In this document: positions 1 through 48,976 of the stretch, one piece after another
Position numbering within the stretch: position 1 is the stretch's first letter
Layout of the letters: each line of letters starts with the position of its first letter
Assembly: GCA_022641375.1 (NCBI GenBank)
Contig: JALCDF010000005.1
Location: 1 to 48,976 of the forward strand
From: Megasphaera sp.
GTDB taxonomy: Bacteria > Bacillota > Negativicutes > Veillonellales > Megasphaeraceae
Reading direction: 5' to 3'
DNA: 48,976 bases
The notes under the pieces: model-generated
What the model saw: only the letters and a program-made list of their open reading frames with translations
Databases searched by the model: none
Told to the model about the DNA's origin: nothing
Translations under genes and position numbers: made by a program

Positions 1-422
1 ATCCCGGTGGAGCATTGGGCCGGAAACTGCTGCTTACCGTAGAAAATGTCATGCATAAAGACAAAGAAAACCCTGTCGTGGCGGAAGACAGCACCGTTCA
101 GGATGCTTTGTTCATGATGACTGAAAAGGGCCTGGGTGCCGTATCGGTTGTGGATGAAGAAGGCAAATTAATAGGTCTGGTTACGGATGGCGATGTCCGC
201 CGCGGCCTGGAAACGGGTTCGAACTTTCTCCAATGGCCGGTTGATGCTATGATGACCAAGAGCCCTCGGGTGATTACAAATGATAAGCTGGCAGCGGAAG
301 CACTTCATGTCATGGAAAAGAATCAGCCCCGTCCGATTACGGTTTTGCCGGTCGTCGACAAGGACCATAAAGCAGTCGGGATGATTCATCTGACAGACTT
401 ATTGCGGCAGGGAGTGGTCTAA
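1..422 (+). CDS. kdsD: Arabinose-5-phosphate isomerase, C-terminal part (5' end outside window)
   Basis: The window opens inside this gene; the first full codon is at base 3 and the frame runs to TAA at 420-422. The first residues read PGGALGRKLL, the conserved end of the SIS isomerase domain (HPGGALGR in KdsD). Two CBS repeats follow, with typical text such as GLGAVSVVDEEGKLIGLVTDGDVRR and LPVVDKDHKAVGMIHLTDLLR. KdsD converts ribulose-5-phosphate to arabinose-5-phosphate, the first step of Kdo synthesis for lipopolysaccharide. The stop is followed at once by the GTG of kdsC, so the two are translationally coupled. The catalytic SIS domain is not visible here. Confidence 0.93.
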   Translation, partial: PGGALGRKLLLTVENVMHKDKENPVVAEDSTVQDALFMMTEKGLGAVSVVDEEGKLIGLVTDGDVRRGLETGSNFLQWPVDAMMTKSPRVITNDKLAAEALHVMEKNQPRPITVLPVVDKDHKAVGMIHLTDLLRQGVV

Positions 423-956
423 GTGCAATTCTTGACGAAGATAAAATTATTGGCGCTGGATGTGGATGGCGTCCTTACAGACGGTATCATTTACTATAGC
501 CCGGCCGGAGATGCCATGAAAGGGTTTTCAGCCCGCGATGGTATGGGCATATCTCTTGCCCGTGCGGCCGGTTTGAAGACGGCGCTTATTACCGGGCGGC
601 GTTCTCCCATGGTAGAACAACGGGCTAAGGATTTACATATTGATTATGTTATCCAGGATGCAGTCCGCAAACTGCCGGCGATGGAAAAACTATGCAGCAA
701 GGTAGGATTTACCATGGCAGAAGTAGCCTATATGGGCGATGATTTGAATGACGTAGAACTTATTTCCCAATCCGGGTTCGGAGCGGCTCCGTGTGATGCT
801 TGTGAAGAAGCCCGCCGGGCCGCGGCCTTTGTGTCGGCATATGATGGCGGACACGGTGCATTGCGGGAATTTGTCGAATATATTTTGAAAAACCAAGGTT
901 TATGGAATGGCGTCCTGGATACATATTTAAAGGGATCCTCCGTATTACACCAATAA
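423..956 (+). CDS. kdsC: Kdo-8-phosphate phosphatase (HAD family)
   Basis: This 177-residue protein removes phosphate from Kdo-8-P, the last cytoplasmic step before CMP activation. The HAD motif DVDGVLTDG lies near residue 13, the second motif is in ALITGRRS, and the metal-binding GDDLND is near residue 103. Length and all motifs fit KdsC, a cap-less tetrameric HAD phosphatase. The start is GTG directly after the kdsD stop. An ATG at 902 within the gene opens the frame of the next gene but lies too early to be its likely start. Confidence 0.94.
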   Translation: MQFLTKIKLLALDVDGVLTDGIIYYSPAGDAMKGFSARDGMGISLARAAGLKTALITGRRSPMVEQRAKDLHIDYVIQDAVRKLPAMEKLCSKVGFTMAEVAYMGDDLNDVELISQSGFGAAPCDACEEARRAAAFVSAYDGGHGALREFVEYILKNQGLWNGVLDTYLKGSSVLHQ

Positions 957-976
957 TAGAAAGGAGCGTCTGTATT

Positions 977-1921
977 GTGTTTAATGAGTGGCAGTATCAT
1001 GCTGCGCGGGGCATAGGTAAGATACTCAGTCATCTTTCTTACCCCACTATCATTTCATTGGGACGCAAATTAGGACCCCTGGTAGGGAGAATGCTGAAAA
1101 AGCAATACGTGCGCGGCGTATGGCATATTATGCGCGGCATGGACTGCGATAAAGAAAAGGCTGTACATATCATGGATGATTTGTATGCCAATCTGGGCCA
1201 GTCGCTGATGGAAATTCTCTATACCCCGAAATTGAATAAAAACAACATTTCTACATTTGTAACGTTAGATCATCCGGAACGGTTGGAAACAGCTTTGGCA
1301 GAGAACAAAGGCGTTATCGTACTGACCGGACATTTCGGCAACTGGGAATGGATGGGAGCATCGTTGTCCTTATATGGATATCCGGCAACGACCATTGTTA
1401 AAAATCAACCTAATTCGTCAGTAACACGTCTTCTCAACGAAAATCGCGAGATGATGGGTTTGGAAGTATTTGCCCGTGGCGGGAATGAAATGGTTATTGC
1501 GGCCAGAGCATTGAAACGTAAAAAAATCCTGGGTTTTTTAGCAGATCAGGATGGCGGTTTTCATGGTGTACCGCAAATGTTTTTGGGCAAGATGTCTTCT
1601 ACGCCGAAAGGCCCGGCACTGTTTGCCCGTAAATTCCGGTCACCGGTGCTGCCGATATTTGCTATTCATGATGAAAAGCATCATAATCATGTATATATCG
1701 GTGAACCCTTGTATTATGAAGATACGGGTGACAAGGAAAAAGATGTGACCGCTATGACACAGAGAATGGCTGTCCTGACGGAACAATTCATTCGTGAACA
1801 TCCGGCAGAATGGCTTTGGTTCCAGCATCGATGGAGCACGGCACCAGAAGAAATTATTGCATTGCAGCAAGAAAAACAGGAGGCTCAGGGCATTGAAACT
1901 GGAACAACTGAAGAAAAATAA
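977..1921 (+). CDS. lpxL: Lipid A biosynthesis acyltransferase (LpxL/HtrB family)
   Basis: A 314-residue membrane-associated acyltransferase that adds a secondary acyl chain to Kdo-lipid A. The family's H-x4-D/E catalytic motif is seen as HFGNWE (His119, Glu124 from this start), followed by ADQDGG and the C-terminal HPAEWLWFQHRW block typical of LpxL/LpxM/LpxP. The frame is open from an ATG at 902, inside kdsC. I prefer GTG at 977 because AAAGGAG (960-966) is well spaced before it and the protein then begins close to the family N-terminus. Which acyl chain or position it uses cannot be told from sequence. The 3' end overlaps lptC by 29 bp. Confidence 0.9.
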   Translation: MFNEWQYHAARGIGKILSHLSYPTIISLGRKLGPLVGRMLKKQYVRGVWHIMRGMDCDKEKAVHIMDDLYANLGQSLMEILYTPKLNKNNISTFVTLDHPERLETALAENKGVIVLTGHFGNWEWMGASLSLYGYPATTIVKNQPNSSVTRLLNENREMMGLEVFARGGNEMVIAARALKRKKILGFLADQDGGFHGVPQMFLGKMSSTPKGPALFARKFRSPVLPIFAIHDEKHHNHVYIGEPLYYEDTGDKEKDVTAMTQRMAVLTEQFIREHPAEWLWFQHRWSTAPEEIIALQQEKQEAQGIETGTTEEK

Positions 1922-2450
1922 AAAAACAGTAGCCATCATTGCGGGTATTATTGCTTTTTCGGTTTTGCTCTATGTCGTCATGAATCCGGAAAAGACAGAA
2001 GATGTTCAAGTAAGTCCTGATAAACTTGTGCAATTCGATGGATCTGAACTGGAAGAAAAAAAGGATGGCAAACTTGTCTGGAAGCTGACGGCGGATAAAA
2101 TCATGATTGATCCGGATACGCAGATTATTTATTTCGATCATCCCAAAGCACTGATATATGATGACGATGGTACGGAAACGACCATTACATCGCCAAAGGG
2201 GACGTTGGATAAAAATAAGAAAATAATTCAGATACAGCCGAAAGTAGATGCTGTCAATGATAAAGGTGACACGTTGCAGACAGACGGTACTGTGTATTAT
2301 AATATGAATACGCGTATGATCAATGGCGGCAAAGTTGTCATGCAGCGGCATGATAAGACGGGGTTGGAAGCAGATGCGTTTGAAACCAGCGCCAACTTGG
2401 ATCATGTTGTATTGACAGGTCATGCAAAAGTGACAAAAGGAGAAGACTAA
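1893..2450 (+). CDS. lptC: LPS export protein LptC
   Basis: A 185-residue bitopic protein: a lysine-rich cytoplasmic start, one membrane helix (about residues 9-28, AIIAGIIAFSVLLYVV), then a periplasmic beta-jellyroll of the LptC/OstA type. It links the inner-membrane LptBFG machine to the LptA bridge. The frame is open from 1794, but AGGAGG at 1878-1883 places the start at TTG 1893, which puts the helix at the N-terminus as expected. It overlaps the end of lpxL and ends 2 bp before lptA. Confidence 0.87.
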   Translation: MKLEQLKKNKKTVAIIAGIIAFSVLLYVVMNPEKTEDVQVSPDKLVQFDGSELEEKKDGKLVWKLTADKIMIDPDTQIIYFDHPKALIYDDDGTETTITSPKGTLDKNKKIIQIQPKVDAVNDKGDTLQTDGTVYYNMNTRMINGGKVVMQRHDKTGLEADAFETSANLDHVVLTGHAKVTKGED

Positions 2451-2452
2451 CG

Positions 2453-3208
2453 ATGACAAGACAATTGCGAAATACAGTTATGGGAGCCGTCTTGTTGGGG
2501 CTTTTGGCCTTGCCGGCAGCAAACATGATTACAGCTGCCGGGGAGCAGAATGGCCAGTCCGGCCAGCCCGCAGTTTCGGTAACAGCCGATAAATTGGAAT
2601 ACGATGGCAAAACCCAGGTTGCTACAGCAACCGGCAATGTTGTCATTGTCCGCGATCAGGCGACGATGACAGGAAATAAAGCTGTCTATAACCTGAAGAG
2701 TGCTGAAGCGGATATGGAAGGCAATGTCGTTGTTGAACAGCCGAATATGCACATCGATGCGGATAAACTCCATTCGACAAACCGCAACTATATTATCGCT
2801 ACGGGAAATGTTCACGGAATCAATGGTGATAAAAAGATAAATGGTGATCAGGTAGAATATTATCTGGATAAGGATTATGGCATTGTTACCGGTCACGGCT
2901 ATTTGGAAGCGCAGGGGTCACAACTTTGGGCGGATCATATTGAAACCTGGATGAAAGAAATCAGGGCTGTCGGTACGGGCAATGTCCATATCGAATCGCC
3001 GGCCGATAATTTGACAGCCTATGCCGGCAAGGCCGTATATACACAGACACCCAATGTCAATAATGGTGTTATCCATTTGACGGATAATGTATATGCGACG
3101 CAGAACGGCAATTCTCTGACGGGGAACGATATACAGATCCGCCTGGCAGATAATTCTGTCCAGTCCATGAATCGCTCGACAGTGGTTATTGTGCCTGGTA
3201 GTGAATAA
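2453..3208 (+). CDS. lptA: LptA/OstA-family periplasmic LPS transport protein
   Basis: A 251-residue exported protein with an N-terminal signal sequence (MTRQLRNTV, hydrophobic stretch, cleavage near NMITAAG). The mature part consists of repeated OstA-type beta-strand units such as ADKLEYDGKTQVATATGNVVI, VYNLKSAEADMEGNVVVEQ and DQVEYYLDKDYGIVTGHGYLE. It is longer than E. coli LptA (185 residues), with about two more repeat units, which may let it span a wider periplasm. The ATG lies 2 bp after lptC, with GGAGAAG inside the lptC end as its ribosome site. Confidence 0.88.
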   Translation: MTRQLRNTVMGAVLLGLLALPAANMITAAGEQNGQSGQPAVSVTADKLEYDGKTQVATATGNVVIVRDQATMTGNKAVYNLKSAEADMEGNVVVEQPNMHIDADKLHSTNRNYIIATGNVHGINGDKKINGDQVEYYLDKDYGIVTGHGYLEAQGSQLWADHIETWMKEIRAVGTGNVHIESPADNLTAYAGKAVYTQTPNVNNGVIHLTDNVYATQNGNSLTGNDIQIRLADNSVQSMNRSTVVIVPGSE

Positions 3209-3233
3209 GTTTATGAAGTAACAAGGGGGATAC

Positions 3234-3953
3234 ATGTTTATTCAAACCAACGACCTGATCAAGACATACAAAGAAAAAAATGCCGTTGACGGGGTCAGTA
3301 TTCATGTCGATCAAGGACAAATCGTAGGACTTTTGGGGCCTAACGGTGCAGGCAAGACAACGACCTTTTATATGATTGTTGGCATTGAACACCCTGATGG
3401 CGGCACCATTCTGATTGATGAAAAAGACATTACAGGACTGCCTATTCATAAGCGGGCTGCCTATGGAATCGGATATTTGCCGCAGGAAGCATCTATTTTT
3501 CGTAAACTTACGGTAGAAGAAAACTTATTGGCAATGTTGGAAACAACGAAGCTGTCGAAGAAAGAGCGTCATGAAAAAGCAGAGGCGCTGATGGAAGAAT
3601 TTACGATTATCAAACTTCGCAATCGTTTGGGAATCCAGCTTTCAGGGGGCGAACGGCGGCGTGTCGAAATTGCCCGTTGTCTCGTCATGGATCCGGCATT
3701 CATCCTGTTGGATGAACCGTTTGCCGGTATCGACCCGCTGGCGGTGAATGACATCCAGAATATTATCAGTCATTTAAGGGACCGCGGCATGGGCGTCCTC
3801 ATTACGGATCATAATGTCCGTGAAACATTGCGTATCGTAGATAAAGCCTATATTTTGAGTGAAGGCAGGATTTTGTTGGAAGGTAATCCGGACATGATTG
3901 CCAATGACCCGACGGCTCGTAAATTTTATTTAGGCGAAGAATTCAAGATGTAA
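3234..3953 (+). CDS. lptB: LPS export ABC transporter ATPase LptB
   Basis: This 239-residue ABC ATPase powers LPS extraction from the inner membrane. Walker [10 protein letters not shown] is at residues 35-43, the signature [13 protein letters not shown] is near 136, Walker [13 protein letters not shown] follows, and the switch histidine lies in [10 protein letters not shown]. The [19 protein letters not shown] text is specific to LptB rather than to other ABC ATPases. The start ATG has GGGGG at 3225-3229. Confidence 0.96.
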
Positions 3954-3968
3954 GACAGGGAGAAATGA

Positions 3969-5057
3969 ATGCGAATATTAGATAAATATATACTCAAAGA
4001 ATTTGTCAGCCCCTTTCTATTCGGTGTCTGCGCGTTTACTGCCGTATTTATTGGTACAGGGACCTTATATCGTATAGCGAATCTGATCAATCAATACGGG
4101 GCAGGTGCATGGGCAATATTCCGTGTCTTGATTTTGGCTATGCCGTCTATTATCGTCGTGACGTTTCCGATGTCCGTCTTATTGGGGTCTCTCATGGCGT
4201 TTGGCCGGTTGTCCAGCTCCAGCGAGCTGATTGTCATGCGTTCGGGTGGGCAGAATTTTATCCGTCTGGCCATGCCGATTTTTATAGCAGCCTTTTTTAT
4301 ATCCATTGTGGCGACGGGGTTTAATGAATATGTCGTACCAAAAGCCAATAATGCTTATAATACGATTATTAATGAAGAAATCAAGCATAATGCGGCACCG
4401 ACGACACAGGATCATATTATTATCAAGAATATCAAAGGATCCGATATTTCCAGTCTGATGTATGCTCGTCAATATGATGCGAAAAATAAGGAACTAAAAG
4501 ATATTACGGTCCAGGAATTTGAAAATGATGTGCTCATGCGTGTTGAAAAAGCGGACCGGGCGGATTGGAATGGTAGTAAATGGGTCATGCATGAAGGCAT
4601 TATTTATGATGTATCTGAAAAAGAAGACGCATCGCGATCCATGAAGTTTACCAATCAATATCTGCCGATCATACAGACCCCGAAAAAAATCAACGCATCT
4701 CAAAAGAAACCGGATGAAATGACCATCCGGGAGCTTCGTGAACAAATCAAGGTGTTGGATGATAATGCGGTCAATACGAATAAAATGAAAGTTGAATTAT
4801 ACAATCGCTTTGCATTACCGCTTGCCAGCCTGGTTTGTGCCATCGTCGGCGCACCGCTGGGCATGCAAAAACAGCGGGGCAGTTCATCCATTGGTTTTGG
4901 AATCAGTGTCATCGTCATCTTCATTTACTATTCTATTATGACATTGGGGAATGCATTGGGAAATGGCGGCAAGATGCCTCCGTATTTAGCGGCCTTCCTG
5001 CCTGATATCATTTGTGGTATAGCCGGGGTCATACTGGTCTACCGCAAATCCAGATGA
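3969..5057 (+). CDS. lptF: LptF/LptG (YjgP/YjgQ) family LPS permease
   Basis: A 362-residue inner-membrane protein with the LptF/G layout: three N-terminal helices, a periplasmic jellyroll (about residues 125-255) and three C-terminal helices, the family text MRILDKYILKEF at the start and FALPLASLVCAIVGAPLG near residue 280. Proteobacteria carry two such proteins; only one is in this operon, and a hairpin follows directly. Either the permease acts as a homodimer or a partner lies elsewhere in the genome. F versus G cannot be decided. Confidence 0.9.
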   Translation: MRILDKYILKEFVSPFLFGVCAFTAVFIGTGTLYRIANLINQYGAGAWAIFRVLILAMPSIIVVTFPMSVLLGSLMAFGRLSSSSELIVMRSGGQNFIRLAMPIFIAAFFISIVATGFNEYVVPKANNAYNTIINEEIKHNAAPTTQDHIIIKNIKGSDISSLMYARQYDAKNKELKDITVQEFENDVLMRVEKADRADWNGSKWVMHEGIIYDVSEKEDASRSMKFTNQYLPIIQTPKKINASQKKPDEMTIRELREQIKVLDDNAVNTNKMKVELYNRFALPLASLVCAIVGAPLGMQKQRGSSSIGFGISVIVIFIYYSIMTLGNALGNGGKMPPYLAAFLPDIICGIAGVILVYRKSR

Positions 5058-5059
5058 AT

Positions 5060-5092
5060 AAAAGCTGTCTGCCTGTAGGCCGGCAGCTTTTT
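5060..5092 (+). terminator. Intrinsic terminator after the kds-lpt operon
   Basis: AAAGCTG (5061-5067) pairs with CAGCTTT (5084-5090), with a partly paired GC-rich inner part and T residues at the 3' end. It lies 3 bp after the lptF stop. Confidence 0.7.
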
Positions 5093-5146
5093 AGTAAGTT
5101 ATATGACTTTAGCGCATACTAATGTGCCCGAGTATTTGTTAAAGTA

Positions 5147-5176
5147 TTGAATTTATATTGGCATATAGCGTATAAT
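5147..5176 (+). promoter_or_regulatory. Sigma-A-type promoter of the DUF3084 gene
   Basis: TTGAAT at 5147-5152, an 18-bp spacer and TATAAT at 5171-5176 lie 58 bp before the ATG. A second possible -35, TTGGCA at 5158, sits within the spacer. Confidence 0.55.
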
Positions 5177-5233
5177 TGCTTATATGGTATATGATTTATG
5201 GAAGATCTTAACAAACGAGAGAGGAGGTTCAAT

Positions 5234-6481
5234 ATGGAATTCGGTTGGGTACTGCTGATTGTGTTAGCAGTCATGGGCGGATTTATTGCCTATCTGGGTG
5301 ATAAAATCGGTTCCCGTGTAGGGAAACATAAAATTAAATTATTCGGATTACGGCCCAAATACTCGTCCGTATTGATTACCATCCTTACGGGCATCAGTAT
5401 TGCCGCGGTTACGCTGGGAGTCATGTCCATATTATCGCAGAACGTCCGGATAGCCTTGTTTGGAATGCATCAATTGCAGATGCAGAAGGCGGAATTAGAG
5501 GCACAGCGGGATAAACTGCTGCAACAGGCCAATGATCTGGGGAGCGAACTCGATGAAAAAAATGCCCTTATCGTTTCTACCAATGGGGAACTCATCGCGT
5601 CACAGAATGATTTACAGCAGGCGAAAGCAGCTCATGATGATGTGAGCCGGCAGCTTTCCATTGCCCAGGTAGCCTATGATCAGGCCATCAGTGAAAAACA
5701 ATCCCAACTGGATGATAAACAGTCAGAACTGGATACGAAGCAGGACCGGGTCGACAGATTGGAAACAACGGAAAAACAGATGCGCCAGACCATCAATGGA
5801 CTGGAAGTGACACAGAATCATCTCGTGGACAGGATCCACCTGTTAAATACGACTATGACGAATATCCGGGAAGGGACTGTCCTGTTCCGGGTAGGGGAAG
5901 TGTTGTCCAGTTCCGTGATTCAGGGTGGTATGAGCGCTGGAGATACGAAAGAAAAATTAAGCTTTATCATGAATCAGACCAATACGGCCATCATCCGTAA
6001 TTTGGGAATTACGGATGAAAAAGCAGTTCTGGTCTACATTTCACCGGACGAATTCAACAGTACGGTCCAGAATCTGCAGAAAGCCGGTAAGGCCCAGAAA
6101 CTGGTACGAGTCATTGCAGCCGGCAATATTATGCTTGGCGAACCGGCTCTGGTCCATCTGGAAACGTATGATAATGATCTGGTGTACCATAAAGGGGATA
6201 CCGTCTATGAAGAACGGGTCCATAATGGGGCAGGAAATGCGGAATTGCGTCTTATGCAGTTCTTACATAATGTGAATCAGGTAGCCCGTAATCAGGGTAT
6301 ACTGCCGGATCCCCTTACCGGGAATGTAGGGGCGTTGACGGCAACGGAAATGTTTGATACGATTTCCAAGATGAGATCCTATAATGGGTCGGATATTACG
6401 CTCAAAGCGGTCACCGATAACGATATCTATACATCCGGACCGTTACGTATTGATATCCATGTAGATCCGGCGTCGTATTAA
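5234..6481 (+). CDS. DUF3084 family membrane-anchored coiled-coil protein
   Basis: A 415-residue protein of unknown role. Two membrane helices lie at about residues 3-20 and 40-65 around a basic segment (DKIGSRVGKHKIKLFGLRPKYSS), a long heptad-type coiled coil at about 75-205 is rich in Q, E, K and L, and a globular C-terminal domain follows. This layout and the N-terminal text match DUF3084 proteins of Negativicutes and cyanobacteria. The frame is open from 5198, but GAGGAGG at 5221-5227 fixes the ATG at 5234. It ends 10 bp before the YqgF-like gene, so the two are probably cotranscribed. Confidence 0.8.
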   Translation: MEFGWVLLIVLAVMGGFIAYLGDKIGSRVGKHKIKLFGLRPKYSSVLITILTGISIAAVTLGVMSILSQNVRIALFGMHQLQMQKAELEAQRDKLLQQANDLGSELDEKNALIVSTNGELIASQNDLQQAKAAHDDVSRQLSIAQVAYDQAISEKQSQLDDKQSELDTKQDRVDRLETTEKQMRQTINGLEVTQNHLVDRIHLLNTTMTNIREGTVLFRVGEVLSSSVIQGGMSAGDTKEKLSFIMNQTNTAIIRNLGITDEKAVLVYISPDEFNSTVQNLQKAGKAQKLVRVIAAGNIMLGEPALVHLETYDNDLVYHKGDTVYEERVHNGAGNAELRLMQFLHNVNQVARNQGILPDPLTGNVGALTATEMFDTISKMRSYNGSDITLKAVTDNDIYTSGPLRIDIHVDPASY

Positions 6482-6491
6482 GGGAGATAGT

Positions 6492-6911
6492 ATGATATTA
6501 GCCATAGATCCGGGGTCGGAAAAAACCGGTATAGCCGTTATCTATGATGATGGCCGCCTGGCGATGAAGAGTATTGTTCCTACGGATACATTAGAACAGA
6601 ATATAGAAACGTTATATGGGCAATATCACTTTATGCATATTGTGATGGGAAACGGTACCAATCATAAACATCTGCAGCCTCTCGTCGAAAAATGGATTAC
6701 CAGAGGGCATGAGAGCGTGATATTTTCCCTTATCGATGAAAAATATACAACCGTTGAAGGGCGTGAACTGTATTTTAAATGTACGCCACGGCATGGCTGG
6801 CGCCGCCTGGTACCATTGGTACTGCAGTACCCGCCGGAACCGGTGGATGATTTTGTAGCCTGGATCATCGGTCAGCGTTATGTGCGGCAACAAGGGGGTA
6901 AGGATGATTAA
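6492..6911 (+). CDS. YqgF/RuvX-like RNase H-fold protein
   Basis: A 139-residue protein beginning MILAIDPGSEKTGIAVI, the first strand and catalytic Asp of RuvC/YqgF-type RNase H folds. A second acidic cluster is in LIDEKYTTVEGRELYF and a C-terminal Asp lies in PVDDFVAWIIG. YqgF/RuvX matures 16S rRNA, but this protein is divergent from the standard RuvX, so a different nucleic-acid role is possible. It overlaps the next gene by 8 bp. Confidence 0.7.
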   Translation: MILAIDPGSEKTGIAVIYDDGRLAMKSIVPTDTLEQNIETLYGQYHFMHIVMGNGTNHKHLQPLVEKWITRGHESVIFSLIDEKYTTVEGRELYFKCTPRHGWRRLVPLVLQYPPEPVDDFVAWIIGQRYVRQQGGKDD

Positions 6912-7740
6912 ATATGCAATTCGGGCCTTGGGGCTTGCGCTGGGGGCTTTGATTTACACCATAGGCCTGGATATATTTCTTGTACCGAACAACGTCATTG
7001 ACGGTGGTGTCGTCGGGATTGCGCTGATGGCAGCACAGCTGACGGGTATTAGTTTCAGTATCTTTATCGTCGTGTTGAACATTCCTTTTTTTGTCCTCGG
7101 GTATAAAAAAATAGGCTTGTTCTTTACGGTATCTTCCTTGTTTGCCGTATCTTCGCTGTCCGTTTGGAGCAGTTTTATACACCGTCCGGCCATTACCTCC
7201 GACCCTTTCTTGTCGACGATTTATGGCGGCATCATTATCGGACTGGGGGTCGGGCTGATCATACGCTGGGGCGGATCCCTTGACGGAACGGAAATCCTGG
7301 CGATCATCGCCGATAAGAAAATGCCATTTTCCGTAGGGGAAATCATCATGTTTTTCAACCTCTTCATACTGGGCAGTTCGGCTTTTGTTTTCAGCTATGA
7401 CAGCGCCATGTATTCATTAGTGGCTTACTTTATCGCATATAAGATGATTGACATCGTGACCAATGGCCTTGATGAAATGAAAGGAATCCTGATCGTGACG
7501 TCCAAACATGATGATGTATCCCACCTGCTGACTCGCAGGATGGGACGTGCCGTGACGCTTCTCAATGGCGAAGGTGCCTATAAAAGAGAAAAGACCAAGG
7601 TGCTGTACTGCGTCGTATCGCGATTGGAAATCACCAAACTGAAAGAAGCAATCAGGGGTGTCGATCCCCATGCCTTCGTATCCATATTCGATATTCGGGA
7701 AGCTCATGGCGGACTATTTAAAGGACGGGTGAATCATTAA
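6904..7740 (+). CDS. YitT family membrane protein (DUF161 + DUF2179)
   Basis: A 278-residue protein with five to six membrane helices in the first 190 residues (IYTIGLDIFLVPNNVIDGGVVGIALM is the family's conserved opening block) and a soluble C-terminal DUF2179 domain (GILIVTSKHDDVSHLL, GRAVTLLNGEGAYKREKTKVLYCVVSRLE). Substrate is unknown. The ATG at 6904 follows AAGGGGG; an upstream in-frame ATG at 6880 has no ribosome site. A distant paralogue is encoded at 35581-36516 on the other strand. Confidence 0.88.
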   Translation: MIKYAIRALGLALGALIYTIGLDIFLVPNNVIDGGVVGIALMAAQLTGISFSIFIVVLNIPFFVLGYKKIGLFFTVSSLFAVSSLSVWSSFIHRPAITSDPFLSTIYGGIIIGLGVGLIIRWGGSLDGTEILAIIADKKMPFSVGEIIMFFNLFILGSSAFVFSYDSAMYSLVAYFIAYKMIDIVTNGLDEMKGILIVTSKHDDVSHLLTRRMGRAVTLLNGEGAYKREKTKVLYCVVSRLEITKLKEAIRGVDPHAFVSIFDIREAHGGLFKGRVNH

Positions 7741-7752
7741 AAAATTAATACA

Positions 7753-7782
7753 TTGACATACCTTGTATAATTGCTTTATTAT
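7753..7782 (+). promoter_or_regulatory. Promoter of the PC4-like gene
   Basis: TTGACA at 7753-7758, an 18-bp spacer and TATTAT at 7777-7782, about 60 bp before the ATG. A TATAAT also lies inside the spacer (7766-7771) but has no good -35 partner. Confidence 0.5.
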
Positions 7783-7842
7783 ATAAAATAAATGTATTTT
7801 ATATATTCAATAAAAAGACAAATGTCTTGCAGGAGGAACACA

Positions 7843-8073
7843 ATGGCACAATTAAATTTTAATATTCAGGACGTATGCGGTACGTTATCAGAAAATAAAG
7901 ATGGCTGGCGTAAGGAATTGACCTTTATCAGCTGGAATAACCGGGCTCCTAAATTTGATTTGCGCTCATGGGATCCGGACTATCAGGCGATGACCAAAGG
8001 GATTACGATGACCAAAGAAGAACTGGAAAAATTGCGTGATGTTTTGAATGAACTTGATTTCGATAAGTACTAA
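7843..8073 (+). CDS. YdbC/PC4-family ssDNA-binding protein
   Basis: A 76-residue protein with the PC4 fold text KELTFISWNNRAPKFDLRSWDPDY and a C-terminal helix (MTKEELEKLRDVLNEL). YdbC of Lactococcus, the structural reference, binds single-stranded DNA or RNA as a dimer. The frame is open upstream to 7792, but AGGAGG at 7831-7836 selects the ATG at 7843. It has its own promoter and a strong terminator, so it is monocistronic. Confidence 0.85.
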   Translation: MAQLNFNIQDVCGTLSENKDGWRKELTFISWNNRAPKFDLRSWDPDYQAMTKGITMTKEELEKLRDVLNELDFDKY

Positions 8074-8080
8074 AAGAAGG

Positions 8081-8134
8081 GAGTATGCTTTCAACGATTC
8101 TGCACTATGAATGGAAGGAAAGCATACTTTTTTT
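8081..8134 (+). terminator. Intrinsic terminator after the PC4-like gene
   Basis: AGTATGCTTTC (8082-8092) pairs with the facing GAAAGCATACT (8118-8128) and is followed by a run of T. The loop is about 25 nt. Confidence 0.85.
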
Positions 8135-8141
8135 CTTTGAC

Positions 8142-8170
8142 TTGCAAAATTTCGGGAAACATTATATAAT
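8142..8170 (+). promoter_or_regulatory. Promoter of the fapR-fab operon
   Basis: TTGCAA at 8142-8147, a 17-bp spacer and a consensus TATAAT at 8165-8170. Transcription should begin near 8177, just before the FapR site. Confidence 0.7.
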
Positions 8171-8187
8171 CTCTAGTTGTATGTACT

Positions 8188-8207
8188 ATTAGTACTTGGT
8201 CATAATT
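8188..8207 (+). promoter_or_regulatory. FapR operator
   Basis: The 20 bases from 8188 match the Bacillus FapR box in 17 positions: ATTAGTAC, then TTGGTC for CTAGTC, then ATAATT for TTAATT. The site starts about 18 bp after the -10 box, where bound FapR would block transcription. In the known system malonyl-CoA releases FapR, so the operon is expected to be induced by malonyl-CoA and autoregulated. Confidence 0.82.
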
Positions 8208-8224
8208 TTGGTTAAGGTGATGAC

Positions 8225-8767
8225 ATGGTTCGTATAGCAAGAGAAAAACGGCATATGTTATTGAGCAAACGCATAGAGGAAAATCCGTTCATCAATGATG
8301 AAGAACTTGCGGAAGAATTTTCTGTCAGCGTAGCAACCATCCGCCTGGACCGCCTGGCATTGGGGATACCGGAAATGCGTATCCGCATCAAGCAACGGGC
8401 GGAGGCGGCTCAAACCAAAATAGATCATACGGATATTTTTGGCGAACTCGTTGACTGTACTGTAGGAAAAACCGCCATATCCATATTAACGGCGACGGAA
8501 GATATGGTCGATGAGGCACATATCGTTCGTTCCCGGTGTTTATATGCGCAGGCGGATTCGTTGGCCCAGGCAGTACTGAATTTGCCAATCAACATTACGG
8601 TAGTAGCCAATATTAAATATAAACAGCCGGTCACTGTTGGCGATAAACTTGTTGCCAAGGCAGAAGTTGTCCGCCAGCGGGATCAGAAATATTATGTGTG
8701 GGTGAAGATACGAAAAAACGCGAAGGAAGTATTTCGCGCCAAGTTTATTATAGAATCTTTGGAATAA
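8225..8767 (+). CDS. fapR: Fatty acid and phospholipid biosynthesis regulator FapR
   Basis: This 180-residue repressor has an N-terminal DeoR-type helix-turn-helix (about residues 8-50, DEELAEEFSVSVATIRLDRLALGIPEMR) and a C-terminal hot-dog domain that binds malonyl-CoA (about 70-178, with NITVVANIKYKQPVTVGDKLVAKAEV). Length and both domains fit Bacillus FapR (188 residues). It heads the operon it should control and its operator is directly upstream. Confidence 0.93.
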   Translation: MVRIAREKRHMLLSKRIEENPFINDEELAEEFSVSVATIRLDRLALGIPEMRIRIKQRAEAAQTKIDHTDIFGELVDCTVGKTAISILTATEDMVDEAHIVRSRCLYAQADSLAQAVLNLPINITVVANIKYKQPVTVGDKLVAKAEVVRQRDQKYYVWVKIRKNAKEVFRAKFIIESLE

Positions 8768-8781
8768 TGGAGCGGTATTGT

Positions 8782-9807
8782 ATGAAAATAGCTGTAGATG
8801 CTATGGGCGGCGATTATGCGCCGGAGGAAATTGTTCTTGGTGCAATCGAAGCAGTGAAAGATTATGATTTGGATGTCGTCCTGGTAGGAGATAAAGAAAA
8901 AATACAAAATGTCCTGACACGTTACGGTGGCAAGGAAAACTCTCGCTTATCTATCTTTCATGCCAGTCAAGTCATTGACATGGGAGAACATCCAGCTCAA
9001 GCGATTCGCAAGAAAAAAGACGCTTCCATCGTAGTGGCAACACGTCTCGTCAAAGAAGGGCAATGCGATGCTGTTGTGGCAGCCGGGAGTACCGGTGCTG
9101 CCGTAGCTGCGGCACTGTTTGGACTGGGCCGCATCAAGGGCATTGACAGGCCTTGCATTGCTACGCCGATTCCTTCTAAAAAGGGGATTACGGTATTATT
9201 GGATTCAGGAGCTAATTCCAATAGCAAACCGAAACATTTAGTGGAAGGTGCTATCATGGGCTCCCACTATGCAAAATATATCCTGGGTATTAAGAAACCT
9301 GTTGTGGGTCTGCTTAATATTGGGGAAGAAGCTTCCAAGGGGAATGAATTGTCTCAGGCGACGTATCCGCTGCTGAAAAAAATGAAGACGATTTCGTTCT
9401 ATGGGAATGTAGAAGGCAGGGATATACCTGACGGAAAAGTGGATGTCGTTGTTTGCGATGGGTTTGTTGGCAATGTCATCCTGAAGTTCGGTGAAGGTAT
9501 GGCGTTGTTTATTATTCGCTTAGTCAAAGAGACAATCCGGCAGAGTGGGTTTATTGCCAAATTAGGTGCTATGGCAGTATACCCGGCCTTAAAAATATTG
9601 AAGAAAAGGTTGGACTTTACTGAATATGGCGGCGCTCCTTTATTGGGAGTGGAAGGCAGCTTTATTATTTGTCATGGCAGTTCTAAAGCCAAGGCGATTA
9701 AAAATGCCATCCGGGTAGCCGGTGAATTTGTTGAACAGGATGTGGTCGGACATATCCGAACGAGTATCGAGGAAGAAGAGGTAGAACAGTATGATAGTGA
9801 AAGCTAA
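8782..9807 (+). CDS. plsX: Phosphate acyltransferase PlsX
   Basis: This 341-residue enzyme makes acyl-phosphate from acyl-ACP for phosphatidic acid synthesis. It begins MKIAVDAMGGDYAPEEIVLGA, the PlsX hallmark, and carries GSTGAAVAAALFGLGRIKGIDRP and DGFVGNVILKFGEG. The frame is open from 8698, but GGAG at 8769-8772 selects the ATG at 8782. It lies between fapR and fabH, as in Bacillus, and overlaps fabH by 17 bp. Confidence 0.95.
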   Translation: MKIAVDAMGGDYAPEEIVLGAIEAVKDYDLDVVLVGDKEKIQNVLTRYGGKENSRLSIFHASQVIDMGEHPAQAIRKKKDASIVVATRLVKEGQCDAVVAAGSTGAAVAAALFGLGRIKGIDRPCIATPIPSKKGITVLLDSGANSNSKPKHLVEGAIMGSHYAKYILGIKKPVVGLLNIGEEASKGNELSQATYPLLKKMKTISFYGNVEGRDIPDGKVDVVVCDGFVGNVILKFGEGMALFIIRLVKETIRQSGFIAKLGAMAVYPALKILKKRLDFTEYGGAPLLGVEGSFIICHGSSKAKAIKNAIRVAGEFVEQDVVGHIRTSIEEEEVEQYDSES

Positions 9808-10786
9808 TCCGGCAGGGATTTTAGGAACAGGCCATTACGCACCGGAACAAGTATGGACGAATAAAGACTTGGAAAAAATGATGGATACATCAGATGAATG
9901 GATTCGCAGCCGTACCGGAATCGGAGCCCGTCATGTGGCGCCGCAGGGGATGAATACGACGGACATGGCTACGGAAGCAGCCAAACAGGCGATGGAAATG
10001 GCACATGTCAAGCCGGAAGAACTGGATTTGATTATCCTGGCGACCTTGACGCCGGATCGTTCACTGCCAGCTTCATCCTGTAAAATCCAGGCGAATCTGG
10101 GTGCAGTCAATGCGGCAGCTTTTGATTTGGCCGCTGCCTGCTCAGGCTTTGTTTATGGTGCTATTACGGCAGCTCAATATATCGAAAATGGTTTTTATGA
10201 TAAAGTCCTGGTCATCGGGGCAGAAATCCTGACCCGGGTCATCAACTGGAAAGACCGCGGTTCCTGTATCCTTTTTGGTGATGGCGCCGGCGCAGCTGTT
10301 ATCGGCCGTGTACCGTCAGGATATGGTATCCTGGGAGGTGCCATGGGCGCTGACGGCACTGGCGGAGATTATCTGACGATTCCGGCCAGTGGTGTAGAAA
10401 TGCCGCCGACAGATGCGTTGCGGGAAAATGGAATGGCTTATGCCAAGATGGATGGCAAGGAAGTATATAAATTTGCGGTCAATGCCATGCCGAAAGCGGC
10501 AAAACTGGCATTGAAGCGGTCGGAATTGAAAACAGAAGATATTGATGTCCTGATTCCTCATCAGGCGAATATCCGTATCATTCAATCGGCAGCCAAACGT
10601 CTCCATATACCGATGGATAAGGTATATGTCAACATTGAACGATATGCGAATACGTCCGGTGCATCCATTCCTATTGCCTTGGATGAAGCCAATCGCAATG
10701 GCATGATCCATCGTGATGACATCGTATGTCTGGATGGATTCGGTGCAGGACTTACGTGGTCCAGCCTGGTCATGAAATGGTATTAG
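9791..10786 (+). CDS. fabH: Beta-ketoacyl-ACP synthase III FabH
   Basis: This 331-residue enzyme condenses an acyl-CoA primer with malonyl-ACP to start fatty acid synthesis. The Cys-His-Asn triad is visible: Cys117 in AAACSGFVYG, His in IPHQANIRII and Asn in ERYANTSGAS. The DTSDEWIRSRTGI block near residue 31 is also typical. The ATG at 9791 lies inside plsX; a GTG at 9797 is an alternative start. Confidence 0.95.
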   Translation: MIVKANPAGILGTGHYAPEQVWTNKDLEKMMDTSDEWIRSRTGIGARHVAPQGMNTTDMATEAAKQAMEMAHVKPEELDLIILATLTPDRSLPASSCKIQANLGAVNAAAFDLAAACSGFVYGAITAAQYIENGFYDKVLVIGAEILTRVINWKDRGSCILFGDGAGAAVIGRVPSGYGILGGAMGADGTGGDYLTIPASGVEMPPTDALRENGMAYAKMDGKEVYKFAVNAMPKAAKLALKRSELKTEDIDVLIPHQANIRIIQSAAKRLHIPMDKVYVNIERYANTSGASIPIALDEANRNGMIHRDDIVCLDGFGAGLTWSSLVMKWY

Positions 10787-10805
10787 AACATCAGATGAGG
10801 TGATT

Positions 10806-11753
10806 ATGAATATGAAGAAAGCTTTTGTTTTCCCTGGACAGGGTGCGCAAAAAGTGGGCATGGTCAAAGATTTATACGATGCATATCCCATTGTCAGAGA
10901 ATTGTTTGAAGAAGCCGATGATTCTCTTGGATTTTCGCTGACCAGACTGATTTTTGAAGGGCCCGATGAAGAATTGATGAAGACGGCCAATACGCAGCCG
11001 GCAATCCTGACGGCCAGTACGGCTTGCTGCCGTGTCCTGGCACAGGAAGGCCTGACTCCGGATATTGCGGCAGGCCACAGCCTCGGTGAATATTCTGCTC
11101 TGGTTGCAGCCGGTGCTCTTACATTTGCCGATGCAGTACGGACAGTACGTCTCCGCGGTCAGTTCATGCAGGAAGCCGTTCCTTTGGGAGCTGGCGGCAT
11201 GGCAGCTATTTTGGGCCTTGCGGAAGATAAAATAAAAGAAATTTGTGCTGATATTTCTGCACAGGGCGGCGTCGTCCAGGCTGTTAATTTTAACTGCCCC
11301 GGACAAATCGTTATTGCCGGCAAGATAAAATCCGTTGAAGCAGCCGCGGAAGCGATGAAGGAAGCGGGTGCCAAACGAGCTATCATGCTTCATGTCAGTG
11401 CACCGTTCCATAGTTCGCTCATGGAACCGGCAGCGAAAAGACTGGCGGAAGTCCTCGATGACATCGCAATTTCCGATGCTAAGATCCCCGTCGTTGCCAA
11501 TGTCAACGGGAAAATCGAAACCGCAGCTGCCGATATTAAGACAGCCCTGGTAAAACAAGCGGCCAGTCCGGTCCTTTGGATAGACTGCACGAAGACGATG
11601 CAGGCATTTGGTGCCGAAGCATTTGTTGAAGTCGGTCCGGGAAAAACACTTTGCGGATTCAACCGTAAAATCGACCGGAAAATCCATAGTGAAAATGTAG
11701 AAGATACAGCATCATTGAAAAAAACACTTGAATTTTTCCAGGGGGTTCGATAA
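10806..11753 (+). CDS. fabD: Malonyl-CoA:ACP transacylase FabD
   Basis: A 315-residue enzyme that loads malonate onto ACP. FVFPGQGAQKVGM opens the protein, the nucleophile Ser92 is in GHSLGEYSAL, the malonate-binding Arg is in VRLRGQFMQEA and the catalytic His is in HVSAPFHSSLM. GAGG at 10797-10800 suits the ATG at 10806; GTG 10800 and ATG 10812 are in frame and possible. Confidence 0.95.
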   Translation: MNMKKAFVFPGQGAQKVGMVKDLYDAYPIVRELFEEADDSLGFSLTRLIFEGPDEELMKTANTQPAILTASTACCRVLAQEGLTPDIAAGHSLGEYSALVAAGALTFADAVRTVRLRGQFMQEAVPLGAGGMAAILGLAEDKIKEICADISAQGGVVQAVNFNCPGQIVIAGKIKSVEAAAEAMKEAGAKRAIMLHVSAPFHSSLMEPAAKRLAEVLDDIAISDAKIPVVANVNGKIETAAADIKTALVKQAASPVLWIDCTKTMQAFGAEAFVEVGPGKTLCGFNRKIDRKIHSENVEDTASLKKTLEFFQGVR

Positions 11754-11754
11754 A

Positions 11755-12498
11755 ATGCTTTTAACAGGAAAAACAGCTATCGTCACCGGTGGTTCCCGTG
11801 GGATAGGGAGAGCCATTGCCGTTGCCTTTGCCGCTGCAGGGGCAAACGTAGCCGTCATATATGCCGGGAATACCCAGGCAGCCACAGAAACGGTACAGAT
11901 GATTACCGATAAAGGCGGCGTTTGTACAGCGATTCAGTGCGATGTTGCCGATGGCAATGCCGTTACTGCCATGGTCAAAGCGGTGAAAGAACAATTTGGC
12001 ACGGTAGATATCTTAGTGAATAATGCGGGTATTACCCGTGATAATATCATCATGCGCATGAAAGAAGAAGACTGGCAGAAGGTCATGGATACGAATCTGA
12101 CCGGCGCATTCCATTGTACCAAGGCAGTTTCAAAATTTATGATGAAACAGCGCAGCGGTGCTATTGTGAATATATCTTCTGTCGTGGGCCTCACTGGCAA
12201 TGCCGGTCAGGCAAACTACGCTGCCGCTAAGGCCGGACTCATCGGCCTGACGAAATCGGTTGCAAAAGAATTGGCATCGCGCAATGTTCGTGCCAATGCC
12301 ATTGCGCCGGGGTGTATCGATACCGATATGACATCCGTTTTAGGTGATGATGCCATTGAAGCCATGAAGAAGACGATTCCCATGGGCCGCGTAGCCCGGC
12401 CGGAAGAAGTCGCACAGGCAGTCCTATTCCTGGCATCAGATTCAGCAAGCTATATTACCGGCCAGGTCATCAATGTAGATGGCGGCATGGTAATGTAA
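11755..12498 (+). CDS. fabG: 3-oxoacyl-ACP reductase FabG
   Basis: A 247-residue short-chain dehydrogenase that reduces 3-oxoacyl-ACP with NADPH. It has the cofactor motif GGSRGIGRA, the NNAG motif, the catalytic Ser in NISSVVGL, the Tyr/Lys pair in NYAAAKAG, and the C-terminal TGQVINVDGGM. The ATG starts 1 bp after the fabD stop, with GGGGG at 11741-11745. Confidence 0.95.
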   Translation: MLLTGKTAIVTGGSRGIGRAIAVAFAAAGANVAVIYAGNTQAATETVQMITDKGGVCTAIQCDVADGNAVTAMVKAVKEQFGTVDILVNNAGITRDNIIMRMKEEDWQKVMDTNLTGAFHCTKAVSKFMMKQRSGAIVNISSVVGLTGNAGQANYAAAKAGLIGLTKSVAKELASRNVRANAIAPGCIDTDMTSVLGDDAIEAMKKTIPMGRVARPEEVAQAVLFLASDSASYITGQVINVDGGMVM

Positions 12499-12533
12499 AT
12501 AAATCATACTCCACTGAAAGGGGGTGAACGGAT

Positions 12534-12779
12534 ATGAGCGAAGACGCTACTTTTGAAAAAGTTAAGAGTATTGTTGTAGAACAGTTAGGTGTTGACGAAA
12601 AAGAAGTCAAGATGGATGCTGCTTACATTGATGATTTAGGCGCTGATTCCTTGGATATCGTTGAACTTATCATGGCTTTCGAAGAAGAATTCAATATCGA
12701 AATCCCTGATGATGTTGCAGAAAAAATTAAAACTGTTAAAGATACAGTTGATTACATTGAAAAGGAAAAAAAGGCGTAA
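12534..12779 (+). CDS. acpP: Acyl carrier protein
   Basis: An acidic 81-residue protein with the phosphopantetheine site DSLD (Ser39) in [21 protein letters not shown]. It carries the growing acyl chain for the enzymes around it. AGGGGGTG precedes the ATG. Codon choice differs from the neighbours (more GTT, GCT, TTA), as often seen in very highly expressed genes. Confidence 0.97.
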
Positions 12780-12798
12780 GTACGCAATAGGAACCAGA

Positions 12799-12831
12799 AG
12801 GGAAGGCTTTGCATGATGCATCGTCTTCCCT
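12799..12831 (+). other. Stem-loop between acpP and fabK
   Basis: AGGGAAG (12799-12805) pairs with CTTCCCT (12825-12831) around an inner small hairpin (TGCATGATGCA). There is no T run. It may stabilise the acpP message or trim readthrough into fabK; this is inference. Confidence 0.45.
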
Positions 12832-12860
12832 CTATGGTATCTTGAATGGAGGAAAACACA

Positions 12861-13817
12861 GTGAAGCTGCCAGAATTAAAGATAGGTAAGCTTGTTGCAA
12901 AGGTGCCAATTATTCAGGGAGGCATGGCAATTCGGTTGTCCACAGCCCGGTTGGCAGCAGCCGTGGCCAATGAAGGCGGTATTGGCCTTATCGCGGCATC
13001 GGGTATGTCTTTTGATGAACTACGGGATGAAATCCGTTTGGCTAAGAAATTAGCACCGAATGGTGTTATTGGTATAAATATAATGGTTGCAGCCCGGGAA
13101 TTTAAGGGGATTGTAACTACTGCTATTGAAGAAGGAATCGATCTAGTCGTCGCAGGGGCAGGATTCTCCCGTGATATGTTTGCATGGGGGAAAGAAAGCG
13201 GTACACCCATTGTACCTATTGTTTCTTCGGCTAAACTAGCTAAAATATCCCAGACCCTGGGTGCTTCTGCGGTCATCGTTGAAGGTGCAGAAGCAGGCGG
13301 GCATTTGGGAACGAATCGCTCCAGTCGTCTTATCGTGCCAGAAGTGCGGGCTGCCGTTACTATTCCGGTCATCGGAGCCGGCGGTATATTGCATGGTACA
13401 GATATTGCTGAAATGATGCGCCTCGGTGCGAACGGTGTCCAAATGGGAAGCCGCTTCGCCGCCAGTATAGAATCAAATGGCGCTGACGAATTAAAGAAAG
13501 TCTATTTGCGGGCTAATAATCCGGAAGATTTTATCTTGGTGCACAGCCCTGTGGGTCTTCCCGGCCAGGCTATTCGGACGCCTTTTTCGGAACGAATTCT
13601 GCTGGGTACGGCACCCAAGCCGGTCACGTGTGATCATTGCTTACGGAAATGCAGCCATAAATACTGTATTATCCGGGCGCTTACACGGGCTCAGCAGGGC
13701 GATGTGGAAACCGGTCTTGTGTTTGCCGGCCGGCGTATGCTGGAAATTCACGATATTTTATCCGTAAAAGAAATATTTGCATATCTGAAGCGGGAAACAG
13801 ATGCAATTCCCGATTAA
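12861..13817 (+). CDS. fabK: FabK-like enoyl-ACP reductase / nitronate monooxygenase family flavoprotein
   Basis: A 318-residue FMN-dependent TIM-barrel protein. Family signs are PIIQGGMAIRLS at the start, GINIMVA, EGAEAGGHLG and PVIGAGGI-x9-MMRLGANGVQMGSRF (FMN phosphate site). Its place between acpP and fabF argues for the enoyl reductase step, since no fabI is seen here. It carries a cysteine-rich tail (CDHCLRKCSHKYC, near residue 260) typical of clostridial members and absent from streptococcal FabK, so a related oxidoreductase activity is not excluded. GGAGG at 12848-12852 points to GTG 12861, not the ATG at 12846. Confidence 0.78.
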   Translation: MKLPELKIGKLVAKVPIIQGGMAIRLSTARLAAAVANEGGIGLIAASGMSFDELRDEIRLAKKLAPNGVIGINIMVAAREFKGIVTTAIEEGIDLVVAGAGFSRDMFAWGKESGTPIVPIVSSAKLAKISQTLGASAVIVEGAEAGGHLGTNRSSRLIVPEVRAAVTIPVIGAGGILHGTDIAEMMRLGANGVQMGSRFAASIESNGADELKKVYLRANNPEDFILVHSPVGLPGQAIRTPFSERILLGTAPKPVTCDHCLRKCSHKYCIIRALTRAQQGDVETGLVFAGRRMLEIHDILSVKEIFAYLKRETDAIPD

Positions 13818-13847
13818 CGTTTTGAATTTTTAGATGAGGTGAAAATT

Positions 13848-15101
13848 TTGGAAAAACGTGTAGTAATTACAGGGTTGGGCGTTATTTCTCCGATAGGTCT
13901 GGGCAAAGAAAACTATTGGAACGCATTGCTCAACGGCACGAACGGTATTGGTCCGATCACCCATTTCGATGCGACGGAATACTCCGCACGTATTGCCGGC
14001 GAAGTAAAAGATTTTAATCCCGCCGATTATGGTATCGACAGAAAAGAAGCTCGTCATATGGATCCGTCTACGCAGTATTCCGTAGCAGCTTCCAAATTGG
14101 CGTTGGATGATTCTCATATGAATCTGGATGACGAAGACCGGGATCGCATCGGGACCGTCATCGGGACCGGCATCGGCGGTATGGAAACACTCCATAATTT
14201 ATATAAAAATTTGTTTGCCAAGGGACCGTCCCGGGTAAATCCGTTCGTAGTACCTAAAATGATTGCCAATATGGCGTCTGGCCAGGTATCGATTTTCTTT
14301 GGCCTTCAGGGCCATTGTGCCAGTGTCGTTACAGCCTGTGCCACCGGTACGAATTCCATCGGTGCGGCATACCGCATGGTTCAGCGCGGTGAATTGGATG
14401 CCGTCTTTGCCGGCGGTACCGAAGCTGCCGTATCTCCCGGTGCCGTAGCCGGATTTGCGGCGATGAAAGCACTGAGTACCCGGAATGATGATCCGGAACA
14501 TGCATCGAGACCGTTCGACAAAGACCGCGACGGTTTTGTCATGGGCGAAGGTGCCGGCATTGTCATTGTGGAAGAATTGGAACATGCCAAAAAACGTGGC
14601 GCGCATATCTATTGTGAAATAGGCGGCTATGGCAGCAATGCCGATGCCTACCATATCACTGCACCGGCTCCGGAAGGCATCCAGCAGTCTAAATGCATGA
14701 AATTAGCTATCGATGATGCGGGAATGAAACCGGAACAAGTAGATTATATTAATGCCCATGGCACGTCAACACACTTGAATGATTTGAATGAATCCAAGGC
14801 CGTTGCCCGTGTTTTCGGGGAACATGCTAAAAAGGTCCTGATCAGCTCGACAAAATCCATGACCGGCCATCTGCTGGGGGCGGCTGGTGCCGTGGAAGCT
14901 ATCGCGTGTGCGATGACGATTGAAACCGGCAACGTGCATCCGACGATTAATTTCGTGGAACCGGATGATGAATTAAAAGACCTGGATCTTAATTATGTAC
15001 CGAATAAAGCTGTCAAGGCTGATGTTAATGTGGCTATTTCTAATTCCTTCGGTTTCGGTGGTCATAACGCAACATTATTGTTTAAGAAATACGTAGGGTA
15101 A
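13848..15101 (+). CDS. fabF: Beta-ketoacyl-ACP synthase II FabF
   Basis: A 417-residue elongating condensing enzyme. Cys164 sits in VTACATGTNSIG, the two histidines in NAHGTSTHLND and GHLLGAAGAVEA, and the Lys in SSTKSMTGH. GATGAGG overlaps a GTG at 13839, so TTG at 13848 (LEKRVVITGLG) is the likely start and gives the usual N-terminus. No fabZ or acc genes are in the operon; they must lie elsewhere. Confidence 0.95.
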   Translation: MEKRVVITGLGVISPIGLGKENYWNALLNGTNGIGPITHFDATEYSARIAGEVKDFNPADYGIDRKEARHMDPSTQYSVAASKLALDDSHMNLDDEDRDRIGTVIGTGIGGMETLHNLYKNLFAKGPSRVNPFVVPKMIANMASGQVSIFFGLQGHCASVVTACATGTNSIGAAYRMVQRGELDAVFAGGTEAAVSPGAVAGFAAMKALSTRNDDPEHASRPFDKDRDGFVMGEGAGIVIVEELEHAKKRGAHIYCEIGGYGSNADAYHITAPAPEGIQQSKCMKLAIDDAGMKPEQVDYINAHGTSTHLNDLNESKAVARVFGEHAKKVLISSTKSMTGHLLGAAGAVEAIACAMTIETGNVHPTINFVEPDDELKDLDLNYVPNKAVKADVNVAISNSFGFGGHNATLLFKKYVG

Positions 15102-15114
15102 AAGAGATCACTTG

Positions 15115-15825
15115 ATGAATACAGTAAGGAAAGAACAATTAGAAAAATTTATCAGTATCCTGGGTTTAAAACCATTTCAGCAATTGTCCATATTGGATCA
15201 GGCATTGACGCATTCGTCCTATGCCAATGAAAACAGAGGCAAGCGTGGCTTTTATAATGAACGCCTGGAATTTTTAGGCGATGCTATCCTTGATCTGGTC
15301 GTTGGTGAATATCTGTTTCTTCAATATCCCCACATGCCCGAAGGCGAATTGTCCAAGGCACGGGCCAGTGTAGTCAGTGAAACACCGCTGGCTACGGTAT
15401 GCGCATCCTTTCATATGGGTGAATATATCCTGTTAGGAAAAGGCGAGCTGGCGTCCGGGGGCAGGACCCGGGCCAGTATCATGGCAGATGCCTTTGAAGC
15501 GGTTGTAGGCGCTATTTATATTGACTCGACATATGATGAAGCTCGTAAATTTATTTTGCATCAGCTTCGCGGCTATCTGGCGATGGTTGCCAACGGCGAT
15601 TGTGATAAAGATTATAAAACGTTGTTCCAGGAATTTGTCCAACGGGACGGCGAACAGGTCATCACATATGAATTATGTCGTGAAGAAGGACCGGACCATG
15701 ATAAGACATTCTATATGCAGGTCATTGTCAATGGCAAGGTCTTAGGTGAAGGCGCTGGCAAGACGAAGAAGGATGCTGAGCAGCATGCTGCTCATAAGGC
15801 ATTGATATGTTTACATGCGATATAA
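15115..15825 (+). CDS. rnc: Ribonuclease III
   Basis: A 236-residue double-strand-specific endonuclease for rRNA and mRNA processing. The signature NERLEFLGDAILDLVVGEYLF lies near residue 45, the second acidic site in MADAFEAVVGAIYID, and a C-terminal dsRNA-binding domain spans about 160-232 (ending AGKTKKDAEQHAAHKAL). It ends the fab operon, as in many Firmicutes. ATG 15115 is preceded by an in-frame TTG at 15112. Confidence 0.95.
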   Translation: MNTVRKEQLEKFISILGLKPFQQLSILDQALTHSSYANENRGKRGFYNERLEFLGDAILDLVVGEYLFLQYPHMPEGELSKARASVVSETPLATVCASFHMGEYILLGKGELASGGRTRASIMADAFEAVVGAIYIDSTYDEARKFILHQLRGYLAMVANGDCDKDYKTLFQEFVQRDGEQVITYELCREEGPDHDKTFYMQVIVNGKVLGEGAGKTKKDAEQHAAHKALICLHAI

Positions 15826-15856
15826 AAGGATGCGGCTGAGCCGCATCCTTTTTTTT
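15826..15856 (+). terminator. Strong intrinsic terminator of the fab-rnc operon
   Basis: A perfect 11-bp stem (AAGGATGCGGC, 15826-15836, with 15840-15850), a 3-nt loop and eight T residues directly after the rnc stop. Confidence 0.95.
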
Positions 15857-15866
15857 GAGGTTTATT

Positions 15867-16892
15867 ATGAAAAAAACATCTATTATTCCCATTTTTATTC
15901 CTCACATCGGTTGTCCGCACCGGTGTGTATTTTGCAATCAATGGCAGATTACGGGACATCGCGGGGTACCGTCGCCGGATGATATCCGGCATGCCGTCGA
16001 TACGTATACAGCAAGCAGCCGGGAACCGCGCCATTGGGAACTGGCTTTTTACGGCGGCAGCTTTACGGCGATACCGGTGGATATGCAGGAACGGCTGCTG
16101 CAGCCGGCCTATGAAGCATTGCAGGCTGGAAAAATCCAGTCACTTCGTTGCTCTACGCGGCCGGACTGCATTGACGGGCCGGTCATGGCCAGACTGCACC
16201 ATTACGGTATGACTATTGTCGAACTGGGCGTGCAGTCGATGGATGATAGCGTCCTGGAAAAGGCCCAGCGGGGCCATACAGCGGCGCAGGTAGAAACAGC
16301 TACCCGGCTTTTGCGCCAGGACGGTTTTACCGTAGGGCATCAGCTGATGCCGGGACTTCCCGGTGAAGACTGGGATAGTCTGGTAAGGACGACAGCGGCC
16401 GTCTGCCGCCTCCATCCGGATATCGCCCGGATTTATCCGGTAGCGGTGCTGGAGAATACAGAACTTGCCGAACAGTATCGTACCGGGAGGTACGAACCGT
16501 TGACCATACCGGAAGGGGTCAGGCGGGCGGCGTATATGAAGCAGCAGTTCATCGACCACGGCATACATGTCATCCGTACGGGCCTGCAGGCTACGGCAGA
16601 CCTGGATGATACGACGCAGGTACTGGCCGGGGCATACACGCCGGCTATGGGCGAAATGGTCGATTCCCTGCGATACAGGGTGAAACTGTTTGCGGTTCTC
16701 GATACCTTGCATCAGGCAGACATAATCATATCCTATAATCGTCGTGACACATCCCGGGTGCGGGGCTATAAGAATCAGACGATGCATGAGGCGGATAAGC
16801 GGTATAGTTTCTGCTTGCACTGGCAGGAAGATAATACCGTGGCACCTGGCAGTATCCGAGCAGGTGATGTAGAATTAGTAATAGGTAAATAA
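15867..16892 (+). CDS. Radical SAM protein of the Elp3-like (COG1243) type
   Basis: A 341-residue radical SAM enzyme. The iron-sulfur motif is C-x3-C-x2-C in CPHRCVFCNQ (near residue 19), followed by the SAM-binding FYGGSFTAI and GVQSMDDSVLEKAQRGHT, which match the Elp3-type radical SAM core. It lacks the acetyltransferase domain of Elp3. Such a gene often follows rnc in Firmicutes; the substrate is unknown. The ATG is 10 bp after the terminator, with TGAGG as ribosome site, so it may depend on readthrough. Confidence 0.82.
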   Translation: MKKTSIIPIFIPHIGCPHRCVFCNQWQITGHRGVPSPDDIRHAVDTYTASSREPRHWELAFYGGSFTAIPVDMQERLLQPAYEALQAGKIQSLRCSTRPDCIDGPVMARLHHYGMTIVELGVQSMDDSVLEKAQRGHTAAQVETATRLLRQDGFTVGHQLMPGLPGEDWDSLVRTTAAVCRLHPDIARIYPVAVLENTELAEQYRTGRYEPLTIPEGVRRAAYMKQQFIDHGIHVIRTGLQATADLDDTTQVLAGAYTPAMGEMVDSLRYRVKLFAVLDTLHQADIIISYNRRDTSRVRGYKNQTMHEADKRYSFCLHWQEDNTVAPGSIRAGDVELVIGK

Positions 16893-16958
16893 AAACTAGT
16901 AACAGGTAAAAATGAACAGTCAGATAGTACTGTGTATTGAAAGCACAGGAGGGACGCC

Positions 16959-17705
16959 ATGAAAGCAGATATATTAATTGTAGAAGATGAAGAAGCCGTT
17001 GCCCGGGAATTGCGGACCATGGTGAATCATATAGACCCGGATTTACATGTTATCGGTATTTGTGGTGATGGAGAAACAGCGCTGGCCCGTATTATATCTG
17101 ACAAACCGGATCTTGTCTTATTGGACATCGAATTGCCGGGAATCAATGGGTTAGAGGTAGCCGGCACAATCGCTAAGATGGATGACGGACCGGCTGTCGT
17201 ATTTTTGACGGCGTATGATCAGTTTGCTCTTGAAGCGTTTGATGTCAATGCAGTAGATTACATCCTCAAGCCGATTGATGAACGTAAGTTGCGGCGCATC
17301 CTCGAAAGGAGCAAGCGAATCCTCGATGTTACGGCTAAAACAGCGGACAAGACAAAGGAAACGTCTCCTTTGCGCCATATGGCGGTGGACAAAGGGGATA
17401 CGATGGAAGTCATTGATTGCTGTCAGATTCGCTTCATTTATGGGGAAAATCACTATATCCATATTATGATGACCAATGGGGAGAGCCACGAAGTTCGTAT
17501 GAGTCTTCGGGATATGGAAGAACGCCTGCCGCAAGACAGTTTTTTTCGGTGTCACCGCAGTTATATAGTCAATGTGAATGAAATCAAACAAATTAAGACG
17601 TGGTTCAAACGAGGATACATCCTGGTCCTTAACGGGAAGCCGCCTTCTGAAATACCTGTAGGCAGAGCCTATGTGGATGTTCTTAAGTCCCATATTGAAT
17701 TTTAA
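16959..17705 (+). CDS. LytTR-family response regulator
   Basis: A 248-residue response regulator: receiver domain (residues 1-120, phospho-acceptor Asp56 in LVLLDIELPG, Lys in YILKPIDERKL) and a LytTR DNA-binding domain (about 140-245, with FFRCHRSYIVNVNEIKQI). CAGGAGGGA precedes the ATG. Its probable kinase, of the LytS type, is the second gene downstream, with a radical SAM gene between them. Confidence 0.9.
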   Translation: MKADILIVEDEEAVARELRTMVNHIDPDLHVIGICGDGETALARIISDKPDLVLLDIELPGINGLEVAGTIAKMDDGPAVVFLTAYDQFALEAFDVNAVDYILKPIDERKLRRILERSKRILDVTAKTADKTKETSPLRHMAVDKGDTMEVIDCCQIRFIYGENHYIHIMMTNGESHEVRMSLRDMEERLPQDSFFRCHRSYIVNVNEIKQIKTWFKRGYILVLNGKPPSEIPVGRAYVDVLKSHIEF

Positions 17706-17710
17706 CATGA

Positions 17711-17740
17711 CATGTTCAGGTACCGTAATGGCAGTTCATG
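17711..17740 (+). promoter_or_regulatory. Candidate LytTR binding repeats
   Basis: Two direct copies of a GTTCA-centred motif (CATGTTCAG at 17711 and GCAGTTCAT at 17731) lie 20 bp apart, in front of the radical SAM gene. LytTR regulators bind 9-bp direct repeats about two helical turns apart with a central GTT. The spacing is slightly shorter than usual, so this is tentative. Confidence 0.4.
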
Positions 17741-17838
17741 AACGTATTTAGCCTGTTTACTCCATAATGATTGTTTCTATCAGTATCTCGTACTACGATA
17801 AGGATGAATAAAGATGTAGTAAACAGGGAGCTGATAAT

Positions 17839-19200
17839 ATGAAGTTGGCATATGAAGCGAAAAAGAAAACGGTAGAAGTAGTAGTAAACCATATTTTGAA
17901 GGAAAAGGATTTGCAGGATCGGCAAAAAACATTAGTGCATCTGACGGATATCATGCAAAAATATTTCGGGAATCTCTTTGAACCGGAATCTTTTGACGGA
18001 GCCCGTCGGTTGATACTGTCAGATGGGAAATGGCTGCGTTTTTTGAATAGAGCGCTCAATGAATTGGATCCGCATGTTGTAAAAACAGCTATTATGGATT
18101 TGGGATTTGAAGCAGCATTTTCGGGGCTGCAAGTTCGTGAAGATGCTAAAGCAAAATATCATTGTAATATTCCGTGGGCCATTTTGTTTGATCCGACCAG
18201 TGCCTGCAATCTTCATTGTACTGGATGCTGGGCTGCTGAATACGGCCATACGATGAATTTGTCTTATGAAGTGATGAGTAAAATCGTGGAACAGGGTCGC
18301 GATTTGGGTGTTCATTTTTATTTACTTACCGGTGGGGAACCGCTTATCCGTAAGGCTGATGTATTACGGTTATGTCATGATTTTCCAGACTGTGAATTCC
18401 ATGCTTTTACAAACGGGACATTAATCGACGAAGAATTTTGCCGGAATATGCAGCGTGTCGGTAATTTAAGTCTGTCGCTCAGCCTGGAAGGCTTTGAAGA
18501 AGTGAATGACAGCCGCCGTGGTACCGGCACTTTTACTAAAGTAATGCGGGCCATGGACCTGCTTCATGAACATGGTCTAGTATTTGGAACGTCTATCTGT
18601 TATACCAGCAAGAATATACAGACTGTCACATCTGATGAATTCCTGGATATGATTATCAGTAAAGGCGCTTGGTATACCTGGTATTTTCATTACATGCCGG
18701 TGGGAAACGATGCCTCTGTCGACCTTTTACCGACGCAGGAACAGCGGGAATATATGGTTCATCGCGTTCGCGAAATTCGTTCTGTTGAAGGGGGCAAAGC
18801 AATCTTTGCGATGGACTTCCAAAACGATGGGCAATATGTGGAAGGCTGTGTTGCCGGTGGTCGTAATTATTGCCATATTAATCCGAACGGAGATGTGGAA
18901 CCTTGCGTGTTCATTCATTATTCTGGTGCCAACATTAAAAACCATAATTTGCTGGAATGTCTGCAGCAGCCTCTTTTTAAAGAATATGGTCACTATCAGC
19001 CGTTTAATCCGAATCATTTGCGGCCCTGTCCGATGTTGGAAAATCCTCAGTATTTAATCCGGATGGTCCATGACAGCGGCGCTAAATCGACAGATATGCA
19101 GTCTCCCGAATCGGTAGAACATCTTTGTGGCCAGTGCGTGAAATATGCCCGGGACTGGGCACCGACAGCAGATGCCCTTTGGAAAAAAGTTAAAAATTAA
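17839..19200 (+). CDS. Radical SAM protein with SPASM-like C-terminus
   Basis: A 453-residue protein. After about 115 residues without clear motifs comes the radical SAM core: C-x3-C-x2-C in CNLHCTGCWAAEYG (near residue 128), LLTGGEPLIRK, and SLSLEGFEEVNDSRRGTGTF. A cysteine-bearing auxiliary region (CVAGGRNYCHINPNGDVEPCVF, later RPCPMLENP and CGQCVK) resembles SPASM-type extra clusters. The same text recurs in anaerobes such as clostridia, but no function is certain. It lies between a LytT regulator and its kinase, and two genes before cfa. Confidence 0.8.
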   Translation: MKLAYEAKKKTVEVVVNHILKEKDLQDRQKTLVHLTDIMQKYFGNLFEPESFDGARRLILSDGKWLRFLNRALNELDPHVVKTAIMDLGFEAAFSGLQVREDAKAKYHCNIPWAILFDPTSACNLHCTGCWAAEYGHTMNLSYEVMSKIVEQGRDLGVHFYLLTGGEPLIRKADVLRLCHDFPDCEFHAFTNGTLIDEEFCRNMQRVGNLSLSLSLEGFEEVNDSRRGTGTFTKVMRAMDLLHEHGLVFGTSICYTSKNIQTVTSDEFLDMIISKGAWYTWYFHYMPVGNDASVDLLPTQEQREYMVHRVREIRSVEGGKAIFAMDFQNDGQYVEGCVAGGRNYCHINPNGDVEPCVFIHYSGANIKNHNLLECLQQPLFKEYGHYQPFNPNHLRPCPMLENPQYLIRMVHDSGAKSTDMQSPESVEHLCGQCVKYARDWAPTADALWKKVKN

Positions 19201-19220
19201 GTAGTGCAGGTGAAAGGAAT

Positions 19221-20819
19221 ATGAATTGTGGGATTCTTTTATTAGAAATCATCAAAAATATAGCAGTGATTGCCATGATCGTTTATTTGGTTTCGCAATG
19301 TGAAACGTTTCGGCATGCGATAGACCAGGTATCCTATCCGATTACAAATAAAGGAACGCTCATCGTTATATTTGGTTTGTTGGGGGCGTCCGGCAATTAT
19401 CTCACGGTACCATTGCCTTCGGATACGGTCATAGATAGTTGCTTGATTGGAATTATTGTCGGAGGCCTCATCGGGGGTCCTGTCGTTGGCGCGGGAACAG
19501 CATGCATGACTGTGATTCCCCGCTGTTTTATGGCTGGTCCGCAGCAGGTCATAGCGGCGGCAATAGTTTCTGTCGCCAGTGGTTTATTGTGTGGCGTGGT
19601 GTGCAGCTATATGGGCAGTAGGCCGATATCTTTGAAAATAGCTGTGGCAGCGGCCTTTGCTTCGGAAATCATTTTAAAAATTCCGGCGGCAGTAATGTTG
19701 TCGGCTCATAAAGTAAGGATAGCTGATATGTACCTGTTTGTACCAGAAGTCTTGTTGACCTGTTCGGGGGTATGGTTAACCATCTATGTGATCCGTACCG
19801 TATGTATGGGAGAAAATTGGATCAAAGCAAATGCAGCACGTAAAGTTATCCGAATGATTTTGGCAACGCGGAATTTATTCCGGGTGCATGGTCTGACACG
19901 GGAATCTGCTGAAACGATTGTTACGACGATGTATACGATATTGAATGTCGATTATGTCGGAATATATATCGAGGGAAACACCTTGGCGGAAGATGGGGAT
20001 AAGGAAAATATCGTGTCCAATGAACGATGCCTGTACCTGCATATCCGGACGGCTGGCAGGGATATTGCGCAAATCTTGTTGAATCATGCTGGCCGGCGCC
20101 CTTTTCAGCCGTATGAGAAAGAGTGGTTGCAGGGATTTGCCAATTTTTTGGGTCTGGAATTGTATCAGGCGGAACTGGATCAGAAAACGATGCTCTTATC
20201 CCAGGCTGAATTAAATGTGTTGAAATCGCAGATACGGCCTCATTTTTTGTTCAATATGCTCAGCAACATCAAAGCGGTCATTGGAGAAAATCCGGATCAG
20301 GCTAAAAATCTTATTTGTGATTTATCTTCTTTTTTACGGGGCCATCTTCAGTCCAATGCTGAAGAAGTTACTGTTGAAGAGGAAATGGACTCCGTTGATG
20401 CGTATTTACGATTGGAGAAAGCGCGATATGGTAAGCGTCTGCAGGTATGCCGGTGTATTGATCCTCAGACAGCAGGGTGGAAAATTCCCTTCTTTTCGAT
20501 ACAAATTCTGGTGGAAAATGCTATCAAACATGGTTTATCAAAGAAAAAAGACGGCGGAATCATTCATGTATCTGTACAATCCGATGAGAATGTTCTTTAC
20601 GTTACAGTCAGTGACAATGGAACCGGCATGGAGACAGAAACACTGAAAAAGCTCTGTCGTCACTTAAAAGGCGGTCCGGCGGATGTTGCGGGAAGGGGCA
20701 TCGGTTTAAAAAATGTGTATGACAGATTATATCGTTTATATGGATTCCGGTGTCATTTTTCTATTACCAGTGAGAAAAATAAAGGAACGACTGTAAAATA
20801 CAGTATTCCATTACCATGA
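19221..20819 (+). CDS. LytS-type sensor histidine kinase
   Basis: A 532-residue sensor. The first 190 residues hold five to six membrane helices of the 5TM-Lyt type, a GAF-like domain follows (about 215-320), then a His_kinase domain with phospho-acceptor His341 in IRPHFLFNMLSNIKAV and an ATPase domain with VENAIKHGL and SDNGTGM. This layout is that of LytS/BtsS/YpdA. The partner is the LytTR regulator at 16959. GGTGAAAGGA precedes the ATG. Confidence 0.9.
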   Translation: MNCGILLLEIIKNIAVIAMIVYLVSQCETFRHAIDQVSYPITNKGTLIVIFGLLGASGNYLTVPLPSDTVIDSCLIGIIVGGLIGGPVVGAGTACMTVIPRCFMAGPQQVIAAAIVSVASGLLCGVVCSYMGSRPISLKIAVAAAFASEIILKIPAAVMLSAHKVRIADMYLFVPEVLLTCSGVWLTIYVIRTVCMGENWIKANAARKVIRMILATRNLFRVHGLTRESAETIVTTMYTILNVDYVGIYIEGNTLAEDGDKENIVSNERCLYLHIRTAGRDIAQILLNHAGRRPFQPYEKEWLQGFANFLGLELYQAELDQKTMLLSQAELNVLKSQIRPHFLFNMLSNIKAVIGENPDQAKNLICDLSSFLRGHLQSNAEEVTVEEEMDSVDAYLRLEKARYGKRLQVCRCIDPQTAGWKIPFFSIQILVENAIKHGLSKKKDGGIIHVSVQSDENVLYVTVSDNGTGMETETLKKLCRHLKGGPADVAGRGIGLKNVYDRLYRLYGFRCHFSITSEKNKGTTVKYSIPLP

Positions 20820-20914
20820 TGGGCAGGTACGCAATCTACGGATATACAGCAAAAGAGGCTGGGAATCAGGATGTGTTTTTCGTAGTCCGGCACTATCCGG
20901 CCACAGCATGTATG

Positions 20915-20943
20915 TTGCCTTCATGCCGGATGTAGCCTATAAT
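20915..20943 (+). promoter_or_regulatory. Promoter of cfa
   Basis: TTGCCT (20915-20920), exactly 17 bp, then TATAAT (20938-20943), ending 30 bp before the ATG of cfa. Confidence 0.7.
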
Positions 20944-20973
20944 AAAAATAGATATCAAAAGGAAGTGGGAGCA

Positions 20974-22140
20974 ATGTTTTTAGAAAATCATTTTATTCTT
21001 CATTATTTGGGGCGGTTTGATAACAATTGCTTTACGGTACAATTGCAGGGGAAATCCTATACAATCGGGGAAGGAAAGCCGCTGTTCAACGTGACCATCC
21101 ATAAGAATATACCCAAGAAAGAATTACTGACCAGTACGTCACTGGCTCTTGGGGAAGCATATATGCGTAAGGACATTACCATCGAAGGTGATTTGTTTAC
21201 GGCATTGCAATGCTTCTTATCGCAAAAAAATAATTTTTCCATGGACCGGCACGCCTTGACGAATCTCCTGTTTTCACCGGAATCCAAAAAGGCTCAGAAG
21301 AAGCAGGTTACATCGCACTACGACATCGGCAATGATTTTTACCAGCTGTGGCTGGATCCATCCATGAGTTATTCCTGTGCGTATTTCAAACACGATACGG
21401 ATACGCTGGAACAGGCCCAGCATAATAAGGTCCATTATATTTTGGAAAAACTGCATCTGGAAAAGGGCATGACATTGCTCGATATCGGCTGCGGCTGGGG
21501 ATACCTGCTCATCGAAGCGGCTAAAAAATACGGCATCAAAGGATATGGCTGTACGCTCAGCAAGGAACAATGGAAAAAATCACAGGAACGGATCAAAGCC
21601 CTGGGACTGGAAGGCCAGGTCGACATCAGACTGATGGACTACCGGGATATTGAAGAAACGGGCATGACCTTTGACCGCATTGTCAGTGTCGGCATGATTG
21701 AACACGTAGGGCGTTCCAATTATCCGTTATATATGGAAACAGCCAGTCATCTGCTGAAAGAAAAGGGATTGTTCCTGCTTCATTATATCAGCGGCCACGA
21801 TGAAATCGTCGAAAGCCCCTGGATGCGCAAATATATTTTCCCGGGTGGCACGCTGCCGTCGTTACGGGAAATCATCAGTCTGGCCTATGACGATGATTTC
21901 CGGGTCCTCGATGTAGAAAGCCTGCGCTGTCATTATTATAAGACACTGATGTGCTGGTATCATAATTTCGAAGCGGTACGGGACAAGGTAATGAGTGGCA
22001 AGGGAGAAACATTCACCCGTATGTGGGAATTGTATCTGGTCGGCTGTGCCGTGGCTTTTTACATCGGCATGATCGATGTCCATGAAGTATTGATGACCAG
22101 GGGAACGAATAATGAGCTGCCGATGACACGGTGGTATTAA
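20974..22140 (+). CDS. cfa: Cyclopropane-fatty-acyl-phospholipid synthase
   Basis: A 388-residue SAM-dependent enzyme that adds a methylene bridge to unsaturated acyl chains in membrane phospholipids. Family signs: SHYDIGNDFYQLWLDPSMSYSCAYF, the SAM site LLDIGCGWGYLLIEAA, GCTLSKEQ and the active-site SVGMIEHVGRSNY. The frame is open from 20908; the ATG at 20974 has AAGGAAG in front and gives the usual N-terminal lipid-binding domain. Confidence 0.93.
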   Translation: MFLENHFILHYLGRFDNNCFTVQLQGKSYTIGEGKPLFNVTIHKNIPKKELLTSTSLALGEAYMRKDITIEGDLFTALQCFLSQKNNFSMDRHALTNLLFSPESKKAQKKQVTSHYDIGNDFYQLWLDPSMSYSCAYFKHDTDTLEQAQHNKVHYILEKLHLEKGMTLLDIGCGWGYLLIEAAKKYGIKGYGCTLSKEQWKKSQERIKALGLEGQVDIRLMDYRDIEETGMTFDRIVSVGMIEHVGRSNYPLYMETASHLLKEKGLFLLHYISGHDEIVESPWMRKYIFPGGTLPSLREIISLAYDDDFRVLDVESLRCHYYKTLMCWYHNFEAVRDKVMSGKGETFTRMWELYLVGCAVAFYIGMIDVHEVLMTRGTNNELPMTRWY

Positions 22141-22168
22141 ATTCAGCAGTCCCAGTGATGGCTATTTG

Positions 22169-22191
22169 TGATATACTGTAGTCATACTACA
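22169..22191 (+). promoter_or_regulatory. Extended -10 promoter with overlapping dyad
   Basis: TG-A-TATACT (22169-22177) is an extended -10 box. TGTAGT and ACTACA (22177-22182, 22186-22191) form a perfect 6-bp dyad over the expected start point, a possible operator for the dehydrogenase gene that follows. Confidence 0.4.
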
Positions 22192-22210
22192 ACCGAAAGG
22201 ACTGATATAC

Positions 22211-23323
22211 ATGCAGGAATTAATGATTCGCCCGACGATTTACCACTATGCTACGTGCAAGGAATTTGCGGCAGCCATGAACATCGGCAAAGGTGATCTG
22301 ATGATCACCAACCAGTATATCTATGATCCGTACTTTGCACCGCTTCATTTAGAATGTGATGTCTTGTTCCAGGAAAAATACGGCAGCGGTGAACCGTCCG
22401 ACGAAATGGCCGAAGCCATGCATCGGGACTTGCAAGGTTCGCCTAAACGGATTATTGCCGTCGGCGGCGGGACCATCATCGATTTGTCCAAATTCTTTTC
22501 TTTGAAAACGATGCTGCCGATCGGCGACCTCTATGACGGTAAAATCAAACCGGAACGGGGACGGGATCTGGTTATCGTACCGACGACCTGTGGTACGGGC
22601 AGTGAAGTGACTAATGTGGCGGTATTGGCATTGGTGAGCCGCCATACTAAAAAAGGGCTGGCCATCGATGAATTCTATGCGCAGCAGGCAGTCCTTGTGC
22701 CGGAATTGTTGAAGACGCTGCCTTATAAAGTATTTGCTACCAGCTCCATCGACGCTCTGGTCCATGCGGTAGAATCGGCATTGTCTCCGAAGGCCAGTGA
22801 AACGACAAAGATGTTCAGTTATAAGGCCATCGAAAAAATCCTGCAGGGATATATCCAGATTCGCGATAACGGCCCGGAAGCCCGGATTCCCCTGTTAGCC
22901 GATTTCCTCATGGCCAGCAATTATGCCGGTATCGCATTCGGTAACGCCGGTTGTGCTGCCGTCCATGCGATGAGCTATCCCCTGGGTGCCAAATATCATG
23001 TCGCTCATGGCGAATCGAATTACGCTATGTTTACCGGCGTCATGAAGAACTATATGGAAATCAAATCAGATGGTGAAATCGCCGTCCTGAATGCGTATAT
23101 TGCGGATTTGATCGGGTGTTCCACCGACAATGTATACGACAGCCTGGAAAGTCTCCTCAATGTCGTTCTGCCGAAAAAACCATTGCATGAATACGGCGTG
23201 ACTGAACAGGATTTGAAGGACTTTACCGATTCGGTGGTCCAGAACCAGAAACGGCTGACCGATAATAATTTTGTGCCTTTGGATGCCGCCCGGTATTACA
23301 AAATTTATAAAGAACTCTATTGA
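22211..23323 (+). CDS. 4hbD: 4-Hydroxybutyrate dehydrogenase (iron-containing alcohol dehydrogenase)
   Basis: A 370-residue group III alcohol dehydrogenase, almost the length of Clostridium kluyveri 4HbD (371). It shares text I recall from that enzyme: FQEKYGSGEPSDEM, RIIAVGGGTIIDLSK, IVPTTCGTGSEVTNV, SNYAGIAFGNAG and the metal-ligand histidines in AVHAMSYPLGAKYHVAHGE. It interconverts succinate semialdehyde and 4-hydroxybutyrate with NAD. No partner of a 4-hydroxybutyrate path (such as 4-hydroxybutyryl-CoA dehydratase) is next to it, so the exact substrate is inferred from similarity only. Confidence 0.85.
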   Translation: MQELMIRPTIYHYATCKEFAAAMNIGKGDLMITNQYIYDPYFAPLHLECDVLFQEKYGSGEPSDEMAEAMHRDLQGSPKRIIAVGGGTIIDLSKFFSLKTMLPIGDLYDGKIKPERGRDLVIVPTTCGTGSEVTNVAVLALVSRHTKKGLAIDEFYAQQAVLVPELLKTLPYKVFATSSIDALVHAVESALSPKASETTKMFSYKAIEKILQGYIQIRDNGPEARIPLLADFLMASNYAGIAFGNAGCAAVHAMSYPLGAKYHVAHGESNYAMFTGVMKNYMEIKSDGEIAVLNAYIADLIGCSTDNVYDSLESLLNVVLPKKPLHEYGVTEQDLKDFTDSVVQNQKRLTDNNFVPLDAARYYKIYKELY

Positions 23324-23339
23324 TAGATTCCGCAAGAAG

Positions 23340-23367
23340 CCGCTGAGCTTGTCCTCAGCGGTTTTTT
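23340..23367 (+). terminator. Intrinsic terminator
   Basis: CCGCTGAG pairs with CTCAGCGG around a 6-nt loop, followed by six T. Confidence 0.93.
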
Positions 23368-23436
23368 ATGTAGTAAGGGCAAATCCATATCAATATAACA
23401 TGGAGGTGTTACAGGTCTGTTATTCCGGCTTGAATA

Positions 23437-23445
23437 TGATATAAT
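23437..23445 (+). promoter_or_regulatory. Extended -10 promoter of the carboxyltransferase gene
   Basis: TG-A-TATAAT at 23437-23445, about 100 bp before the ATG. No good -35 is visible, as is usual for extended -10 promoters. Confidence 0.5.
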
Positions 23446-23546
23446 ATATTAAGTATAGTCAATTATGACCTATTACTAATAGCACCTTATAATTGCAAAT
23501 GATGGATCTACAACTCTATAGAATATATACATTGGGAGGATATGGA

Positions 23547-24920
23547 ATGGCAAGAGTAAAAATAACAGAAACCGTACTGCGTGACGGCCATCAGTCAATA
23601 GCGGCTACACGTATGCGACTGAATGAGATGCTGCCTGTGTTGGAAGCGATGGATGAAGTTGGCTACAACGCCTTGGAATGCTGGGGAGGCGCTACGTTTG
23701 ATACTTGTATGCGCTTTCTTGACGAAGATCCCTGGGAACGGCTCCGTACCATTAAGAAACACGTAAAAAAGACACCGCTGCAGATGCTGTTTCGCGGCCA
23801 GAATATTTTGGGATACCGCCACTATGCTGACGATGTAGTGTATGAATTCGTCAATCGGGCCGTAGAGAACGGCATTGACATCATCCGGGTATTCGATGCG
23901 CTCAACGATCCCCGTAATCTCGAATCGGCGATTCGTGCGGCCAAGGACACCAAGAGTGTCAAAGTACAGGGGTCTATCGTGTATACCATCAGCCCTATCC
24001 ATACGATGGAATCATTTACCAAGGGAGCCCTGGAACTGCAGGATATGGGAGTCGACTCTCTCTGCATTAAGGATATGTCCGGCCTCTTGTCACCGTATGA
24101 TGCCTACAACCTGATCCGGATGTTGAAAAAACATTTACATATTCCTATCGAACTGCATACGCATTGTACCTGCGGTTTTGGTGAAATGACATACATGAAG
24201 GCCATCGAAGCCGGTGTCGATATCATCGATACGGCATTGTCTCCGTTCGGCGAAGTAACCAGCCAGCCGGCTACGGAAACGATGGTCATGGCCCTGCAGC
24301 ACAGCATCTATGATACCGGTATCGATGTGAACCGCCTGTGGCCGCTGACCAAACATTTCAAGAAAGTCCGTAAGGAACTGGCCGATGAATTCCAGCTGAC
24401 CATGCCGGACCAGATTAATCCGGCAGTCCGCAAATACCAGATTCCCGGCGGCATGCTGACCAATCTGTACAATCAGCTCAAGGGACAGGGAGCGGAAGAC
24501 CGCTTTGATGACGTCCTGGCGGAAATGCCGAATGTCCGCCGTGATCTCGGGTATCCGCCATTGGTCACGCCGACGAGTCAGATTGCCGGATCGGAAGCGG
24601 CATTGAATGTCCTGTACGGCCATTATAAGATTATCACCAATGAAGTGCGGGATATCGTCCGGGGCAAGTACGGCCGCGTACCGGGGAAAATCAGCGACGA
24701 ATTCCGTAAATTATGTATCGGTGATGAACCGGTCATCGATTACCGGCCGGCCGATGATCTGAAGCCGGAACTGGAAACAGCCCGGAAAGCGCTGGCAGAC
24801 GAAGGATTCCCGAATGCCAGCCGGGAAGATGTCCTGAGCTTTACATTATTCCCGGAAGTAGCACTGCCATTCTTCAAAAAAAGAAGAGGGAAAGAAGCAG
24901 CGGCACCGGCCAATTCATAA
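23547..24920 (+). CDS. Free-standing biotin carboxyltransferase subunit (5S/OadA type)
   Basis: A 457-residue carboxyltransferase of the DRE-TIM metallolyase group. It starts MARVKITETVLRDGHQSIAATRMR, has ECWGGATFDTCMRF, and a metal site in ELHTHCTCGFGEM. It resembles transcarboxylase 5S and the N-terminal part of oxaloacetate decarboxylase alpha, but has no biotin domain, so it needs a carrier protein from elsewhere. The next gene, pyc, has a homologous internal domain, pointing to pyruvate/oxaloacetate carboxyl transfer. GGGAGG selects the ATG at 23547. Confidence 0.85.
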   Translation: MARVKITETVLRDGHQSIAATRMRLNEMLPVLEAMDEVGYNALECWGGATFDTCMRFLDEDPWERLRTIKKHVKKTPLQMLFRGQNILGYRHYADDVVYEFVNRAVENGIDIIRVFDALNDPRNLESAIRAAKDTKSVKVQGSIVYTISPIHTMESFTKGALELQDMGVDSLCIKDMSGLLSPYDAYNLIRMLKKHLHIPIELHTHCTCGFGEMTYMKAIEAGVDIIDTALSPFGEVTSQPATETMVMALQHSIYDTGIDVNRLWPLTKHFKKVRKELADEFQLTMPDQINPAVRKYQIPGGMLTNLYNQLKGQGAEDRFDDVLAEMPNVRRDLGYPPLVTPTSQIAGSEAALNVLYGHYKIITNEVRDIVRGKYGRVPGKISDEFRKLCIGDEPVIDYRPADDLKPELETARKALADEGFPNASREDVLSFTLFPEVALPFFKKRRGKEAAAPANS

Positions 24921-25001
24921 TTTTGTATAATCTTGAATCCGATATACCATCATATACCCGGATTGTATACAGTATTTATGGCCTGTTTCCGGCCTGTTCC
25001 C

Positions 25002-25029
25002 TTGTAATGTCCGATTATTTTGGTATAAT
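25002..25029 (+). promoter_or_regulatory. Promoter of pyc
   Basis: TTGTAA at 25002-25007, a 16-bp spacer and TATAAT at 25024-25029, 80 bp before the ATG. No terminator was seen between the carboxyltransferase gene and pyc. Confidence 0.55.
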
Positions 25030-25109
25030 TAGAAATGCAGTAACATTAAGAAAAAATAACGAACAGTACTGCGCTCTACCTATTATTTTACAAGCAGGAG
25101 GGTATTTTC

Positions 25110-28100
25110 ATGAAAAAAATTCGTTCGGTTTTAGTTGCAAACCGTGGTGAAATCGCTATCCGCGTTTTTCGTGCATGTAACGAATTAGGAATTCGTACAA
25201 TAGCTATTTACTCTAAAGAAGACTCTTTGTCACTGCACCGTTTTCGTGCTGACGAATCGTATTTGGTAGGCAAGGGGAAAAAACCTGTCGACGCCTACTT
25301 AGATATTGAAGATATTATCCGTATTGCCCATGAACACGATGTGGATGCTATCCATCCCGGATACGGCTTCTTATCAGAAAATGCCGATCTTGCTAAGCGT
25401 TGTAAAGAAGAAGGCATTATATTCATCGGCCCGAAAGTAGAACATCTGATGATGTTCGGGGATAAGATCAACGCTCGTATCCAGGCCGACAAAGCAGGTA
25501 TCCAGTATATTCCTGGCAGTGACGGCCCGGTCATGAATTACGCCGAAGTCGAAAAATTTGCCAAAGAAGTAGGTTTCCCAATCATGTTGAAAGCTGTCAG
25601 CGGCGGCGGCGGCCGTGGTATGCGTATGGTCGACCATATGGCGGATCTGCGCGATGCTTATGACCGTGCCAAATCAGAAGCCAAACTGGCATTCGGCAGC
25701 GATGAAATCTATTTGGAAAAATGTATCATCAATCCAAAACACGTAGAAGTCCAGATCATGGGTGATGAACACGGGAATGTCATCCACCTCTTCGAACGGG
25801 ACTGCTCTGTCCAGCGTCGTCATCAGAAAGTCGTTGAAATCGCTCCGGCCTTTGCTTTGCCGGCCCAGCTTCGTCAGGATATCTGCAATGCAGCTCTGAA
25901 ACTGATGAAGAAGGTCAAATACGTCAATGCCGGTACGGTCGAATTCCTGGTAACACCGGATGGAAAATTCTATTTTATCGAAGTCAACCCCCGTGTCCAG
26001 GTAGAACATACCGTTACGGAAATGATTACCGGCATCGATATCGTCCAGACCCAGATTAAAATCGCTGAAGGATATGTTCTCGACAGCGATGAAATCGGTA
26101 TCAAATCGCAGGAAGATGTCCATTGCCTCGGCAATGCCATCCAGTGCCGTATCACGACGGAAGACCCCATGAATAACTTCATGCCCGATTCCGGCAAAAT
26201 CAATGTATACCGCAGCGGCGGCGGCTTCGGCATCCGTCTCGACAGCGGCAATGCGTATACCGGTGCAATCATCACACCGTATTACGATTCCCTGCTGGTC
26301 AAAGCGACGACATACGGACTGACCCATCAGGGGGCTGTCCAGAAGATGATCCGCGTATTGAAGGAATTCCGTATCCGCGGCGTCAAGACCAATATCGGGT
26401 TCCTCATCAATGTCATGCAGGCACCGTCCTTTGTAGATGGTTCCTATAACGTTAACTTTATCGATAATCATCCGGAATTGTTCCACCTGCCGGTGGTACA
26501 GGACCGGGGCACGAAATTATTGAAATATATTGGCGATACGACGATTAACGGCTATGCCGGACTGGGCCATCAGGACCGTCCCGACTTCGAACCGCTGGAA
26601 ATCCCGACGCCGGTCGCGGGAGCGTATCCAGATGGGACCAAACAAATCTTTGATTCCATGGGTCCGGAAAAATTCTCTCAATGGATTTTGGAACAGAAGA
26701 AAGTGCTCCTTACGGATACGACCATGCGTGATGCCCATCAATCCCTGATGGCAACCCGTGTCCGTACCATTGATATGTTGCGTGTCCTGGAAGAAGCTTC
26801 CAAGAAATTGCCGGGATTCTTCTCCTATGAATGCTGGGGCGGTGCAACCTTTGATGTAGCCTATCGGTTCCTCTATGAAGATCCCTGGGCCCGTCTGCGT
26901 CAGATGCGGGCAAAATCCCCCAACATCCTGCTGCAGATGCTCATCCGCGGTGCCAATGCCGTTGGCTATACGAGTTATCCCGATAACGTCGTAAAGAACT
27001 TCGTCGATTTGTCGGCCAAGAACGGCATCGATGTATTCCGTGTATTCGACAGCCTCAACAGCCTTGATAACATGTACGGTACGGTCCAGGCTGTCCGCGA
27101 TACCGGCAAGATAGCCGAAGTTGCGTTGTGCTATACGGGAGATATCCTCGACGATTCACGTCAGAAATATAATTTGAAATATTACGTCGATATGGCTAAG
27201 GAATTGAAAAATGCCGGTGCCAATATCATCGCCATCAAAGATATGGCCGGCCTCCTCAAACCGGAAGCGGCATATCAGCTGGTATCCGCATTGAAAGATA
27301 CGGTCGGCCTGCCGGTACACGTCCATACCCATGATGGGTCGGGCAATGCCATCTGTACCCTGAACCGGGCAATCGATGCCGGTGCCGATATCGTCGACGT
27401 AGCCTATTCCGCCTTTGCCGGCGGCACGAGCCAGCCCAGCATGAGTACCCTGTGGTATTCCCTGAGCGGCAAGGACCGTCAGCCCGATATGGATGTCAAT
27501 GCCATGGAAGAAATGTCCCGGTATTGGGCGACAGTCCGTCCATACTATAAAGGCGTGGACAAAGCGGAACCCTATCCGAATACGGAAGTATACCAGCATG
27601 AAATGCCGGGCGGCCAGTTCTCCAACCTGCGTCAGCAGGCAAAAGCTGTTGGCCTCGGTGAACGCTGGAACGATATCAAAAAGATGTATCATCATGTAAG
27701 CATGATGTTCGGCGATATCATCAAAGTAACGCCGTCATCCAAAGTAGTCGGCGACATGACTTTGTTCATGATCCAGAACGACCTGACGGAAAAGGATATT
27801 TATGAAAAAGGCGATATCCTCGATTTCCCGCAATCCGTCGTGGAATTCTTCGAAGGCCGCATCGGCATCCCCTATCAGGGATTCCCGGAAAAACTGCAGC
27901 GGATTATCTTGAAAGGGGCAGACCCGTTGACGCAACGGCCCGGCAAGAGCCTGGCTCCTGTTGATTTCGATGCGGTTTGCAAGAAATTATCCGATGCCGG
28001 CTATCTGCATGGACCGGAAGATGTCAATGCCTACTGCCAGTATGATAAAGTTTTCAAGGATTACAATGAAAACGTCAAGAAATATGGGGATGTGAGTGTC

Positions 28101-28544
28101 CTCGATACACCGACCTTCTTCTTCGGCATGAAGAAGAATGAAGAAATCCATGTCGAAATCGAAAAAGGGAAAGATCTCATCATTACCCTCATCAATATCA
28201 GCGATCCCGATGACAGCGGCATCCGCAACATTACCTTCATGTTCAATGGCGCTGAACGGGAAATCAAAGTGCAGGATAAGAGCGTCGACATGAAGACCGT
28301 TACACGGCGCAAAGCAGATCCGGACAAACTCGGTGATATCGGTGCCACCTTATCCGGTTCGGTTGTCAATGTCCTGGTGACCAAAGGCCAGAAGGTAAAG
28401 AAAGGCGAACCGATTGTCGTAACCGAAGCGATGAAGATGGAAACGACCATTACCTCCCCGATAGATGGTACGGTCGGCGAAATCTATGTATCCAAAGGAC
28501 AGGCCATCATCAGTGGTGACTGCTTGTTAGAAGTAACAGAATAA
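25110..28544 (+). CDS. pyc: Pyruvate carboxylase
   Basis: This 1144-residue enzyme makes oxaloacetate from pyruvate, bicarbonate and ATP. Biotin carboxylase spans about 1-455 (LVANRGEIAIRVFRA, GGGGRGMRMV, CSVQRRHQKVVEIAP), the carboxyltransferase about 528-820 (LLTDTTMRDAHQS, ECWGGATFD, VHVHTHDGSGN), and the C-terminal biotin domain carries Lys1109 in TEAMKMETT. It is a full-length, single-chain form. AGGAGGG precedes the ATG. Codons near the start (TCT, GTT) look fit for high expression. It probably feeds C4 acids into succinate/propionate-type routes. Confidence 0.97.
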   Translation: MKKIRSVLVANRGEIAIRVFRACNELGIRTIAIYSKEDSLSLHRFRADESYLVGKGKKPVDAYLDIEDIIRIAHEHDVDAIHPGYGFLSENADLAKRCKEEGIIFIGPKVEHLMMFGDKINARIQADKAGIQYIPGSDGPVMNYAEVEKFAKEVGFPIMLKAVSGGGGRGMRMVDHMADLRDAYDRAKSEAKLAFGSDEIYLEKCIINPKHVEVQIMGDEHGNVIHLFERDCSVQRRHQKVVEIAPAFALPAQLRQDICNAALKLMKKVKYVNAGTVEFLVTPDGKFYFIEVNPRVQVEHTVTEMITGIDIVQTQIKIAEGYVLDSDEIGIKSQEDVHCLGNAIQCRITTEDPMNNFMPDSGKINVYRSGGGFGIRLDSGNAYTGAIITPYYDSLLVKATTYGLTHQGAVQKMIRVLKEFRIRGVKTNIGFLINVMQAPSFVDGSYNVNFIDNHPELFHLPVVQDRGTKLLKYIGDTTINGYAGLGHQDRPDFEPLEIPTPVAGAYPDGTKQIFDSMGPEKFSQWILEQKKVLLTDTTMRDAHQSLMATRVRTIDMLRVLEEASKKLPGFFSYECWGGATFDVAYRFLYEDPWARLRQMRAKSPNILLQMLIRGANAVGYTSYPDNVVKNFVDLSAKNGIDVFRVFDSLNSLDNMYGTVQAVRDTGKIAEVALCYTGDILDDSRQKYNLKYYVDMAKELKNAGANIIAIKDMAGLLKPEAAYQLVSALKDTVGLPVHVHTHDGSGNAICTLNRAIDAGADIVDVAYSAFAGGTSQPSMSTLWYSLSGKDRQPDMDVNAMEEMSRYWATVRPYYKGVDKAEPYPNTEVYQHEMPGGQFSNLRQQAKAVGLGERWNDIKKMYHHVSMMFGDIIKVTPSSKVVGDMTLFMIQNDLTEKDIYEKGDILDFPQSVVEFFEGRIGIPYQGFPEKLQRIILKGADPLTQRPGKSLAPVDFDAVCKKLSDAGYLHGPEDVNAYCQYDKVFKDYNENVKKYGDVSVLDTPTFFFGMKKNEEIHVEIEKGKDLIITLINISDPDDSGIRNITFMFNGAEREIKVQDKSVDMKTVTRRKADPDKLGDIGATLSGSVVNVLVTKGQKVKKGEPIVVTEAMKMETTITSPIDGTVGEIYVSKGQAIISGDCLLEVTE

Positions 28545-28590
28545 AATAGTTTCGATGCCTGCGGGTATCGGTGGCAATACGGTAGAGAAA

Positions 28591-28625
28591 AGACACACTG
28601 CGAGTGATATGCAGTGTGTCTTTTT
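28591..28625 (+). terminator. Intrinsic terminator of pyc
   Basis: An 11-bp perfect stem (AGACACACTGC, 28591-28601, with 28611-28621), a 9-nt loop and T5. Confidence 0.95.
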
Positions 28626-28640
28626 GCGATGGCAGTCAAA

Positions 28641-28695
28641 TTTTACAAGGATTTTACGGTATAACTATACGAAACAACTAAAATATAGGTATAAT
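28641..28695 (+). promoter_or_regulatory. PHO-box-like repeats and promoter of phoB-phoR
   Basis: TTTTACA (28641) and TTTTACG (28652) lie 11 bp apart, with a weaker ACTATA unit next in phase at 28664. A TATAAT at 28690-28695 lacks a good -35, as expected for an activated promoter. PhoP/PhoB binds TTNACA-like repeats of 11-bp period, so this suggests autoregulation. Confidence 0.6.
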
Positions 28696-28739
28696 AGAAA
28701 CAACGTATGAAACATACTGATCAGATAGGAAGTGGAATC

Positions 28740-29423
28740 ATGGCATTGATTTATTGTGTCGAAGATGATGAAAATATTCGCGAACTGGTTGGCTATGCGT
28801 TGCGCAGCCAGCAGTTCGAAGTAGAAACGTTTGCCGATGGAAAACCTTTTTGGGACGCCTTGGAGAAACAGCTGCCAGCGCTGGTCCTCTTAGATATCAT
28901 GCTGCCCGGCGAAGACGGCACGGAAATCCTGAAAAAAATACGCAACAACCGAAAGTATCAGGCGCTGCCGGTCATCATGCTGACAGCGAAGACCAGCGAG
29001 TATGATATCGTCAGGGGACTGGATACGGGAGCCGATGATTACGTATGCAAACCTTTCGGCATCGTAGAGCTCATTTCCCGTATCCGTGCGGTGCTGCGCC
29101 GGTCCCAGTCCGGTCCAGGGGAAAGCAATATCGTATCCTATGGGCCGGTATCACTGGATAGTGAAAAACACCGCGTCACGGTAAACAGCGAAATATGTCA
29201 GTTAACGGTAAAAGAATTTGAACTGCTGCGCTATCTGCTGATCAATACGAATATCGTCCTCAAACGGGAACAAATCATGGAAGCCGTATGGGGATTTACC
29301 TATGAAGGTGAATCCCGTACCATTGACATGCATATCAAGAGCCTGCGTCAGAAGTTAGGCGAAGGAGGCGCAATCATCCGGACCGTCCGCGGTATAGGAT
29401 ATGTGATTGGCGGTAACATATGA
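28740..29423 (+). CDS. phoB: PhoB/PhoP-type response regulator
   Basis: A 227-residue OmpR/PhoB-family regulator: receiver domain with acidic pocket EDD (residues 8-10), Asp52 in LVLLDIMLPG, Lys in YVCKPFG, and a winged-helix domain with LTVKEFELLRYLL and SRTIDMHIKSLRQKLG. AGGAAG before the ATG at 28740 supports that start. It overlaps phoR by 4 bp and stands before the pst genes, so the signal is almost surely phosphate. Confidence 0.9.
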   Translation: MALIYCVEDDENIRELVGYALRSQQFEVETFADGKPFWDALEKQLPALVLLDIMLPGEDGTEILKKIRNNRKYQALPVIMLTAKTSEYDIVRGLDTGADDYVCKPFGIVELISRIRAVLRRSQSGPGESNIVSYGPVSLDSEKHRVTVNSEICQLTVKEFELLRYLLINTNIVLKREQIMEAVWGFTYEGESRTIDMHIKSLRQKLGEGGAIIRTVRGIGYVIGGNI

Positions 29424-31144
29424 AACGAAAAATTTATCTCAGCCTCCTGGCGATGGGATTCGTCTGCATGGCCGTGTCCCTGCTCGTCTCTATGGGACTC
29501 TTCTGGCGTTCCATGGAGCGGGAGACGACGGAAGAAATGAATCGGGCCATGGTCCTTATTTCCTCATCGATTCTGTCCGTCCCGCAGCCGGAAGAGTATT
29601 TGCAGGATATCGCGGACGCCCAGTCAGGACAGCTCCGCATCACCTGGATCGATGCCGACGGGACCATCCGCTATGAATCGGATTATAACAAAGGCCAGAT
29701 GGAAAATCATTTGCAGCGGCCCGAGGTACAACAGGCCCTGCAGGCGGGACAGGGAACCGATGCCCGTAATTCCCGCACGCTGGCTAAAAAATATTATTAT
29801 ATGGCCGAACGGCTGCCCAATGGGTCTGTCCTGCGCCTGGGAATGGAACGGAATACCGTATTTTCCCATATCCAGTATGCACTGCCGATCATTTTCCTGT
29901 TCATCCTGCTGGCGTCCCTGGCCTGCATCCGCGCGTCCCGCCGCCTGACGGCCAGCCTGCTGCAGCCCTTGCGCACGACGGCCAATCTCATGGAACGGAT
30001 CGGCTCTCCCGGCGAACCGGACAGGGAGACGCTGCCGCATGTAGAAAAGGAATTACGCCCGTTAGTCGATAAAATAGTGATGCAGAGCAATGCATTGAAC
30101 CAGACCATCCATACGCTGTCGCAGCAACGCAATATGATTCGGCTCATGATGGAAAACCTGCAGGAAGGGGTCATACTGACCGATGAAAACTATGATGCCC
30201 TGGCAGTCAACCAGTGTGCCGTTACCATCCTGCGGCAGCAGGAAAAAGAGGAGCTGCTGGGGAAACACCTGCCGGATTTATTTCCCGATGCACCGTGGCA
30301 GCGAATCCGCCATAACGGGGCAAACGACGAACCTTTTGTCTGGAAAGTAATCCTTCGTGACAGCCAGTATCAGATTAACGTCCAGTGTGTGGAAAACAGC
30401 GCCGGCTTCAACGGCTACCTGTTCATCATGGAAGATATTACGGAACAGGAATACCGGGAACAATTGCGGCGGGAATTTACGTCCAACGTGTCCCATGAAT
30501 TGAAGACGCCCCTCACCTCCATCAGCGGCTTTGCGGAAGTACTGGCGGCCAAACTTTACCAAAATGATGACGAGGTGGTCCATTTTGCGTCGCTGATCCG
30601 CAAGGAATCCAAACGGCTGCTGACGATGATTGAAGAAATCATGCATCTGACGCGCATTGAGGAAGGAAAGCGTACCGTTTCAAAGGAACCGGTATACCTC
30701 AGACAAATCGTCCGGGACATCGTCGAATTCATGGAACCGGTCCTGCAGGAAAAGGAAGTTACCGTTCATTGTACGCTGGAGGATGTCGCATTTGAAGGGG
30801 ATAAGGGGCTGATTCGCGAAGCGGCCATGAATCTCATCGATAATGCCGTGAAGTATAATCGCCCCGGCGGTCATGTATATATCCGCGTTGTCCGGGTCAG
30901 GGAGTATGTGGAATTCAGCGTTCGTGATACCGGTATCGGTATTCCCGAAGATAAACAGAAACGGGTCTTCGAACGATTCTACCGGGTCGATTCGAGCCGC
31001 TCCCGAAAAATCGGCGGTACCGGCCTGGGCCTGTCCATCGTGAAGCACATCGTGGAACAGCATTACGGTACGATCCAGCTGCACAGTAAAGAACCCGAAG
31101 GGACGGAAATCACCATCCGTTTTCCCCTGATCGGTCAAGACTAA
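29420..31144 (+). CDS. phoR: Phosphate sensor histidine kinase PhoR
   Basis: A 574-residue kinase: two membrane helices (about 5-28 and 155-172) around an extracytoplasmic domain, a HAMP-like linker, a PAS domain (about 238-345, LMMENLQEGVILTDENYDALAVN), the H box SNVSHELKTPLTSISGF with His359, and an ATPase domain with NLIDNAVKYN, DTGIGIP and GGTGLGLSIV. It sees phosphate status with the Pst transporter and PhoU encoded next. Confidence 0.9.
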   Translation: MKRKIYLSLLAMGFVCMAVSLLVSMGLFWRSMERETTEEMNRAMVLISSSILSVPQPEEYLQDIADAQSGQLRITWIDADGTIRYESDYNKGQMENHLQRPEVQQALQAGQGTDARNSRTLAKKYYYMAERLPNGSVLRLGMERNTVFSHIQYALPIIFLFILLASLACIRASRRLTASLLQPLRTTANLMERIGSPGEPDRETLPHVEKELRPLVDKIVMQSNALNQTIHTLSQQRNMIRLMMENLQEGVILTDENYDALAVNQCAVTILRQQEKEELLGKHLPDLFPDAPWQRIRHNGANDEPFVWKVILRDSQYQINVQCVENSAGFNGYLFIMEDITEQEYREQLRREFTSNVSHELKTPLTSISGFAEVLAAKLYQNDDEVVHFASLIRKESKRLLTMIEEIMHLTRIEEGKRTVSKEPVYLRQIVRDIVEFMEPVLQEKEVTVHCTLEDVAFEGDKGLIREAAMNLIDNAVKYNRPGGHVYIRVVRVREYVEFSVRDTGIGIPEDKQKRVFERFYRVDSSRSRKIGGTGLGLSIVKHIVEQHYGTIQLHSKEPEGTEITIRFPLIGQD

Positions 31145-31164
31145 ATCGGATATTTTGCAATATG

Positions 31165-31196
31165 AAAGACGCCTGTCGCAGGGCGTCTTTTATTTT
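31165..31196 (+). terminator. Intrinsic terminator after phoR
   Basis: AAAGACGCC (31165-31173) pairs with GGCGTCTTT (31182-31190); the T-rich tail runs into the PHO-box-like repeats of pstS. Confidence 0.85.
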
Positions 31197-31231
31197 ACGA
31201 AATTTTACATAAATTACATCCTGGCATTACA
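31193..31231 (+). promoter_or_regulatory. PHO-box-like repeat cluster before pstS
   Basis: Four TTAC(A/G) units begin at 31195, 31205, 31214 and 31227, two of them as TTTTAC(A/G) like the phoB site. This agrees with activation of pstSCAB-phoU at low phosphate. Confidence 0.6.
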
Positions 31232-31299
31232 GGCCCTTGGTACGATAAGAGTGTATTCAAAAAGAGATGTAAATGTGTATGCCAAAGGAGAGAGTAGAT

Positions 31300-32187
31300 A
31301 TGAAATTGAAAAAAGTAGTTCTTGCAGCAATGACGGCAGTTATGCTCGTGACCGTTGCCAGTTGCGGCGGCCAGCAGAACAATGCGGGCGATAGTGCAAA
31401 GTCAGCGGTGACCGGCAGTATCACCGGCTCCGGTTCTTCGGCATTATTGCCGCTGGTAAAAGATGCGGCGGAAAAATTCAAAGTCAATAACAAGGATGTG
31501 TCTATCAGCCTCAATGCCGGCGGTTCCGGTACCGGCCTGAAACAGCTTGCCGACGGCTCCGTCGATATGGGGAACTCCGATGTACCGGCGGAAACCAAAT
31601 TATCCAAAGACCAGGCGGCCAAACTGACCGACCATAAGGTCTGTGTCATGACCGTGGCGACAATCGTGAATAAAGACGTTGCCGATACGGTGAAGAGCGT
31701 AACCCGTCAGCAATTGCAGGATATCTTTACGGCTAAGATCACCAACTGGAAAGACGTCGGCGGTCCAGATGAAGCCATCGTCCTCGTAACCCGTCCGAAG
31801 ACCTCCGGCACGCGGGCTTTGTTCAAACAATACGCCATCAACGGCGCTGAAGAATCGACGAATCAGTCGCTGGAAACGGATAACTCCGGCATCCTGGTAC
31901 AGAGTGTCGCCCAGAACCCCGGTGCCATCGGTTATGTCGCGCTTCCCTATCTCGTCAATGACAAGACCGTCGGCACACTGGCTGTCGATGGGGTAGCTCC
32001 TACACTGGAAAATACCTATAGCGGCGCATATTCCGTATGGGGATATGAACACATCTATACCAGCAAAGAACCGAAAGCAGCCGTCAAGACCTTTATCGAC
32101 TATATCTTATCCGATGCCTACGGTTCCCGTATTGAAGAACTCGGCTATGGCATCAGCGGCAAGATGAAAACACAGGAAGTACACTAA
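31300..32187 (+). CDS. pstS: Phosphate-binding lipoprotein PstS
   Basis: A 295-residue substrate-binding lipoprotein. The signal peptide ends in a lipobox (LVTVASC), so the mature protein is lipid-anchored at Cys22. Phosphate-site text is clear: ITGSGSSALLPLVKDAA, NAGGSGTGLKQLADGSVDMGNSD and RPKTSGTRALFKQYAI. GGAGAGAG precedes the ATG at 31300; an upstream in-frame ATG at 31273 gives no proper signal peptide. Confidence 0.95.
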   Translation: MKLKKVVLAAMTAVMLVTVASCGGQQNNAGDSAKSAVTGSITGSGSSALLPLVKDAAEKFKVNNKDVSISLNAGGSGTGLKQLADGSVDMGNSDVPAETKLSKDQAAKLTDHKVCVMTVATIVNKDVADTVKSVTRQQLQDIFTAKITNWKDVGGPDEAIVLVTRPKTSGTRALFKQYAINGAEESTNQSLETDNSGILVQSVAQNPGAIGYVALPYLVNDKTVGTLAVDGVAPTLENTYSGAYSVWGYEHIYTSKEPKAAVKTFIDYILSDAYGSRIEELGYGISGKMKTQEVH

Positions 32188-32205
32188 TATACAGGAGGAA
32201 ATGTA

Positions 32206-33126
32206 ATGGATGCAATCGTAACGGCGGTGCGGCGAGCCCACCGGAACGAGAAAGCAGCCCGTTTCATCATCACAGTATGCGGCATCGGTATGGCACTGGT
32301 GCCGCTTCTCATTGGGGGCTTTCTCTGCTTAAAAGGTATAGATACATTTACGACGTTTGGTCATGGTATCGGTGAATTCTTGTTCTCCGGCCAGTGGAAC
32401 CCCAGCGATACGGCAGAAGGGGGCGGCCATGTCGGCGCCGGCATGTTCCTGGCAGGTTCATTGGTCACCTGCGTGTTATCCCTGGCGATTACCCTGCCGA
32501 TCTGTATGGCTACGGCCATCTTCATGACGGAAATCGCCGAGCCGCGTACCCGGCGGTTTATCCAGCCGGCCATCGAACTGTTTACGGGTATTCCCTCCGT
32601 CGTCTATGGCTGGATCGGCATGACGGTACTGATTCCCTTTTTACGGCTGTTCTTTCCCATGCCCTATGGCTTTTCCGTATTAGCCGGCGGCATCGTCCTG
32701 GCCGTCATGATTTTCCCGACGATTACTACGATGGCGGCCGATGCCATGAATGCCGTACCGAAACAATGGCGGGACGCTTCGTATGGTCTGGGGGCGACGC
32801 GCTGGGAAACGATTTTCCATGTCGTCCTGCCGGCGGCCCGGGGCGGCATCTTTACCGGCATTATCCTGGGGCTGGCCCGGGCGCTGGGGGAAGCCCTGGC
32901 AGTAGCTATGGTCATCGGCCAGATGAAGGTATTCCCGACGTCTCTCTTCAAGCCTGCCAGCACGCTGACGACGGCTATCGCCTCGGACATGGGCGGCGCC
33001 ATGGAAGGCGGCGAATACAGTGCGGCCTTGTGGACCATGGCCCTGATCCTGTTTTTGCTTTCCTTCTTGTTCATTTATATGATCCACCGCTTGAACGACA
33101 TGTCAGAGCTGAAAGGAAGAGCATAG
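32206..33126 (+). CDS. pstC: Phosphate ABC transporter permease PstC
   Basis: A 306-residue membrane protein with six helices and the cytoplasmic coupling motif in ASYGLGATRWETIFHVVLPAARGGIFTGIILGLARALGEALAVAMV. FTGIPSVVYGWIG is typical of PstC. AGGAGG precedes the ATG. It touches pstA (TAG then ATG with no gap). Confidence 0.95.
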   Translation: MDAIVTAVRRAHRNEKAARFIITVCGIGMALVPLLIGGFLCLKGIDTFTTFGHGIGEFLFSGQWNPSDTAEGGGHVGAGMFLAGSLVTCVLSLAITLPICMATAIFMTEIAEPRTRRFIQPAIELFTGIPSVVYGWIGMTVLIPFLRLFFPMPYGFSVLAGGIVLAVMIFPTITTMAADAMNAVPKQWRDASYGLGATRWETIFHVVLPAARGGIFTGIILGLARALGEALAVAMVIGQMKVFPTSLFKPASTLTTAIASDMGGAMEGGEYSAALWTMALILFLLSFLFIYMIHRLNDMSELKGRA

Positions 33127-34014
33127 ATGATGAGCAATGTAAATATCGCAGCGAAAAAGAAAGTGAATGATATCATGACCGCCCTGTTTATCGGCGGTAC
33201 CGGTTTCTCCGTCATCCTCTTGGTCGGGTTCATCGGCTTTGTCATCGTGCAGGGCTTTGCCAGCCTGACGCCGGATATGCTGAGCTTTACCCCGCAGGGG
33301 CTGGGCAACATGTTCTTCAACACGATATACCTGGTATTCCTGGCCCTTGTCGGCAGCATGTTGACCGGGGTGCCGGCCGGGATTTTCCTGGCTGAATATG
33401 CCCGCAAGGGCAGGATGACCCGCTGGGTCCGGATGGCCGTGGAAACACTGGCGTCTCTCCCGTCTATCGTCGTCGGCCTGTTCGGTTATCTGGCCTTCAT
33501 CGTCATGACCGGCTCGCAGTGGAACCTGTTCGCCGGTGCCCTGGCGGTATCTATTCTGACCTTGCCGCTGGTGACTTCGGTCAAGGAAGATGCGCTGCGC
33601 AATCTGCCGGACAGTTATCGCCAGGGCAGCCTGGGGCTGGGGGCTTCGCATTGGCAGACCGTCTGGCGGGTCCTGCTGCCGGCCTGCTTCCCCCGTATCA
33701 TGACGGGGCTGATCATGGCTGCGGGCCGCGGTTTTGGCGAAGCGGCAGCACTGATGTTTACGGCCGGCATGTCTACCGATATCGATTGGACTAATTGGGA
33801 TTTGACGGCACAATCCTGTCCGCTGAATCCGTTCCGTCCCGGGGAAACCCTGGCCCTGCATATCTGGGCCCTGCGTACGGAAGCACTGCATCCCAATGCG
33901 GTACAATTCGCCAGTGCGTCATCGGCGATTTTGATGGTCCTGGTAGTCGTTTTCAGTCTGGCCGCACGCTATATGAGCTGGAAGATAGATAAGAAAATGG
34001 GAGGAAATAGATAA
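33127..34014 (+). CDS. pstA: Phosphate ABC transporter permease PstA
   Basis: A 295-residue permease with six helices, [16 protein letters not shown] and the coupling motif [45 protein letters not shown]. It pairs with PstC. Two ATG codons stand in tandem at 33127 and 33130; either may start. Its stop overlaps the pstB ATG by one base. Confidence 0.94.
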
Positions 34015-34859
34015 TGGCAGAACTTACAACAACGTTAACCGGTTTTGGTGCGAAGAACGCAGAGAAAACCATGGAAACGGCAAAAACACGGGCTGCTGCC
34101 GAATCGGTACAGTATACGTATGAAGTATCCGATATGGACTTATATTACAGCCGGACCCAGGCGCTGAAAAATATCAACATGAATATCGAAGCCCATCATA
34201 TCACGGCGCTCATCGGCCCGTCCGGATGCGGCAAATCGACGTTCATCAAGACGCTGAACCGCATGAATGATTTTATCGAAGGATGCCGGGTGACCGGCGA
34301 TATCCGCTTTGAAGGCAAGGATATCTTCAAGGAAGTCGATCCGCTGGCCTTGCGGTATCGCGTCGGCATGGTATTCCAGCAGCCGACGCCGTTTCCCAAG
34401 AGCGTCTTTGAAAACGTAGCTTATGGTCCGCGGATCCAGGGAATCACCAATAAGAAAGAATTAAACGAAATCGTCGAACAAAGTCTGCGTCAGGCAGCCT
34501 GCTGGGACGAAATGAAAGACCGCCTTCACCAGAGTGCCCTGGGCCTTTCCGGCGGCCAGCAGCAGCGGTTGTGCATAGCCCGTACCCTGGCAGCCAGGCC
34601 TTCGGTCATCCTGATGGACGAACCGACATCGGCACTGGACCCCATTTCCACGCAAAAAATAGAAGATCTGGCATTACAGCTGAAAGAACACTATACAATT
34701 GTCATCGTGACGCACAGCATGCAGCAGGCCCGCCGCATCTCCGATAAGACGGCATTTTTCCTATTAGGGGAACTGATCGAATTCGATCAGACTCTCACGA
34801 TGTTTAATAACCCTAAAAATCCCAAGACAGAAGAATATATTACCGGCCGGTTCGGTTAA
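34014..34859 (+). CDS. pstB: Phosphate ABC transporter ATPase PstB
   Basis: A 281-residue ATPase with Walker [10 protein letters not shown], signature [16 protein letters not shown] and Walker [14 protein letters not shown]. PstB signs are [34 protein letters not shown] and the C-terminal [16 protein letters not shown]. It carries about 35 extra N-terminal residues ([18 protein letters not shown]...) beyond the usual start; the ribosome site GGGAGGAAA supports the long form. Confidence 0.95.
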
Positions 34860-34874
34860 CAGGAGGCAGTGCAT

Positions 34875-35522
34875 ATGTTAGAAAACTACGAGGAATCAAT
34901 ACAGGATTTACGACAAGAATTAGTGACCCTGGGCATGACCATAGAAGATGCGATCAGCAAGACCTGGACGGCGCTGGAAACCATGGATCCCGTGCTGGCC
35001 GATACGGTGTGCCGGGGCGATGATGAAATCGATGCCCTGGTGCGGGATTGCATGAAAAAAGACCTCGATATCAGCATGATGCAGAGCCCCGTCGCTTCAG
35101 ACTGGCGGGAACTGATGGCGACCCTGAAAATCCTTTCCGACCTGGAACGGATTGCCGACCACTGTGCCGACATCAGCCAGTATGTCATCGTACTGAAAAA
35201 AGCGGCGCAGCCCGTACCCATACCGGCCGGCATGAAGGAAATGTATGCGGTCATGAGTTCGATGGTATCGGATGTCCTCGATTTCTATAAAGGCAAGGAA
35301 AGCGCCCAGGCCGAACTGATGAAAGATAAAGATGACATGGTAGATCAGGCGTTTAATCATCTGTTGGAAAAAATTTCGGCCGACATCACGGCTGATGCCG
35401 GCCGTTCCCGGCAGTACGTCATATATGTACTCCTTGTCAAATATATTGAACGCATGGCCGATCATGCCAACAATATTGCTGAATGGATCATTTACCGCGA
35501 AAAGAACGAAATCCATATCTGA
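34875..35522 (+). CDS. phoU: Phosphate signalling protein PhoU
   Basis: A 215-residue helical protein made of two three-helix bundles, each with the PhoU metal-binding motif (DLERIADHCADI and YIERMADHANNIAEWI). It links Pst transport to PhoR. AGGAGG at 34861-34866 selects ATG 34875 over an in-frame GTG at 34869. Confidence 0.95.
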   Translation: MLENYEESIQDLRQELVTLGMTIEDAISKTWTALETMDPVLADTVCRGDDEIDALVRDCMKKDLDISMMQSPVASDWRELMATLKILSDLERIADHCADISQYVIVLKKAAQPVPIPAGMKEMYAVMSSMVSDVLDFYKGKESAQAELMKDKDDMVDQAFNHLLEKISADITADAGRSRQYVIYVLLVKYIERMADHANNIAEWIIYREKNEIHI

Positions 35523-35537
35523 TCCCGGACACAAAAA

Positions 35538-35571
35538 AAACACCGTTCCCATAAGGTTGGGAGCGGTGTTT
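35538..35571. terminator. Bidirectional terminator between phoU and the convergent yitT
   Basis: A 13-bp stem (AAACACCGTTCCC with GGGAGCGGTGTTT, one wobble) preceded by a run of A and followed by T. It can serve both converging genes. Confidence 0.9.
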
Positions 35572-35580
35572 CTTTGCGTC

Positions 35581-36516
35581 TTAGTATTCCGGCGGCATAT
35601 TCTTTTTGGTGTGCGGCATGGACATGGAATCACCGGGATACTGGTGATATTTGACGGGGGGAGCCGTGAAGCCCCGTCCGACGACTTCCGATGCGTCACT
35701 GATGATCATGAACGCCTGGGGGTCCAGTTTGTTGACCAGTTCCTTGACCTTGGCGACTTCTGTCAGTTTGATGACGGCGTAGATGATGCGTTTGTCCTGC
35801 ATCGTATACGCCCCCTGGCCATTCAGATACGTAGCGCCGTGGCCGACGTAGCGCATGAGGACGTGGGCGATGAGATCGGCATGAGTGGAGATGATCATAA
35901 TGGATTTCCGCTGTTTCAGGCCGATGACGACTTTGTTGGTAATGAACGCGCAGATGTAGATGCCGACAAACGTCATGATGGCCAGTTCCAGCGAGAACAT
36001 GTATGCTGCCGCGATCAGGATAATCGTATTCAGGGCCATGACGACGGTGCCCATTTCGAGAGAATAATATTTTTTCACGATAGCGCCGACGACATCGAGG
36101 CCGCCGCTGTTGCCATTATATTTGTATATGATGCCGAACCCGACGCCGGTGATCAGGCCGCCGGCAATACAGGAAATCATGGGGTCCTGTATCAGCACCC
36201 AGGAGGCCGTGAAGGCTGTGCCGTCGACGAGGCCGGCGAACATGACCGTACCGACGATACTGAGCAGCGTATATTCCCGTCCCATGAATTTGTAACAGCC
36301 GATCATGATAGGAATATTCATGATGAAGATAGCAGTCCCGACGGGAATGCCCAGCGCATAGAACATCATGATGGCTACGCCGCCGATGCCGCTGCTGAGC
36401 AGGTGATGGGGAATGAAAAAAGCATTCATGCCGAAGGCGCCAATCAGGCTGCCAAAGAACGAAGCAATATAAGGAACCGATTTTTTCTTTAGTGAAGCGA
36501 TATGTAGTGTTTGCAT
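35581..36516 (-). CDS. YitT family membrane protein
   Basis: A 311-residue protein with the YitT layout: six membrane helices (opening IGAFGMNAFFIPHHLLSSGIGGVAIM), then a soluble DUF2179 domain (SIMIISTHADLIAHVL, GHGATYLNGQGAYTMQDKRIIYAVI). A 30-residue tail rich in H, P and M (YHQYPGDSMSMPHTKKNMPPEY) is unusual and might bind metal. AGGAGGG on the minus strand (about 36523-36529) fixes the ATG at 36516. Related to the protein at 6904-7740 but clearly different in sequence. Confidence 0.88.
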   Translation of the reverse strand: MQTLHIASLKKKSVPYIASFFGSLIGAFGMNAFFIPHHLLSSGIGGVAIMMFYALGIPVGTAIFIMNIPIMIGCYKFMGREYTLLSIVGTVMFAGLVDGTAFTASWVLIQDPMISCIAGGLITGVGFGIIYKYNGNSGGLDVVGAIVKKYYSLEMGTVVMALNTIILIAAAYMFSLELAIMTFVGIYICAFITNKVVIGLKQRKSIMIISTHADLIAHVLMRYVGHGATYLNGQGAYTMQDKRIIYAVIKLTEVAKVKELVNKLDPQAFMIISDASEVVGRGFTAPPVKYHQYPGDSMSMPHTKKNMPPEY

Positions 36517-36894
36517 AGTCTGTACCCTCCTGGGAGCAGAATAGATAGAACCGTTGTCAATTGCGTAAAAAACAAGTATAATCAAATAAAGATACTATGC
36601 ATATTTCGCGTTGTTGCGGTAAAAATCAGCACGGAATGCCGTGCTGTTCCATCATTATAACATAGGAAAAATTTTAATCAACAGCTGTATAAAATCATGA
36701 TAGTAAGGGTTTTTCGGTAAAAAATGACAGGACAAAAACATTTTTTGTTTTCTTCGTTTTGGAGATAGAGACGTATTCCAATTCGGCAAAGTTATTAAAT
36801 ATTTATGATTTTAAAGAATGATAAAATATAGATGGATACGGTCATAGCAGAATATTGCCGGCCGTATACTCAAAACCAGTAAGGGGTAGTTCGG
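36517..36894. other. Divergent intergenic region between yitT and ispE
   Basis: No gene seen. It holds a perfect 8-bp hairpin with a 4-nt loop (CAGCACGG/CCGTGCTG, 36627-36646) whose minus-strand reading is followed by ATTTTT, so it could act as an attenuator in the yitT leader. A 7-bp inverted repeat lies at 36732-36748. An extended -10 (TG-A-TAAAAT, 36819-36827) probably serves ispE. Otherwise AT-rich. Confidence 0.5.
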
Positions 36895-37755
36895 ATGATA
36901 GAGGAAAAAGGATATGGCAAAATAAACCTGGCGCTGCAGATCGTCAAACGCCGCGACGACGGGTATCATGACATCGATACGGTATTCCAGTCCATCGCGC
37001 TTTGTGATACGATCCGTATCAGGGAAGCCGGGGCGTTCACCATGACGTGCTCCGAACCATCGCTTCCCTGTGACCGGACGAACCTGGCATATAAAGCCTA
37101 TGAAGCATTGCTGCCATATCGCCGGGGGCCGGCAGGCGTCGCAATCCACATTGACAAGCATATTCCCATCGCCGCCGGTCTGGCCGGCGGCAGCACGGAC
37201 TGCGCTGCCGTATTGCGGGGATTGAACCGGTTGTGGGATTTGGGATTGAGCCGCCGGGTATTATGCCGCATCGGTGCGGCTATCGGCGCCGATGTGCCGT
37301 TTTGCCTCTGTGGCGGGACCATGCGCGGCAGCGGTATCGGCGACGTCCTGCAGCCCCTGCCGACGCTGCCGCCATGGCAGGTCATCATCATCCATCCCCA
37401 GGCCGTGGTCCGCACGCCGAAAGCCTACAGCCTTTTTGATGCCGGTACGGCAATCGGCGCCGTCGATGTGAATGCGGTAGAAGCTGCTGTACGGAATGGC
37501 AGTTTTTTTGGCCTGATCCGGGCCATGGGAAATACGTTTGAATCGCTGATCATGCCCTGTGTGCCCCTGGTAAAAGAATGCCTTGCGGTATTGAGCCGGG
37601 CGGGGCTGCAGCCCCGTATGGCCGGCAGCGGGCCGACCGTATTTGCCCTGATACCTCCGGAGCTGCCGGCTCGTCAGATTTTCGACCGGCTGTCGTTGCA
37701 GCCGGGGAGTATGGAAATGTATATGAGTTCCTTAGTGGGAGGTGATTACGATTAG
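36895..37755 (+). CDS. ispE: 4-Diphosphocytidyl-2-C-methyl-D-erythritol kinase IspE
   Basis: A 286-residue GHMP kinase of the MEP isoprenoid pathway. Signs: YGKINLALQIVKRRDDGYHDIDTVFQ at the start, the ATP-binding loop PIAAGLAGGSTDCAAVLRGL near residue 90, and MAGSGPTVFAL near residue 242. Its tail overlaps the regulator gene that follows. Confidence 0.94.
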   Translation: MIEEKGYGKINLALQIVKRRDDGYHDIDTVFQSIALCDTIRIREAGAFTMTCSEPSLPCDRTNLAYKAYEALLPYRRGPAGVAIHIDKHIPIAAGLAGGSTDCAAVLRGLNRLWDLGLSRRVLCRIGAAIGADVPFCLCGGTMRGSGIGDVLQPLPTLPPWQVIIIHPQAVVRTPKAYSLFDAGTAIGAVDVNAVEAAVRNGSFFGLIRAMGNTFESLIMPCVPLVKECLAVLSRAGLQPRMAGSGPTVFALIPPELPARQIFDRLSLQPGSMEMYMSSLVGGDYD

Positions 37756-38497
37756 CGCGAAATCAGCACAAAGACATCAATTAGAACCGATTAAATTGGA
37801 TGCCTATAAGCCGTTACGAGAAGTAGTCAGTGAAGCATTGCGTCAGGCCATCAAAGACGGCGTCCTGAAGCCGGGGGAACGGCTGATGGAAATACAGTTG
37901 GCCGAAGAACTGGGTGTCAGCCGCACGCCGATCCGTGAAGCCATCCGTAAATTGGAGCTGGAAGGATTTGTCGTCATGGTGCCGCGCCGCGGTGCCTATG
38001 TGGCCGATATTTCATTGAAAGACGTGGCCCAGGTATTTGAAATCCGCGGTGCCCTGGAAGAACTGGCAGCTGGTCTGGCAGCAGAACGCATTACGCCGGA
38101 CGAATTGGAATATCTGGAACGTATCCTGGTAGAAATAAACGAGTATATCGACAATGATGATTTTGATAAAATCGTCGATGCTGATGTACGTTTTCATGAC
38201 GTCCTGTATCATGCCAGCCGGAATCAGCGGCTGGTGGATATATTGAATAATTTACGGGAACAGATGCTGCGTTTTCGTTCCATTTCGATGCATTATCCGG
38301 GACGATTGGCGGCAACATGGGAAGAACACCGTCAGCTCGTAGAAAACATTGCGGACCATAACAGCTCGCTGGCACGTAAAGTAGCCAAGAAACATATGGA
38401 AAATTCAGAAAAGACGCTGTTAAAAGGAATCCGTAAAGATAAAGAATCAGCCCGGCAGATCCATGCCCTGTTCCCTCATAAGCAAGAACAGCCGTAA
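37751..38497 (+). CDS. GntR-family (FadR/LldR-type) regulator, probable lactate-locus repressor
   Basis: About 248 residues: an N-terminal winged helix (DAYKPLREVVSEALRQAIKDGVLKPGERLMEIQLAEELGVSRTPIREAIRKLELEGFV) and a C-terminal all-helical FCD domain with metal-type histidines (DVRFHDVLYHAS, EEHRQLVENI). It precedes larA and a D-lactate dehydrogenase, so it probably senses lactate or a related acid. The start is odd: a nine-base Shine-Dalgarno GGAGGTGAT (37738-37746) contains the only standard in-frame start (GTG 37742), while an ATT codon at 37751 sits at the ideal distance. I annotate from ATT 37751; GTG 37742 is the conventional choice. Confidence 0.88.
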   Translation: MSAKSAQRHQLEPIKLDAYKPLREVVSEALRQAIKDGVLKPGERLMEIQLAEELGVSRTPIREAIRKLELEGFVVMVPRRGAYVADISLKDVAQVFEIRGALEELAAGLAAERITPDELEYLERILVEINEYIDNDDFDKIVDADVRFHDVLYHASRNQRLVDILNNLREQMLRFRSISMHYPGRLAATWEEHRQLVENIADHNSSLARKVAKKHMENSEKTLLKGIRKDKESARQIHALFPHKQEQP

Positions 38498-38515
38498 GGC
38501 GGAGGAGGGAGACAT

Positions 38516-38674
38516 ATGCGGATCCTTATGGATATATGGTCTCATTTTCATCATAAATCAGAGCATATGGATGATTTCGAGAATTTTTTATTTATATTGG
38601 TAGCTATTTTGTTTGCGCTCCTGTTTATACGGTCGTTAGTCGCATTGTATATGGGACGCTGGAATTTATTTTAA
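38516..38674 (+). CDS. Small single-helix membrane protein (52 residues)
   Basis: A short gene with a strong ribosome site (GGAGGAGGGAG, 38501-38511) before ATG 38516 and a TAA at 38672. The product has a His-rich start (MRILMDIWSHFHHKSEHMDDF) and one membrane helix at about residues 23-45 (NFLFILVAILFALLFIRSLV). I do not recognise a family. It lies between the GntR regulator and larA and is probably cotranscribed with them, so it might assist lactate uptake or the dehydrogenase at the membrane; that is only inference. Confidence 0.7.
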   Translation: MRILMDIWSHFHHKSEHMDDFENFLFILVAILFALLFIRSLVALYMGRWNLF

Positions 38675-38710
38675 TACCATATTAATTAATAGGGATAGGG
38701 GAATTACATC

Positions 38711-40006
38711 ATGAAAACATTTTCACTTCCGTACGGTAAAGGGGTACAGACAGTTGACCTGGATGAAAGCCATGTATTATATGATTTACATGGGACGCCG
38801 ACAGTACCCGTGGCCGATGAAGGCGCCGCGGTCCGTCAGGTATTGCGTCATCCGGTGGGCAGCGCGCCGCTGCAGGAACTCGTCAGTCCGGGGGACACCG
38901 TAGCGATTATTGTCAGCGATATTACCCGGCTGGTCCATACGGACAAGATGCTGCCGGTCATTGTCGATGAATTGAATCAGGCCGGTATCGGCGATGACCA
39001 GATTACGGTCATTACGGCGCAGGGAACCCATCGCGCCCATACACCGGCAGAAGATGTGACGGTCTGCGGTGCCGATATGGTCAAGCGCCTGCGTATCGTC
39101 GATCACGACTGTCATAATCAGGATGCATTGACGTATGTCGGCAAGACATCTTTGGGGAATGATGTGTATCTGAATTCGGAAGCGGTCAAAGCGGATAAAG
39201 TTATCCTGACCGGTGCCGTATCATTTCATCCCATGGCCGGTTTCGGCGGCGGCCGTAAGGCCGTACTGCCGGGTATTGCCAGCTATGATACGATCATGCG
39301 TAACCATTGCATGGCCCTGGCCGACAGCGGCGGACTGAATCCGCACAGTGAAACCAGTCTCCTCGACGGCAATCCGCTCCACAATGATATGACGGAAGCA
39401 ACGAAGATGTTGAATCCCGTATTCCTGGTCAATACAGTATTTTCGGCAGACGGCGACCTCTTTGAAGTTGTCGGCGGCCAGTGGTATGATGCCTGGAAAA
39501 AAGGCTGTGATGATTTGCTCCGGGCGGCGTCGGTAGCTATTACCGAACAGGCGGATGTCACCATCGGTTCGGCCGGCGGCTATCCGAAGGACATGAATCT
39601 TTATCAGAGCATGAAGGCCCATATGAATGCCGTATTTGCAACCAAACCTGGCGGTATCATGATTTTCACCCTTGATTGTCCGGATATCAAAGAACCGGCT
39701 ATTTTTACGGACTGGTTCTTCCGCAGTGATATGGCTGCTTTTGAACGGGATTTGCGGGCCGATTTTACGATTCCGGCGTTCGTAGCCTTCAAGAGCCGCT
39801 GCATCATCAATTCGATGCGGAAAGTATATATCGTGACCCGGCCGGAAAATTTCGACATCATCCGGCAGAGCGGCCAGGTTCCGGCAGCTACACTGGAAGA
39901 AGCCTGGCGGATGGCACAGGCGGAATTGGCTGCGGAAGGTAAATTAGATTATAAGATTACTATCATGAGCCATGCATCGGCCACGTTCCCGAAGGTAACA
40001 CGATAA
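38711..40006 (+). CDS. larA: Nickel-pincer lactate racemase family protein LarA
   Basis: A 431-residue protein of the LarA family. Key sites of Lactobacillus LarA are conserved with an offset of one or two: Asp70 and Arg73 in SDITR, His107 in GTHRAHT, His173 and the cofactor-bearing Lys183 in HPMAGFGGGRKAVLPG, and His199. It should interconvert L- and D-lactate, feeding the D-lactate dehydrogenase encoded next. The cofactor genes larB, larC and larE are not in this window. LarA homologues with other hydroxyacid substrates exist, so the substrate rests on context. Confidence 0.87.
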   Translation: MKTFSLPYGKGVQTVDLDESHVLYDLHGTPTVPVADEGAAVRQVLRHPVGSAPLQELVSPGDTVAIIVSDITRLVHTDKMLPVIVDELNQAGIGDDQITVITAQGTHRAHTPAEDVTVCGADMVKRLRIVDHDCHNQDALTYVGKTSLGNDVYLNSEAVKADKVILTGAVSFHPMAGFGGGRKAVLPGIASYDTIMRNHCMALADSGGLNPHSETSLLDGNPLHNDMTEATKMLNPVFLVNTVFSADGDLFEVVGGQWYDAWKKGCDDLLRAASVAITEQADVTIGSAGGYPKDMNLYQSMKAHMNAVFATKPGGIMIFTLDCPDIKEPAIFTDWFFRSDMAAFERDLRADFTIPAFVAFKSRCIINSMRKVYIVTRPENFDIIRQSGQVPAATLEEAWRMAQAELAAEGKLDYKITIMSHASATFPKVTR

Positions 40007-40075
40007 CGGCGGTATGAGCCGTATCCTGTCAACATAGTATTGATATCAGATATCGTTAAAGGGGGATTCCATATA

Positions 40076-41476
40076 ATGGAACAGTACAATCCAGTAACAC
40101 CGGAAGTCGTCAAAGCATTACAAGCAGCAGTAGGGGAAAAATACGTCAAGACAGACCCGGACGTATTGGCCGTATATCAGTCGGATGAAAGCCTGGCACC
40201 GTCTTTTTGGACCTTGCCGGAAGTCGTCGTATCGGCAGGCAATACAGAAGATGTAGCCAGCGTCATGCAGATCGCCAATACCTACCACGTACCGGTGACA
40301 CCGCGCAGTGCCGGTACCAGTGTCAGCTGCGGCGCCGTTCCGGCGTATCACGGCATCGTCCTGTTGATGGAACGCATGAACCATATCATCGAGCTCAATG
40401 AAGAAGGCATGTATATGACCGTAGAAGCGGGCGTGCGTACCATCGATATCCAGAATGCCGCCAAGGCCAAAGGCCTGCTCTATGCCGGCGACCCCTGCAG
40501 TTCCGACAGCTGCCTCATCGGCGGCAACCTGGCAACCAATGCCGGCGGCAATAAAGCGGTCCGCTACGGCACGACGCGCCATCAGGTCTATTCCATCGAA
40601 GTCGTCCTGCCCAGCGGCAAAGTAGCACGCCTGGGAGCGACGCTGAAGAAATGCTCGACCGGCTTCTGCCTGGATCAGCTCATCATCGGCTCCGAAGGTA
40701 CCCTGGGCATCATTACCAAAGCGACATTGAAACTCGTTCCCCTGCCGCCGTACAAACTGGATGTATTGGCTGTATTCACGGATCTGGCCAAAGCGACGGC
40801 GCTGGTACCGAAACTGGTCAAGGCCGGCTTAAATCCGACCTCGGTCGAATTCATGGACAACAACTTTGTCCGCAGCGCGTCTGATTACAGTGAACTGCGG
40901 CTGCCTCATTATGAAGACGGCTGCTATGATATTGTTTCCATTGAAACCTTCAATGAAGATGAATTGGACGATAAGATGGAAAAACTCGCGGCCATCTGCG
41001 AAGAATGCGGTGCAACGGACGTCGTCGAAGCCGATGACCGGGTCTGGAAGATTCGCCGCAACTGCCTTGAAAGCACGCGGGTATTCTCCAAAGTAGCCAC
41101 ATCAGAAGATTTGGTCGTACCGGTGACCAAGATTGCCGACTGCATCCAGCACCTCGTCCGGGAAAGCCAGAAATATGATTTCCGGGTATTCTGCCTGGCC
41201 CATGCCGGTGATGGCAATCTCCATTTCCAGATCCTGCAGTGCGATATGAATGACGAAGACTGGGAACGGGAATTACAGCAGTTCCGGGCTGTCGCCTATA
41301 AATATGTATATAATCTGGGCGGCCGTCTCTCCGGTGAACACGGTATCGGCTTGAAACGATTGGAATATATGGAACAGTATACGAATCCCGTCGAATTGGA
41401 ACTCATGAAGACCATCAAACGGGCTGTCGACCCCAACTGGATTTTGAATCCCGGCAAGGTCATCAGCGCCGATTAG
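40076..41476 (+). CDS. FAD-dependent D-lactate dehydrogenase (GlcD family)
   Basis: A 466-residue flavoprotein: N-terminal PCMH-type FAD domain (PRSAGTSVSCGAVP, PCSSDSCLIGGNLATNAGGNKAVRYG) and C-terminal FAD-oxidase domain (HAGDGNLHFQILQCD, GRLSGEHGIGLKRL). Such enzymes oxidise D-lactate or glycolate and in anaerobes often pass electrons to an ETF. Next to larA and a GntR regulator, D-lactate is the likely substrate. The start at ATG 40076 has GGGGG in front. No etf genes are adjacent. Confidence 0.88.
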   Translation: MEQYNPVTPEVVKALQAAVGEKYVKTDPDVLAVYQSDESLAPSFWTLPEVVVSAGNTEDVASVMQIANTYHVPVTPRSAGTSVSCGAVPAYHGIVLLMERMNHIIELNEEGMYMTVEAGVRTIDIQNAAKAKGLLYAGDPCSSDSCLIGGNLATNAGGNKAVRYGTTRHQVYSIEVVLPSGKVARLGATLKKCSTGFCLDQLIIGSEGTLGIITKATLKLVPLPPYKLDVLAVFTDLAKATALVPKLVKAGLNPTSVEFMDNNFVRSASDYSELRLPHYEDGCYDIVSIETFNEDELDDKMEKLAAICEECGATDVVEADDRVWKIRRNCLESTRVFSKVATSEDLVVPVTKIADCIQHLVRESQKYDFRVFCLAHAGDGNLHFQILQCDMNDEDWERELQQFRAVAYKYVYNLGGRLSGEHGIGLKRLEYMEQYTNPVELELMKTIKRAVDPNWILNPGKVISAD

Positions 41477-41486
41477 TTGTTTGTTT

Positions 41487-41516
41487 AGCCTGCAGGTATC
41501 CTTCCTGCAGGCTTTT
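41487..41516 (+). terminator. Intrinsic terminator of the lactate locus
   Basis: A perfect 10-bp stem, AGCCTGCAGG with CCTGCAGGCT, with a 7-nt loop, then TTTT. Confidence 0.93.
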
Positions 41517-41614
41517 ATACGATATGGTGGAGTTTTTGGAGCGGCTATGTTGCTATACAAGAACATGCGCTGCGGTCTCTTGCAAAATCGACAAGAGAAC
41601 CGGGGTGTTCGATA

Positions 41615-41667
41615 TATATTAATGTTGATAAATATGGTAGAATATAGAAAAGGAGGGATGTGTTATG
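41615..41667 (+). repeat. Upstream regulatory block, copy 1 of a duplicated promoter/RBS segment
   Basis: These 53 bases align without gaps with 41898-41950 (about 46 identities). They include an extended -10 (TG-G-TAGAAT), AATATAGAAAAGGAGGGAT and the ATG of the small gene. The duplication therefore covers control region and gene. Confidence 0.8.
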
Positions 41668-41841
41668 ATTAAAAAATTTAAAGAATTAAAAACGGCCTTA
41701 TCCCAGGTCAGTAAAGGATATACTGGTTGTACGACCGGCGGCTGCTGTGGGATATCCCTTCCCCCCGATGACCAGAAAGAGCTGAAGCGTATCAAACAGC
41801 AGGGGCAGGATTCCCATAAAAATGAACAGTCGAAAGAATAA
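41665..41841 (+). CDS. Small protein with C-x4-C-C motif (cysteine paralogue)
   Basis: A 58-residue protein with a strong ribosome site (AAAGGAGGG). It reads MIKKFKELKTALSQVSKGY, then TGCTTGGCCG with Cys22, Cys27 and Cys28, then LPPDDQKELKRIKQQG and a charged tail. No signal peptide or membrane helix. I do not recognise the family; the cysteine cluster suggests redox or metal binding. Its neighbour at 41948 is the same protein with TGA in place of the Cys28 codon. It is monocistronic, with its own terminator. Confidence 0.82.
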   Translation: MIKKFKELKTALSQVSKGYTGCTTGGCCGISLPPDDQKELKRIKQQGQDSHKNEQSKE

Positions 41842-41852
41842 CTTTCTCCCAT

Positions 41853-41877
41853 AGGACGCGCTTGCCGCGTCCTTTTT
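41853..41877 (+). terminator. Intrinsic terminator between the two small genes
   Basis: AGGACGCG pairs with CGCGTCCT around CTTGC, followed by T5. Confidence 0.93.
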
Positions 41878-41897
41878 CGTTACCGGGGAAGGGCGGG

Positions 41898-41950
41898 TAT
41901 ATTAATATTGACCAATATAGTATAATATAGAAAAGGAGGGATATGTCATG
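41898..41950 (+). repeat. Upstream regulatory block, copy 2
   Basis: Second copy of the 53-bp block before the TGA-containing gene. It has a consensus TATAAT (41921-41926) and a perfect dyad ATATTG-AC-CAATAT (41905-41918) placed between the -35 and -10 positions, a possible repressor site. The dyad is only partly kept in copy 1. Confidence 0.75.
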
Positions 41951-42112
41951 ATAAAAACAATAAAGGAACTGAAAACCATCCTATCCCAACTCAGTGCGGG
42001 ATATACAGGATGCACGACCGGCGGCTGCTGAGGCATGACCTTGCCACCAAAAGATCAGGATGATCTGAAACGAGTGAAAAAGCAGGGCCGGTATGCAGAG
42101 AAGAAGGAATAG
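41948..42112 (+). CDS. Probable small selenoprotein with C-x4-C-U motif (in-frame TGA at 42029-42031)
   Basis: Read through one TGA, this gene gives 54 residues: MIKTIKELKTILSQLSAGY, TGCTTGGC, U28, then GMTLPPKDQDDLKRVKKQG and a charged end, stop TAG at 42110. It aligns without gaps with the 58-residue neighbour, U28 facing Cys28. Differences between the copies are mostly silent or conservative on both sides of the TGA (after it, at least seven silent codon changes in L, P, P, D, K, R and G), so the part behind the TGA is still under selection for protein. A SECIS-like hairpin lies at 42052-42066. SelA/B/C/D genes are not in the window. The alternative, a truncated 27-residue peptide, does not explain the conserved tail. 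Confidence 0.72.
42052..42066 (+). promoter_or_regulatory. Candidate bacterial SECIS hairpin
   Basis: AGATCA (42052-42057), loop GGA, TGATCT (42061-42066): a perfect 6-bp stem inside the reading frame. The loop starts 26 nt after the TGA and begins with GG; bacterial SECIS elements have a G in the first two loop positions at about 16-37 nt. The cysteine paralogue has no such hairpin at the same place. Confidence 0.6.
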
Positions 42113-42114
42113 TT

Positions 42115-42507
42115 GTTAGTTGTTGGAAGAGCGGTTCTTGGTTCTTAAAACCAGGGGTCGCTTTTTCGCCTCACCTTCGAGGGGAGGTGGCTCCGGCATG
42201 GGCTTTGCCGGAGCCGGAGGAGTTAGCCGCAGCCCATTCTTCTGTCCGTTCAGATGTCACCATCCTATTGTTGCCGCTTTCGTCCTCAAAGAAAAGGCGC
42301 CCATATTCGTTAGGATAAGGGCGTGGGTTCGTGTCACATAGGCAAGAATGGGTTTTCTTTTCGGATTCAGCTGGCAACAGTACGGATGGTGCCAAATTCA
42401 CGGCCAGCAGAACGGGCTGCTTCGGGTTGTCGGGTGTTTTCGTTCTGCGAAGAGAGAGGTGGACAAAACAAGGATGCTGTCCACCAGTAGCAATTGCGGA
42501 GGAGAAA
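42115..42507 (+). repeat. Structured dispersed repeat, copy A
   Basis: About 393 bp, followed directly by copy B; a partial copy lies at 47340-47640. It begins with a terminator-like hairpin (AGCGGTTCTTGGTT pairing with AACCAGGGGTCGCT, then T5, about 42130-42166), which may end transcription of the small selenoprotein gene. Next come a GCTCCGGC/GCCGGAGC hairpin and, at the end, GGTGGACA/TGTCCACC followed by GCAATTGC. Open frames on either strand here are short and not convincing as ordinary genes. Confidence 0.85.
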
Positions 42508-42860
42508 GTTAGTTATTCGTTGTTGAAAGAGCGATTCTTGGTTCTTAAAACCAGGGATTGCTTTTTTCGCCTCACCTTCGAGGGGAGGTGGCTCCGGCAT
42601 GGGCTTTGCCGGAGTCGGAGGGGTTAGCCGGAGTCGGAGGGGTTAGCCGCAGCCCATTCTTCTGTCCGTTCAGATGTCACCATCCTATTGTTGCCGCTTT
42701 CGTCCTCAAAGAAAAGGCGCCCATATTTGTTAGGATAAGGGCGTGGGTTCGTGTCACATAGGCAAGAATGGGTTTTCTTTTCGGATTCAGCTGGCAACAG
42801 TACGGATGGTGCCAAATTCACGGACAGAAGAACGGGTTGCTTGGGGATGTCGAGTGTTTC
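42508..42860 (+). repeat. Structured dispersed repeat, copy B
   Basis: Tandem to copy A and nearly identical through its middle. The first hairpin is kept by wobble-compatible changes (AGCGATTCTTGGTT with AACCAGGGATTGCT). It has a private 19-bp tandem duplication (42608-42626 and 42627-42645). Similarity to copy A fades near 42860. Confidence 0.85.
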
Positions 42861-42899
42861 AAGATAATACGGAGGCGCAGCCCATTCGGATGGGAGCAG

Positions 42900-43185
42900 T
42901 TGTTAGAAGGTCGATTTTTGGTTCTTAAAAATGGTTATCCAACAACCGCATTTTAAAGAACCAATAACCAATAACCAACAACTAATTCGTCCGCCAAATG
43001 GATGGACAAAATAAGGACGCTGTCCACCAATCGCAATTGCGGAGAAGAAAGTCAGTTATTTGTTGTTAGAAGTGCGGTTCTTAGTTCTTAAAAGAAAAAA
43101 CTGATTTTTTAAGAACCAACAACAAACAACGGACTTTTCTTTTAACAACTGCCCTTCCAAGAACGAACAACTAACAACCAATGCC
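42900..43185 (+). repeat. Cluster of short palindromic repeats (GTTGTT...GGTTCTTAA family)
   Basis: Two full units, 42900-42985 and 43055-43130, each begin with a GTTGTTAGAAG-like end and GGTTCTTAAAA and close with the inverted text (AAGAACCAA...CAACAAC). A partial unit follows at 43140-43180. Between them, 42998-43056 repeats the GGACA...TGTCC hairpin module of the larger repeat. No coding potential seen. Confidence 0.75.
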
Positions 43186-43195
43186 CTTATCTATG

Positions 43196-43238
43196 AATAC
43201 ATAATGATAATATACGTATAATACTATCATTATGTATT
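43196..43238. repeat. 14-bp perfect inverted repeat
   Basis: AATACATAATGATA (43196-43209) and TATCATTATGTATT (43225-43238) around 15 AT-rich bases. The arms include ATAATGATA/TATCATTAT, which look like Fur-box halves, though the spacing is wide. Confidence 0.6.
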
Positions 43239-43260
43239 TTTATAAGTGACCATTTTATCG

Positions 43261-43321
43261 CTAAGCCATCCTTTATAGGGTATATTTTTTAGAGTGAGTA
43301 CCATGTTAATAAATGGCTTAG
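43261..43321 (+). other. Possible structured RNA closed by a 9-bp stem
   Basis: CTAAGCCAT (43261-43269) pairs with ATGGCTTAG (43313-43321) around 43 nt that hold a small CCT/AGG hairpin. A terminator-grade palindrome follows 17 bp later. No reading frame fits; a small RNA or leader is possible. Confidence 0.35.
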
Positions 43322-43337
43322 TACAGGGGATTAAAAG

Positions 43338-43387
43338 AAAAAAGAAGTTGTATTTTAAAGTATACTTTAAAATACAACTTCTTTTTT
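43338..43387. repeat. 50-bp perfect palindrome (terminator/operator)
   Basis: Arms of 25 bp meet without a loop at 43362/43363 (TGTATTTTAAAGTA and its complement at the centre). A-run on the left and T-run on the right allow termination in both directions. The central 28 bp recur at 43494-43521. Confidence 0.85.
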
Positions 43388-43490
43388 GTGAATTTAGCTC
43401 TTATCGACATTATATCTCTTTTATTTATACAATTCAAGCCCGATTTAGTTATATTTAATCATTTTTTGGCTAATCTGATAAAAATCGTCC

Positions 43491-43524
43491 AACTGTATTT
43501 TAAAGTATACTTTAAAATACAGTT
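43491..43524. promoter_or_regulatory. 34-bp perfect palindrome, probable Rrf2 operator
   Basis: Arms AACTGTATTTTAAAGTA and complement, centred at 43507/43508, about 70 bp before the Rrf2 gene. It shares a 28-bp core with the 50-bp palindrome, but without the A/T tails, so binding by a dimeric regulator is more likely than termination. Confidence 0.6.
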
Positions 43525-43592
43525 TTCGGTATTGCAAGTGAGGCATTTAGCCAAAGTGAAACGACGATATCCGTTCAGATTGGAGGTGTTCT

Positions 43593-44003
43593 ATGCAATT
43601 CAACATAACGACTGATTATGCAATACGGACCGTCTTGTTTCTGGCCATTACCAAACGATTGGCCACAGCAGCGGAGATATCCGAAGCGATGCATATTCCG
43701 AAAAATTATCAGCTGAAAGTAACCAGCCCGCTGGTAAAGAAAGGAATCCTGACCCGGATCCAGGGGGTAAAAGGAGGATTTTGTTTAGGGAAAGACAGCA
43801 AGGATATCACACTCTATGATATCGTCAGCACCATGGAGACGACGACCCATCTCAATCCTTGCTTGAAAAAAAAACAAAATGGTAATCCCTTTACGAAGAC
43901 GCCATATCCTGTGAGTGATTTCTATGAAACCATGCAGACAGATATGGAAGGGCGGTTGCAGGGGATGACCGTGGCGTTGCTGGCGAAGAATTTTAGGCAA
44001 TAA
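43593..44003 (+). CDS. Rrf2-family transcriptional regulator
   Basis: A 136-residue regulator with an Rrf2 winged helix (FNITTDYAIRTVLFLAITKRLATAAEISEAMHIPKNYQLKVTSPLVKKGILTRIQGVKGGFCL). It lacks the three-cysteine cluster of IscR or NsrR; only Cys68 and a Cys in NPCLKK are seen, so an iron-sulfur sensor is unlikely. GGAGGTG precedes the ATG. Two related palindromes upstream suggest autoregulation; the downstream autotransporter may be another target. Confidence 0.87.
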   Translation: MQFNITTDYAIRTVLFLAITKRLATAAEISEAMHIPKNYQLKVTSPLVKKGILTRIQGVKGGFCLGKDSKDITLYDIVSTMETTTHLNPCLKKKQNGNPFTKTPYPVSDFYETMQTDMEGRLQGMTVALLAKNFRQ

Positions 44004-44021
44004 AAGCATACGTGATGATGA

Positions 44022-44065
44022 ATGTATGTAAATAAAAAGAGCTTGCGGTTTCACATTACATACAT
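44022..44065. promoter_or_regulatory. 10-bp perfect inverted repeat before the autotransporter
   Basis: ATGTATGTAA (44022-44031) and TTACATACAT (44056-44065), 24 bp apart, between rrf2 and the autotransporter. It may be an operator or the stem of a weak terminator; T6 lies about 10 bp later. Confidence 0.45.
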
Positions 44066-44127
44066 GAAGCAGAATGTTTTTTATGAAAAATGGATGGGTA
44101 TCATTACAGTGGAGAGGAGTTTTATAC

Positions 44128-47100
44128 ATGAAGAAACAAATACGGTATTTTACAGAAGGGGTGCTTCAGCGGAAGGTATTAAAGACGTTGGTGGCCGGTA
44201 TGGCGGTATTGCCGATGGCTGCGGCGGGATCTATAGTCGAAGCATCAACTACGATAACTTCCGGTACACATGATATTGGTGGAGAATATACGATAGATCG
44301 GGATTTCGCAATGGCGACGGGAAATAATATTGTTTTGAATGGGACAGATAATGTAAAGATAACCAGTACTTCAACAGGACAAGGCTTTTTCGGTATACGA
44401 AGTGGAGGCAAAATTTCTCTTGACATGCAGGGAAATGATTTTGCTTATGAAGGAAAATACTATGGGATGAGAAGTGGAGAAATAAGTACCCCGACATCGA
44501 CGTGGAATGGAACTACTGTTATTGACAACGTCCATGATTTTGATGCTGCTATAGTAGCAAGTGGGCGTGCAAGTATTATAAGTGCATTTGCTTATGGAGA
44601 TTCTTCATTATTTGAAATTAATGCAACCGGCAAAATTAATATGGATATATCGGGATCTAATGGTACGGTAGTTGGATTATTATCATCTGGAGGGAATACA
44701 AGTAAGGTTAATCTGAATGCGGTTGGTGATATTAACATTAGTGGAGATGGTGCCCCTATATACGTTGTAACAAATAATGCTGAATGTAATGTCGATTCAA
44801 CAGAAGGAGATATCAACCTGACATCGCGAAGTCGACAGGGGGTGAGAAATAATGGCGGAACGATAAATATTAAAGGACAGACTGTCACTATTGATGCCTT
44901 GACCAAAGGCATTGATGCAAGAGGTGGTACAACGAATGTCACGGCAACAAAGGGTGATGTTACGATTGGTAACGCGACTGCCCAGGCTATTCATGCGGAA
45001 GGGACAGGCAGCGTAGATATTACCAGCGAACAGGGAAAAATCAACCTGACAGCAACCAAGACGGATGATAGTACCTATCCCAACGCCGGCATCTATACGG
45101 CCGACACGGGAGCCGTGAATCTTCATTCCGATACGGTAATCACGGCGGCAGAAAAGAGCATCGATGCAACAGGTGGTACGGTGACATTTGATAAAGCCTT
45201 GACAGCTACCGCTGCTCCGACGGCGATTGCAGCCAGCGGCGGAGCCGTGGTGACGGCAACGGATAGTGCTACGGATAAACAGATAGCCGGTACGATTACG
45301 GCTGATGGTAGTGGAACGGCTGTCAATGTAGATTTCCCGACGTCCGCTTCGTATTTTACGGGTTCGACGGATGTGACTAATGATGGGGCAGTCAATCTGG
45401 GATTTTCTAATCATTCCATCTGGAACCTGACGGCAGACAGCAAGCTGACATCGCTGGATAATACGAACAGCACCATCAACATGCATTATACTGGTGATGA
45501 TACGTATGAAACGATTACGACCGATACGTACAGCGGTAGCAATGGGACACTGCTCATGGATACGGATCTGGCCAGTGAAACGAACGGCGACAAATTATAC
45601 ATCAATAACAGCGGTGCAGGCGGCGGTACCATTCAGGTCTTCGATAAGAGCCTGAACAGTGGCACGAAGGTCAATGCCAAAGATGATTGGACGAAGACGA
45701 AATTGCTCCTCGTCGGCGGTAACGGTGCTGACGGGACAACATGGACGGGGCAGACCCTCGATACAGGCGGCCTGTGGGAACTGACACCGACGGTAGAAAA
45801 GCTGGAAGATAACCAGTGGTACCTGACGATGATGAAACGGTCTGCTAATCCCAGCACGAAGACCATCATGGGGTCCCTGGATTCGGCATATGGCCTCTGG
45901 CGTTATGATGATACGTTGCGCAAGCGCCTGGGTGATCTGCGCTATATCGATAACGACCAGAACGGTCTTTGGGTGCGCCTGAAAGCAGGCAAGCTGGCTG
46001 CTGATTCCTATGACGGTAATTATCAGATGTATCAGATCGGTTACGATAAAAAATCGGACAACACGATTTATGGCATCGCTGTAGATCACAGTAAGGCCAG
46101 CAACGATTACTATGCCGGTGATGGCGATAACTCCATGACCAACCTGACGTTGTATGCGACGAACTATCGGGGCGGCGTGGATGTGAAGAACCAGAAGAGC
46201 GGTTCGACGTACAGCGATTTGGTATTACGGGCTGGCAGACTGCAGAGCAATGTGGACAGCTATGGCACATACCATGATTCCCTCGGCTATGATACATGGG
46301 GCTACAACATCAGTTACGAAATGGGCAAGACCTTCCGCAATGACAACGGCTGGTTCATCGAACCGGAAGCGCAGCTGTCCTATGGCAGATTGCGTGGCGG
46401 CGATTACACGACACAGCGGGGCACCCATGTCCATAAAGATGACATCGACAGCCTGTTAGGGCGTATCGGCTTCGTAGCTGGCCGCAAGATTAACGATGAC
46501 AAGGATTTCTACTTCAAAGCGAATGTCTATCGTGAATTTGCCGGTGACGGCGATATGCGCTTTGTCCATGGGGACCAGACGATGCTGGATGATGTATCGA
46601 ATCGTGATACATGGTTTGAAATGGGCGTTGGTGGCAATATTCGGTTGGCAAACGATACCTATATGTACGGTGACGTATTGAAGACCTTTGGGGCCGACAT
46701 CAATAAAAAATGGCAGGTCAATCTCGGCCTGCGCTGGGCCTTTGGCGGACCGAAGAAAGAAAAGGCCGTCGAACCGGCTCCGGTCGTTGTAGAACCCACA
46801 CCGGTCCCGGCACCGGCTCCCGTACGGGAAACGTATGTAGACAGCGTACACTTTGATTTTGATGTGGATACGCCGAAAGCAGAAGAAATGCATAAGATTG
46901 ATCAGTTTGCCAAGGCAGCCAAGGCCAACCCAGACCGTACCTATGCCGTCGTAGGCAATACGGATAGCGTCGGTACCGATGAATACAACCTGGCGTTATC
47001 GCAGCGGCGTGCGGAAAACGTCAAAGCCGAAGCTGAAAAACGCGGCGTCCCGGCAGCACAGATGCAGGAATCCTATCTGGGGAAAGCCAAACCGGTAGAA

Positions 47101-47181
47101 AGCAACGATACCGATCAGGGACGGGCAGCGAACCGCCGTGTCGATATCTATGAACATCAGACTGACACAACGGTACAATAA
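44128..47181 (+). CDS. Autotransporter with outer-membrane barrel and C-terminal OmpA-like domain
   Basis: A 1017-residue protein. A long signal peptide (basic start, hydrophobic VLKTLVAGMAVLPMAAAG, cleavage near residue 40) leads to a passenger of repetitive beta-strand text (about 40-570; NVTATKGDVTIGNATAQAI, GTGSVDITSEQGKINLTATK). A beta-barrel follows (about 580-873), ending WQVNLGLRWAF, the usual C-terminal barrel signal. Beyond it lie a Pro/Val/Glu linker and an OmpA-like peptidoglycan-binding domain (about 905-1010; GNTDSVGTDEYNLALSQRRAENV, NRRVDIYE). GAGGAG selects ATG 44128 over the upstream 44074. The first third of the passenger (to about 44950) is more AT-rich than the rest. Confidence 0.88.
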   Translation: MKKQIRYFTEGVLQRKVLKTLVAGMAVLPMAAAGSIVEASTTITSGTHDIGGEYTIDRDFAMATGNNIVLNGTDNVKITSTSTGQGFFGIRSGGKISLDMQGNDFAYEGKYYGMRSGEISTPTSTWNGTTVIDNVHDFDAAIVASGRASIISAFAYGDSSLFEINATGKINMDISGSNGTVVGLLSSGGNTSKVNLNAVGDINISGDGAPIYVVTNNAECNVDSTEGDINLTSRSRQGVRNNGGTINIKGQTVTIDALTKGIDARGGTTNVTATKGDVTIGNATAQAIHAEGTGSVDITSEQGKINLTATKTDDSTYPNAGIYTADTGAVNLHSDTVITAAEKSIDATGGTVTFDKALTATAAPTAIAASGGAVVTATDSATDKQIAGTITADGSGTAVNVDFPTSASYFTGSTDVTNDGAVNLGFSNHSIWNLTADSKLTSLDNTNSTINMHYTGDDTYETITTDTYSGSNGTLLMDTDLASETNGDKLYINNSGAGGGTIQVFDKSLNSGTKVNAKDDWTKTKLLLVGGNGADGTTWTGQTLDTGGLWELTPTVEKLEDNQWYLTMMKRSANPSTKTIMGSLDSAYGLWRYDDTLRKRLGDLRYIDNDQNGLWVRLKAGKLAADSYDGNYQMYQIGYDKKSDNTIYGIAVDHSKASNDYYAGDGDNSMTNLTLYATNYRGGVDVKNQKSGSTYSDLVLRAGRLQSNVDSYGTYHDSLGYDTWGYNISYEMGKTFRNDNGWFIEPEAQLSYGRLRGGDYTTQRGTHVHKDDIDSLLGRIGFVAGRKINDDKDFYFKANVYREFAGDGDMRFVHGDQTMLDDVSNRDTWFEMGVGGNIRLANDTYMYGDVLKTFGADINKKWQVNLGLRWAFGGPKKEKAVEPAPVVVEPTPVPAPAPVRETYVDSVHFDFDVDTPKAEEMHKIDQFAKAAKANPDRTYAVVGNTDSVGTDEYNLALSQRRAENVKAEAEKRGVPAAQMQESYLGKAKPVESNDTDQGRAANRRVDIYEHQTDTTVQ

Positions 47182-47235
47182 TGACACAGCGTCCGATGAG
47201 TGATATTGTAAAAAAATAAGTACGGATTGACAGAA

Positions 47236-47284
47236 AAACGGTTGTCCGTTGTTGGTGTAAAAACCAATAACGGGCAACCGTTTT
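47236..47284 (+). terminator. Terminator of the autotransporter gene
   Basis: A 20-bp stem (47236-47255 with 47264-47283, two G-U pairs), an 8-nt loop and T4. Confidence 0.92.
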
Positions 47285-47339
47285 GTTGTTCTGCGAGGAG
47301 AGAGGTGGACATCATCCTTATTTCGTCCACTCAATGGCT

Positions 47340-47640
47340 GTAGAGGAAGCCGCAACCCATTCCCCTGTCCGTTCAGATGTCACCATCCTATTGTTGCCGC
47401 TTTTGTCCTCAAAGAAAAGGCGCCCATATTCGTTAGGATAAGGGCGTGGGTTCGTGTCACATGGCAAGAATGGGTTTTCTTTTCGGACTTTAGCTGGCAA
47501 CAGTACGGATGGTGCCAAATTCACGGCCAGCAGAACGGGCTGCTTCGGAATGTCGGGTGTTTTCGTTCTGCGAAGATAGAGGTGGACAAAACAAGGACGC
47601 TGTTCACCAGTAGCAATTGCGGAGAGGAAAATCAGTCCTT
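47340..47640 (+). repeat. Structured dispersed repeat, partial copy C
   Basis: Matches the middle and end of copies A and B, including CTGTCCGTTCAGATGTCACC, the CGCCC/GGGCG hairpin, the GGTGGACA/TGTTCACC stem and GCAATTGC. The initial terminator hairpin is missing; the autotransporter terminator stands in its place. Two compensating single-base indels relative to A and B fall near 47460-47495. The rest of 47285-47339 holds only another fragment of the GGTGGACA module. Confidence 0.82.
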
Positions 47641-48045
47641 ATATTTTTCATCCTTCGTTCGGTATATAAGCCATTCTTTTAAATCTAGTGTATTCATGCG
47701 ATTGTCAGCAACGGCGATAATCATGTCTTCTAGTTCTTGCTGTGTATATTCTATTTCAATGTTATTTACATAGAGAAAAACAAGCATGCTGTGTACTGCT
47801 GAACGTTTATTGCCATCACAGAATGGATGATTTTTTGCTAGACCGTAGCAAAGTTGAGACGCTTTATCATAAATGGTCGGATATAAATCTTTACCATCAA
47901 ATGTTTGAAAAGGGGTATTGACGGCGGATTCTAATAATCCGATATCGTGAATACCCTTATCCATGACAAATGTTTCTTCCATATGATGATGGAAAGATAG
48001 GACATCATCTAAAATAATAGCTATTGTATCTTTTTCATGGGTCAT
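47632..48045 (-). CDS. doc: Doc-family toxin (Fic fold)
   Basis: A 137-residue protein with the Fic/Doc core HPFCDGNKRSA (near residue 71) and the Doc-type start DDVLSFHHHMEE, then GIHDIGLLESAVNTPFQTFDG. Doc of phage P1 phosphorylates EF-Tu and stops translation. The core has Cys where many have F-x-[D/E]: H-P-F-C-D-G-N-K-R, still complete for catalysis. Its ATG overlaps the stop of the small upstream gene by ATGA, the classic antitoxin-toxin coupling. Confidence 0.9.
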   Translation of the reverse strand: MTHEKDTIAIILDDVLSFHHHMEETFVMDKGIHDIGLLESAVNTPFQTFDGKDLYPTIYDKASQLCYGLAKNHPFCDGNKRSAVHSMLVFLYVNNIEIEYTQQELEDMIIAVADNRMNTLDLKEWLIYRTKDEKYKD

Positions 48046-48194
48046 TTGTTTTCCAAATCCTTATACGCTTGATGGTTGCGTTGCATCATCAATTCCGATG
48101 CACGACGGATTTTTTCTTTGATATCTGGATTGGTACGGCTGTTACGAATTTTTTTATTTTCTTTATTTTGGTAGGGCATTGGAATGTGACTCAT
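48042..48194 (-). CDS. Putative antitoxin paired with Doc (50 residues)
   Basis: A short, strongly basic gene product: MSHIPMPYQNKENKKIRNSR, then TNPDIKEKIRRASELMMQRN and HQAYKDLENK. GGAGG on the minus strand (48202-48206) precedes the ATG. It overlaps doc by 4 bp. It is not like Phd of P1 in sequence; the role is inferred from size, position and coupling. Confidence 0.7.
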   Translation of the reverse strand: MSHIPMPYQNKENKKIRNSRTNPDIKEKIRRASELMMQRNHQAYKDLENK

Positions 48195-48273
48195 ACTAAA
48201 ACCTCCGATTATTTTATTCATAAACTGTTTTCAGGTAATTATGGGAAACAGATGATATCAATCTATTTATTTC

Positions 48274-48302
48274 ATTATAATATGGATACCCAGAAATCGC
48301 AA
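48274..48302 (-). promoter_or_regulatory. Promoter of the antitoxin-doc operon
   Basis: On the minus strand: TTGCGA (48302-48297), exactly 17 bp, TATAAT (48279-48274), about 80 bp before the antitoxin ATG. Confidence 0.65.
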
Positions 48303-48800
48303 TGAATAACGTATGAAGGCAGTGAATTAAAGCAGTTGTTCGTTGTTAAGGAGTGCGGTTCTTGGTTCTTAACAACAGTTTCCAACAACCGCACTTCCAA
48401 GAACGAACAACCAACAACTATTTTTCCTGTAACGCTATGTAACGCTATAGATAAGAAGAGAACAGATAAGACTAGAAGAGAGGAGAAAATATATATCAGG
48501 GTGTAACGCGTACATTTTCGATGGTCTCGTATGAATAGATAAATGTACATATTTGAAAAAGTGAAAGTTCATCCAACTTCAGTTATTCGGATATGTTTTC
48601 AGAAGGAAGTAATCAAATATATCATAAACAAAAAGAATATTAATTATTACAATAGGTAACTTAAAAAGCAAACAGGGAAAAGTCGGTTCCGGACAAAAAA
48701 GTTTCCAAAAATGTTGGAAATTTTTCGCTAGAAACGTGTATATAAGTAGAGGGGTAAATAAAAACACCTCAATACGATGATCCGGAAGGAGACAGACAAG
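48303..48800. other. Intergenic region with repeats and iteron-like motifs
   Basis: No gene seen. A unit of the GTTGTT...GGTTCTTAA palindromic family lies at about 48336-48420. TGTAACGC occurs at 48428, 48438 and 48502. GTACATTT (48510-48517) and AAATGTAC (48541-48548) form an inverted repeat. TTTCCAA/TTGGAAA (48702-48720) is a 7-bp hairpin followed by T5. The rest is AT-rich without clear signals. Confidence 0.55.
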
Positions 48801-48976
48801 ATGAAACAGTTACAATGGATGAAAATAAATGTGGGGCTGTACAGTGATCCCCGTATGGTACGGATGCTGCGGCAGCCGCATGGGGAGCTGTATCATCTGG
48901 TCTTGTTTGTCTTGCGGGATTTTGCCGGAGCCATCAACCGGAACGGGCAGGTATACATTACGACACAGGAACCGTT
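48801..48976 (+). CDS. Replication-protein-like N-terminus (3' end outside window)
   Basis: The first 58 codons of a gene with a good ribosome site (GGAAGGAGA). The text MKQLQWMKINVGLYSDPRMVRM, then LRQPHGELYHLVLFVLRDFAG, and NGQVYITTQEP resembles the N-terminal winged-helix domain of phage replisome organiser or DnaD-like replication proteins (pattern W-[ML]-K-[IL]-x5-[FY]-x-D-x-[RK]-[IM]). Only the start is present, so the call is tentative. Confidence 0.45.
   Translation, partial: MKQLQWMKINVGLYSDPRMVRMLRQPHGELYHLVLFVLRDFAGAINRNGQVYITTQEP

What the first reader, a model, noticed from the sequence alone, without database searches (positions are those of the whole stretch)
41948..42112. Probable unrecognised miniature selenoprotein with a C-x4-C-U motif
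Seen: a 54-codon gene carries TGA exactly where its tandem paralogue has the Cys28 codon TGT, inside TGCTTGGC-(C/U)-G. The frame stays open and conserved for 26 residues after the TGA, with mostly silent or conservative differences, which a pseudogene would not show. A 6-bp hairpin with a GG-starting loop lies 26 nt after the TGA and is absent from the cysteine copy. Known: Cys/Sec exchange between homologues and a hairpin at this distance are the two standard marks of a bacterial selenoprotein. Inferred: the Cys-Sec pair may form a selenenylsulfide redox site or bind metal. Gene finders would miss it, since it is short and interrupted.
Basis: partly seen in the sequence, partly recalled or inferred. 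Interest (0 to 1): 0.88.

Follow-up and report, generated by a model that had tools for sequence, protein, structure and literature searches.

The report
Possible new tiny selenium-containing protein
A Megasphaera-like bacterium carries two side-by-side copies of a tiny protein gene, and in one copy the code for a conserved cysteine is replaced by a signal that, in an organism equipped to read it that way, probably inserts the rare selenium amino acid selenocysteine, although a freshly broken gene copy cannot yet be ruled out.

Summary
Window 41948-42112 is a 54-codon frame with one in-frame TGA (42029-42031) exactly where its tandem paralogue (41665-41841) has Cys28. The genome, a 79%-complete draft grouped with Megasphaera, has selA, selB, selC and selD, and TGA-bearing selD, grdA and grdB, so UGA recoding is available. 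Position 28 is Cys in all 14 other family genes found, inside an invariant GGC-C-G. A 6-bp hairpin with loop GGA, 26 nt after the TGA, meets all four published bacterial-SECIS constraints and resembles grdB's element. Against: only this gene has TGA; the loose SECIS model fits 21% of random codons; 11% of synonymous versions of the same residues have the strict hairpin; its spacing is longer than in selD and grdB (18-20 nt); and the TGA copy seems to have evolved somewhat faster. Old divergence (Ks about 0.8-1.4) with the invariant residues kept means that, if the TGA is simply a nonsense mutation, it is recent. Best reading: a new ~6-kDa selenoprotein with a vicinal Cys-Sec pair (about 0.6); main rival: freshly broken duplicate (about 0.33).

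The parts
41948..42112 (+). copy 2: 54-codon frame with in-frame TGA, ends at TAG
42029..42031 (+). TGA codon 28, putative Sec-UGA, aligned with the invariant second Cys of the family
42052..42066 (+). putative bacterial SECIS hairpin AGATCA-GGA-TGATCT; loop GGA at 42058-42060, 26 nt between TGA and loop
41934..41939 (+). AGGAGG ribosome-binding site of copy 2, same sequence before copy 1
   Evidence: read directly
41898..41947 (+). upstream region of copy 2, 43 of 50 nt identical with 41615-41664 upstream of copy 1
41665..41841 (+). copy 1: tandem cysteine paralogue, 58 aa, TGT at 41746-41748
41853..41873 (+). terminator-like hairpin after copy 1; none was found on the + strand after copy 2 up to 42250 (simple scan; 0.7 such sites expected by chance in the region)
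42110..42166 (+). start of an intergenic repeat lying flush against, and possibly supplying, the TAG stop of copy 2

Best explanation
Copy 2 encodes a 54-residue selenoprotein. After tandem duplication of a small Megasphaera-family protein with an invariant vicinal Cys-Cys pair (GGCCG), codon 28 of the second copy became TGA and is decoded as selenocysteine by SelB and tRNA-Sec, helped by the hairpin at 42052-42066 acting as a SECIS element. The product is probably two helices joined by a TGGC-Sec-G loop; the Cys27-Sec28 pair would act as a reactive selenenylsulfide/selenol-thiol site (redox, or soft-metal or metalloid binding), next to a cysteine-only sibling with a near-identical upstream region. 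Shown: TGA position, open frame, Sec machinery genes, hairpin, family conservation. Inferred: actual Sec insertion, the fold and the chemistry.
For: Genes for the whole Sec machinery plus selD, grdA and grdB with in-frame TGA in the same genome; 12 of the 15 genomes of the genus have a selD with TGA at the Sec position. Position 28 is Cys in 14 of 14 other family genes; of 26 single-base routes to a stop in the copy one falls on codon 28, and of 6 routes to TGA one. The hairpin meets all four constraints of the bacterial SECIS model quoted in PMC13188914 and is built like that of grdB (unbroken Watson-Crick stem, 3-nt loop, GGT there and GGA here). 0 of 14 Cys members have a hairpin of 5 or more Watson-Crick pairs with a GG-starting loop there. 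The GAT codon 39 that completes the stem is in none of the 14. No other lesion: start, ribosome-binding site, upstream region and frame are intact, and the 8 other residues invariant in the Cys genes are kept on both sides of the TGA. Nei-Gojobori Ks about 1.4 against dN about 0.22 over the gene.
Against: One gene in one draft genome; 0 of 14 other family genes has TGA at this codon and no other strain could be examined. The loose SECIS model fits 20.6% of sampled codons, and 11% of synonymous versions of the same residues have the strict hairpin. Stems are common in this stretch: 8 of 14 Cys genes have some hairpin of 5 or more Watson-Crick pairs, three related ones with a G-starting loop (GCC). 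All 12 selD elements and grdB have 7-bp stems 18-20 nt after the TGA; the candidate has 6 bp at 26 nt. Copy 1 and copy 2 differ at 4 of 23 residues before and 7 of 18 after codon 28, whereas 91 Cys-Cys pairs average a post/pre ratio of 0.72; copy 2 has the longer end branch (0.38 against 0.064, in a poorly resolved 42-column tree that does not even group the two copies). A repeat abuts the stop codon.
Confidence: 0.6

Rival explanations
1. Recent nonsense mutation: the second tandem copy was functional with Cys28 until lately, and a single-base change has just made it a pseudogene or a 27-residue fragment; the hairpin is a chance product of the codons for K-D-Q-D-D-L.
For: A Cys sibling makes copy 2 dispensable. 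No relative shares the TGA. The post-TGA part, and copy 2 as a whole, look somewhat faster evolving. The strict hairpin has an 11% chance given the residues.
Against: It needs the nonsense change to fall on the invariant cysteine (1 of 26 routes) and a SECIS-like hairpin at a permitted distance. With no further stop and no change at eight invariant residues, neutral decay longer than 0.12 substitutions per site has P below 0.05 on a uniform model, i.e. at most the last 17% (Ks 1.4) or 31% (Ks 0.8) of the copy's own branch. No broken gene was noticed in the window, though this was not tested gene by gene (44 ORFs of 80 or more codons listed, some of them doubtful, and two long gaps looked into).
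Confidence: 0.33
2. Sequencing or assembly error in a draft genome created the TGA.
For: G000 is a 73-contig draft, 79% complete; the call rests on one base and I saw no reads.
Against: The base is not in a homopolymer; no other disrupted gene was noticed in the window. A random error would be unlikely to hit this codon.
Confidence: 0.04
3. Use of the TGA in another way: a regulated 27-residue peptide, or low-level near-cognate readthrough giving another residue.
For: The peptide would end in ...TTGGC and keep the first predicted helix (low confidence).
Against: The 14 other family genes continue through the loop and the second part; nothing points to readthrough other than Sec, while a Sec system is present.
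Confidence: 0.03

Closest known systems
Glycine reductase selenoprotein B (grdB) of the same genome
   Same: In-frame TGA followed by an unbroken Watson-Crick stem with a 3-nt loop starting GG.
   Different: Large enzyme subunit with a UxxC-type motif; 7-bp stem, loop starting 19 nt after the TGA rather than 27.
Known CU-motif selenoprotein families listed in PMC13188914 Table 1 (KCU-star/DUF466 protein, SaoL, SaoC, SaoB, HgcA, MbdU, CopZ-like form 2)
   Same: Adjacent Cys-Sec pair by the table's motif column; several are metal-associated by name.
   Different: Three members of our family, the TGA copy included, match no NCBIfam model up to E 10 (I did not check that each listed family is in that library, and weak matches may be filtered out); ours is a 54-residue GGCUG protein.
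Small GGCCG protein of Megasphaera and a sister genus (unnamed; 14 cysteine genes found here)
   Same: It is the parent family: 37-69% identity to the TGA copy among the 8 members aligned, lengths 51-59 aa, same invariant residues.
   Different: All 14 have Cys at position 28 and none a GG-loop hairpin after it.

Membership tests
Bacterial selenoprotein gene | Sec machinery (SelA, SelB, tRNA-Sec, SelD) in the genome | tested here: met
   all four over the curated cut-offs
Bacterial selenoprotein gene | In-frame TGA aligned with a conserved Cys of homologues | tested here: met
   14 of 14 homologues have Cys
Bacterial selenoprotein gene | bSECIS: loop 3-9 nt, stem 4-16 bp, G in the first two loop positions, 16-37 nt spacing, MFE at most -7.5 (as printed in the Fig. 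2 legend of PMC13188914) | tested here: met
   GGA, 6 bp, 26 nt, -10.9. Controls on the same loose test: 12 of 12 selD sites, grdB 1 of 1 and grdA 0 of 1, 1 of 14 Cys homologues, 39 of 230 Cys codons and 1,233 of 6,000 sampled codons; so passing it is weak evidence by itself
Bacterial selenoprotein gene | TGA retained in more than one genome, or constraint downstream after the TGA arose | tested here: inconclusive
   TGA in 1 of 15 family genes; downstream constraint is real but may predate the TGA
Bacterial selenoprotein gene | Selenium shown in the product | not testable with these tools
   needs 75Se labelling or mass spectrometry
Previously listed selenoprotein families | Match to a described family | tested here: not met
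   NCBIfam 0 families up to E 10; Pfam one sub-threshold hit, Zn_ribbon_9, 14.2 bits against a cut-off of 29.1; no evident counterpart in the table of 119 families and subfamilies read
Pseudogene | Additional lesions or loss of constrained residues | tested here: not met
   one TGA only, the 8 other invariant residues kept, though V15, shared by 12 or more of the 14 Cys genes, is L; a very recent pseudogene would also fail this test

The most novel reading that the evidence does not exclude
A previously undescribed family of about 6-kDa selenoproteins in Megasphaera, born by tandem duplication of a lineage-restricted GGCCG protein and conversion of one residue of its vicinal Cys pair to Sec, with the SECIS stem built within the coding sequence of the new copy: a Cys copy and a Sec copy side by side under near-identical upstream sequences.
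Probability: 0.58. Interest if true: 0.66.

Novelty: new member of a known kind. Interest (0 to 1): 0.55.

Why it matters
Cys-to-Sec conversion is inferred for many bacterial families (PMC1794560, passages), mostly by comparing genes of different organisms. Two tandem paralogues in one genome, one Cys and one Sec, would be a compact natural experiment for asking what selenium adds and how a SECIS element arises within coding sequence. It would also suggest that selenoprotein inventories miss genes this short, which standard gene finders end at the TGA.

Tried and rejected
Considered and rejected: (1) Other Sec members of the family: none among 15 genomes of the genus, 17 of the family, 61 of the order, 300 sampled of the class and 398 sampled of the phylum, in searches that read through stops; rows flagged 'stop inside' in congeners are ordinary C-terminal stops. 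The one hit outside the bacterial family (G440, E 3.5e-4) lies antisense to a 307-aa ORF that I take, from recall, for a chain-length (Wzz-type) gene, and I call it chance. Six weak congener hits (E 0.10 to 0.46) and the G000 C19 hit (E 0.15, with a TGA) were dropped without further study. One chance DNA pattern match at window 20686 was dropped from family counts. (2) Function from neighbours: in six genomes (G002, G004, G006, G007, G010, G011) the gene lies beside a ThiS-ThiF fusion gene, but G000, G001, G012 and G013 have the small gene and no such gene at E 1e-20, so it is no obligatory partner. (3) Viral contigs gave no relative, but that scan, like the genome-contig scan, looks for a pattern with two cysteine codons and cannot see TGA forms; plasmids, PDB sequences (one hit, E 0.71) and Rfam (30 matches over 41450-43600, none over its gathering score and none on the candidate) gave nothing relevant. 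The phage collection was not searched. (4) The predicted structure is of low confidence (pLDDT 61, pTM 0.27), so no fold search was made. (5) Literature: the listings showed no title or abstract start about this protein. PMC13188914 was seen in passages and in section 7 parts 1 and 2 of 3; PMC12013277 and PMC1794560 in passages only; all other papers as listings only.

Full report
What is there. The window lies in G000, a draft genome (1.69 Mb, 73 contigs, 79% complete). At 41948-42112 a 54-codon frame with an AGGAGG ribosome-binding site carries a single in-frame TGA at codon 28. Its tandem paralogue at 41665-41841 has TGT there. The repeat covers 216 nt at 75% identity, and the 50 nt upstream of each start match at 43 of 50 positions. 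That the two are a tandem duplication rests on this DNA likeness and on their 69% identity (42-53% between copy 1 and the ten other members); the tree does not resolve it.

Is the organism able to read TGA as Sec? Yes, as far as genes can tell. tRNA-Sec is on contig 69 (69.1 bits, cut-off 47; ARAGORN anticodon TCA). selB (355.4 bits, cut-off 242.25) and selA (619.5 bits, cut-off 267.9) are adjacent on contig 36. selD is on contig 16 (384.8 bits, cut-off 125) and has its own TGA in MASCSG-U-GAK. Upstream of selB/selA the same contig has frames that I identify, from recall of their sequences, as grdA (CFVU) and grdB (TSTUGTC), each with an in-frame TGA. Of 15 genomes of the genus, 12 have selB over the cut-off, and 12 have a selD with TGA at the Sec position.

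The family. A profile of 12 members (A2) found 15 genes in 14 genomes: 13 of the 15 held genomes of the genus and 1 of 2 of a sister genus. It found no believable member elsewhere in 61 genomes of the order, 300 of the class and 398 of the phylum. Pfam has no hit over its cut-off and NCBIfam none at all for the members scanned (two and three proteins). In the 14 genes without TGA at codon 28, residues G18, G25, G26, C27, C28, G29, P33, L40 and K44 are invariant over codons 5-46. The TGA copy keeps the other eight. That may be a single event in the history of the group, and two of the four genomes are only about 80% complete.

The hairpin. AGATCA-GGA-TGATCT sits 26 nt behind the TGA. A 2026 review (PMC13188914; passages) gives the bacterial SECIS constraints as: loop 3-9 nt, upper stem 4-16 bp, a G in the first two loop positions, 16-37 nt spacing, and MFE at most -7.5. 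The candidate meets all of them (GGA, 6 bp, 26 nt, -10.9). As positive controls, 12 of 12 TGA-bearing selD genes of the genus and the grdB site pass, while grdA fails. grdB is the closest likeness: an unbroken stem with loop GGT. But the selD and grdB elements all have 7-bp stems with 18-20 nt spacing, so the candidate sits further from its TGA than the genome's other elements. As negative controls, 1,233 of 6,000 codons sampled from larger ORFs of this genome pass the loose test, but only 0.75% have a stem of 6 or more pairs with a loop starting GG. Among 230 Cys codons 39 pass, and 4 have a stem of 5 or more with GG. Among the 14 Cys family genes 1 passes (4 bp, GCGA) and none has GG. Stems as such are common in this stretch: 8 of the 14 Cys genes have some hairpin of 5 or more Watson-Crick pairs, three of them with a loop starting with G (GCC). 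With a plain Watson-Crick count the strict hairpin occurs at 48 of 15,701 codon positions (45 ORFs of 150 or more codons from three contigs, some perhaps spurious). Against this stands a sharper control: keeping the encoded residues and drawing codons by the usage of four window ORFs, 2,202 of 20,000 versions (11%) have a strict hairpin. The hairpin therefore counts for something but does not settle the case. The GAT codon at 39 that completes the stem is found in none of the 14 Cys genes, whereas Asp38 is shared with G001 and G013.

Selection. Ks between the copies is 1.4 by Nei-Gojobori and 0.8 by YN00; Nei-Gojobori dN is 0.13 before the TGA and 0.28 to 0.33 after it. Differences in codons 29-47 fall 6/0/13 on codon positions 1/2/3. 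Both parts have been under constraint for most of the time since duplication. On a uniform neutral model, the lack of any further stop or change at eight invariant residues puts a free-decay period above 0.12 substitutions per site at P below 0.05, i.e. at most 17% (NG86) or 31% (YN00) of the copy's own branch. A nonsense mutation younger than that cannot be excluded. Pointing the other way, the part behind codon 28 differs more between the copies (7 of 18) than the part before it (4 of 23), whereas in 91 Cys-Cys pairs the mean ratio is 0.72. The TGA copy lies only 0 to 3 residues further from the 13 outgroups than the Cys copy in that part, yet has the longer end branch in a weak tree. Relaxed constraint, or reshaping of the codons to build a SECIS stem, would both give this.

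Weighing. A nonsense change falling by chance on this codon is 1 of 26 one-step routes. The hairpin adds a factor that I judge (not compute) at between about 4 and 50, depending on which null is used. Prior odds favour an ordinary nonsense mutation, because such mutations are commoner than new selenoprotein families (judgement). My resulting figure is about 0.6 for a selenoprotein, 0.33 for a recent pseudogene, and the rest for error or other uses.

How it would work. The fold model (low confidence: pLDDT 61, pTM 0.27) has helices at 2-20 and 34-52, with the TGGC-U-G loop between. A vicinal Cys-Sec pair in a flexible glycine-rich loop would suit a selenenylsulfide redox site or soft-metal capture; this is inference. 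The review's table of 119 families and subfamilies contains other CU-motif selenoproteins, several of them metal-linked by name, but no evident counterpart of this one. PMC1794560 (passages) argues that most rare bacterial selenoproteins arose from Cys ancestors, which is the route proposed here.

Noticed in passing
window 42110-43110 and 47343-47636: Intergenic repeats: a 294-nt element in three copies (42220, 42640, 47343) and a 57-nt element starting exactly at the TAG stop of copy 2, so the repeat may have supplied that stop and removed a terminator like that of copy 1.
   Followed up: partly
window 43349-43376 and 43494-43521: Two identical copies of a 28-nt palindrome TGTATTTTAAAGTATACTTTAAAATACA upstream of an Rrf2-family regulator gene at 43593-44003; perhaps an operator.
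   Followed up: no
L075, L077, L078, L079, L081, L082: In six relatives the cysteine form of the small gene lies beside a ThiS-ThiF fusion gene, in five of them with genes that look like nrdD and nrdG (recalled, not searched) on the other side; the carriers in which no fusion gene was found are exactly those with the extra Cys22.
   Followed up: partly
G001 selD (L091 and L099): One congener has two selD copies over the cut-off, one with TGA and one without: another Sec/non-Sec pair within one genome. G001 and G011 also each have two selB over the cut-off.
   Followed up: no
window 44074-47181: 1035-residue protein that looks, from its sequence alone, like an autotransporter-type outer-membrane protein with an OmpA-like C-terminus (recalled, not searched).
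   Followed up: no
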